64,000 nucleotides of DNA from Nautilus pompilius (taxonomy: Eukaryota; Mollusca; Cephalopoda; Nautilida; Nautilidae): NCBI GenBank assembly GCA_018389105.1, contig JACATO010002730.1, positions 843,501 through 907,500 of the forward strand, written 5' to 3'. The position numbers and the translations under genes are program-made. Shown in pieces: positions 1 to 64,000 of the stretch. The number at the start of each line of letters is the position of its first letter. Positions within the stretch are counted from its first letter, which is position 1. The notes beneath the pieces are model-generated. The model saw only the letters and a list, made by a program, of their open reading frames with translations. It was not told the DNA's origin and ran no database searches.

Positions 1-384
1 GTACATCGTACGGTGAAAAGGACAGTAAGTTATCGGACTGGTTCGGTGTAACATCTGGTGTTGGATAAAGTTTCATCTTGCACTCATATTCTCACGTTAT
101 ATTTGATTATGTAACAATTCGTGTCTAGCAGTCAGTTTCTCATTGCACAAATCAGTGAAAAACTTGAAGATTAGATTTTGTAGATGAAATCTTTTTCATT
201 AATAAAAATAATGCAAAAAAGTAAAATATTATCCAAGGCAAAGCCAAAATAGATCGGTTATACATCAACATTTAAAAAAAAAACAAACTAGATCATTAAG
301 GCTGTTATTGACTTTGACAAATAAATACACATACAAGATAAACAATTATAAATTGTGTATTATATAATCTATTTATCCATTGAC

Positions 385-800
385 AAGCAAGCTGATGGAG
401 GCGGTCTGAAAGATATTAAAGATGAAATCAGAAGATCTGATGAAGCTTTTCAGATGCTTCAGTCAGTCTGGAATCGAACGTAATTGAAAAAATAAAACAA
501 AGTTGGAAAGTTTTAAATTTAGTGTTTTCATATGAATCATAAAACTGGCCGTCTAACAAAGCCATTCAAAATAAGCTCAATGTCTTCCAATATAGAAGCC
601 TAAAACAAATATTTGACAAATTATCGTTCCACAATGTGACAAATAAGAAAGTACTTCAAAGCTTCAAAGATCACAGATACCACCAACGCATATAACAGTA
701 TGGAAGAACAAAACATACGTTGGTCACATTTTGAAAATGCTTAAACAAGGATTCTTATGCAAGCAAGGAAATGAAAGCAAACAACGATGAACTGTATGCA
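385..800 (+). pseudogene. LINE reverse-transcriptase C-terminal remnant
   Basis: Translated in pieces over several frames, this stretch matches the tail of a non-LTR retrotransposon polyprotein, just after the reverse transcriptase core. Seen: a frame from about 391 reads ADGGGLKDIKDEIRRSDEAF and continues to SVW, like the DGG..DI..RI..A..AF..L..VW block of RTE/Jockey-type elements. From about 553 another frame reads NKAIQNKLNVFQYRSLKQIF followed by VTNKKVL. Near 710 a third frame reads YVGHILKMLKQG, resembling the WIGHxLRM block. Stops and shifts separate the blocks, so it is dead and truncated at both ends. No poly-A tail or target duplication was found. The exact LINE clade is not resolved. 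Confidence 0.6.
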
Positions 801-1716
801 ACATAATAACAATGGATATAGATAAAATTCAGTTGTATATATACGAGCAAAATTCAAAAAGCGGAGACATAATTGGAAGGTATCGCCTGATTAATGCCTT
901 GTGTACCTCAACGGAACCGGAAGAAACTTAAATTTTTCTTTAGAAAAAAACAAATCAGCGTAACGTTCCACAGTAAATTAGAAAAAATATATATATTAGT
1001 AAATTACAGATGCATGTGCCTGTGTGCTTTTGTTTTGTTGTTTAAAACATTTTTTTGTCTTTCTAGCGACCGCAATCAATCAAAAGGAAAATCCTCGGTG
1101 TATTTTCACGTTTATCTTTATCATCAGTAGTCAGACTAAGCGAAGGAACGTAACTCAGAATTATGCCAGGAAATGAACAGTTGAGCTGTTATTAACGCTA
1201 TGTAGGGCCTAATGTTTTGTTTTTTTTTAATTTTGTTTACTATGCTGTATTTTCCATCTTGAATTGACAAAAGAAAATGAAATTTGTCCTAGTGTAAACG
1301 CTTAATGAACTGGATTTTTCATTTTACTCAAGCAAAGCAAAGAAAACCCGAAGAAGTCAGCTTCCACTAGTAAAGTATAAAATAATAAAGTATAGGACAC
1401 TGAAAATCTTGCATCGTATATAGCGGCATGCTGATAGAGAAGCATACATATGCTACGCGTGGTTAGGGTCTGATGACAATCACATCAAAGCTGGTATTAA
1501 AACCGGTTAACGGCTTCAGTCACTTACCTTTTGACAATGATAAACCCAAAGTTTTCACAGATTAGCATTCTCTAGATTCATTAGTGACATCGTCACGGTG
1601 AGGATCGGAATGATTAGTTCGTTTAGAAGAATCTCGAACTACACAGCTGTAGGTAAAAATCAGATCTGGAGAAAGGTAACAAGACAAATCAACAAAATTT
1701 TAATATGCTTTGCATG
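801..1716. other. Non-coding AT-rich spacer
   Basis: I see no gene, terminal repeat or conserved motif here. Short open frames, including one of 78 codons at 894-1130, have no recognisable domain and the composition of random AT-rich DNA. Confidence 0.6.
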
Positions 1717-5639
<3,923 letters not shown>

Positions 5640-6950
5640 AGAAGGCAGTCAGAAAAAGGAAAAAAAGTAATTCTCAAACTAGATGCAGATCTGGAGGACT
5701 ATGTCGACTGCGACAACGAAAGTGAAACTGACCATGAAAACGAAGGTGAGCGTAAAAATAATTCAAAGCGGAAAGAGAAGAGGAGGAGGAGGAATAGAGA
5801 CAGTAGCGGAACTGATACTGCAAATGGTAGTTTAAAAAAGCGCTTTATGGGCAGAAAAAACGTTAAAAATGATAGAAACGTCGAGTAGAAAAGTTTGAAC
5901 GAGGAGAGAAACATTGCTACTCATATATTCGGAGTCGTAGGAGCTGCAGGAGATGCAAAGATTTCTGCTGATTGCTGTTCCTTCTTTCTCCGAGACATGA
6001 CTAGCACTTTTGTATGTGCCCTAACAGTCTAATTTGAAAAGAAGGAAAAAATAATGGAAAAATTAATAAAGCGAGATACGGATGAAAATGAAATGATGAC
6101 AGTTGTAGGTCTTCAGTATTTATTAGCTTTTTTCAGATCAGATCTCCATTTTAGATCTATGGAAACTGAAGTTCAAAAAAATTATAACTTTTAAGAAGGA
6201 ACTCTCTCCAGTGGTGTTATTGGAAACGTACCATACTATCTCTCATATCAAAATATAAAATAAATGTAACAATAAATAACTGGTTTATGAGATGTAGTAT
6301 CGCCATCAAGCTTGTCAAACAACACAGGCTGACACGCTTTGGTGCACTAAAAAGATCCAAATTGGAAATCCTAGAAAAATGTGTAAACTCCAAAGGAAGG
6401 AGCAAATACTTTAGCCTCTTTGGCTACCAAAAGATTGCTACTTTGATGTTTCACATTCCAAGGAAATGAGAGAATGCTTTTCTCCTCTACACTACGATTA
6501 CAGTAAAGCATAAAGCCACTTAAGAACGCCACCAAGGGCAGAGATTAAAACATTTTTTTTTAATTTTCACAGGATGGCGTATCGACATTATGGATGAATA
6601 TTTGGCAACCTAGAGTGCTTCTCGGAACTGATAACGCTGGATTTCAGATATCTGTTATGATGAAAATTATAAGAATAAATAGTAGGCTAGTTCAAACCCC
6701 GTCAGTCTAACCCACCATGATCAGAAAATCGCGTATGCCTTAAGAGGATGTAGCGAACGATTGAAAATAGATGGCAGAAAAATGTACTAAGACTGGACAA
6801 TGCTCTATCTGTCAAAGATATACAGCTGGTACACCGAATAGAGTTGCAGCCGTTGCTAGGCAAGTTTGTGCCTGTGTCTAAAGAATATCGTGCCTCTATG
6901 CAACGAATGCTCATGAAAGGTCCGAGTCAAACACAGACCAAGATTAATCA
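5640..6950 (+). pseudogene. Decayed piggyBac-type transposase
   Basis: Relic of a piggyBac-superfamily transposase, the DDD enzyme that excises and inserts its element at TTAA. Seen in order: an acidic and basic low-complexity head (about 5690-5880) like the usual N-terminus; a block at about 5905-6000 reading NIATHIFGVVGAAGD, matching the start of the transposase domain; VVGLQYLLAFFRSD at about 6105-6145; NNWFMRCSIAIKLVKQHRLT at about 6278-6335, equivalent to the DNWFTS strand with the catalytic Asp replaced by Asn; a GALKRSKLEI-like strand; and a C-terminal Cys-rich knuckle (EKCTKTGQCSICQRY, then VCACV) at about 6775-6880. The segment holding the first catalytic Asp is missing, and stops and shifts are scattered throughout. 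I found no convincing TTAA-bounded ends. Confidence 0.8.
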
Positions 6951-9788
6951 CATGTAAATTTCCTATAAATTTAAGGATTTTTACGCTTTTCTCAGGCTTT
7001 AATTAAAGTTTCAGATTTGTCTATAATAGTTGTGGTTTAATTATTGCTAATATTTTGCATAATATTCAAAGGTTAATTAAACACAATTGATCGTCTCACC
7101 AAAAATAGAAACGAATTTCACATATTATATATTTGAAAAGTTTCATTATAATTTTATAAAGAGAAAAGAGCAATTAAAAAAGTATGATTAAAAGGCAATT
7201 ATTTTGTTCCTAAAAGGCTTTTAAAAGAGCTTGTATTTACTCACCCAACCTGACCAGTGATGTTAAGATACCCTCCACACACCAAGATAAGGTTAATCTG
7301 ATTCAATTAATCATCTGTCTGAGTTGATTCTGTATCTTTTATCTGTAAGCTTTAACTTGAATTATTTATTTTTTATTATAACGGTAAAGGACTCGATGAC
7401 TGTTCTAATGAAGAATATTTTCATTGTGTCTCCTTCAGATATTAATTTAAATTTAACAGACATCTTTATTTATATAACATCATAATTTAAATAGAGTTAA
7501 TTTTTGTATAACATAGTGTATTTACAAACACTATTATCTAATATTGGTTTGTGATTATGTTTTTGCAGTTGCTACTAACATTATAAGTTAAAAATTAATG
7601 CAATATACAAATGATCTTTACTTCCTCATTTTAAAAAAATAACGATAGTAGTTCTACATAACGGACCAATATTTTCTCTTTTATTCTGCACTGGTCTAAC
7701 TAATTTCCAGATTTCTCCTAGTTAACAGCATTGATCCTGAATGGCATCTGAGTCCTGGAATTATACAATTTTCAAAGATTTATATTACGATACATGTTCA
7801 CTTTCTCAATAATTCAGTATTCTAACGCTTTACTGCTACTGAAGTCAGACCTTTTCCGTTGAATGAGTTGTATTACAAACGATTATCCACCCTTATGCCA
7901 TACTGGAATGTTTTCGATGTCTCTTATAAAGACAAAGGCTACTTAACCGCTTTCAGCATCTACATAGTGCTATCAGCTTCTTTCTTTAGAAAATGTCAAA
8001 CTGAAGAGTGTCTGAAGTAATTGCGGATCTACAGAATATAAAATAGGGTAAAATCTTGACTCTCGTTCGGCAACAAGCATGAATTGTTTTAAAGTGGTGG
8101 AATCCATAACATATCTCTTTAATTCAAATTTCTTTTGTAAAAAGCACACTTTAATATTATGAAAAACAGCAAAATGATTCATTAGACAAGCGAAGAAAAT
8201 TAGGAGATAACAAAAGGAATTAAAGATAATTAATCAAAAAAGCAAAATTAACAAAATCTTTTTTCTCGCTTTTATTATTTGGGAGTTTTTATATTATTTA
8301 ATTTTTCCATGGATGATCAGAGATTTGAAATGGAAACATAAATTTTGACAATTCTGGTTTCATATTGTGAATACAAAATCTTGCTGATGAACTATCTATT
8401 TTGCCTTTTAATGATTATTGGTATTTTTTACCTTGAATACTTAAATTTAAGTAATCATTTTAAGTATTACTTGCAGACTTCGCTAACGAAGTTTCTGATT
8501 ACTAATTATGCATCACGTTGGTTCGCTATTCCACCATTTAACGTTAATAATTGGCTTTGATACTTCACAGTAGTATGGTGAGGTTATACTAGGATAAAAT
8601 TATCAAATTATTATCTGTTGAGCTTAATTCCTCACTGCACTTAATAAAGTACTATATCAACTATTTATTAACACTAATTCATATTTGTTATAAGCAGCAT
8701 AAATTAAATAGTTTCTTGTTTTGTTTTTTCTTTCGTAAATGTCAAAGAAGGATATGGCAGTGCTTAGGACGCCTGAGATTAATGGGCTTTTCGTTTCTTC
8801 TATTCAGGTGTAATACGTCGGAGTAGTCTGATTTCAAAATTAGATAAAGATTTTAAAGATTTATTTTAAAATTTATAAAGAAGGATACAGATGTATTAAA
8901 AAAAATATTTTAAAATATCGAATAAATTAAAATTGACGTTTGGTCAACGAATAAAAAACCGTGTTTTAAATGGATCTCCAAAAATTTCGATTACTTATTC
9001 TTTAATGCATGAGTAGCAATATGGCATAAAATGTGAAAGGTATTAAATTCAGTGTAAATGCAATGATTTTGTAAAAACAAAGCAAAAACGTTTTGCATTA
9101 GTTGTACAGTAATTTGAGAATCAGTAGAGATAAGTTATTTTTATCAGATAGAAAATGTCGTGTATGTCTTTAATCACAAATGTTCCCAAGTTCATACAAA
9201 TGCAGTAATAACTTTGTTATTTGCCTTTGTAGAAATCTTTTAATGTTGCACGTATAAATTTAAAGAAAATATCAATAGCCAAAAATTCGTTGTGATTCTT
9301 ATTTCTCGATATAGCAATGGATGAACTCAGGTTACCGAGACCAAAGATGGCAGTGTTTCCTTAATTTTAACCGCTACAAGTTATATTAATAGAAAACTCC
9401 AGTTCTGCTGGCTCTTTAACAACCAGTAAAACAGGTTTTGTTCTATAGGGTTTTTCATCATCAGTACAACAAATGTTTTAAATATCTGCTTACAATAGTT
9501 AATCATAATTAAAAATTCTCTATTTAGATCTATGCCACATGAATTCACTGGTGAGCGTTTTTTTCCAATTTATCATATGCTACCAATGTAGACCTGAATC
9601 TGCTTTTACCATATTTATAATGGAGAATTTTCAAGCAATAGCAGAGTAAACACAAAAAAATGGTTCATCATTGGGTTAAACAACTGTTTTTAAGCACGGA
9701 CCCAGAATATCAATGATACAATTATTATTTAGCTGATAGAAGACAAATATTTAAGAACCGTTATTTCTTAGGATATTTAAACATGCAG
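6951..9788. other. Non-coding AT-rich spacer
   Basis: No gene or element recognised. Two open frames of about 70 codons (7973-8182 minus, 8345-8560 plus) have no domain and are probably chance. Confidence 0.55.
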
Positions 9789-9796
9789 CTAAAAGC
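9789..9796. repeat. hAT target-site duplication, left copy
   Basis: The 8-mer CTAAAAGC lies directly before the left terminus and is repeated exactly at 12603-12610 after the right terminus. Eight base pairs is the normal hAT duplication length. Confidence 0.9.
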
Positions 9797-9830
9797 CATT
9801 GGCGTACTCAGTGCCTGAAAAAAATTTTCT
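9797..9830 (+). repeat. hAT left terminal inverted repeat
   Basis: Begins CATTGGCG and runs into an A-rich stretch. It pairs imperfectly with the right end. The third base is T where the right end has G. Confidence 0.8.
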
Positions 9831-10088
9831 GACAATTTTTGACTGACTTTTTATGCGGTAAACATTTTTTTTTGGCAGGTTACATTGCCTTCTTTTACTC
9901 GGCAGTGTGAATAAGCCTTAAATCATACCTCACGGTGTATTGATTTTAAAGCAGTCACCATTGTCTGTATCGGTGGTGTCTTATGCTACCTACAGTCCTC
10001 TACACTGTTGTGCTATTCATGTTTATTTGACCTAGCTACGCCATTTTACCAATCAATTTGTTGTTTCAAGCAAATTTTGTTTTCAGCT

Positions 10089-12410
10089 ATGTCTAACAAA
10101 TGAGACAAACTATCAAGTTCTTCTCAATTGGGCATTGAGTCATATTTTGTAAAGAGACCGAAGGGTGATGCAGCTACGATCAAGGAAATCTGGTGAATCA
10201 GTAGAAGTACTACATGAACTTCCTGATGCCTCGGAACCACTTCTACCAACCGATCCTCTTCAACCTTTGCCAAATGATATAGGAGCATGTATCGGCTCAA
10301 CTGTCACTGAAGAGAAACGGTATAAGTTACTGAAAAATCCATGGATTCCTTCTGCAGACTAAAATTTCCAAGTGTTGTGCATTTGGACATAACAGATCCT
10401 TTCAATGCCAGTGGATAAACACCTGGGATTTTCTCGTGTATAACCCAGGACAGCATGGTGACTACTGCATATATTTTGCATTATTTGGTCCGGAGAATGT
10501 TAGAAACCAAAAGCTTAGAAAATTTCTAACGAAACCACTGTGTCGATATAAAGATGCCCGAAAAGACTATGAGAAGCATGCGGGACAGGACTATCACATT
10601 GCGAGTCGTAAACAAGCTGATGATTTCTTGGTGAGGTATACGGAGAAAGAGAAAGATATTATCAGGTTTGATTCGTCATGTCAGATTAAAGTTGAAGAAA
10701 ACAGGAGCAAGATTCAACCAGTAATAAAAACAGTCATATTTTGTGGACAACAGGAGGGGCACAGAGATCATGGACCACTCAAGATGGAGACGCCTCAGCA
10801 CAAGGACGGAATTTTCAGAGCATTAATAAGATCAGGATTGATGCTGATGACGCTGTACTTCAACGCCACCTTGACACTGCAAACGCAAATTCAACATATC
10901 TCAGTTGGCAGACACATAACTAAATCATCAATTGTGTGGTACTGTCATTGTGCAAACACTTGTCGAAGAAAGAAGAGCTGCAAAATTCTTTAATCTGCTT
11001 TTGGATGACACTCCATATATGGCAACAAAGGAGCAGTGTTCTATCTCTGTGAGATATATCAAGGAAAACAAAGTCTATGAGAGATTTTAATAATTTTGTG
11101 ATATTAGTGGAGAGTTGACTGCCACAGCTTTTAATATGTTGAGGCAAGTTGGTCTGGATATCGGTCTTATCCGTGGTCAGGGGTATGATGGTGCAAGTAC
11201 CATGAGTGGCCAATGGAAAGGTGTACAGGCAGAGGTGAAGAAGGTAACTCCTGCCGCACCTTATGTACATAGCAACAATCATGTTTTGAACCTTGCTACA
11301 CAAAGCAGCATGTCCAATCGCGTCAATTCGCAACTGTCATGGCCAAATGAAGGAGATAGCCACTTTTTTCATATCTCAGAAAAACAAACAACAGTGTGCA
11401 AGTGCATTTCCCTTCCAGGAAAGGAATCAAAAAGGTTTGCTTAACCCGTTGGGTCGAAGGTCATGCATCAATCGTATGTTTCAAAGAATTGCTGGAGCCT
11501 GTTTTTCGAGCTTTGGAGGATATTTCTCAGAAGGGTGGTGACTGTGGTGGAAATTCTACGTCATTGTTGCGAGAAATATGCAGCACAGAATTTATCATTG
11601 CCATCCATGTCATGAATGAAATGGCAATCTTGTTTTTGCCATTGTCTAAGACTCTGTAAACTCCAGATATTGATCTTTTAAAATGCATGTCAATGAGGAC
11701 AAGGTTTTGAATGTTTTAAGACACAAAAGAGAAAATGCAGAAGCAGAATTCCATTCTATTTTTACTGATTCAGTTATGACAACAGCTGATCAAAATGGAT
11801 GTCGATATCAAACTTTCAAGACGCACTGGGCGCCAAGTTCATCGAGAAAATCACGAAGCATCTAGTCCAGAGGAATTCTACAGAAGAACCATCTACCTTC
11901 CATACTTGGAGAACATGATTCACCAGATGGAGGTGCGATTTGATCCGATGGAATGAAACTGTTTAAAGATGCAACATTTGATCCCTGCTTTCCTTAGTGC
12001 GGGCAATTTCACTGCTCTCCAAGAGGTATTTGACCTTTACAGCTATGACATTGACATCCCTATGCCAGTCTTGAAAGGAGAGTACGAGCGATGGACATCA
12101 AAGTGGTCCAGTGTTTTGAAGACTGAACTGCCAGAAAATGTCATGGAGACACTGTGTGTCTGTGATTCCTTCTCTTTTTCGAACATCCACACTGCTGCGC
12201 TTATTTGCAATATTGCCAGTCACTACAGCAACAAGTGAACATTCGTTTTCAACACTTCAGCGGCTGCTCACTGATCTACAGAGCACTATGGAACAAGACC
12301 GTTTGATTGGATTGGCTCATTTTACGATCAACCGTGACATTACAATTGATTCAGAACTTGTTACCGTTGAGTTGTCTAAGAAAAAACGCAGACTGAATTT
12401 TGTTTTGTAA
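10089..12410 (+). pseudogene. hAT transposase pseudogene (TTF zinc finger, DUF4371-like)
   Basis: Broken transposase of the ZMYM1-like hAT group. A start is likely at 10089, directly after a splice-acceptor-like TTTTCAG; its fifth codon is already a stop. Seen in order: an N-terminal linker ending LLKNPWIPSAD (about 10165-10362); a TTF-type zinc-finger region with RSFQCQWINTWDFLVYN and GDYCIYFALFG (10400-10490); a DUF4371-like stretch ENRSKIQPVIKTVIFCGQQ (about 10692-10750); the strand with the first catalytic Asp, LLLDDTPYMATKEQCSISVRY (about 10995-11060); RGQGYDGASTMSGQWKGVQA (11175-11232); and a C-terminal dimerisation region LRLFAILPVTTATSEHSFST (12196-12255) ending at a TAA at 12408. At least five frame changes or stops separate these blocks. 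An AATAAA follows at 12437. Confidence 0.9.
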
Positions 12411-12436
12411 TTATTTGTATAGTGAATCAGTTGTAA

Positions 12437-12442
12437 AATAAA
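12437..12442 (+). terminator. Polyadenylation signal of the hAT gene
   Basis: AATAAA 27 bases after the transposase stop codon, in the right position and strand for 3' end formation. Confidence 0.55.
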
Positions 12443-12564
12443 CCTTTGCATACTCTAGTCTATTTTGCGTACTCTAGTTTATTTCTTTAAAATGTGGAAA
12501 TCTAGGTACGTACTTCTTTGGTCCTAGTCTGGATTTTGAATAAACATCTCTGTCGGTTGGTTTG

Positions 12565-12602
12565 GACCCCACCCCCGAAAATATATCCTGGCTGCGCCAC
12601 TG
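12565..12602 (-). repeat. hAT right terminal inverted repeat
   Basis: On the minus strand it begins CAGTGGCGCAGCCAGGATAT and continues into TTTTCGGGGGTGGGG, the more typical-looking end of the element. Confidence 0.85.
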
Positions 12603-12610
12603 CTAAAAGC
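12603..12610. repeat. hAT target-site duplication, right copy
   Basis: CTAAAAGC, identical to 9789-9796. Confidence 0.9.
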
Positions 12611-15600
12611 GCTGCCTGTTAGGAGTTAAACCTGACAAACTGATAAATCCAACTTAGCCTACTTTAATTTTTGTCTATTTTCTTTAAAATTTTTCCACAA
12701 TATCAAGGTACAATTAATTTTACGTGATGCATTTCTAGCAAAGAATTACAATTAGAACAAATATGTTTAGAAATTAATTGCATAATTTTCTTGCTGTAAT
12801 CATTACGATAAAGAAATTAAAACAATATTTAAGATATATCATTCCAATACTTATTTTCAGCAAACACTTCGTTGCGAAAAAAATAAAGTAGTCAAGTAAT
12901 GGTAGTCGGTTCGATGATTAAATGTAGAATTGTTAATGTCATAAATTCCTCTTGTGTCATTAAAATTATTATAGGAGTGTCTGTATAGCCCAACTGTTGA
13001 TTCTACAAGTATAGGATCACTTTCTGATTGTGCCAACACGCCCAAGTTGATTCAGCAGGCTTTATTGTTAATGTATGTTCACACAATATAGGTGGTATAC
13101 AAGGGATCTTACCGACAATCTCTTCGCACTGAAGGAAATATCACTTTCTTCGTCAATTCTTTCCGAATAAAATTACCGAAAACCAACACTGAAAAATGTT
13201 TGCATCATTTTAAACATTTAAAAGTTGTTTTATTTTCGCAATTTGTTTTTTGTCATTAGATAAAAGTCTACGTATTAACTTATGAAACTTTGTAAATGGA
13301 CGCTTTTTTAACTTGCATCAATACCATTCCATCAGCGAAAACAGTAAAAATAATAACATTAACCTAAATTAAAAAATAATATCAACAGGGAACAAAATTA
13401 ACAAAAACAACCAACACTGATAACTCGTTTTATGCTTCAAAACATCGGCAGGAAATTTGTAAAACACTGAAAAAGTCTGACAATTGTTTTTTTTCGTTTA
13501 GATCATCTTTGAAAAAAATAAAATATTTTCGATCAGTAGATTTTGTTGTTAATTTTTGTTTTTAACAGTATTGTTTTCCCTTTCGGAAATATGTGCACAT
13601 TATTTAACAAATCTTTATCATTATTATTATTACTATTCGTGTTATTTTATTATATTTATAATATAAAAATTCAAGTATAGAACTGGAAAAATACAGTTTT
13701 TATTAATATTCATAAAGCATTAATCTAAATTCTGCCCATTAAAAAAAATTAGTATACAACATGTCTCTTTCATAATGCCATTTGATTTTATTGGTGTTAA
13801 TAGACTTGGACATTTTACAGAAAAAAATATATATATAAATATAAAATACAAAATCTGCATTTAAATAATCACTTTTTAAAGCTGCATTCGATAAGAGTAT
13901 GATTAAATTTGCTATTTCAAATTTTACATAAAATGAAAATGATAACTTTATACCTGTTCATAACACTTTTATGGTAATCTTTGTAGATGCATTATGTAAC
14001 GTTCGAGATGTGTCGCATTTGGAATAAAAAATGCGAATTAACTTTTTATATATTAACATTTGGAGAAAGCCTAAGATATTACACAATATAATCTGACAGG
14101 AAAAGCCGCTTTCAAAATTAATGAAAAGGAAATAAAATGACTCTGACTGATTAACTCTGTCATTTTGAACAAAAATTCCATTGTGACAGGAAATTAGCAC
14201 TATCAGCGAACGTAGTCAGTTTTTAAAAATATTAATTATTTTATTGTAACATTTTGGACAGGAGTTACATATTATATTGAGTCATGTGTGAGACAAAAGC
14301 ATTGTTTCAGGCTAAAATAATGAAATGAAACAACACTACAACCAAGACCAAACGTTTTGCATTACCCTAATATGCTCTTATTTTGCCAAATGAAGCCAAA
14401 TTAAATCTGCTGAATTTTAATAATAATGTTACTTTAACGTATCGAAGAGTATATCGCTTTGTATTTTTCCACATAATTAATGAAAAGAGACGCTAATTTA
14501 AAAATATGCCAATTTTGAAGATAAAATATAAGTATATGATTTCCGAAAGATTCTATGAATCCTGACGACGTGTGACCTGAGAAAAACTATGTACTTGTAG
14601 ACATTTAGAAGTGGTCATGGGCATCATATAAACCTATATTGGAATGAATTGAAGGTAGATTTGCTAAATTTATAGGGTGGTAAAAAAGGTTTCGCCATGG
14701 CTGCAAATATATGGATCAATGTATATTTATATTTTATTATTTTTATAATAATATTCGTTAACGCACCTAATTTATATTGTTGCTTTCTAAGAATTGGTGG
14801 TATCATATATATCTAACTGGCACTTATGGGTATTTTTTGTGGTGAAGAAAAGCCAAATTACTTTACATAATAATATTGTTGAATATTACTTTTTATTGTG
14901 GAAAATGGTCAGAAAAACAATATTAGACTTCTTTTGCAAATCAACATGAGAATTTACTCTTATTATTTTTACAGAATAAGTATTTCGATTATTCTGAATG
15001 ATCGCAAGAGCTCAAAGAATTGGTTGGCCTATTAGGGCTCTAAATAGCCAAGAAACAACAAATTACAAGCGATTATGTCGACATATGCTAAAAGCCACAC
15101 ACCTGATCAATCAGGTAATGCCAAAAGGTCAGTGATAGTGTAAAAGCACTGATAATATCGTGTAACATTCATTAGTTGTAATAATACTTTAACTGAGAGT
15201 AATAGCACTGGATATGGTTAGAAAAAACAAATCGGTTCTTTCCACACTACTGATATATTTATTGCATAATAACGCATTAACTTTAAAAAGAAGAAATTCC
15301 TAAATGATTTATCATATACAAAAAAATGTCCAATGTATACTTCAAAAAAGGATAATAAGTTAAGTTGTAATGTAAACATATTAGGATGAAAAGGAGTAAC
15401 ATGGTGGAGAGATTACCAGTAAACAGTTCATTAGAGTCCATTTCATCAGTTAGAATAGGGTGAGATCTGCTGAAGTAAATTATATTGTAGCTGTACGAAA
15501 AATAATATATGGGCCACCTGGTAAAACATATATGAACAGCTGGCTGATCAATAAAAGTTGTTCAAATAAAGCAGTCTGAGACGTTGGAACAAAATTGTGA

Positions 15601-16213
15601 AATATTTGTATGGAAAACCGAATGGGAACTTGTTGAAAGTTTGTTTCAGAAATAAAATATATAGATGATTTCGCTATGTTTTAGTTGGAATTAACTTGGC
15701 CATACGCAAACACATGCTGTACCTTTTCTCATGCAATTGAAAAATTTTTTCAAGAAATTGTAAGTAAACAATTTTAAACAATGTTAAGCTACATAGAACA
15801 GTAACAGGGTTGAAACCTAGAGATTTTGAAAAATATCAACCGGCTCGAATTAATTGAATCTACACAATGCGCCACAATACATTTATACAAATTGAGTGGC
15901 CTATCATCTGAACATTTTCATTACACTAATTAAAGAATTGAACAAACTGTTAAAGCTGTTACCATTAAGTCCCAAGTTATTAAACATGTAAATGTGATAA
16001 TAAATCAAAGATTTATGTTAAAATTAAGAATCTACATTTCTTGTTTATGATTTCTATGCATAACATTTTTTATTCTTGATATAATCGCCTCCAAGCTTGA
16101 ATAAAATGTAAAAACGCATATTCATCAGAAAAAAAATGACTTTTAGAGTGGTTATTTATATTCACTTAGCCCTTCATTTATTGTTTTATTCTTTTAACAC
16201 AAAGTTTCGATGG
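12611..16213. other. Non-coding AT-rich spacer
   Basis: About 3.6 kb with no recognised gene or element. Open frames at 12857-13045, 13958-14200 and 14624-14806 (all minus) lack any motif. Confidence 0.55.
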
Positions 16214-16221
16214 CTGATTAA
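16214..16221. repeat. Target-site duplication, left copy (16.2 kb element)
   Basis: CTGATTAA directly before the left terminus, repeated exactly at 19711-19718. Confidence 0.93.
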
Positions 16222-16288
16222 TAGGGCAGGTCGATTTTCAACTTTTTTAAAAATCGGAATATGAGTAAGTATACAGTAGTTGCATCTA
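16222..16288 (+). repeat. Left terminal inverted repeat and subterminal motif
   Basis: Starts TAGGGCAGGTCGATTTTCAA. The subterminal copy of TGAGTAAG..CAGTAGTTGCAT lies at about 16261-16288. Its inverted partner is at the right end. Confidence 0.9.
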
Positions 16289-16377
16289 TTCAAGTAGTAC
16301 ACAATAAAAAAAAAATTAGGCTTTTAGGTTAATGTTCCGCTTGCGGATTTGCGATTAAAGTTTAATTGTGTTTCAAG

Positions 16378-16383
16378 TTTATT
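16378..16383 (-). terminator. Polyadenylation signal of the transposase gene
   Basis: AATAAA on the minus strand (TTTATT as given), about 80 bases beyond the stop codon and before the left terminus. Confidence 0.6.
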
Positions 16384-16462
16384 TCATATTCTATATTTTT
16401 TATCATAAGTTACATAACATTTGGAAAAGAGAACAATATATTTCCATAATGACCCAATAAAA

Positions 16463-16826
16463 CTAGGAATATAAATGATCATATGACTGAGAATAATGTC
16501 CTTTTGACATAAACACTGGACGCATTTTCCTGCTCAGCAGTTTCGTAAGGATAGATCTGTGTCGGGCCTCAAACCCATACACTGAATGAGAAGCTTCTGT
16601 CACTAACTTTACACTCCTTTCAACGCTCTGAGAATGACATGGTAGGTTTGGAATATCCGGCTTTGTGCTCTTGTTGATGAAGGTCTGGATTTCCTCATCA
16701 GAAAAGTGTTGTGTAGTTGGTGGCTCCATTGTACCAGCGTCAGGAAGGTCAATAAGCTCTGGCCAGGTGTCAGCGTCCCAGTTCACTGGAGGAATTTTCT
16801 TTTCCATTTCTTGGCTGCTGTTCATT
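16463..16826 (-). CDS. Transposase-like gene, exon 3 (C-terminus)
   Basis: Acceptor TTTATTCCAG|AATGAAC completes an Arg codon. The exon adds 120 residues: IPPVNWDADTWPELIDLP, EPPTTQHFSDEEIQTFI, then the strongly conserved-looking CHSQSVERSVKLVTEASHSV and a basic tail. Confidence 0.85.
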
Positions 16827-19149
16827 CTGGAATAAATAAAAAAAATGTATATTAATAATATCGGCCTAATAATCAAAACTATTTCCTTATTATTTTTGCT
16901 CTGAAAATTCGAAATATAAAAATTCCACAGACGTTGCCTAAGTATTCTGTTCAAATCTTAATATATTATTTTGAAAATAAAAATATCTAGAATAACAAAT
17001 TTTGCAAACAATACCTGCGTCTGAGAGTAAGAATTGTGTGAAGTCCAAGATTTCTGATCTGGTCATCATCATCTTTCACCATGGCGTAAAGGAAGTTTGC
17101 AGGTAGCAGGCAGAAAGCATTCCCCTGAATATTTTGTTTTACAATGCGTCTCACATCATCAAACTGAATCAGTTTCAAGTGGTTGATGGTAGAGAAAAGA
17201 ATGCGAGGTGAATCATGTAGTTTAGAGGACATCTTTAAGCTGAACCATGAGGGAGCATAAACCTTGACGATGTATTGGATTAATTTTGTCAGATTCTTGT
17301 TTGGACTGTTGTCTCGTGTGTATAGACAAAGAAGTCGTATAGCAAGTGTTAACCATCGTGCATGGTTGAGTGGACCTATTTTCCAGGCTGCCCATCTATC
17401 ATCTACTCTTCCCACTCCGATACCCTTACAATATTCATAGAGAAGCCTTTGATCATGACTGAGATCCTTCAGTACCTCATCTGGAATGTACTCATCAGTA
17501 ATTGGTGTTTGAACTGGCTCAAACTGTACTTGTGGTTCACCATGAATATCTTCTAAGCACCTTTTCCCAAGGGGTCCATTGAAGCTTCTTGGGCCAGTTG
17601 TTGTTCCATCCAGTTTTTTAAATAGGGCTCTTAGTGGAAGTTCATTTTGATGAAGGGCACAGCCAATTGTGTGCAGCTTCCTCCCAAGAATTTCTTCTAG
17701 CTTTACCACCAAACCACTCTTAGAACCAGTGTTTGTTGCTGTATTGTCAAGAAGAATAGCATGTATACTCTCAAGGCTGTCATATTCTTGAAGAACACTG
17801 AATGCTTCCTGAGCAAGAACATCGCCAGTAGCACCTACAACAGGTATTGTTCTGTGGGTCAAATAGGTGCCTGGAGATTTTCCATCTTCATATGTGAATG
17901 TGAGATGATGTTCTGTAGCAACACACTTTTTGAGAACATTTCCCCCTTCTTGCGCTTCTGTTTCCTTATATGTCAAGGTTTTATCATCAAGCTTTCCATC
18001 TACACCCATGCAAACGAGGTGTGTCTTCGTCTCTGACTCAACTTCTTCACTAATTACTCTTACTTTTGATTTAGCCCTGTCTAACTTACACTTGTCAATT
18101 AAGATTTGATTAATGTCAACCTCTGGCCTCAATAGGTGTTTGATGTCATAGAGCAAGGCATTACCAAGAGCTGCCCCAAGACTGGAGGAACATTCAGCTC
18201 TGACAAGCTCCATAGCATATCTGGGAAACTTGAGAAGGTTGTAGTCTCCTGAAGTCCTCCTGTTAGGCTGCCATTCATCTCCCTGAAAATATAAGAATCA
18301 CAAAAGATTAGATAGGGAATATTACTCTTCAGCAGATTAAGATAAAAACAGAAAAATGCATTAATTTTTGCATGAAGTAGTTGTGATTCGAAATACTAAC
18401 ATAGCATACAAGGTAATGATCGTTTAGTTCATATATACTAAGGCAAAGAAAAAAAAACACGAACCTCAGAATTTGATTGTTCAGGGATATCTGTAGGCTG
18501 TGTAGAAGGTCCTGCTAATTCAATGTCCTCCTGAGATAAGACATGTTGCTCTCTCAGTTTAGCTCTCCTATCTCTTTTGGCAGCAGATATGTCCACCGAA
18601 GACATCTGAAATGCTCCCTTGGGTCCTGTTTTTGAACGCTGATCTCGAAGATATGCTCTTTCTTCAATTGGCACCTTTGCAGCTGCTGGACAAACGCAGA
18701 TGATGTGTTCTTTTGTGCATTTGTCTTTTTTGCAATATATCCTAGAATCGTTGCAAGGCACAATTTCCAGAGGACAGGAACAGGCTGATATATCAAAGAG
18801 TTTGTCCAACTTAGAATCCAGATTACGCTTAGCATTTGCTTTAGCATGCTTGCGATTTATGTCTTTCACAGTCACAAAGAGATCTTTAACTTTTCTGTCA
18901 ATGGATTTTTCATGAATTAATGGTAATCTTGGATTCACAGACAACCAAATTGATTTCAAGTCCCTGGTAACATGCTGCACTTTAGCCCAAAAATCTGCAC
19001 AGGGATCGGCACATTCTAGATAATAATAATATTGAATCAATTGTCTGTAGGTGCTGGGATCTGTGAGCACTAAATCACAAGGACCACCGCCATATTTCTC
19101 TTCACTTTTCTTTCTTTCTTGTTAGCGGCGTTGTTTTCACTTTCGGCAT
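16463..19149 (-). CDS. Three-exon transposase-like protein, about 771 aa, one frameshift
   Basis: Coding gene of the 16.2-19.7 kb element, taken to be its transposase. Exons, in minus-strand order, are 19149-18465, 18282-17015 and 16826-16463, with GT-AG introns of 182 and 188 bp. Phases match exactly (0, then 2), which supports the splicing. The start is the only ATG near the expected N-terminus (MPKVKTTPLTRKKEK). One base of frame is lost at a run of A about 43 nt in, after which the frame is open for some 757 codons to the stop. Seen: a Cys/His cluster at about residues 123-153; candidate acidic residues in GVDGKLDDKT (about 323) and LLDNTATNTG (about 407); TIGCALHQNELPLRALF just after; NHARWLTLAIRLLCLYTR; and a C-terminal CHSQSVERSVKLVTEASHSV. 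I recognise the family as a recurrent uncharacterised protein of invertebrate genomes; the enzyme role is inferred from its position inside TIRs. Confidence 0.88.
17015..18282 (-). CDS. Transposase-like gene, exon 2 (core)
   Basis: Acceptor TTTTCAG|GGAGAT. The exon reads straight into GDEWQPNRRTSGDYNLLKFP and on through the presumed catalytic core with no stop for 422 codons. It ends at CGCAG|GTATTG in phase 2. Confidence 0.88.
18465..19149 (-). CDS. Transposase-like gene, exon 1
   Basis: Carries the start ATG (19149), the single frameshift at about 19107, a basic region (VKDINRKHAKANAKRN) and the Cys/His cluster: two Cys one residue apart, then Cys at +7, +14 and +19, a His at +23 and two more Cys at +26 and +28 (counting from the second Cys). 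This is a plausible zinc-binding DNA-recognition unit. It ends at a donor GAG|GTTCGT in phase 0. Confidence 0.8.
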
Positions 19150-19647
19150 TTTTTCAAAAATATCTCAGACAACCTTAAATGTAATTAAATTCAATATTAA
19201 AATCTGATATATAAATTAATGATGTTACAAACTCTTGTCTTCAGCTTGTAATATACTCATAATCCTCCCCCCTTTTTCCGATGATAATAATAGAAACACT
19301 CACTAAAATAATTATTATTACAGAGTAAGTTACTATGCAAAACACGGCCTCGCAATGACACTATAAGCAAGATTCCAGTCCGCCGTCGGCGCAAGGCAAT
19401 ACACCGTATATTTTCTAAAATAAACACAGAGAACCGTCCTTAAACTATAAATATATATATATAATAGGGGGCTGGACACGCAGTGGTCCGTAACATTGAC
19501 TTTTAAAGCATAGCAAGACAAGGACAGTTGAAAAAAAATGGTTACATGCACCGAAAACACTAGTGAAAAAGTAAAATTAAACAGTTATTTCAAAATCCGC
19601 AAAAAGATATTCAAGTTAAACTCATATATTTGTGATTTTAACGTATT

Positions 19648-19710
19648 ATACATGGAAATGCAACTACTGATTGCTTACTCACACTCCTGTGTCAACATCG
19701 ACCTGCCCTA
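19648..19710 (-). repeat. Right terminal inverted repeat and subterminal motif
   Basis: Read on the minus strand it begins TAGGGCAGGTCGATGTTGAC and carries TGAGTAAG..CAGTAGTTGCAT further in, matching the left end. Confidence 0.9.
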
Positions 19711-19718
19711 CTGATTAA
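19711..19718. repeat. Target-site duplication, right copy (16.2 kb element)
   Basis: CTGATTAA, identical to 16214-16221. Confidence 0.93.
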
Positions 19719-22700
19719 GGTATATTTATTTTTGGTGAAGCTGGCTTAACAACTCGGTCTTCGTTTATCGAAAATGTTTGAAGTTAAGCTAGCAGGGAAT
19801 GCTTTCTTGACGAACCATTTTGCATGAGTTTCTTTAAACAAGTTTATTCTACTTTTTATTAATGATATTAATTAAGTAAATTCGTTCTCCGCAACTCTAT
19901 GCACGTAGTACATGACTGTGCAAGCCATCTTATCAAGCATTATTCAAGTAATCTTTCCTTGCTTTCTCTTTGTTTGGCATTGACGTTTGGTTCTATTTGT
20001 ACACTTCTCTTGACTATCGCTATTCTGCAGGTTATTTCTAATTATTTATCTGTTGTTGGAACAGCATCATTAGCAGCGATTACGTTAGTAGATCTTTTTT
20101 TAGGTTCAAAGAAATTTTATTTAAATTTCGATTAGTAACAAAAATTGATAATTTTTTTTAAAATGAAAACTTATGTTCTTAGTATGTTTCCTTAATCTTG
20201 CACAATAAACAAATTAAACATAGAAGAAGCTGCATCCATGCATTAAAAGAATTTTTACGTCAATAACTCTGTTGCGTAAGCTATCTTGATAGAAAACGGA
20301 AATGTACATATAGTAATAAAGAATATTGCATTCATTTTGGCATTTGTCTTACCAATCTAAAAATCGAAAAATGGGGCTGTAATCATTAATTAATAGATTA
20401 ATTTTCACAAAAATTTAAGTTTATTATCAAGTTGCCTGAGACATTGCTGAAAGTAGCTGAGTTACTGAATTTTTGATATTTAATAAGTAATAACATCATT
20501 ATTGTAAATTTTCTAATCTAATTTAAAAATGTAAAATAAATAGACGAAATATTATAATTATGACGTCACTTGTTAACACTAAACGATAAAGTACTCTTAG
20601 AAATCTTCATATGCCATTTCCATGCCACTATAGGTAATATTTATCATATAAATACTGAGTGAAAACGTATATATCCTTATGCATCGATTAAAGATGAATT
20701 AAAATGGCTTGTCATCTTGTCAACTATTGTAGTTATTATAAGACACATATAACCACACGGTTAAGTTTCATATTTGTTTATTTCGCAAGGTTTTAGAAAT
20801 CTTTAACTTTCACAGAATTCATACTACTGTCTACCGAAAGGCTTTTTTTACCCCATTGCTTTACTGAGATTATTTACTAAAACAGTAAAATATTTGTTAC
20901 TTTATTTATTTAATTTTTCTTACGTCTGACAAATGCATTTTCGTTTTCATTAAGGGATGTGGTTACTATGATCTATGGAATAAAACAAAAATCAGTATGA
21001 TAAAGGACGCTTTTTCTCAGACCGCCGTACAAGTAATGGATTATGACGGTAATCGATTTTTCAGTTGGAATCCGTGTGCTCGATAAGCAACAGAGAAAAA
21101 GTTTGTAATTTTTAGATATAAAATTTTAATGTGTCCATATTTTCTTCTGGTGCATTCGGTCTATCCAGTTCTGCTTCAACTGTTTGCTATCTGAAGGCCA
21201 TACCTCACGTCAACCATCTAATAATCGACTTTTATTATTCTGGAAGTCATCAGAAAGCCAGGATATTATCCGTGATGCTTCCTTCACTTCTTTGTGGACA
21301 AAATCTTTAGTGTGTTTACATTGGTCTATTTTAGCTACTGGACTCCCTGTGACTATTCCAAATTTAAAAGAATTTTTCAAAGCAGATTTACGTTACTTTA
21401 TTTTGTCAATATTAATGCTTACCGCCATTCCATAGAAAAAGATGAATTCCGAGTAGTTCCCAAGAAAAAATTCGTTTTCTTTATCTGTAATCACTACCAT
21501 CAGCAAAACCATATTTACGTAGAATTTATATAACATTAGACACGAAAAATCAGGCATTCTCACTAAATTTTATGGAAGCGAGGTTCTTGGTTTAATCATT
21601 TAAATTAAAATAGGGATTACCTCATCTTCAATGTATTTTCTAGAAGTAAATTATGTAAATAAACAACAAAATATAAAACACCGAAGAAAGCAAATTATTT
21701 GTATAAAAAGCAAAATAAAAATATATATTGAAAGAAAACGCCTGTGTATTTATAAAAGCATGAATCGCTGTAAATCGTGCTGAGGAGTTTCAAGATCTAC
21801 CAATTTTAAGGTATTTATTTTACCACAGTTATTTTACCACAGTAATCTGTGATGATTTGTTTGAGTAATGTTGTTTACACCATGGTAATTTTATTGCGTT
21901 TACTCAAGATGTCCATTTCGTTATATTAAGCCATCTTAGTCCCCATCCAGTGTGCCATAATGACTATAATAAAATACACACCAGTATCTTGATATTTACC
22001 ATAAAAATCGTGGTTACATCATACTAAATTACATAAGTTTGTAGTATCTAGAAAATAAATATAATGTCTGCCTTACTTGATAAACATACTCCCATTTAAG
22101 TAGAATAAATGTAAATACTACTGATTCACTATATACAAAAAATATAAAAGTGTCCACCTAGGACATCTACTATTCTGCATTAAAATCAGTTACAAAAAAT
22201 ATAGAAAAGTCGAGTTAAAATACAAAATATCAGGAGTAATAAAATATAGTTATTTAGAAATTAAAATTAAAATTTAATAACTGAGTATTTAAATATTGAA
22301 TACCAAGTTTAACGAAAAACGTTTACTTTTCATTTGTAGAACGACGTGTATTTCTCAAGCTTCGAACTTTCAATAACAAGGTGAGGCAACTTGAAACAGC
22401 AGATTGTTTTGAGTCCAGTGATTCATTTTTTTAAGGTAGTCATCAGGTTCAATGGTCCATGCTCTTCGCGTGCAAGTTCCAGAGAATCACGTTACATTTA
22501 ATTTAATCTAATGTTTAACAACAAAATATCCCTGGATTTATGAAAGACCAAACCAGAAAAAAATGAACTCATGAAAATTAACTAACCGTATGTTTTTAAA
22601 CTTCTGCTGCTACGCTGAAGATATATTAAATTAAAAGTAATGATAGTATCCACAATGTTCGAAAAAATAGGCAATTGCTGATTTCATCAAACGCCAAGTT

Positions 22701-23790
22701 GTCAAGTTATAATGGCATCTGTAAAAACTTTTCCGTTAACAAACGATGCACAGACGGTGCAGATGTTACCTAATAATTTGTGTTTGTAGCTAATGAATTT
22801 ATGGATAATTACAGTGCAGTAGTCAAAAACATTGTACTTGCATTTGAATGTGATCATGCAAATTAAAAACAAAATATATTACTTTAAACCTTTCAGATAA
22901 ATAATCGCAGAATTAATGCTGGTAAACATATATATTTGGTTTTGTTTACTTATTTTGCTTAAAATTATTCCAAACTATTTATAATGTTGCTATAATGGAT
23001 GTTTTAACGTTTGATCATTTAAAGAAATGTTATGTGCGGAAAGTATGGTGCAGCGAAAACAAATTCATAAACGATGTGTAAGCAGCTCTGACTGGAGTTG
23101 GAAATTCGAAAACGTTATTATATATCTCCCTATTGCTACGGAAAACTCTGTCTTATACCGCATCTTCCTGCAGAAATAATGTAGAGACAGCCTTTCGCTT
23201 GACAGAGAACCTATTAAATAAGGAAAACTTTAGGTTTAAATTGCAGAGTTTAACAAATCGCTGTTTTATTTTCGGAATTTATTTATATTTTATGTTAAAT
23301 TTTATATTATAAAAAATAAATAAATGAAAATTTCTGACTTATATCGTATTTACATATTCTGTTTGATATTTCAAAAATATCTTGAAATAAATATACCGTT
23401 TCTTTTTTAACGAAATAAGGTTTGTAAGCATCAATAAATCCACTTCTTATACTCTTCAATATTTTTACGATTTACAAAAGAAAAGAAAAACGTTATACAT
23501 TTTTTTTAACTTTCCAAGAAAATAACAGAGTAAAATAACTTTTGACACGGACTAATAGCTGCACAAATGTTTCAATAAATGCCATTGCCAGATACATGAT
23601 ACATAAATGACAAATGAATTGGAAAAGAAAACTACATATGTATGAGATCTTCTAAGAAATGTGGCATAGAGCTTTAATAAAATCTGGTTATTGCCAGTAA
23701 AAACTTCAAAAGAAGCAAATAGCCTAAAGGCTGTGTCAGAAGTCAAACAATCTTTTGACTTTAATCTTCAAACTGCAAAAGAAATTAAGT

Positions 23791-23834
<44 letters not shown>

Positions 23835-25779
23835 GTCCACCTAGCTTATAGACTATTTCAAAATTGGCTACATGTACTTCATTATTATTTATGGAGTATA
23901 GTTCAAGTTATAACAGAACCATCTTTTTTAACCATCTCCATTGATTGAAGAAGGGAAATATTTATAAGTTATCACAGTAGTTTGATTTGGTGAAACGAAA
24001 CTTTAATTATTAACTATACGCGCTTGAATCAACATTATATATATATATATGATTTTAATTCAATAAAAAACAGCATGCATATTGTGTGATTGTGTATAGA
24101 ATTAATTTATGAAGCCAAAGGCCATTAGAATAGTACATTTTTTCATTTCTATTTTGCAATGTTTCAAGGTGTTTTAATATTGATTGGTTTCTCTTTGAGA
24201 AATTTGGTGTTAAGATAATCTCAGGAGTGTTCTATTTGTAAATTATCAGAACTCTTATAAGGCCATACAATTCTAGAGGGACCAGCAGCTTCATTTTGAT
24301 GCGAGTGAGTCCTATTTAATATATCAGTGTTTGGGGACATAGCGAAGTTGAAATTCAAATCTATGAGCAAGTAAACGGCCATCTCTAGGTATTACATAGT
24401 CGATAAGTTTCGAATGATACAGATTTTTTCATTATTCCTTCGATTTTCCACATGTCTCAAACGTCTTCCACTGTAAATCATCCCCATATCATAATAGAGC
24501 TACAATGTTTGACTGTACTGCTGTATTGAATAAACATATTCCTGATTGAATTTTTCAAGGTCTTGCTCGCCTCTTCACAAGGTCATACTAGAATTTCTAA
24601 ATAAATTTATTTTAGTTTCATCAATACACAAATCATTATTCCTTTCCTTTTATCAGTTGCTGTTTTTGCTTCAGCGCTTTTGATACTGGGGGTAATATAC
24701 TGGGGGTATATATAGTATCTGGCAGCAACTTTACCCATGAAGCTTGCGTTTATTAACCTGTTACACACACTCTGTCAGTCGTCATATGTATTCCATAATT
24801 CTCTTTACCTTCAACATTAATTTCTGGTGAAGTTTTAGATCTATATGATATAAAAATTCTCTTAACCCGAAATCTCCGAAGCATTCAAAAAATGAAGTAA
24901 AATTTGGATGACTTTAGACGAAATAAAAAAAAAAAATAGTGTAATTTCTTGAAAAGTTGATCTTGATTCTATGTGGCAAAATATAACGTAAGACGGTACG
25001 CATATTGGTAATGGGAACTCGTATATGATTTTTCACATAGTGGCAAAATCTTGGTTTTAAAATCACCTGTATAATTCCTGATTCATTTGCTTCCTATTAA
25101 TGTTATATGTGCTATTTAAGCATGCCTTCCTTTCATGGTTTCCCTTATTTTCATGTATTTCCAGTAAATATTCATATGCAATGGAAGTTTCACACGGAAA
25201 TGTTTATTTCATTGTAATTTCCATATTGCATGAATAAAGAATTTTTTAAAAAATAGATATATATATTTAAAATTATTTAATTCAAATGAAATTAAAGATA
25301 TGGCAATTTAAACAATCAGAATGTTTTGATAATAAATAATAAAGAAATAAAAAAAATTACAAATTTCATTTTCAAAATAATAAGTAAGAATTTTAATTAT
25401 GTATGCACGTGTTAGCAGAAAATTAATAACGAATTAGATGTTGCAGCTACATTAATAATCACAGAATAAATGTTGAAAATAACATTAACCAAGTTTTGTT
25501 ACCAATCTAATGAAAATGAAGGAAAATGTATATCGCTAAATAGAAACGTGAATTTTCTTAGAAACGTCACCTCGCCTCTGGTTTGTTATATTAACTCAAA
25601 AGTTATCTCTCCAGTCCAGTGTGACATTATTCGGAACCCTATGATTCTTGGGATGAGGACAACCTGGACGTGCGGCTCATCTTCGTTTCATGACGCATAA
25701 GAAGAAATAAACGATGGTAAGGAAAAATTAAAGCAGGTCCTGAGGTTCTGTTTCCGACGAGTAAACTACCTGATCATAA
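19719..25779. other. Non-coding AT-rich spacer
   Basis: About 6 kb in which I recognise only simple repeats. Open frames such as 19899-20135, 21184-21435, 23552-23746 and 25470-25700 show no domain. A short imperfect duplication of TACTGGGGGTA lies near 24686-24712. Confidence 0.5.
23793..23830. repeat. (AT)n microsatellite
   Basis: About 38 bp of alternating A and T. A shorter one lies near 24036-24050. Confidence 0.95.
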
Positions 25780-26421
25780 GCGGAATCTGCTCAAACAGTG
25801 AACACTTTGTATACATGCTGTTTCTGTTGTATGAGATGCTTTGATCTACTCTGTCCACACGTCCCATCCTAATGTTATTGTAGATCAACATGACCAGTGG
25901 AATAGAGATGAAATGATTATGAGCGCTCAGTAGCTCTATATCTTTTTGTATATGTGGTAATGGTTACGATGTTTTTATTGTTTCATTTCAGACTATTAAT
26001 CTCTTAAGTCGATCATGACTCAAGTCCATTGCGTTTCTCTATCACTTCTGCTAGTTGGTGTCTTAGGACATTTGTCAATTCTGTTTTTGACTGAAGGCTC
26101 GCATAAAATGTTTTTTTTTCGACAGATCCTAAAGGAGTCCGATAAATGTAGAGTAGTTGTCAAAACTGAGATAAGAGAATAATCTGATCTGAGATCGAGG
26201 ACTACTTTATCTCCCAAATCAAATATATAGTTGTTTGAACTGCTACCAAAGTGTGGATCGAAATGAATCATAATCTGCAGAGATTGATAATGTCTACACC
26301 TTGAATCCAAACTCCACTGGCTATGATTTGGTAGATTGCTTAGAATGATGGCTCCCATAATACGGAACCATTTTCTTGTCAAGGATGATATTTTGTGATG
26401 GGCATGAATCTCAGACGTCAT
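25780..26421 (-). pseudogene. Second piggyBac-type transposase relic
   Basis: Minus-strand remnant of a piggyBac-superfamily transposase different from the one at 5.6 kb. Seen: NNYIFDLGDKVVLDL, matching the LGxxVVLxL strand before the second catalytic Asp; TTTLHLSDSFRI where a DNFFTSLxLLxSL block is expected, with the Asp lost; KKNILCEPSVKNRIDKCPK, matching the GTVRxNR strand; and, in another frame near 25830-25890, YNNIRMGRVDRVDQSISYN, the conserved YNxxMGGVDRxDQ block close to the end of the core. Stops and shifts lie between. The N-terminal half was not recognised upstream (26.4-27 kb), so it is truncated or decayed beyond recognition there. Confidence 0.68.
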
Positions 26422-29400
26422 TTGCTGATCATCGCGTAGTAATTCCTTAGCGTTGAAAGTTTATTTTGATCTCAATTTTGATTGTTACACAAATTTCGAT
26501 GGCGCACGTGGCCATCAAAGTTCTGCCTCCCCCATGTTGATAGTGACAGAATCGTTGTAGCAGTTGACAGACATTTCCTAAAACATAAGGGTGGTGATAC
26601 AATTAGATATTAAGACGATTGATAAAAAATTGTCTAACATATTAAAACAATTCCATCTCTTCGTGCATAAATGTTTATCACCTCTACCGTTTCTTGCATA
26701 GCATCTTTATAAGAAAAGAATTTAAAAGCTGAGAGATCCTAAATAAAAAATGAAGGTTTTGATAGTTGTGACCAAACTTGCTGATGGGAATCATCAGGAA
26801 AATATTTTCGCTAGATGTACTCTCGCTTTGTCCTCAATTTCTACTGTGCTGTCGATAGTCAAGCAGTTGAAACATCTGCGTCAGTATGGGAATGTTTTGC
26901 TTCATCTTTTTTGAAAGAAATAGAAATTAAACAACAGTTAGAAAAGATATGCTAAAATTATTTTTTTTAACAGAAAATGTAAGCAATATAACTAGTGACC
27001 CTTAAAAACAACATCTCATGTTTTATATGTGCACCCTGTTATTGTACCTCAGGTTTTCATCAAAAGTTCAATTGAAATGTAGCGTTTTGGAAAAGCCGCA
27101 TGTCAATATCCTATGCCTGATTATTAAGCACTGATGTGCGTGATATTATTTTTCAAAATTTGAAAGTATGTTTATAAAATTAACCTATTTTTATCTGAAT
27201 TTGCAAACGCCATTTTAAAGGACATTACAGTAAGAGTATGTTCAAATTTCAAACAAAAGATAAATTACCCTCTTCAATATGCAATTAAATGTAAAGGAAG
27301 CAAAAGTTGTATTTGTAATATTTTAATAATGCATTTATGCCCATTTGAAAAATGCACTTGATGAGAGTCCGCAATTATAAAACAGTCTATAATAAAATCC
27401 ACACCATTCATTGTTTTTCTATCTATGGCTTTCTTTTCATAAAATAGATTGCAACTGCCCTGTTGTTATAAGAGCAGCCTTCTTTGATATATTTGTTATT
27501 GGTTATCTGGTTATCTAATGCTGAGTTTTATTTATCATTGTGTAATGCATGATTTCTTTATCTTTTAATTAATTATTCATTTCATAACAGGTTATTTTAA
27601 TAAACTTATTAAATTATAATACTTTTTCGCAACTGTCTTCCCTCAATATTAAAACATGAAAAAAATAAAAATAAACAACATATAACGACCTATAACAATT
27701 ATTTTTTACAATTTTAAAATGTTTTTTTTTTCAATTTGTTCTCAGACATCACCCATTACTCATATATATTGTCAGAAAGACTCTGAAAGGCACAAAATAA
27801 ATTGAAAGATAAAAGAAAATAGCAAATAAATCAAAACGCCTTTGTGTTTCTTTCTGTGACCTTTTTCCAAAAGAATAAGCAGATAAATTAATTAAACGTG
27901 ATTCATTGGTACCTAGTACCTGTCATATTCTCCAGTATCATCTATTAGTTTTGAAGTAGGAATATTAGCCATCTCGGCAAAGGCAGTACATGATATTGGG
28001 AACAATGGCTGGCCTTAGGTACCGCGACTTGGACCTTTCCACATTAAATAAAAAAGAAAGAACTCTAAAAAAATGTATGTAGAAAAAACTGGTACCTATG
28101 ATCGACATGAAAACGCACTACCGACAATAAAAAGCAACTTGGATTTATTGGACTCTTTCCAACATGCAGAAATAATTTTCGACAAATAGTTTCTGGTATA
28201 AAAATAGTCTATCGTAGATCTAATCCTTCTATTGTTTTATTTTCCCGTTTAACTTCACACACCGGATACTTGTTAACAAGCCAATTTGTTCTCAAGTTGA
28301 AACAGCAGTATTGCTGCTGGCATCATGGCTATTTTGTCTCTCTTATAGCGATAAATAAATTACTAGGTTTCATGTAAGAAAAACAAAATACTCTAATATG
28401 TATAAAAATCAGTAAGCAATGCTTGGATACGTAGAATCGCAGAGAAAGAAAACATTGTATATATGGTATTAGAAAAGCTGAATCACGTGCAATAATTAAG
28501 CCCAAAATGTGTGAATGTTTAAATAAGATAAGAAAATTAACACCGAATCTAAATCCTTCGATAAGTATAAAAATATAAAATATTTCTAATTTATTTTTAT
28601 ATTTATTTTTTGTAAGATGCAAAACCTACTATCCAAATGACAAATTTTAACTAGTTAAGTGGCTGCACAAGTTAATATGTTCAAGTTTATAGAAGACGTT
28701 TACAAAATAATCGTCTTTCATATATACTATGTTTTAGAATGCAAACTCATATTTTAAATTTTGTTACATTATGTAGTACATAAATAAAATATTTTAAACC
28801 ATAGAATTTTAGTGGTTAAATTAGAAAAAAAATCTTAGAATGCGTAGTCAAGAAAAAATATTACACTTAAATTAATATAGATAATGGGATAATGAATTGC
28901 TAAGTAAATGTATATTTCCGATCACATTAGTTATAGCCCGTTTCAGCTGTCAGTTTATATTAAATTTTTGATAAGTTAATTCAAACAAAGAAGAAAGGGT
29001 ACTTTGAAATCTTTAACAAATGTTCAAACTTGTATTCAATAAGTGTATCTTACTTTCTAAAAAAATTGGACATATAATGAATTTAGAAAAAAAGGGAGTA
29101 TGCATAAAGATTGAAAAGCAAGCTTTTGACGATTGATAGCTGCGTAGTTCGAGATACAATAAGCTGAAAAAGTAAGAAATTACTTCCGGTATGTTTTTTC
29201 TTTGCTGCTTCTATTCTTCATCGCGCTAAAAGATGTTTGCGTGGCGAATTGATCATGTTCAATAGATGGACTTTGAATTGACCATCCTTAGTGAATTATA
29301 GCATCATTTGTTGTTAATTATAGTACTGTTAATTTAATTACTGACATATTTGTACAAATAATTTTTCTTTCGTATTTTCCTTGATACTACTATAAAGGCA

Positions 29401-30923
29401 AATTTTTAATTTTTAAAGGTCAGACTTTGAAAAAACTATCAATCTTTACTTTGGACTTTATATATATAATATATCCTATTTTTATGACCGTTCAAATTTT
29501 ATTTTTAGACTTTTTCAAAAGATCGCTTTATCAATTTTCTCACACCTAGAAGATAAAATCTTGTATGCTTCAAGATCATCTTAGGTTTGCTGTCTCGGAG
29601 AATCTTTGATTACCAAGTGGAATAGCAAATGTCGACTTATATTTGGAAATAAACAAAATGACAAGTTTCTTTATTTAAAAAAGAACGTTTTAGCATTAAG
29701 AGAATCGATATGACCAATTTCTATAAAAGTATATTTTATAAAGGTCAGACATTTACTGACGAGTTATTTGGGTAATTTTTACTTGAGAACATATTCATTA
29801 TATGCAGAACAGCAGATAATTTGGTCTTTAATGCCTTTTTCAACGGATACTTTTCTTTTTTTCTCTCTCTTTATTTATGAAATATAATTAAACCAAGAGT
29901 AGGATTAGTCATGCAGGAATGTTAGACTCCCTGTAAATTCAGAATTTCTTAAATTTTAAAAATGCATCCAACTAAATGTAACTTACTCTTTTAGTATATC
30001 TTTAGACATCGTTTATATTGCATTATTTCCTACCACTGTCCTGATATCCAACAGAGATTAATTGAATATAGAAACTAACTTCCTGCAGAAGGCGTGGGCA
30101 TGGAAATCGATGTGGCCCCCAAGCAACTCGAGCTTCCAGCCAAGATTAAAGAATTTCCTGTTCTCTCAGCTCTCTCTCCATACCTTCATTTAACGGTGTT
30201 AGGATATTCCGTGTACCGTTCGATTGTGGCATTCATGTCATCCACGCTGGATTAACAGTGTTTTTGTTATGTCTTAAGGGTAAATAAATGTATCCGATGT
30301 GATCTGTCAGATGAAAAGTAGTTAAGCAAATGCGAGTAAGTTAATATCTTACCCCAGCCCATCCCATCCCACTGCGTTATAATAAAATATACATTTTAAA
30401 AGATCTTTGTTTCCTTTCATCTTTTTTTCTCTTTCTTAAATATGGTTGATACATTTCCGTTTCTTGTGGTGTTTTGCTAGTTTTTCGCCGGAGGTCGTGT
30501 ACTTCCATATATCGGTGAACTAACATTATTTCGAAAAGTTTCCTTAGTTGGATTTGTACCTTTGCCTACTTTTCCCGCCGCCATTTCGTATTCTGTTTTT
30601 ATTATAATCAAATTTGTCACATTTGCACTTTCTTCATTACAGAATAAAACAGTTCACAATTAAACAAATATTTATCTTTCCTTGATCCGTAATAACTGTT
30701 TTAACTCAAGAAACGGCCATCCACAATTATCATTTAAATGGCTCCACTTTCCTTTCACAGTTAATTTCATGTAAATAGCGTGTAAACATGAACTTTATAT
30801 CAGCCATCAATGCTGAAGTAATGATGATTTCCTTTATCCAATAACTATTACAGAAGTCACAGTTAGCATATTGAGGGAAATACCGTTTACTGAAAAGCTT
30901 TACAAAACATGTGAAATCATATT
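26422..30923. other. Non-coding AT-rich spacer
   Basis: Nothing recognised. A patch at about 30070-30265 is less AT-rich than its surroundings and may be an old repeat, but I cannot name it. The 97-codon open frame at 28329-28622 (minus) has no domain. Confidence 0.5.
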
Positions 30924-30925
30924 TA

Positions 30926-30954
30926 TTAGATCGTTACAAACGGCTTGTCAGTTT
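30926..30954 (+). repeat. Mariner left terminal inverted repeat
   Basis: About 29 bp starting TTAGATCGTTACAAACG, paired with 32139-32167. Confidence 0.8.
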
Positions 30955-31113
30955 TATATAATGTTAATAGGCGATTCAATTTTTGAGTGCTTGTGAATGT
31001 GTGTGCAAATAAGTTATACATCGTTTTGTAGCTTATGTTTGGCATACATTATGCAAAATTTACCTTTTTAGAAATCGTAAAATGAATATTTGTTCCAGGT
31101 TTCTGAGTGAAGC

Positions 31114-32085
31114 ATGGATAGAAAAGTTTTTCGTGTCATTTTGTTTCACCACTTAAAACCAGGCCACAAAGCGAGCGATGCAACTCGTAACATTAAGCAA
31201 GCATGAAGCGAAGACACAGCAAATGAGCAGACAGTAAACGATGGATTGCAAAGTTTCGTTCAGGAGATGTGAGCCTCGAAAATAAGGAACGCAGCGGATG
31301 CCCTTCCAACTGTGATGACAACTGTCTGAAAGCGTCAGTTGAAGTCGATCCAAGAAAAACAGTGCGAGAAATTTCTGGAGAACTTGACTTCAGCTCTGCA
31401 ACTGTTTCCTGCATCTCGATCCAACCGGCAAGGTGAAAAGGCTTGACAAGTGGCCTCATTAGTTGAATGAACAACAACAAAATCGTCGATTGTAGATCTT
31501 CTCCTTGCTTGTCATAGGAAATAAAAACGACCCATTTAATGACCGAATCATTATGTGATGCAAAATATATCCTTTACGACAATCGAAAACGATCAGCACA
31601 GTTGTTCGACAGAGAAAATGTGCCTAGAAGCTCATGCTCACTGTCTGGTGGACTGAAACTGGTATCAAACACTATAACTTCTGGTAACCTGGCGAAACCA
31701 TCACAAATGAAAGGAACTGTCTTGAATTAAACGTTGTTAATCTGAAACTCAACAACAGCCGGTATTGGTGAATCGAAGAGATCCGATCCGGCTCCACGAC
31801 AATGCTCGTTCATGTGTTGCAAAATCTTACTCTTCAGAAACAGAACACGTTGGGGTCGAAGTTCTCCCTCACCCAGCCTAGTCATCAGACCTTTCTCCAA
31901 CAGACTATCACTTTTCAAAGACCTATACAGTTTCCTCCGTATAAAAACCTTCTCAAACAAAGCAGCAATTGAAACAGCTTTCCAGTATTTTAACGACTCC
32001 AGAAATCTATATTTTCTTCAAAATTGTGTAAATGTGCTTGTATTTAGTTGACAGAAGTGTACTGATTGTAATGGAACTGACTTTG
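31114..32085 (+). pseudogene. Mariner transposase pseudogene (SETMAR-like)
   Basis: Remnant of a mariner DD34D transposase. It starts at MDRKVFRVILFHHLKPGH (31114), the usual position for the N-terminal helix-turn-helix. Further blocks in shifting frames: ILYDNRKRSAQLFDREN (31569-31620), next to the first catalytic Asp (CDAKY for the usual GDEKW); HDNARSCVAKS (about 31795-31830) with the second Asp; VEVLPHPA then SPTDYHFFKDLYSF (about 31855-31940) with the third Asp; and a C-terminal IETAFQYFNDSRNLYF...QKCTD end. At least six frame changes or stops make it inactive. Length and block order are those of a full-length element, not a fragment. Confidence 0.88.
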
Positions 32086-32138
32086 ATTAATAATCTCTAC
32101 GTTCGGCAACGATATTATGTCTCATATTCACGGTGAAG

Positions 32139-32167
32139 AAATCGACAAAACGTTTGTAACAACCTAA
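32139..32167 (-). repeat. Mariner right terminal inverted repeat
   Basis: On the minus strand TTAGGTTGTTACAAACG; ends next to TA at 32168-32169. Confidence 0.8.
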
Positions 32168-32169
32168 TA

Positions 32170-33030
32170 GAAAATCCAGATGCTTTGTCCTATAGATATA
32201 GCGTAGGTATATCCCTTTCTCTTTATTTGCATATTTATGTCATTCATTGGCTTGTTTATCACGGTCAAATAAATAGAAGAGCGCATCTCGGTTACTTCAA
32301 CTGAAAAAGTAAATAACAAGAAGAAAGGTAACAACAGTAATAAGGGAGAAACATTAAACGTTTTCTGGCATTTTATGCAGAAAAAATAGATTGAGGTAAC
32401 TCATGAATTTCCCAGAATGCAATCTAGATAAATCTTTAAAATCCAGATTTTTCAAAAGAACATTTCAGCAAAGGCAGCAAAAAACGACAAAGTAAAAAAA
32501 CAAACAAAAAAAAACAAAATGAAAAGACTAGCTGGTAAACTTCATTATATTTGTGGTGAAAGCTGTAACGTTGATTCGAAATGACAGCCCGAAATAATGT
32601 AGTAGTATTGCAAATGTTATTTTTGGAATAATCTTCTCTTTTTGTAAATGCCTCATGCGATGGTCCACCTATTTAAAGCAAACCCTGCAAAACTATTAAA
32701 TTCTTTAATATAACTCAGTACGGTTACCTGCCAATAGTTATTAATAGTAATATGACTGGTACTTAAATTTACATAAGTTCCCATTTGTAAGTTTAAAAAT
32801 TATTCATGCAAAAAGTAAATATCTTGTCATTAATATATTAATGCATATGATATTTATTTCATTTTCAAAATCAGTTGATATAAAAAAATTGGTCAGTATC
32901 TTGGGAACCTTGGAATTGATCAAGCGGTATAGCTGAACATCAAATATCGATAAACATACATAACTCTGTATTAACAAATAGATAATAATCATGTGTGCGT
33001 ACCTGCGCTATCTATCAATCTAACATCTAA
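32170..33030. other. Non-coding AT-rich spacer
   Basis: No gene or element recognised between the mariner and the CACTGG-ended element. A-rich runs lie near 32460-32520. Confidence 0.55.
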
Positions 33031-33033
33031 TTA

Positions 33034-33060
33034 CACTGGTCAACAATTATTTTTCATCAA
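33034..33060 (+). repeat. CACTGG element left TIR
   Basis: CACTGGTCAACAA followed by AT-rich sequence; flanked on the outside by TTA. Confidence 0.85.
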
Positions 33061-33454
33061 GCATATGTCAAGGTGTAGTTGGTGTAGTTTTTAATGCTGA
33101 TTTCTAATATACAATTAGTTTTTTGACATCACGTACAGTTTTCAAGATGAGAAAGAATTTTGGTTTTAGCTCATGCATTAAATAGAAATTCCAATTAATG
33201 ACGTGTATGCATGTATTTCATTTACATCATGGAAACATACCTTTAAAATAAACTACATTATTCATTGCTGCATAGTTCAGAGGCAATATTTCATTATCTT
33301 AAATTAACCAATCAAGTTTTGTCTGATGAAATAGGTATTTCAACATTTCAAATTGTCCAGTCATAATTGGTCTGATGAAATATTTCATCATCCCAAATTC
33401 AATATAAGTATAACCGTTTGTATCTATTTCCTTACTTGTTTTACAGTGTTAACA

Positions 33455-35119
33455 ATGTCAAGACAGTGTAGAAATCCTCCTGATGTGTTTTGTATATATC
33501 TGTGAACAATTTATTGTGAAACCTCAAAAACGTATAATAACACCAGAGATCAAGAACATTCATAAGCTATACTTTAACTGACCTCTTGGAGATCAGGACA
33601 AGTTATGGGCACCACATTTTATCTGCTCAGCTTGCTCAAATGGCTTACGTGACTGGTTCAATAAGAGGAAGAAATCCATGCCTTTTGCAATTCCAATAAT
33701 ATGGAGGGAGCAGAAAGACCATTTTAATGACTGTTGTTTTTGCAAAGTAAATGTCACAGGATTTTCTATGAAGAATAAACACAAAATTGTGTATCCCAAT
33801 TTGGATTCTGCAATGAGACCTGTGCCTCACAATAGAAGTCTGCCAATTCCAGTTCCACCAGATGATGGTATTGAAACATCAGATGATGATGCTGACTGTC
33901 ACGATAGAGCTGCTGACGAAGATTACGTGGCTGATGACGATAGCTTTGAACCTCAGAAATTTTTCCAAGCTGAACTGAATGACCTTGTCAGAGACCCATC
34001 CCTCTCAAAAGATAAAGCAGAACTGTTGGGATCAAGACTGAAGGAGAAGTATCTGCTAGAGCACGGTGTTCGTATAACTTATTTTCGGCAGAGAAATGTA
34101 GTTCTACAAACGTGTTTTTCTGTTGAAGGCCCGCTTTGCTTTTGCAGTAACATCGATGGACTTTTCGAATGTTATCACAAAATCATTATCCTGCAGAGTG
34201 GCGTTTGTTTATTGACTCTTCAAAACGAAGTTTAAAAGCTGTACTTCACCATAATGGTAATTTGAAGCCCTCCATTCCTATTGTACAATCCGTTCATCTT
34301 CATGAAATATGAGAATATGGAATTACTTCATGCATGCAATTGCCTATGAAAGAAAACTCAGAAAAATATGTGGAGATTTAAAATTCATTGAATGTTAATG
34401 TTAATGGGAATGCAGTCAGGTTTCACAAAATACTGTTGTTTCTTGTGTCTATGGGATAGTCGGGCAACTGACAGATATTATTCGGAATCAAACTGGCAAA
34501 AACATCATACCAGCCAGGACTTTCTAGCGTCATGAATACACCTCTTGTAGATCCATGTCATGTCCTATTGCCTACTTTGCACATAAAGCTTGGACTGATG
34601 AAACAGTTTGTAAAGACACTAGGGAAGAGAAATGCCAGAGGGTTTGAGTATATTGTAAAAATGTTTCCAAAAATCACACAGGCAAAGTTGAAAGAGGGTA
34701 TCTTTGTCGGACCCCAAATTAGAGAAGTATTCAAAGATGTCAACTTCAAGACAACACTGAATGAACTGGAACTGCCTGCCTGGAATGCTTTCATTTAGAT
34801 CTGTGAGAATTTCTTAGGCAACAAGAAGACAATGGACTACAAGGATGACATCAAGAATCTTCTGAAATGTTACTCAGCAATGGGTTGTCGCATGTCACTG
34901 AAAGTTCACTTCTTGGACACCCATCTGGATTTCTTCGCAGATAACCTTGGAGCAGTGTCTGATGAACATGGTGAAAGATTTTACCAGGACATTAGTGCTA
35001 TGGAGAAACGGTACCAAGGCTTCTGGAATGACAGTATGCTGGCTGACTACTGCTGTACACTTTACCGTGATCAACCAGATCAGGAACACCGCAGGAAATC
35101 GAAATCACAATGTTTCTAA
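33455..35119 (+). pseudogene. Transposase-like pseudogene of an uncharacterised invertebrate family
   Basis: This is a broken copy of a protein family common as 'uncharacterized protein' in insects and molluscs. The start ATG at 33455 follows a splice-acceptor-like TGTTTTACAG; residues MSRQCRNPPDVF lead into a Cys-containing N-terminal block. Seen further on: FICSACSNGLRDW and MPFAIPIIWREQKDH with DCCFCKVNVTGF, together a likely zinc-binding region; an acidic linker (DDDADCHDRAADEDYVADDD); EWRLFIDSSKRSLKAVLHHN (34197-34257); GFTKYCCFLCLWDSRA (about 34420-34467); LLPTLHIKLGLMKQFVK and KEGIFVGPQIREVF; and HFLDTHLDFFADNLGAVSDE followed by HGERFYQDI and MEKRYQG. The conserved D, H and E positions suit a DDE-type nuclease, but that is inference. 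There are frame changes near 33580, 34195 and 34500 and an in-frame TAG at 34796. Confidence 0.85.
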
Positions 35120-35204
35120 CTCTGTTGTTCTAACTTTGTCTGTTTTTTCTGACCCATTTTTTGTGTATTCACTCTTTGTAGAATGATAGTGATGATTTTA
35201 ACTC

Positions 35205-35210
35205 AATAAA
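35205..35210 (+). terminator. Polyadenylation signal of the CACTGG-element gene
   Basis: AATAAA 86 bases after the stop codon and inside the element. Confidence 0.6.
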
Positions 35211-35394
35211 CTCATTTACTTTCTAAAAATAATATGTCCTTATTTATTACGTTAATGATTTAATATATACAAATATGTAAATATTTGCACGTATCTGCTG
35301 AAAAACTGATACGTGCTGCATACAAATGGAGTCAAATTTTGAAATCAGCATGAAAAATTAGTCTAAAAAAGTTGGTTTGCATTCATAATGAGTA

Positions 35395-35421
35395 TAATAC
35401 ATTTAATTTTGTTGACCAGTG
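35395..35421 (-). repeat. CACTGG element right TIR
   Basis: On the minus strand CACTGGTCAACAAAATTAAA; TTA follows directly outside. Confidence 0.85.
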
Positions 35422-35424
35422 TTA

Positions 35425-36724
<1,300 letters not shown>

Positions 36725-39700
36725 TCTCATCGTTTATTGTATTTTTGTTTTAAATATTAACATTATGATAATCTTACAAATTATTTTAATAACGATGAGA
36801 TAATTATTACCTGTTAACAGAATTCGCTTCAGAAGTCCGTACAAACAACACAGTGATAAGTTGCATTTTGACAGATATTTCTTACTTTATATAACTTTCA
36901 TGGTTCCCTCCCTTTATGCTGTTCTTCTGACTACTGCAGTCATATTTAAAATTCGATCAGTTAATGCAATGATCATCGCTCGTCTTCCTGTAGGTGACCT
37001 GCAGTGATTAATATCTTACCCACCAAATTAAGTTAAAATAAATTATAGTATCCTACGCCGATTCTTGCAATTTGTTTGACAACTACACATACCGAATGAA
37101 GATCAGTGAAGTGAATAGAAACAAATATATCACCGAGTTTCCTTACGTGTCCTGGGTAATAAAAGCACTGTTTGACAATTTTTTGTTGTTGCTCATACTG
37201 CAGGAAAAGTGGTTGTCACAATGATTTAGTACCATCGTATAAATACGGTTTGTTTTATTGTATTTTATTAATTACAATTCTCTGTGCCATTGTTGCCAAT
37301 CTAAAATCAGCGTGAGTCAAAGTCTGTTCAAGGGTGGAAGTTGTGCCAGCCAACTTTATACAGGTATTATAATAAAAAAAAACTTCTTTCTGTCTTAAAT
37401 AAAGCTATTCGTTACAAATGTGTTTCTGTATTAGCATATTAAGGTAGAACAGCAAGAGCAATATATTGTTTTATTTAAATCTTTATTTAATCTGGCGAGT
37501 GAATTTGTAAACAAACCTTAAAAGCATTTAAAAATACATTCGATTATAAGGTTATAATGTTTATAAAATTTTTGAGGATTTTAATGCTTAATATCTGTTT
37601 AGCTACATAAAACAACAAGAAAATAATAAATTTACTGCAAATTCACATGCTTAAGTATTTAATTGATGCAACAACGAACCTATTTTCTACATAGCCAACG
37701 TATTAATGATACAGCTCTCAATCCTATTTTCTAAGACCATCAACAAATTTTCCGGCTGTTGGCGGGTGATGGGATGACGCAACCTCAATTTCAAAATTGT
37801 ATGACCTGTTGCGAGGGGAATGTCCGACTCTCGTAAACCCTGGCGAAGAGATTTCACTCCCAAGCCTTTTTTACGTTATCAGCAACAGCCTGTTGACTAG
37901 TGTCAGGTCTAACAGAGCGATCCCTATGATTAAGCGAAACTGTTTATTTGTTTGTCTGTCTTTAAGGCATCTCTGTCTAACTCCTAATCAAGTGGTCGAA
38001 TGATGGATTCCCGTTGTAATCTGGCCTAAAAATTCATTTTAGCACAGTAACTTCAAATCAGGATACAAAACCCAGTTAACCTTCTCCTTAGTCGTCGCTC
38101 TATTGGGTTTCATAAATTTCTGAAAACAAACAAAAAGTGAAAAGGAATCTTTAAATCTCTTGGGTTGATTTTCTTCTTTTATTTTTCACTCAATCTTAAT
38201 AACTGCCCTGCTATGCGTGTGTTTCGCGGCACCTTGTGGGATTAAAGAATTTTAAATTCGGGAGGGTACTACATTATCCAATTATCTTCAATATTTAAAG
38301 AAAAAACAATAAAACAAGGTAGCATGCTCGATGTTAACTTCATATCATTTACTTCCCTTTGCACCAACGTCCCCTTTCAAAATAACATCACCAGACGAAA
38401 CGTCATCTTTACTTCGTGTTTAATGGCTTCCATAAAGAACCAAAAGACTATCTTGTCTTGGTAATTAAATTGAATTAAATGAATTAAATATGGAATAATA
38501 TAAATGACATAGTTTGCAAGAAATATATTTGTTTGGATTTTTAAGTCAGTCATTAAAATTGAGGTCAACAATACATTTTGTACAGGGCGTTTTGCAATTG
38601 CTCAAATTGTTTGTTGATGGATTGTAAGATTTAATACTTTGAGTATAACTTTCCAAAATTAAGTTAATAAAACGAAAGAATTACACTGTATAAATCTGTC
38701 TTTACTAGACGAAGACTTGATTTTATCTGCTCTTTACTGAGCGAGTTAAATAATTTTAAAAGAATATCTTTACATGTCATCTACATGGTAGTTACTCTCT
38801 TTATTATACAAAATGTTCATTACTATGTAGTTTTATATGTAAAAAATAAAAACAAGTTTGGAATTAAAAAAAAAATTGTTTGGTACCTGGTTTACGTAGC
38901 ATTTTAGATTGTTTTACATAATATTTTGTGCAAATTCTAAGTGTTAAAAACTGTTTTTATTCGCGATTCTACTACATTTGGTTACTCAATAATAAATGCT
39001 TTGAGCGCAGCGTTTTAAGAAAGAACGCGTTCGCTGTTCACTGTATAGTTTTTAAATTTGAATTTCCTAAATGTATATATTTTTCTATTGTGCCCTTTTG
39101 CCCTCATTACTAACAGACACAACTGATCATAGATTAAACTGATAATATAAATTTTGAATTGATTTAATTTATCTCCAGTTTAATTTAAGAAGATTTAGAC
39201 TTTGTGATATAACCTTTACTTTCAACAATTTTATCCGGATATCGAAAAAAATAATAAAAGATAATGGACAGGGGAGTAGATAGATGAATAAATGCATATT
39301 ATGCACGCTTATTGTGTCAAACTATTTTCTTTGATGTCTAATTGATGAATTTTTTTAAATTACTTCCATGAATATGTAAATTAAAATGTAATAATTTTTA
39401 GATATATAAGACGTTGTATGTATTGCATTAGACAGCTATTAAAAGATTGATTTTAAATTGCTTGAAGCCAATGAAGCAGCAGAACGAGATAACATGTTTT
39501 CAGACAATTAAATATATATATATACACTTTCATATCTGAAACTGTTCTGTAGATTTTATTCGAAATAATTGTATTCTAGAAAGCTTATGAAAAGTACTTC
39601 CTGCTATTCTAACTGTCTGCATCTTTCTTTTCATTGTGAACCATGGCATAAGAAACCTTTACGGTAGACGAGATTTTCAAACAAACCTGAACAGACACAA

Positions 39701-41241
39701 ACACAAAAGAAGGGAGCAGCTGCTAATAGCATAGAAAACCAAAAGGAAAATCATACTGAAAACAGGGCTACTGACAGCACAGAAGAAACACGCGAAATCG
39801 CAGTTTAAACATCTCTGTTCACATTGAGACATAACCCGTAAAACAAAATTAAACGGTAAAACCAAATCCGCCTTTCAACATGTAGCGATCAGCGGAAATC
39901 TGACAGCAGACTCTTTAAGTAAGAAAAAATATTAACGATTTCAATGTCACTAGCGTTGGAGGTACTGGCGAGTGAACCAAACCAGTACATGTTGCCTTGT
40001 ACGGACGGCTCAGTGTCAACCTAATTACTTTTATATAATCAAAACAAAGCTATATAAAAAGTAGTTTGCATAAACAAACAGTTTTATAGCTGAATTAATG
40101 CAAACTGTATTATTTGTGGTATTTCCTTTTAATAAGATAACTTATGCAAAGATCTATATTGTTGTTGCTAATCTGGGCGAGGAAGCGGAGTGCTGGGGTT
40201 ATCCGCTACAGAGAGTTGTCTATCTTGCCCCAACAAGGATCCTGGCAACTTCGACTTTGGCAGAATTTATACTGTTGCTGCTGAATTTATTGAAATCTGC
40301 CGCCTAAAATCACTGAAACACCAAGTAACTTATAAAAAATTATATTGATGAAATTAACTACCGGCATATTTTGAAACTTCAATCATTATGACACATAAAA
40401 TTACGAAACAATGCATAATTTTAGTTTTTGTATAATTACATTTTAAACATTGCTCTCAGGTATTAAGAAAAATTTGATAATCTATCAGTTTTGTTTATGA
40501 CATCCTTTTTAAAACATTTTTATTACACAATTATATTACTATATTTAATTAAATTCTATTTATCAAATCAAACACTTAGTATAAAACAATGTTTTGTTTT
40601 TATTTTTAGATTTCTTTTATAGCTAATTCAATCATTTGTTTATTCACGTATATAAAAAATACTTATGAAAATACTTAATATCGTCATTAATTTTATAATA
40701 CACAAATTAAGCATTATATTTTCCATCCTTATAAATCCAGTATATTTAACGATTTTTCTGTCTTCCTTCAAACAAAGTTTAGGCTATCATTTATTAGTAG
40801 CCTTTTTAAATAATACTCTAGACGTTATTTGGAAATTTAAAGATTTAATAACTATTGTATCGACGGGCTATAATGTACCTAATTTGTAAAAAAGAAAAAG
40901 GAGGATACTTACTGATTTAAAAAAAAAAAAACTAGATTACCAAAATATTAACAATGGTTCTTTAGAAAATTTTTAGTGAACCAAAAAATATCGGATGCAC
41001 AAACATATATTTTGTTTTATTTTCTTTGATTTTTTCGTACTATAAATTAAATTAAGGAGACTAGTTTTGTATTCAGTTTTTTCTTTCAGTAAATATCAAT
41101 TATATGCACACTACGTCTGTGTATTTGGTGGTTGGCGTATCTAAAAATATATTTTAGTAATAGTATTATTGATAATATTTTTATTTAATGATGAGCCAAA
41201 GCATAAATCATAGAAATAATAGTTGATACAAAATATATAAA
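36725..41241. other. Non-coding AT-rich spacer
   Basis: About 4.5 kb without a gene or element I can support. Short less AT-rich patches near 37760-37960 and 40170-40260 have open frames of 60-70 codons but no recognisable motif. Confidence 0.5.
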
Positions 41242-41243
41242 TA

Positions 41244-41466
41244 CAGTGCTAGACTAAAGAGTTGGGACACTTGCTGTGAAATTGATATTTGAGGTCCCCC
41301 GTTATAACAAAGGCATTTAATTACCCATCACATTGTTTACTATATGCACAAAACATGCCTTTACAATGTATAAAGAAACGTGTTATATACAAATTTTCTG
41401 GAAAAAATATTTGAATTGGCAATGTCCGATTTGTATTGCGACACAGTTGGGACAGTGAGCAAAACC
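41244..41466 (+). repeat. Copy A left IR with two direct-repeat motifs
   Basis: The outer motif is at 41244-41275 and the inner motif (GCGACACAGTTGGGACAGTG) at about 41438-41466. The inner one is less complete than in copy B, lacking a few bases. Confidence 0.8.
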
Positions 41467-41526
41467 ATAAATATTTTTCAACATTCCAAATTATAATTGA
41501 ACAAATGCATGGAAATGATCAATTGA

Positions 41527-42541
41527 CTAGTAGTGGGTGGCGTATCCGTGATTTTCGATCACTAGTCGACAACAACGACGGGGCATGGAGTCGACCAAAC
41601 AAAGGCAGTCGGAATTGATAATTTCCTGCCAGCTTTTCTCGACGGCCTGCCAGAATTAGTCTTGGATAAGATTCTTGTGTTTGTCCACCTTGGCCTTCAG
41701 CTGCTTCCAGGTATTTTCAATTGGGTGGAGATAGGACTCTGGAGCGGCCAGTACAGTACATCCATTCCTAGTTGGGTGGTGAGGGAAATGAAGACTCTGG
41801 CGATGTGAATCGGGGCATTGTCTTGCTGGAAGATGGCGATGACTAGCATGTTCTCGTCGATGTAGTCCACGACGACATCCATCAGTAAATTGCAGTAGGT
41901 CTGGGCGGTCGCTCTGCCACTGATCAATTTGAGAGGGCCTGGTCCCGCCGTACTCATACACCCGCAAACCATCAACGATCCTCCTCCTGCCTGTACCATC
42001 TGTCGGCTGCACCTTATATTGTATTTTTCGCCATGTTAACGTCGAACAAATACTCGGCCAGCACTGTTAATGCAGATGATTATCGTTTCGTCGGAAAAGA
42101 GAACTCTAGCCCATTGAACTTTGGTCCAGTTTTTGTGCGCTTTAGCCAATGCTATGCGGATGCGCCTGTTCTTGTTGCTGATCAATGGGTTTTTCTGGGC
42201 GATTCGTCCAAAGAGATTCCCCTCGCATAGACGACGTTTAATAGTGCAACTGGAGTCATTCACTCCACTCTGGGAGGCTCGAATGTCCGTCGATGTCAGG
42301 AAACGATTGGCCCTGGATTTTTGTGACAATTGAGTCGATCCATTTTGTTGTCACATTTTCTCGGTCTTCCGATTCACATTTTTGGTTTCGTATTTCCGGT
42401 CTTCCTGTACTGCTTCAGAATGCGGTTTGAAGTGCATTTCGTGCAAATGACTCGATCGGCTATCTCCCGACAAGACAGATTTTCTTGGTGGTGCTCAACT
42501 ATCAAGTCTCTGATTTCAGACGACGTTGTCTTGCCAGGCAT
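41527..42541 (-). pseudogene. Tc1-type DD34E transposase pseudogene, copy A
   Basis: Full-length but broken Tc1 transposase, about 338 codons as in the family. The ATG at 42541 reads MPGKTTSSEIRDLIVEHHQE, the N-terminal paired-like helix-turn-helix. Seen after it: RANRFLTSTDIRASQSGV and CTIKRRLCEGNLFGRIAQKN (linker and second helix-turn-helix); WARVLFSDET with the first catalytic Asp; GGGSLMVCGCM; FQQDNAPIHIAR with the second Asp; WPLQSP, then NPIENTWKQLKAKV in another frame with the Glu; and a terminal SMPRRCCRLVIENHGYATHY before the TAG at 41527. An in-frame stop after KPKM and several shifts inactivate it. Confidence 0.93.
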
Positions 42542-42637
42542 GGTGCAAAAATTATCTTAAATGGTCTTAGATGATGTGATTGTATTCATTTGATCCTTTA
42601 AAAATAAATATACTGAGGGGAATAAATATATGCACAG

Positions 42638-42870
42638 ATTTTGTTCACTTTCCAAAATCTTTTGTCGCGGTACAAATTTAACTATGCTAATTCAAATATT
42701 TTTTCCAGACAATAGATACTCATAGGACATTCGTTGTTTTTGCGCATTGTAAAGGCACGTTTTAGACAACTTATGGACAATATGATGGCTATCTGTATGC
42801 AAGTGTATAAACGAAAGAGCTCAAATATCAATTTCACAGCAAGTGTTTCCAACTCTTTTGTCCAGCACTG
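42638..42870 (-). repeat. Copy A right IR with two direct-repeat motifs
   Basis: The outer motif is at about 42838-42870 and the inner motif, read on the minus strand as GCGACAAAAGATTTTGGAAA, at about 42645-42668. Confidence 0.8.

Positions 42871-42875
<5 letters not shown>

Positions 42876-42922
<47 letters not shown>
42876..42922. repeat. (TG)n microsatellite
   Basis: About 46 bp of TG repeats starting only a few bases outside the right end of Tc1 copy A. Confidence 0.97.
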
Positions 42923-42923
<1 letters not shown>

Positions 42924-43999
42924 TTTGAGTTCTATGGAGACTAAGGAAGCGATTATTTTCTCTGTTAGTCTGATTGAAGAAACTGTTGAGCTCTCAATGT
43001 ATTAGCTTCGATTACTATAATGGTAATTTTTATTCACCTTACGACGCCTGCATCAATTTCTTTGCTATGCCAATAATGTTTTTGTTTTTTTTTTTGGTTA
43101 TTTACAGATTAGTGGGTCACTCGTCAGAATTCTGATTATATCCCATAAAATAATTTCCATACGGAATTGCTCAATACTCACTGATCAAATATTTTGACAC
43201 GTTGTAGTTGTCCGATAAATAGTCCAGCTGCTAAATCATTCTTACCAACGGTAAAACGACAGTTACTGCACATTTCAATAAAAATTCATACTTTTAGATT
43301 TGCGGTTCAATAAGTCTATACAGTAAGTAAATCACTAATCGATACCATGTGTAGATAAAACACAAATAAATTAAAGGTTTTTTCAAGGGAATTAGTGAAT
43401 TGTAGGAAGCGATTTAATTTGTTTTCTCTTTATATTTACTGAATTTTTATTAAATACTTTAATCATATAGCCATTTTAATACACAATATATGTTTATGAT
43501 ACAAACTAGAATCACAGAAAAGTGATTGTAACTGGAAAGTAACGTTAACTTGTATATGAATTTACCATATACTTGACAGAAACTAATAATGAAGGTCAGA
43601 AGTAATATATGCCTATGTTTCGAAATAGCTCACTGTTAGTAAATATATTTTAATATGTATATTTATAAAATAGAATAATATTGGTAATCAAATCATTAGC
43701 AGTAATAATAGTCATTTATAAAATTATGCTCATAAATATTTCTTTTATACTGGCACAAAACTAAAAATTTATCATGAATAATTCCTTTCATGAAAATTCA
43801 ATATACGATCTTATTATTCACATATCATTAATTATCAAAACAGAATATGTTATATAAATATTAACTAAATATCGCCTTTTAAATCTATATTCCAGAAAAT
43901 GAAATAAAACAATAAATAATTTGCAAAAGCCATAAATTCGATTATTGGCGGCATCTGAAGTTTCCGATGAGTCCAGGTCTCAATATTAAAGAGTGAAAA
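42923..43999. other. Non-coding AT-rich spacer
   Basis: No gene or element recognised. Confidence 0.55.
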
Positions 44000-44480
44000 T
44001 TGACTAAGGTTTATGGAAGTACTAACAAAAATCTTCATTTCTTGGTCTCTGTAACCCATTCAGGTGTGGAGTCGGAAGTGTCATGGTATGACAGAATTTG
44101 GCATGGTGAAAACTCAGAACTGGTCTCTGTGGTTGATCGTCTCAATTTCGTAAGATACATTGCTAATTTAGAACGTCTACCAATTTATCAAGGTATACTT
44201 AGATTTATTCTCCATTTATCGTGTGACCACAGTAATAGAGTAATCAAGGCATTTAACTTTTTCTTCGGTTTTCTAAAGCACTGATATAAATCCAATGGAA
44301 TTCCTATTGGAGCATCTAGATAGTCAGCTCAAAGTATCCCGTCTATGTCCTCCGAGTTTTGATAGAGTTAAAAACTATCACAGAGTTTTGGGGGTATCTT
44401 GAATAGACCGTGATACTCTGAAATCAGGGAAGAGTATTGTCATGCGGCAAAAGGTAGCTCGACCAAGTACTAACATAAAT
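44000..44480 (+). pseudogene. Tc1-like transposase relic, C-terminal half
   Basis: Decayed catalytic half of a Tc1-like transposase of a different family from copies A and B. Seen: VSWYDRIWHGENSELVSVVD with RLNFVRYIANL, matching the VMVWGGI...LVVVDGxLNxxRYIxxL region; PIYQGILRFI then CDHSN, where QQDN is expected, so the second Asp may survive; and, in another frame from 44289, DINPMEFLLEHLDSQLKVSR, equivalent to DLNPIExLWExLDxxL with the catalytic Glu, then a tail DRDTLKSGKSIVMRQKVA. The N-terminal DNA-binding half was not found upstream. Confidence 0.72.
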
Positions 44481-45164
44481 AATATCACTCTATCGTATAT
44501 TCAAGCAAATAACCTGAAGGTTATATGTTAAGCTTGTTTTTTTTTTTTAAGTGACAACCGTGGTGGTATACTCGTGTTGCGGGTTATATGGTATTTAGTT
44601 TGTTTTAAGACTGAAACAGGCAATTTTATATTCCGAATATTTTTATGTTGTTTTTGTTCAACACGTAGAAAGATTCATCAATTGGGCGATAAGTACGTCT
44701 GTCTGCAATCACAGCAGTCCTTTGGCCAAAGTACATATCACAAATACTAATATTTTTATTGTATTTAACATTATCTCAATACAATACATTTACAACCTAA
44801 TTAGTGGCTCATGGATTTCAACTTGTTCCAATGGTCGCCATAGCCTTTAACCTGTGATTGACATCACCACATGATTTAACAACAGGGGATTGAGTTAAAT
44901 TCTCAGGGAGGTAAATCTTTCTGTTGTAAATTTAATCATGATATTTTTAATAACAGTACTTGTACACTGGTTACATACTCATGTCTAATTTGAAAGTAAC
45001 TAATTATATGACTTTAATAAACAATCTACTTTTTCCGATTTGGTAAACTATATATAGCAATAGAAATTTATTAAATTAAAACAGAATAATGTTAACTTGC
45101 TGAATAAAAGCATTTTCCAGACAAAAGTATATGAACGTCCGTCATCAACCTGCCAACGTTTTAT
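44481..45164. other. Non-coding AT-rich spacer
   Basis: No gene recognised. Termini for the Tc1-like or Tigger relics on either side were looked for and not found. Confidence 0.5.
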
Positions 45165-46378
45165 TTAAATCAAAGATACCGGTAAATCGTCTTCAGTAAA
45201 GCTATCGAAGGCCTCATCTTCTGTGTCGCTGTGGAACAGCTGAATCATCTCTAAGTCGGCAAATGTAGGTATGTCGCAATTCACATCGCCATCGCTCTCG
45301 CCTCCTTCTCCAGAAGTCAGCCTACATTTCTGAAAAGCATTCAGAATAGTTGATACTTTGACAGCATTTCTTGCTTTTACAACCCAATGGCAAACTTCAG
45401 TTATTTTCCCTGAGGCTATATATTCGTGCACACTTTCGTTACCCATTTTTTCTCAATATTCGCGGATTTTCAGATTGAACACTCTCTTTATGGTGAGGTC
45501 AGGTGGCTGCAATTTATTTGTGATCCTTCCAGGAATCATGGATATTTAAGTGACATTTTTTTTTTCAATTTCTTCTTCGCGAAGTCGCAGTTATGGGCTG
45601 ACTTAGAGTCAAGTATCAAGAGCGATTTCGTTTTTACGAAGAAGGTCACTGGTTGCTACCTCCAGCAGTTTTCAGCCCACTTTCTATTTCATCGCCTTCT
45701 CAAAAACGCCAGCGGGGATATTCTCAATGGGCAGTGTTTCTTTTGATATCATCGGCTTGACCTTGATCCCGTCAGCGAGACAGGACAGTACGATGGTGAA
45801 TTATTTTTTTCTTTCCATGTCTCGTAGTCGTGACGCTGACAGTCGATGAGTTCTTTCTTTCAACAGTCCTTGACAGCGGCGCATCAAAACTAATAGACAC
45901 CTTGTCCATGTTACTGAGGAAATATGATGTATGGATGTCCAAATCTACCTTCCGCTTTTCAAGATACTCGAAGAAGCTATCCGCTTTAACTTCCAAGATC
46001 ATGTGTAGATTTTGGCCAACGGTCGTTCTGGCACTAATAGATAGTCTATTTCGCTTCATGAACTTGAAACACAATGAAGGACGTCCTGTAAAATCGGTAA
46101 TACCAATCTGCTTGGTCATTTTATTCGGCTGAAGGCGTATCAGAATGGTGGATACTGAGTGGCACAATTGTCTGTGATAACCAAAGCCTTTATTCTTCCA
46201 ATTCTACCACTTTGCACGTCGTACTCTCCTGGCTCGTATGTTCTTGCATTTCTTTTAATTTGGCCTTTTTCAGGCCCCTTTCACGCAGATTTGTCGTCTT
46301 TCAAAAACTATCAGATTTGTTTTGTGCTCTTTCGCATACTGAGAAATGTTTACTTTGAATTCCACTGTAATTTTGCAT
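45165..46378 (-). pseudogene. Tigger/pogo-type transposase pseudogene (CENP-B-like)
   Basis: Full-length but broken pogo-superfamily transposase, related to the domesticated CENP-B and JRK proteins. Seen along the minus strand: KYSVEFKVNVSQYAKEHKTN (from about 46375), the N-terminal helix-turn-helix; VRRAKW and a CENPB-type region ending HSVSTILIRLQPNKM; ITDFTGRPSLCFKFMKRNRL and ARTTVGQ; YFLSNMDKVSISFDAPLSRT with the first catalytic Asp (NMDETP in relatives); VLSCLADGIKVKPMI in another frame; IPGRITNKLQPPDLTIKRVF, the GGLTxxLQPLDVxxNxxF block with the later Asp; then MGNESVHEYIASGKI and VCHWVVKARNAV near the C-terminus. An acidic tail closes it. Multiple stops and shifts lie between 45450 and 45780. 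No TIRs or TA duplication were identified. Confidence 0.85.
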
Positions 46379-46923
46379 TTTTAATCCTAGTACTAACAGA
46401 AGCCAGACATCGTAGGGCAGAAAATTTTTACAGCAATAAAATCTGTACGAATTCTTAAAATTGTACAAAATTCAACGGCTAAAAAGTCATTTATACATTT
46501 CCGAGAAATAGTTTAATAAACCGAAAACCTCAGGTTGTTTTTTTTATCTCATATTTTTGCGAAAGAAGCTATAGTTAAAGAATTGAAAACCTACACAAGA
46601 ATTCCAAACAAAGCAATGTTATGACCATAGAAAAATATTACAAGTATTCGTTTAAATTTACAGCTAAGGAACTGAAATCAACGGCCTCTTACTATCTTAT
46701 CAGCAATGTGAGATTTTATTATACTCAGAAGAACCCGTCACTGTATGCGCAGATCGAAATCTTGCTTTCTTTAAGAAAAACACTACAAGGTTTGACTTAA
46801 ACAGATTTTGAAAATGTATTCCTTCATTTAATTTAATGGTAAAACAAAAGATACTTCTTAAATACAGTATAAAATTGTCCCCTTTAGTATTTTAACTGCT
46901 CGTACTGGATGCAGTATGAAACA
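46379..46923. other. Non-coding AT-rich spacer
   Basis: Between the Tigger relic and Tc1 copy B. No gene recognised. Confidence 0.5.
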
Positions 46924-47058
46924 TACAGTGCCGGACAAAAGAGTTTGGACGCTTTCTGTGAAATTGATATTTCAGCTCCCTCGTTTTAACAAACACATTT
47001 AAATACCAATCACATTCTTTATTATATGCACAAAACATGCATTTACAGTGTATAAAAG

Positions 47059-47767
47059 TGTTACGATGCGTACCCCTTAAAGGAACTACGTTACGCAACA
47101 GCGAGAGTGAAACCAACAAACAACAAACAATAATGACTTAACTTCCAAAAAATATATTATACCCAGCAGTGATATTATTAAAATCCTATCACGGACAGTT
47201 AATACAGTTAGATCCAGATATATGTTACTCACAGGTAACTAAACTCAATCCAACACTGCAATACAATAAATAGGGTAGCCAATACAAAATCTTATCTGAA
47301 GTTGCCGACAGTCAAGCTGCTCAGGTTATGGTCCCTCTGGTTGCTTGGTTGGTTGAGAAATCTATGTCTTCTGTCTTATTTCGAATGTCCGTTACACGTA
47401 CTGCTCAATATTCACTTACGGGTTAACAGTTCTTCTGTCGAGAAAGGGTCCAGTAGGTCTTCTTTTATAGAGTATCATTTGCAGCATTTGCAGGACAATG
47501 GACATAGCTGGACAGAGGTCAGTGTATCTGGTAAAAATCTATAAAGTGGTATCAGCAGGACAGTGGACATAGCCGGACAGAGGTCAGTGTGCCTAGTCAA
47601 CATTTATAAAAAATCTCTGACGCCATCATGACCAGACCTGGTCTTCCAGTGTCCAGCTGCCACAATAACAAATGAGACCCACCAGAATTTCCTATCTCTC
47701 ACAAACAAGCCAGTTTCATGATAAAAATAAATTTTAAAAATATCACATATGTTGGGGGCTGGTAACA
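47059..47767. mobile_element. Solo LTR nested in Tc1 copy B
   Basis: A 709-bp insertion starting TGTTACGATGCG and ending GGGGGCTGGTAACA, so TG...CA ends with a 6-bp inverted TGTTAC/GTAACA. It is flanked by a 4-bp direct repeat AAAG (47055-47058, 47768-47771), and comparison with copy A shows an uninterrupted site there. These are the marks of an LTR retrotransposon end left by recombination between two LTRs. No gag, pol or primer-binding site is present. The parent superfamily is unknown; 4-5 bp duplications suit Ty3/gypsy or BEL/Pao types. Orientation is not certain. Confidence 0.85.
47484..47610. repeat. 65-bp imperfect tandem duplication inside the solo LTR
   Basis: GGACAATGGACATAGCTGGA (47493) recurs as GGACAGTGGACATAGCCGGA (47558), with the similarity running on through CAGAGGTCAGTGT and ending at TATAAA in both units. 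Confidence 0.85.
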
Positions 47768-47934
47768 AAAGCAACACATGCTATATGTTTACATATTCTC
47801 TGGAAAAAATATTTGAATCGGCAATGTCCGATTTGTACCTCAACAAAAGAGTTGGGACAGTGAGCAAAAACATAAATGTTTATCAAACATTCCACATTAA
47901 AATCGAACAAATGCATGGAAATGATCAATTGACT

Positions 47935-48894
47935 AGTAGAGTGGGTGGCGTATCCGTGATTTTCGATCACTAGTCGACAACGACGATGGGGCATGCATTC
48001 GACCAAACAAAGGCAGTCGGAATTGATCATTTCCTGCCAGATTTTCTCGACGACCTGCCAGAATTAATCTTGGATAAGATTCTTGTGTTTGGCCACCCTG
48101 GTCTTCAGCTGCTTCCAGGCATTTTCAATTGGGTTGAGATGCGGATTCTGGAGAGGCCAGTGCAGGACATCCATTCCTAGTAGGATGGTGGGGGAAATGA
48201 CGACTCTGGCTATGTGGATCGTGGCATTGTCTTGCTGGAAGATGGCGATGACTAGCATGTTCTCGTCAATGTAGTCGACAACGACATCCCTCAGTAAATT
48301 TCAGTGGGTCTGGGCGGTCACTTTGCCCCAGATTAACTTGAGTGGGCCTGCTCCTGCCGCACTCATACACCCACAGACCATCATCGATCCTTCTCCGCCC
48401 TGTACCATCGGTCAAGTACACTTAGTATTATATTTTTCGCCATGGTAACGTCGAAAATATATTCGGCCAACACTGTGAATGCGCATGATCATCTTTAGGT
48501 TGGAAAAGAGAACTCTAGCTGTTCTTGTTGCTGATCAATGGGTTTTTCTGGGCGATTCGTCCAAAGAGATTCCCCTCGCATAGACGACGTTGAATAGTGC
48601 AACTGGAGTCATTCACTCCACTCTGGGAGGCTCGAATGGCCGTCGATGTCAGGAAACGATTGGCCCTGGATTTTCGACAAATGAGTCAATCCATTTTGTT
48701 GTCACATTTTCGCAGTCTTCCGATTCGCATTTTTGGTTTCTTGTTTCCGGTCTCCTTGTACTGCTTCAGAATGCGGTTTACAGTGCATTTCGTGCAAATG
48801 ACTCGATCGGCTATCTCCCGACAAGACAGATTTTCTTGGTGTTGCTCAACTATCAAGTCTCTGATTTCAGACGACGTTGTCTTGCCAAGAATGG
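47935..48894 (-). pseudogene. Tc1-type DD34E transposase pseudogene, copy B
   Basis: Same gene as in copy A, with its own lesions. The N-terminus at 48894 reads ILGKTTSSEIRDLIVEQHQE, so the start ATG is mutated to ATT. RANRFLTSTAIRASQSGV, CTIQRRLCEGNLFGRIAQKN, FQQDNATIHIARVVISP and NPIENAWKQLKTRV are seen; the last two share one open frame (48064-48258), so the second Asp and the Glu are intact with normal spacing. The part containing VQWARVLFSDET is deleted or damaged near 48520, removing the first catalytic Asp. The C-terminus runs past the ATHY end because of a 2-bp insertion near 47938. Confidence 0.92.
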
Positions 48895-48990
48895 TGCAAA
48901 AATGATCTTAAATGGTCTTAGATGATGTGATTGTATTCATTTGATCCTTTAAAAATAAATATATTGAGGTGAATTTATGTATGCACAGAT

Positions 48991-49221
48991 TTTGTGCACT
49001 TTCCCAAATCTTTTGTCGCAGTACAAATTTGACTATACTAATTCAATTTTTTTTTTCCAGACAGTAGATAAACATATGACATTCGTTGCTTTTGCACATT
49101 GTATATGCACATTTCATACAACTTATGGACAATAGGATGGCTATTTGTATGCAAATGTAAAAACAAGAGTGCTCAAATATCAATTTCAAAGCAAGTTTCC
49201 CAACTCTTTTGTCCGGCACTA
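48991..49221 (-). repeat. Copy B right IR with two direct-repeat motifs
   Basis: The outer motif is at about 49192-49221 and the inner at 48991-49020, mirroring the left arm (outer 46926, inner 47840). Confidence 0.8.
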
Positions 49222-49223
49222 TA

Positions 49224-49776
49224 TATCACTGCGCTATATTTCTGTGTCAAATCAGCAGCGTTTGAGTTCAGTATAATGCTGTTAAATCTGGGTATCATGA
49301 TTTAAAACTTCAGAATTATATCAAGAAGTTATCAAGATATTCATTTAAAGTAAACTGTCTAAATTTCACAGTTTTAAATTACATTTGCTCGCCGGACTTT
49401 GACAACAACATATCGGCTGTGCGAAATACGGAGATCGCGTGTTTCCTGATGAAAATAAACCTGGCTTGCGAGGCAGACACGGGTTCTTGTAATACGTGCC
49501 TTAAAGCACTTTTTCTCAGGTGCGGGGCATCCATGGGGGATATCTCCATGGAAATACGGTACTGCTTCCTTTATTTGTCAGTTTCAAACAAATTTAATAA
49601 CAGATGCTGAATGCAATGTAACTAGAGCTTCATGATAAAGGAAAATACTGAAAATGCTGCAAATAATTTGCCAAAAATTTGTCTTCATTGAAAAGCGTAT
49701 TAATTATTTGTGTACTTACAGACTTAAACAATCATTAAATTGTTTACAACTTTCATAAATTACTCAGATATTGACT
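49224..49776. other. Non-coding spacer
   Basis: No recognised gene. A less AT-rich patch at about 49388-49560 has a 63-codon open frame without a known motif. Confidence 0.5.
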
Positions 49777-49927
<151 letters not shown>

Positions 49928-50585
49928 CTCATGTCTTTATTGTGATCTATGAGCGGTTTAATTGTCAGTCTTTACCTGTCTGACTCTGTTTATATCTCTA
50001 TATTTCTCTGTCTCTTGCTCTATCTTTTCTTATCTGTGTTTCTGGCTGTCTTTGTTTTTAACATACTCCGTCCATTTGTTCTGTTTGTATCTTTGTTTTT
50101 AACATCTCTGTCTAAGTCTCCCCCCCGTATCTGCATCTTTGACTTTCTCAATTTCTGTTTTTGTCTTTGCCACTGTCTCTGTTTCTGTCTATCTCTGTCT
50201 CTGTATGTATTTGTCTCTATTTCAATCTCTGTGTTTCAATTTGTGTCTGTTTAGTTCTGTTTACGCATATCTCTGTTTCTGTCTTTGTCTGCTTATGTGA
50301 GACTTTGCTTCTGTCCCTCCTTTTGTTTATATCTATGCCCCTGCTTTTGTCTGTCCCTTTTGTTGTTACTGACTTTCCTAGTACTTTTCTTTCTCTGTCT
50401 CTGTGTTTCTACGTTTGTCATAGTCTGTCTTTGTCTACCTCTGTCTATCGTTTTTTGTTTCTTTTCTTTTCTCGTTCTACTTGTCTCTGCTAGTGAATTT
50501 TCTTTCGTTTTCTTTTGCCTCTCTTTGTCTCTGCTTCTGTCGTTGCTTTAGACTCATTCTATTGCATCTGGCTCTCTCCTTTTTT

Positions 50586-50598
50586 GTCTCTCTCTTCT

Positions 50599-50646
<48 letters not shown>

Positions 50647-50659
50647 TTCTCTCTCTCTA
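50586..50659. repeat. (TC)n block
   Basis: Nearly pure CT dinucleotides inside the larger tract; the purest pyrimidine segment of the window. Confidence 0.95.
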
Positions 50660-52824
50660 ATTGCATCTTCTCTCTTTGTCTTTTTTTCATTATTCATTCG
50701 TTCTTTCTTTTTCTTTTTAGTATTTCTGATCCTCCGTGATTACTTCAGTTTCTCTGTCTCTAGCTTATTCCCTTTGCCTTTCCTTCTTTGTTTCTTTGTC
50801 CTTCTAGCTTTCTCTCTGTCTCTGTCGGTCTTTATCTGTCTGTTTTTTTCTGTCCTCTTTTTCTCTCTTTCTTGATATCTCTATTTTCCGTTAATCCTTT
50901 AGTCTCTTTCTTTGTCACCTTCTCTCTCTCTCTGCCGTTTTGTTTATGTCGGTCTATCTGTCTTTAGGTTTATTTCTCTGCTTCTCTGCTGTCTGTCTAT
51001 TTCCGTCTGTTTCTAACTATTTTGTCACTGTCTGTTATTATCTGTCCATCTCTGTTGTTTCTACACCTTTGTCTCTGTTTCTGTCAATATCTTCTCAATT
51101 TGTGCCTCGGACTTTATCACCTTCTTTGTTTGTTTCTAACTGTTTCCGCACGTATTTGTCTTTCTATTTGTCTGTCTTAGTCTCTGTCTCCGTTTTTCTA
51201 AGTCTTTCACTCCTTGACTATTATCTGTCTGTTTCTGTATGTCTTTTCCCTGTTTCTGACTCTATTTATCTCTGTCTCTATCCCTGTTTTTGTCTTCCAC
51301 TGGACTTCACCTTGCTTTTGTTTTTTTCTTGTCTCTGTGACTCCGTCTTTCTTTGTCTCCGGTTCTGAATATATCTTTGATTGTTTATGTATTTGTTTCT
51401 ATTTCTGCTTTTGTATGCCTCTGATTTTTATATCTGTATCTTTGTATGTCTACATTTGGCTCAGTCTTTCCCTATTTCTGTTTATTATGTCTCTTTCACT
51501 TTTTTGTCTTTGACTCCGTTTGTCCGTGTCTGTTTATGCATGTTTCTTCTCTGTCTGTCAATGTCTCTGTCTCTTTCTTGTTTCTCTCTGTTTCAGTCTG
51601 CCTCATTATGTTTCAGTTTTTATTTATGACCACCTGTTTCTTTCTGTCTCTGTCTCTGTATCTTTGTTTGATTCTGTCTTTCAATCTGCATCAGTTTGTT
51701 TCCTATTTACTTTGTCTCGTCTGTATGTTTTTTTTTGTTAATTTTTTGTCTGCTTATGTATGTCTCTCTTCCATCTCTGTCTGTTAATTTTCAATCCTTT
51801 TCTATTAATGTATGTTTAAGTATTCTGTTTCTTTATCAGTTTGTTTAAATCTAGCTCTGTATGTGGTTCTCTGTCTCTGTTTCACTCCTTGCATTTATGT
51901 AATTTTGCACTGTTTTACTTTATTTTTCTCTTTCTATCCTTTTCTGTCTCCTTATGGTTAGCACTTTTTTTTTGTCTCTTCTTTCTCTGCATTTGCTTGT
52001 CTCTGTATCTTTTAACGTTTTTTTGTCTTTCTCTATTTTCCTCTTTGTCCGATTGCCTTTGTCTATCTCTACCTCATTATGTAATTGTCTCTTATCTTTT
52101 TCTAATTACTTCCCATTTCTGCCTGCCTTTGTCTTTATCTCTTTGTTTGTTTCTTCGTTTCTCTAGAGTTTTGGTATCATCGTTTTTTTCTGGTGTCTGT
52201 CTTTGCCTAATGCCTTGCCTTTCTTTCCGTCTGCCTCTTTTTTTGTCACTGCCTGTGATTTAATCTGACTCAGCTTGTTTTTGTGCTGCTTATTTATGTT
52301 TATTTCTCTGTTTATGTTTTTTGTCGCTGACTTTTTTCTCTGGCTGTATTTTTGTTTTTCTATCTCTTTTCCTGTCTTTGTTCTTGTTTCTGTTTCTCCC
52401 CTGACTCTCTTTCTTTTTTTCTTCTATCATTGGGTTTCTGCATCTTTTCAGTTCACATTTTTGTCTTTAAGTCTGATTTCTTTTCTGTCACTGTCTTTGA
52501 CTTTCTTTCTGTCTTTTCCTGCTTAAGTATATCCCTATTTCAGTTTTGGTCTGCCTCTTTCACTGTTTTGTATCATTTCCTGTCTTTGTTTCCATCTTTG
52601 CGTCTGTCTCTTTTATGTCTCCCTCCTTTTGTCTGTTTTTTTTTTTCAATTCTGCCCATATTTTTCTTTCTGTCTCTCTTCCTGTCTTAGTCTTTTGTGT
52701 TTTTTGTTTCACTGTTTTTTTTTTAATTAATTTTTATTTATGTCAGCTTCTGTGTGGTTCTGTCTGTCTTTGTCTATTTATGTAAGTCTCTGGTTCCAGG
52801 TCTGACTCTATATCTCTGTTTATT

Positions 52825-52827
<3 letters not shown>

Positions 52828-52858
<31 letters not shown>
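52828..52858. repeat. (TC)n block
   Basis: Pure CT run of about 30 bp inside the larger tract. Confidence 0.95.
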
Positions 52859-52860
<2 letters not shown>

Positions 52861-53765
52861 GTTTTTTTGTTTCATTGGTTCTATCTTTTTGTCTCTATCT
52901 CTCTCTGCTTTTCTCTCTACTTCTGTTGTTTTCTTTTCCTTTTCTATGTCTGTTAGTTTCTGTCTGATTCTGTTTGTCTCTGTTTGTATTTTCTTTCTTT
53001 CTCTCGTTTACTATTATTTTCCTTGTTTGTGAATTCATTATTCTGTCTGCTTTTGCTCTGTTCTGTTATAATTGTCTTTGCTTCCTCTTTTTCTCTTTTT
53101 GTATCTTTCTCTTTCTGTTTCAGTCTGTCTTTTTTTTTGCTTTATATGTTTGTCTGAGACCGTTTCTGTTGATGTTTCTGATTGGTTTTATGCGTCTATA
53201 ACAATAATTTTGTCTATCTCTCTTTCTATTTCATTCTATGTCTGTGTTTCTCTAGTTTTGTTTTTGTTTCTCTAAGTGTCTATCTCTGATTCTGATTTTC
53301 TCCGTCTCGTTCTGTTATTGTTTCCGTTTGCCTATTTTGTCCCATTTTCATTGTTTCTTTTCTGTCTCTGCTTTCATCTGTTTTCGCTTTTGTTTATTAA
53401 TTTTGTTATTTTTGTCTTTTACTTCTTTACTCGTTCTATTTATTTCTTTTGTTTCTTCTCTCTCTCCTTGTTTCTTTCCAACTATGTCTTTTTTCTTTGT
53501 TTCTTCTCTTTTTGATTCTTTATGGGTTTTTATCTCTTTCTCTTTTATTTTCCTGTCTCTGATTTAATGGATTTTGTTTCTTTCTGTATCTTTATATTAT
53601 TGTTGTTTATATCCTTTTTATGTGTCTCTCTTTTTGTTTTTGTTTTTACTTCTTTTTGTACTCTGTATTTTAGTATATTTTCTGTACTTTCTGTTTGTTT
53701 TTGATTTTTTATCTCAGCTTCTCTTTATTTCTTTGTGTTTCTGTCATTTTTCAATTCTTTTTGAA

Positions 53766-55283
53766 GTTTTATTGTATGGTAATTATTTTATCTTTTGAGA
53801 AATTTGTCTCTGAGAAACACCTGGAAACTATTACTATCACAACGCTAACTGGTTCCATTATATTAAATTTTCAATGTAAACATTTGTATTAAAATTTATT
53901 ATTTTAAATTTGCATTTTAAATAACTTCATAGAACATTAATGTCAAATCTTTTTTCGTCAGCGGAACTATTTTTACTCCATTTGTAGTTCAATGCAATGA
54001 AATCGTAGCAGAGATTTCATTTACGACCAAACTTTATTTTAGTATATATATGGTCACGATTTAAATCTTTTCTGCAATAAACCTTATCGCTGCTCTACAG
54101 ATGAGCAATCTCTTTCACACTTTCTCTTGACGTTTTCGGTCCAAATGTTTTAAATATAATTGACTAATCACAAAGACCTGTTCAACCTGCTTAAATGTGT
54201 GTTCGTAATAAATATATTACATGTAAACAATGTTGATGCAATCTACATTTCTTTGATTTCCTTTTTGCCTTTATGTGGTATTCAATCCAACACAAAATCC
54301 CTGACTGATTCTTTAGAATTTTTCTGAAAATATAACAACAAACAATATTGCTAATCTATATCACGGAACTCCTCATTCTGATATAATTTCAAGTAAAAAC
54401 GTTTTAGCAATTATGATATTCCTATTAGAATGAAAATGGGCGATTCTCGTTTTCAATTTAACTACCCGTTTTGTTATAAAGTATTCTTTTCGTTGTCATT
54501 TTATTAGTAAATAGAATTTAATATATTTTATGCACATAATTTGCAATTGCGAGGATTTTTCATGGTTTAATTTTGTCACTATGCAGCTTCCTCGCAACAA
54601 GTAAAGAAACTGCGCGCACAGAACCGTTTGCTTTGAAGATTGATCTCAACATTATTAACGTCAGTTTTTAAGTGGCGAGCGCACTCAGCAACTAAGAATC
54701 CGTAAGCTTGTCATTTGGTATACTTCATCCTTTCCAATAAGTGAAAAAATGGTTGCTGCAATGGTGTGTGATATAATTCATCTTTTGGCTTAAAATGTTT
54801 TTCTTTTTCAACAGCTCCATGCAAATATTGGATTAATACAGATTGCTAAGAATTCATCTCCGTGTCCCATCATGGACTGATATACATAGTATTTTGCTAT
54901 ATGGTTGAAAAAGGCAATCTCTCTAGACGACTTACCATGATAGTAACTCTCGCATCTGATAATTGGAAGTGTACAGAAAATAGTTATATGTTTTCGTTGT
55001 TATCTTTCTTGCAGTAGAATAAAATATTTTTACGTATATCATTATCACTTCTTACAGTAAATTTCCAGCACTCCGTTTGTTATTTTGTTTATTTTAAAAA
55101 TAATTTGTTTCCTTCAACTGCGGGAATATTCTGGTAACTCTTAAGCGTGTATTTCGTATCCGCTTTCATCGAGTCTGCGGGTCTTATATTCATTATTTTC
55201 TTTCAGAATGAGTTTGAAGCTATCTGCATAATTAAGCGCAGACTGACATTCACGCAAAGACCAATTTATCTGCAGATCAGACT
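53766..55283. other. Non-coding AT-rich spacer
   Basis: No gene or element recognised. Confidence 0.55.
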
Positions 55284-56240
55284 GTGCACCTCGTATCAGT
55301 GGAAAGAGCGTCAATGGAAGTAATAATAGTTGAAACGCATAACAAAAGAAAAATAAGAAATAGCTACAACTATACTGTCTTAAAAATAAGTTTCAGATTA
55401 TTTTCACCTATTTTTTGTTGTTTATATTTTTACACAAGACATCATTTTTTTAAAAAAATGTTAACTATCAACGTTTTTATTCGTTCTATTCAGATTTCGA
55501 TACCTTGCATTACCGTCCTTAATGGTGAACTGATTAATGTCGCATCTTACAAACGGTATAATAACGGGGCTGGTAAAAGCGTTCACATGGCTTTGAGCTG
55601 CAATATTTCCATCAAAATGAATCAGTTCAAATTAATGCTAATATGACATGAAATCTCATACTAAAACATCGCCACCCTAAAAATAGTCACTTTCTAACAC
55701 GTTACAATCATCGTTTCGTTGGTATGGCTTTCGTAAAATAAGTAAAAGACCACCAGCAAAGCGAAAGTTGAGTTTATTCTCATCAGAGAAAAGAGCATAG
55801 CACTAGTTTATCAGAGTACAGCAAAAATGAGTCCTAGCTCATTCTAATCTTTCTCTACAGAGTGAAGATGGTAAGATGAATGGAATGCTGGACATCTAGC
55901 GTATAGATTAGCAGAGTGTAGCCGATTTCGTATAGTGCTTTCAGAGACACGTATCTCAGTGAGTTTCTGAAGAATAAAAACTGATGCGATCGTCCGGTTA
56001 CGTCTAGCCAGATGGTTGGTGCAACGATTACCCCGACGGTCAGTACTACTATGGCGTGCTTTGCCAGATTATCCATGAACTGAACAAGTTTTTCTGTACA
56101 AATGCCAAAGTCAGCTGATAAAAGTCGTTACACCAGGTTTAGTAGCCACGTGCGTCAGTCTACGTCCGGTCTGTATCCTAGATATGGATGCTATCACTTC
56201 CCATCGGTATATCGTTACCGAAGCGTCTACTGTCAACGTT
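55284..56240 (-). pseudogene. Tc1-like transposase relic, third family
   Basis: Heavily decayed Tc1-like transposase on the minus strand. Seen in order: NHLARRNRTIASVF followed by TEIRVSESTIRNRLHSANLY and ARCPAFHSSYHLHSVER (about 56010-55855), which match the second helix-turn-helix and the LxARRPxxxPxLTxxHRxxR linker; LFSDE-like residues and NKLNFRFAGG (about 55800-55755) next to the first catalytic Asp; RNDDCNVLES and a GGDVLV block; FELIHFDGNIAAQSHVNAF with SPVIIPFV (about 55640-55550), matching LVxxDGNLTAxxYxxxxLxPxVxPF; and KDGNARYRN for QQDNARPHxA. The Glu-containing C-terminal block was not found below about 55480. Stops and shifts are frequent. Domain spacing is normal up to that point, so this was an element in place, not a processed fragment. 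Confidence 0.72.
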
Positions 56241-56509
56241 CGGTAACTTTATTACGAGAAAATTTGTGAAAAAATTTACTCCAAATTTGGCCCTTGTTGT
56301 AAAACCACACTAGAATCACCAAGGAGACTGCAGGTAGTGATATAGATCGCCTTGCGCAAAATATCCCAATTTCTTTTTCATGCATATTCGAAATACTTGT
56401 AAGTACAAATTTTAATATGAACTTATTCTAACAAGTGTTGCCATGTATGTTTTCCATTAATCATATATTTAGGTATATAATAATAAATTGATTATATAAG
56501 ATGTATGAC
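56241..56509. other. Non-coding AT-rich spacer
   Basis: Nothing recognised. Confidence 0.5.
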
Positions 56510-56830
56510 ATATTTCATTGGTAAGTGATCATTAGTAGACTTTTTAATTGCTAAGGTCGGAGATCCGAATTAAAATCCTGGTCAGAACCAGTTTTTTAGA
56601 CTACTTCCTGGCATAGTGTCTTTCGCTATTCTCCAGCTGGCTGCAAGAGTTTCCTTTGGGGACACCGGTTTCCTTCCACATTTAAAAAATGAAAACTTTT
56701 AGTATGGACTTTTTGTTGTAGACATAGTAAGCATATGGCTAAGCAGATTGGAAGAAGTTCATAATTATATCCGCCGCCAGTGTATACGAAAATCAGAGTT
56801 TTCTTCTACATTCATCAGTAAACAATTATA
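56510..56830 (+). repeat. Possible tRNA-derived SINE remnant
   Basis: AGGTCGGAGATCCGAATTAA, followed by AATCCTGGTCAGAACC, resembles a degraded tRNA B-box region (GGTTCGAATCC type). About 90 bp on, GGGGACACCGGTTTCCTTCC followed by ACAT resembles the CTCCGGTTTCCTCCCACA motif widely dispersed in animal repeats. I could not see an A box or a tail, so this is tentative. Confidence 0.35.
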
Positions 56831-59800
56831 ATAACACACCGATTGACAAATGTGTTGGTCTGTGTTCTTAATTTCATACATGCATAATTAATTGGAAATG
56901 TTGCAATGTCTGCGTTGCACCGTAATTAAAATTACCCTTAACACAAACTTTATCGAGTTTCCAAATGATTTTATTTAACACTGCATATTTAATAACTCAT
57001 ATTTATATTAAAATATATGTATAGAATTAAACTAAATTTATCAGTCAATGTTAGTTAATCTTGTAAAAATATTTTTAGTGACATACACATCATTATTAGA
57101 AATAAAATTTCACTAATTCTGGTTTTGAGAGAATGGAATGCTTTTGTTGTAGTGCACATTCTTTTTTGACCAAATTTTCATGTCTTTTATTTTACCAAAT
57201 ATGTATAACAACAATATGTTTTCAACAATACACGAAAAAAAAAGTTACAGTTTTTAAAAGTTAGCAAATTTCAAGCTTTCATTTTACCCTGTATTTTGTT
57301 TAATTATACTAACACTGTATATTAAGTTAATATTAATGGGACTGGTTTGTTTCACTTTTATGATGTTTAAAAATTTCGAGGTATTAAATCTACGGATGCT
57401 TTTTTTTCTGATTGGTACAGCGATTAACTTATGGTAGAAAGTTCGTTATTATACATTGCAATAAATTTATTACACTGACATTAAGCATATTTTAAGTTTA
57501 AGCATGTTAAACGTTTACTTCAGGATACCTTATTCAAGAAAGTTTGAAAATCATAATTCGTTTTTCTTATTTTTATTAATATTAATGTGACTGAAATTGC
57601 AAAGAGAGAGGCTATACTTTAAAATGTATGGTCTAAAATAATATTTACATTCTATAAGTGACTTGTAAAGCAGGGTTATTATGTTTGCGAATATAATTAT
57701 ATCGATTAATCTAACAAGAAATATTTTAACTAGAAGAAACGTAATTACTAGTTGTAATGTTAAACGCGTATATAACACTGTAGTAACTTCCTAATTATTA
57801 TGCCTTTTGCTGAAATTATATTTAGCGTTAATGAAATAATCGAATGAAAGAAATCTAAATAATCAAGCAGAAATATATTTCAGCAAAAGCAGTTTTCAAT
57901 AAGATGCGGTATTTTATTTCCTTTGAAAATCTAAATAATTATTATGCAACATTGGCAAAATCTCCTTTTAAAAATATATTTTTTCTTTCATTTTTTCTGA
58001 TTACTTTTTTGATAATTACAACAATGTCACTTATATTCGCATATGTCCTCTTTAATAGAATCTGTAAAGTTACATTGTCTAAGATGATTAGTGGATTATG
58101 AACTAAACTTAGAGATATGTTCTACAGACAGAAATGCCATCTTTATTTATTTTTAAATGACTGACATAAAATAAAAGATCTGCTTTACTTAGCACTTACG
58201 TGATTGTAAATAGTTAATGTCATTCATGTGCATTAAGGTGCCCAGATTATCATTGTCACCTTGAAGACGCATCTTGACAATCTGTGTGTCTCTGTTTTCA
58301 AAAGAGATGTATTATTGTATCTAGCGAAGTAAAAGCTAAAAATAGTTTACTTATCAGAATCAGTTTATAGAAAAATATATATCCGAAAGCTATGTAGTCA
58401 GATCATTTAAACATTTAAAAAATCAAAATGCCCGCAATATCAAAATCTTATACATATAGACAAACTGTTCAGCTATGTAGCGATGTGTTCAGTAGCGAGT
58501 GATAATTTGTCTTCTAGCTGATGAATATAATTTTACTTTAAAATAAATAAAAACTTCACTTAAGAGCGTTTCTAAAGCGTAAAACTAAATAAGGAATTCA
58601 GTTTTACAATGATCTAAGATAATGAAAATATGTTAATATATTAAATTGAAATTTCTAAGTGTAATACACATAAAAACATTATAAATATTGAGTGCATCTT
58701 TATTATGATTTTGTAATACATTGATGTATTGAAGAAATAATCTTTCTGGAAAGCAAAATTGATATTAAATGCGCTAGAGTTCGACTGGTAAGTAATTTGA
58801 CATTCTTGAATATTTTTTAACACAAGCTACATTATCTAAAAGTGAGTTTTACTTACAGATGTCGTTGTTTTCTTTTAATGGAGCCTATAAGTTTTGTAAT
58901 AATAATAATGTTTTTTTTGCGTAACCGAAGACGGCGGTTTACAAATTGCATGCGACTGAGTTGGGTTATAGTCTGGAACCCGATAATCGTACAGAGATCG
59001 TTGAAGTATATGCAATGAATAATTATGTTCTCTTTTATAGTTAATCCTTTTCTTATTACCATTAAGCTTTTCCCTTGTATAAAAATATTTACGTTAAATC
59101 ACAGATTTTATGGCCACATAGCAAAGCGCATTTCTCTAAAAGACTAAACGGTTCACTAATTACGTATGTCTGTTATTACATATTAACCAGCGGTCTACAA
59201 GTCCTTAACTTAATAAAATCGCAATTTGGCTCAGTACGCCACCTGCCGAATATTTTGCTGCTCATTGCTGTCACTTTGTCTTAGATTTGTCTTTAGTTAT
59301 ATCCCAAGAGGAACATTGCACTATTTGTGTTCCAAAAAATTATGGCTCCGGTTGAATGTACGTCATTATAGTTCCCACGTGGAAAGTGCTTAACTTTTAA
59401 AATCGCATTCAGTTTTTTCCCAGTGATTGCGATGTCATGAAAACGTATGCATTTTACCATATCTTTTGTCAGTACACGAATAAATGCGATTAATGTATTA
59501 ATGTATCAGCACCTGCTTTACTTGTTTATTTTTTTATCGTTTTTTTTTACATATATATTTTAACAACACCGAGACTTCTCTCTTCCCTTAATAGCAAGCA
59601 CAAACAGGTGTGGTAGAAAAATAAACCATGAATCCTAACATGCTAGAATAAATGTTTATTTATTTTAAATTTTTTTCCTTTTTCAAAAAAAAATTAAGTT
59701 CTTTAGTTATCTAAGTCCCATATTTTCACTAGTATATGTCCAATTAATATCTAAATATCATTTACATGTTACATAAAATAAATAGCAAAAAAAGCTTTTT

Positions 59801-61305
59801 GAAAACTGGAATTTGATGGTTAATTCTGTTTGCAAAGAAACACAGGGAGTGAATCAGTCGTATATGAAAATGACTTTAGAATAAAAACATCCAGAAAAGG
59901 AAAAAAAAAATAGAAACTGCATTAACAAAAGCAGATAGTAATAAAATAAAAAATAAAAGATTTTATAATATTTTTGCAAGCATAGCATTAGTTACAGGTA
60001 TAGATCAGTCTATTATGGTGATTTTAACGTATTTATTTTAACATTATTATAGATTAATTATCAATATTATATTAGCGATAATGAAGTGTTTTAATGATTC
60101 AAATATAAGCAAAATTATTGGTTCAAACAAGGTCTGCTTTTGCTATATTTCAGAGTTTTAGCTGTAAGGAATAATTTTTGGCTATAAAATGGGGGAAAAA
60201 AGCTTTCTTTTTCTTAAGCATGCTCTAGCTTTGTATATATTTCTCTTTTAAATAGTGTTTTTACTAAAAAATAAATCAGTGAACATAAACTGGAAATTTA
60301 ATGGATACATTTATGTCCAATTTAGTCAGCATGTTTTGTGTTAAGATTATGCCTTTAAGAAAAGCTAGAGTTCTTTTTGTCACGTGACATCTTTTTTGGT
60401 GTGTGGATTAAAGGTCAGTATCAGCACTAACATCGTAGTTCATGTTTTTAAAAAAATTCACTTCTTGAATAGTTTCAGACTTATTAAAGGTCAAATCCTG
60501 GATCAAATAAACATAATTCTGACAAGATTGTGCTTTCTGAAACAACTTATTTCAGCTAGCAAACAGTTATTATAGACAGAATAGCTATTGTAGAATAAAC
60601 AGTTCTATTGGTTGTTTACTCTTAGCGCTTTTCCACTAGAGTACATATCACAAACAGATAAAGGGTTTAACTTCATAGCTATTTCTTATCTAAAGCAACC
60701 TCATAAGTAGAAGCATTTTATATTACTTATGGTACATTAACATTTGACTAAATACCTTTTCCATTTTCTCCCTTTTTCTCTGATTAATTTAGAAAATATG
60801 CTAACTAATTTTAATGAAATGACCGTCAAATGTTTTATTCATTCCTTTAATTCCCGTTTACGGATTCAGAGGAGTCTTAATCTAAAAGGTCTTTTTATCG
60901 ATTTATATTTAGACTTTGAAGTACTCACTATACGTTAAGACAAGTGAATTTTTCTATCAGATTTCTTGTTTATTACATTAGTGCCAGATCCTTTTGTTCA
61001 AACTATTTTTTTTCCTCGCGAGAAGATTCAATGAGAAAAGTTTGTCTGTATGTATTCTGTAGGAGATTTCCGAACGTGCTTATTTGGATTTTATCTGAGC
61101 GTGTGTCGCTGTCTTTTAGAAAGATTAATTTTGAAATTTTTAGTTATATTAACAAATGGAAAGAATTATATATATTTCCTTGCTATAAAGACTTGTTTAA
61201 ATGTATTTTCTTGTATTCAAAATCTTAACAGTGCGCATTTGCAAAAAATAATACAACTAAGCAAGCTATTGTTTAAAACACATTTCAGTATACTTTTTAG
61301 TCAAC
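56831..61305. other. Non-coding AT-rich spacer
   Basis: About 4.5 kb with no gene or element recognised. Open frames of 60-94 codons (for example 57551-57778 minus, 58853-59062 minus, 60944-61228 plus) show no motif. Confidence 0.5.
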
Positions 61306-61490
<185 letters not shown>

Positions 61491-63778
61491 CTTATATTAA
61501 TACACCTATATTCTGGATTTCTAGCTTACCTTGTTAATGCAAGTAATGCAAAAAGTCTTATTAACAGATGAATCCACTACAATCTTCAGAAGGATGAAGA
61601 AAAGAAAACGTGAATATAATATTTAATTTGCAACTCTTGGATTATATTAACCGAAAATAAATATACGGATATGCATAGATTCAAACTCAGTATATATGCA
61701 CAAACTCAACTATAGTTATTAAACTGATGGATAACAATTTTGATGTTTTATTTATATAAACATATTACATTAACTGCGGTTTACTAGAATATTTAGCATA
61801 AACGTTGCAAGGATGATGTCTCACTAACACATCTTTACGCTTACACCTGTCTGATCATTTATTACTTGGGATACAATTTTCTTAGTTCAGTGAAGATGCC
61901 AGTCGTGTGTCTCTCAGTATGGATCCATGAGATAAAAGTGAACCGCTGTCCGTTTCTTGTTTTCTGGCTTGCCACTTTCTCGAGAATCTCGTATGTTATT
62001 CCACGCCGCTGGATTTCCAACAAGTCGTCTTCCAAAAGTCTTTCTCAACATGAGACAGAAAGCCTATCAAAATGCCATATATAACAGTGAGCTGTGTTAT
62101 AAAATTTCAGCACTGCTGAGCAGATGAGGAATCCAACTCGAGTCTTAAATGACTATAATGTGTGAAATTTTGAAAGAAGGCCAATGCATCAATATATATT
62201 GTCTGTCCAAACAATATTAATGGAGTAAGCATGAAAGGGAGCTAGTCGGACGGTTACGAGTTGGAGTGACATCGACTAAGAAAAAACATTAAACGGAAGA
62301 ATAAAAAACATATTAGACATTGTGGCTTATAAATATATACTATTTACAATGGAAGCAACAAAACCATCGGCAACTACAAAGTAAGCAAACTTGATATCAA
62401 TCCTGGAATCAAAGTTAATCTTAGTGAATAAAAGAAGCAGCTAATAAATGAAAGAAACATTAATGGATTTTAGGAATTGCAATAACTTGTTTCCAGTAGT
62501 TATAATTGTTTATCCTAAATATTAATTTTATTCAGACATTTGTACTTTTTGGGCAACCAGTCCACTATGTTGATTAAATCTGCTAAATGGCTTCGTCGGT
62601 GAATAAAATAAAAGTTTTCCAAATCTTTGGCTTCATTCCTTTATCCACTGTAGAATATTTTTAAAAAATTGAAATACGAAAAACAACGTTTCAGAATTAT
62701 AGACAAGTATTAGGTGTTTGAAATATTTAAATACAGTATTTGAAAGAAAAAAAAAAATATATATATATAGTCATCGAAATGTTCACTGATATACTTGATG
62801 ATTGGTGCAATTTTTAAAAAATATATTTGCTAAATTTATTTTAATAATAACTTTCATAATAAAAATTTGTGAAAACATTTAAACTTAAAAAAGTAAAGCG
62901 AAATGAAATAATTTCTAACAGAAAGTTTATATTTAAATATACTAGGGGCATTAAAATTAAACCGGCCACATATTATTACGGCGATGACATTTCAACTGAG
63001 TTTCATTTGAACAAACCTTGTATAACGATGCATCATCATTATAGTAAGTAGTTTGTTTTCTAAATAAAATATATAGAATTTAACAGTGAATAATAATTAA
63101 GCTACTTTATCTTCCAAATAAGAAAGAAAGGCTGCTCACAGCAAGAGTTAATACATAAATATTTAAAATTAGTGTTTTCCTTAAAAAATCTTTGCCAAAA
63201 CAGCCGATGACTCTCTCAAAAGCATATTTTTGATTGTTTTATCTATTAGATGTTTTTTCTTTCGGTTTTAACCAAAAAAATTGGCTTGGATTTTGTATAC
63301 AATTATTGCAATTAATTAATATCGAATTTACAGATAGTTATTAAGCATTTATATTTCAATTTCTAATAAATTATAAATGCTTGTAAAATATTGATAAATA
63401 CTTAGAGATTCATTATATCAATATGTTAATGACTGTCCTTAGAAAATAGATTGTTAATTTGGGAATTTATCAATTCACGTTCCCTCGTTAGTAAAATAAA
63501 ATTCTGTAAAAACCAATTTACATAAAAGAAATCTTGTTTTGTGAAACGTCACAAAACAAGTCTGTCATAATTGTCACATTATTGAGCGGTAGCATTCGCT
63601 AAACTAGTGGGAGAATGGTCTCAGAGAGATCGACTCAAATTGAATTGTTGTGTTCTGTTCACTTTTTTTTGCTAATGGAAACGTCGCTCTTTTTTAGATT
63701 CTGAAGTCGGTTAATCTGCTTTACCTATTCGCTTCTTTCTTAAACAAGTTCATGAAAACAACACCTGCTAATCTATGA
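61491..63778. other. Non-coding AT-rich spacer
   Basis: No recognised gene. A less AT-rich patch at 61866-62084 holds a 72-codon open frame with no motif I know. A short (TA)n lies near 62758-62770. Confidence 0.5.
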
Positions 63779-63847
<69 letters not shown>

Positions 63848-63853
63848 ACTACT
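63779..63853. repeat. (CTA)n microsatellite
   Basis: About 70 bp of ACT/CTA units with one missing base near 63848. Confidence 0.97.
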
Positions 63854-64000
63854 GTTTGTTTATGATAACATCGCCTGGGTGTGGCAAAAAGTAAACCTGG
63901 ATCCTATATGACATTAATCTTAGAGAAAATTTTACAAATCAATTCGTAATTGTTAGTGTATCTTGTTAACCTGCAATTACCTGGATACGGTAGAACTGTT

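Follow-up and report, generated by a model that had tools for sequence, protein, structure and literature searches.

Within the 64,000-nucleotide stretch of Nautilus pompilius DNA analyzed here (hereinafter, the window), a 3489-bp element occupies positions 16222-19710 and is bounded by perfect 14-bp inverted ends. The two ends are the only matches to the terminal sequence in the window when up to two mismatches are allowed, with 0.06 matches expected, and the element is immediately flanked by an exact 8-bp duplication. An earlier note on this DNA had described both the perfect ends and the exact duplication, and both were confirmed in the window sequence. Inside the terminal repeats, there is a second inverted repeat of 30 bp, and the minus strand of the interior carries a gene with three exons that are joined in phase by GT-AG introns. 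The features, with window coordinates, are as follows.

16214-16221, no strand: left copy of the duplication CTGATTAA
16222-16235, plus strand: left terminal inverted repeat TAGGGCAGGTCGAT (genome-wide exact matches to TAGGGCAGGTCGATNTT: 86 + 85)
16256-16285, no strand: left arm of the inner (subterminal) inverted repeat, 83% complementary to 19658-19687
16463-16826, minus strand: exon 3, C-terminal part, with the putative catalytic glutamate E719 (16619-16621) in SQSVERSVKLV
16827-17014, minus strand: intron 2 (GT-AG)
17015-18282, minus strand: exon 2, predicted catalytic core, with D322 (17998-18000), D406 (17746-17748), C435 (17659-17661), H438 (17650-17652) and R536-W537 (17353-17358); positions derived from the exon borders, roles putative
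18283-18464, minus strand: intron 1 (GT-AG)
18465-19149, minus strand: exon 1, N-terminal part, with an ATG at 19149 and a stop 15 codons on; main frame open from 19121
18687-18791, minus strand: putative zinc-binding Cys/His cluster (C-x-C ... H-x2-C-x-C) at the expected site of a BED finger
19658-19687, no strand: right arm of the inner inverted repeat
19697-19710, minus strand: right terminal inverted repeat TAGGGCAGGTCGAT
19711-19718, no strand: right copy of the duplication CTGATTAA

In the window copy, the main frame of exon 1, which is open from 19121, joins the downstream exons to give 762 amino acids, and the ATG at 19149 lies in a different frame. Exon 1 of this copy consists of 685 bases, as against 681 in most copies, so that the ATG frame stops after 15 codons. 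One identical protein of 770 amino acids is encoded by 9 of the 39 copies of the element that were compared (see below); 26 of the 39 encode more than 700 amino acids, and GT and AG are present at both introns in all of them. Many of the differences between copies are small insertions or deletions that could be either real or assembly errors. Of the three-exon gene of about 771 codons that had been proposed from the window alone, the exons and the GT-AG joins stand, and the intact copies encode 770 amino acids, but the window copy itself is frame-broken. Its own protein is probably unable to move this copy, which could nevertheless be mobilized by the protein of the intact copies.

Several other open frames were observed in the window. 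The frame at 41656-42066 on the minus strand has an end that we take to resemble the DDE end of a Tc1/mariner-type transposase. A 217-aa open frame with cysteine pairs at 33582-34235 on the plus strand looks uncharacterized and is possibly repeat-borne, and the long low-complexity open frames at 50895-52263 and 61035-61487 on the plus strand are apparently derived from simple repeats.

Copies in the genome and target sites

When the same assembly (727.6 Mb in 2558 contigs) was searched with the whole element and 40 of 93 candidates were scored, at least 42 matches were obtained; 40 of these, including the window copy, are near full-length at 98-100% identity, and one further copy was matched in two pieces. 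Copy analysis was performed on 38 near-complete copies together with the window copy, with the split matches L046 and L047 left out. These 39 copies carry 0 to 11 substitutions each relative to the majority sequence (median, 5; mean, 5.3, that is, 0.15%). The exact end pattern TAGGGCAGGTCGATNTT is found 171 times in the assembly (86 + 85), compared with none for the reversed control pattern. Among the 100 end matches listed (of the 171), 94 form 47 pairs, of which 45 span 3400-3560 bp, and six are unpaired; these 100 include no shortened derivative that retains the two exact ends. The element has thus been amplified recently, as a whole and between constant ends. Searching the genome with exon 2 produced at least 104 matches (99 of 363 candidates scored), which include older copies at 81-97% identity, many of them partial or interrupted by stops; L059, which had been taken for a distant relative at 36% identity, turned out to belong to the window family itself, as a decayed copy. 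The family appears to be long-resident in this genome, with one recent burst.

Target sites were compared for 37 copies with readable ends, a set that excludes L046, L047 and the two copies at L035. An exact 8-bp duplication flanks 28 of the 37 copies, with 22 distinct sequences represented, whereas shuffling the right flanks among the copies (2000 permutations) gave a mean of 2.2 and a maximum of 9 exact pairs. The exact duplications have T at position 2 in 27 of 28 cases and A at position 7 in 26; the complete pattern nTnnnnAn is present in 25 of the 28, compared with 11.5% in the flanks (p 7e-21), and in 18 of 21 once ATATATAT is excluded. The element, then, makes 8-bp target duplications and prefers nTnnnnAn targets. 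The target preference of Hermes is given as 5'-nTnnnnAn-3' in the available text of PMC10368747.

In the remaining nine copies, the flanks do not match: L010 and L011 have one common pair, those of L014, L021 and L038 are one base off, and those of L023, L030, L034 and L037 differ by more than one base. L010 and L011 (G000:C2124) are in opposite orientation, approximately 29 kb apart, with identical mismatched flanks, which suggests that an inverted duplication, not a pair of insertions, gave rise to them. At L035 (G000:C2417:24461-32000), two abutting copies of the element meet at their left ends, both of which are altered. Given this common mismatched flank pair and these abutting copies, a few copies seem to have arisen by rearrangement. 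The same loci could be cited in favor of a host gene or a segmental repeat that merely resembles a transposon, but this interpretation retains next to no probability in view of the 22 distinct sequences among the 28 exact duplications and of the same two ends that bound all 47 listed pairs. The genome search with the ends had been recommended in the earlier note, which named a lack of other copies, or fixed loci devoid of terminal repeats, as the results that would speak against a mobile element; neither result was obtained, given the 171 end matches, their pairing and the distinct duplications.

Domain, structure and literature searches

Neither the window protein nor the 770-aa protein matches any Pfam family at E values up to 10, and there is, in particular, no Pfam match to a BED finger in the 770-aa protein; this protein also has no matches in NCBIfam. 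Pfam searches with its relatives gave three matches, all of them under the curated cut-offs (HEAT_RRP12_N, 0.082; DUF5633, 0.045; CcdA, 0.26). P elements and Zisupton/KDZ elements have duplications of similar length, so that one of these other superfamilies with 8-bp duplications might be considered as the source; such an assignment is highly improbable given that the 770-aa protein lacks any Pfam match and that the target pattern and the ends are hAT-like. Comparison with PDB sequences detected nothing relevant (nitrilases, with E values from 0.13 upward, and an M protein at E 9.8), and Hermes was not found when a profile of the family was compared with the same database. In control searches, the hAT L054 of the same genome matched PF05699 and DUF4371 in Pfam, and two canonical hATs do find Hermes among the PDB sequences, chiefly via the C-terminal domain. 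A single-sequence AlphaFold2 model of exon 2 has a pLDDT of 37.1, which is too poor for the fold to be read.

No description of the element was found in the literature, with Repbase and Dfam outside the coverage of the search; a Repbase name for it may exist. A coral MITE paper in which TAGGG occurs (PMC2872659) was considered and rejected, since its available text is concerned with TTAA elements. A PF05699 profile search of the genome returned at least 150 matches (150 of 3065 candidates scored), which implies many other hAT elements in the same genome.

Related families in the same genome

The exon-2 search also revealed a second family, with two loci at 49% identity in the core. In this family, the element at L049 measures 2941 bp and has the ends TAGGGTAGGTTGATTT and TAGGGTAAGTTGATTT and the exact duplication GTGTGTAT; it has no intron at either position, although its reading frame is interrupted by stops and shifted once. 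A third family, L060-L066, was reached via L058, a locus at 29% identity around which no element ends were found. The proteins of the third family are 29-32% identical to the 770-aa protein; the end TAGGGTACAC is present at six of the seven loci, and L064, the sole locus with both ends in the stretch examined, has the exact duplication TTATTCTT. TAGGG ends combined with an exact 8-bp duplication are therefore found in both the second and the third family, at one locus each with both ends.

The families have in common a cluster of cysteines in the N-terminal part, with [IV]P-x2-[ED] and QR after it, as well as the D of a DG[KR] block, the D of a DNT/DGT/DST block, C-x2-H and RW. The cysteine cluster of the 770-aa protein is also present in L049, L058 and L062, and a VER motif near the C-terminus of the third family was read in the frames of L060, L062, L063 and L064. 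The 770-aa protein presumably belongs to a family of uncharacterized proteins of invertebrates. Scans of IMG/VR and of prokaryote genomes that were seeded by short peptide patterns confirmed no relatives.

Similarities to and differences from hAT transposons

The terminal inverted repeats of hAT elements are described as 10-25 bp long and starting with [T/C]A[A/G]NG (available text of PMC6027215 and PMC3942097), and the 14-bp repeat of the present element, with its TAGGG start, fits this description. The 770-aa protein contains D322, D406, C435, H438, R536-W537 and E719, which were assigned by eye, in the order typical of hAT. The accessible part of PMC6027215 lists D180, D248, R318, W319 and E572 as the essential residues of Hermes and C, H, F/W, S and R as further conserved residues of plant hATs. 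Judged by the plant-hAT criterion as given there (PMC6027215), the residues after E719 deviate, with V/I at +3 and K at +4 instead of F/W and S, and with R at +19 rather than +14. The spacings between the residues are 84/29/98/182, compared with 66/34/59/255 in Ac.

HHalign comparison with L054 places D322, D406, C435 and H438 on D342, D411, C439 and H442, respectively (P 0.021). With L056, a canonical hAT that is also present in this genome and that we take to be ZBED5/Buster-like, D406, C435 and H438 are placed on D265, C293 and H296, and the wording C-x2-H-Q and RWL is common to both proteins; L056, however, reaches Hermes in the PDB via its C-terminal domain, and the window family does not. 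In the alignment with a five-sequence hAT profile, the columns opposite D406 and H438 contain D and H, respectively, in four of the five rows, and the column opposite C435 contains C in two of the five; no such register was obtained with L050, L055 or L057 individually. Among 60 column shuffles in each case, a score as good as that of the real alignment was reached once for L054, 22 times for L056 and twice for the five-sequence profile, and for the latter, the reversed alignment scored 19.1 versus 19.5 for the real one. When the controls were aligned to other hATs, L056 and L050 were linked via the C-terminal domain only, and L054 over most of its length.

Overall, the element resembles the hAT superfamily (Hermes, Ac, hobo) in its 8-bp nTnnnnAn duplications, short [T/C]A[A/G]NG terminal repeats, element size and the order of D, D, C-x2-H, RW and E, the last being assigned by eye and accompanied by weak profile scores. 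It differs in that PF05699 is not detected, by a sequence test that a diverged domain could evade; in that a cysteine cluster is found in place of a detectable BED finger; in the replacement of F/W-S after the catalytic glutamate by V/I-K; and in the longer distance from H to RW. Because the DNA features and the residue order fit hAT whereas the sequence tests for PF05699 and BED fail, we file the element as a hAT-like variant.

A separate superfamily of RNase-H-fold transposases, either a sister group to hAT or convergent with it in the TAGGG ends, the 8-bp duplications and the D-D-E/C-x2-H arrangement, would be compatible with the lack of hAT domain matches in Pfam, NCBIfam and PDB sequences, with the weak profile scores, one of which is no better than the reversed control, and with the replacement of the BED finger by a cysteine cluster. 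It seems unlikely, nevertheless, because the nTnnnnAn targets, the [T/C]A[A/G]NG ends and the ordered D, D, C-x2-H, RW and E all agree with hAT, and the alignments with L054 and L056 are in register.

By its ends, the closest named group is hATm, from which the element is set apart by description, not by sequence; the available text of PMC6004678 reports conserved TAGGGTG termini, 8- or 9-bp duplications and divergence from Ac, Buster and Tip. Likened to this group by description only, the element has in common with it the TAGGG ends and 8-bp duplications, and differs in its termini, TAGGGTG / CACCCTA being reported for hATm as opposed to TAGGGCAGG here and TAGGGTAGG and TAGGGTACAC in the second and third families, respectively. 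These characters of hATm make it quite plausible, at only slightly less than even odds, that Repbase already has a name for the hAT group (hATm, hATw or another) to which the element would belong as a new member, which would be compatible with the assignment to the hAT lineage. Against such membership are the PF05699 domain, which the described hATm carries (PMC6004678, available text) and which is undetected here, and the starts TAGGGCA of the element and TAGGGTA of its relatives, compared with TAGGGTG.

Identity and proposed mechanism

Taken together, these results place the element among the cut-and-paste DNA transposons, in a branch of the hAT lineage that is very divergent in sequence, a conclusion to which we assign a probability of about 0.8. 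That the element works like a hAT is well supported, and the alternative left in the earlier note, hAT or a relative, is favored by the nTnnnnAn preference together with the D, D, C-x2-H, RW and E residues. A more specific proposal can be offered only tentatively, with the odds somewhat against it: the element would represent a deeply diverging branch, either within hAT or beside it, that has been active recently, with a conserved cysteine cluster at the BED site and a dimerization region diverged past recognition, and it would provide a mobile-element identity for widespread uncharacterized animal proteins that we assume to be relatives.

We infer that the 770-aa protein acts as the transposase. 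The cysteine cluster in its N-terminal part would recognize the terminal and inner inverted repeats, and D322, D406 and E719 would form an RNase-H-like active site, with C435/H438 and R536-W537 placed as in hAT enzymes. Such an active site would cut at the TAGGG ends and insert them into target DNA at positions staggered by 8 bp, and the window copy would depend on the protein of intact copies for its movement.

With a putative transposase that Pfam does not cover, this very young element would allow related uncharacterized proteins to be relabeled as transposases. As a possibly active hAT-like system, the element is itself a candidate for study, and it would illustrate the extent of divergence that a hAT-type enzyme tolerates without losing its target preference.
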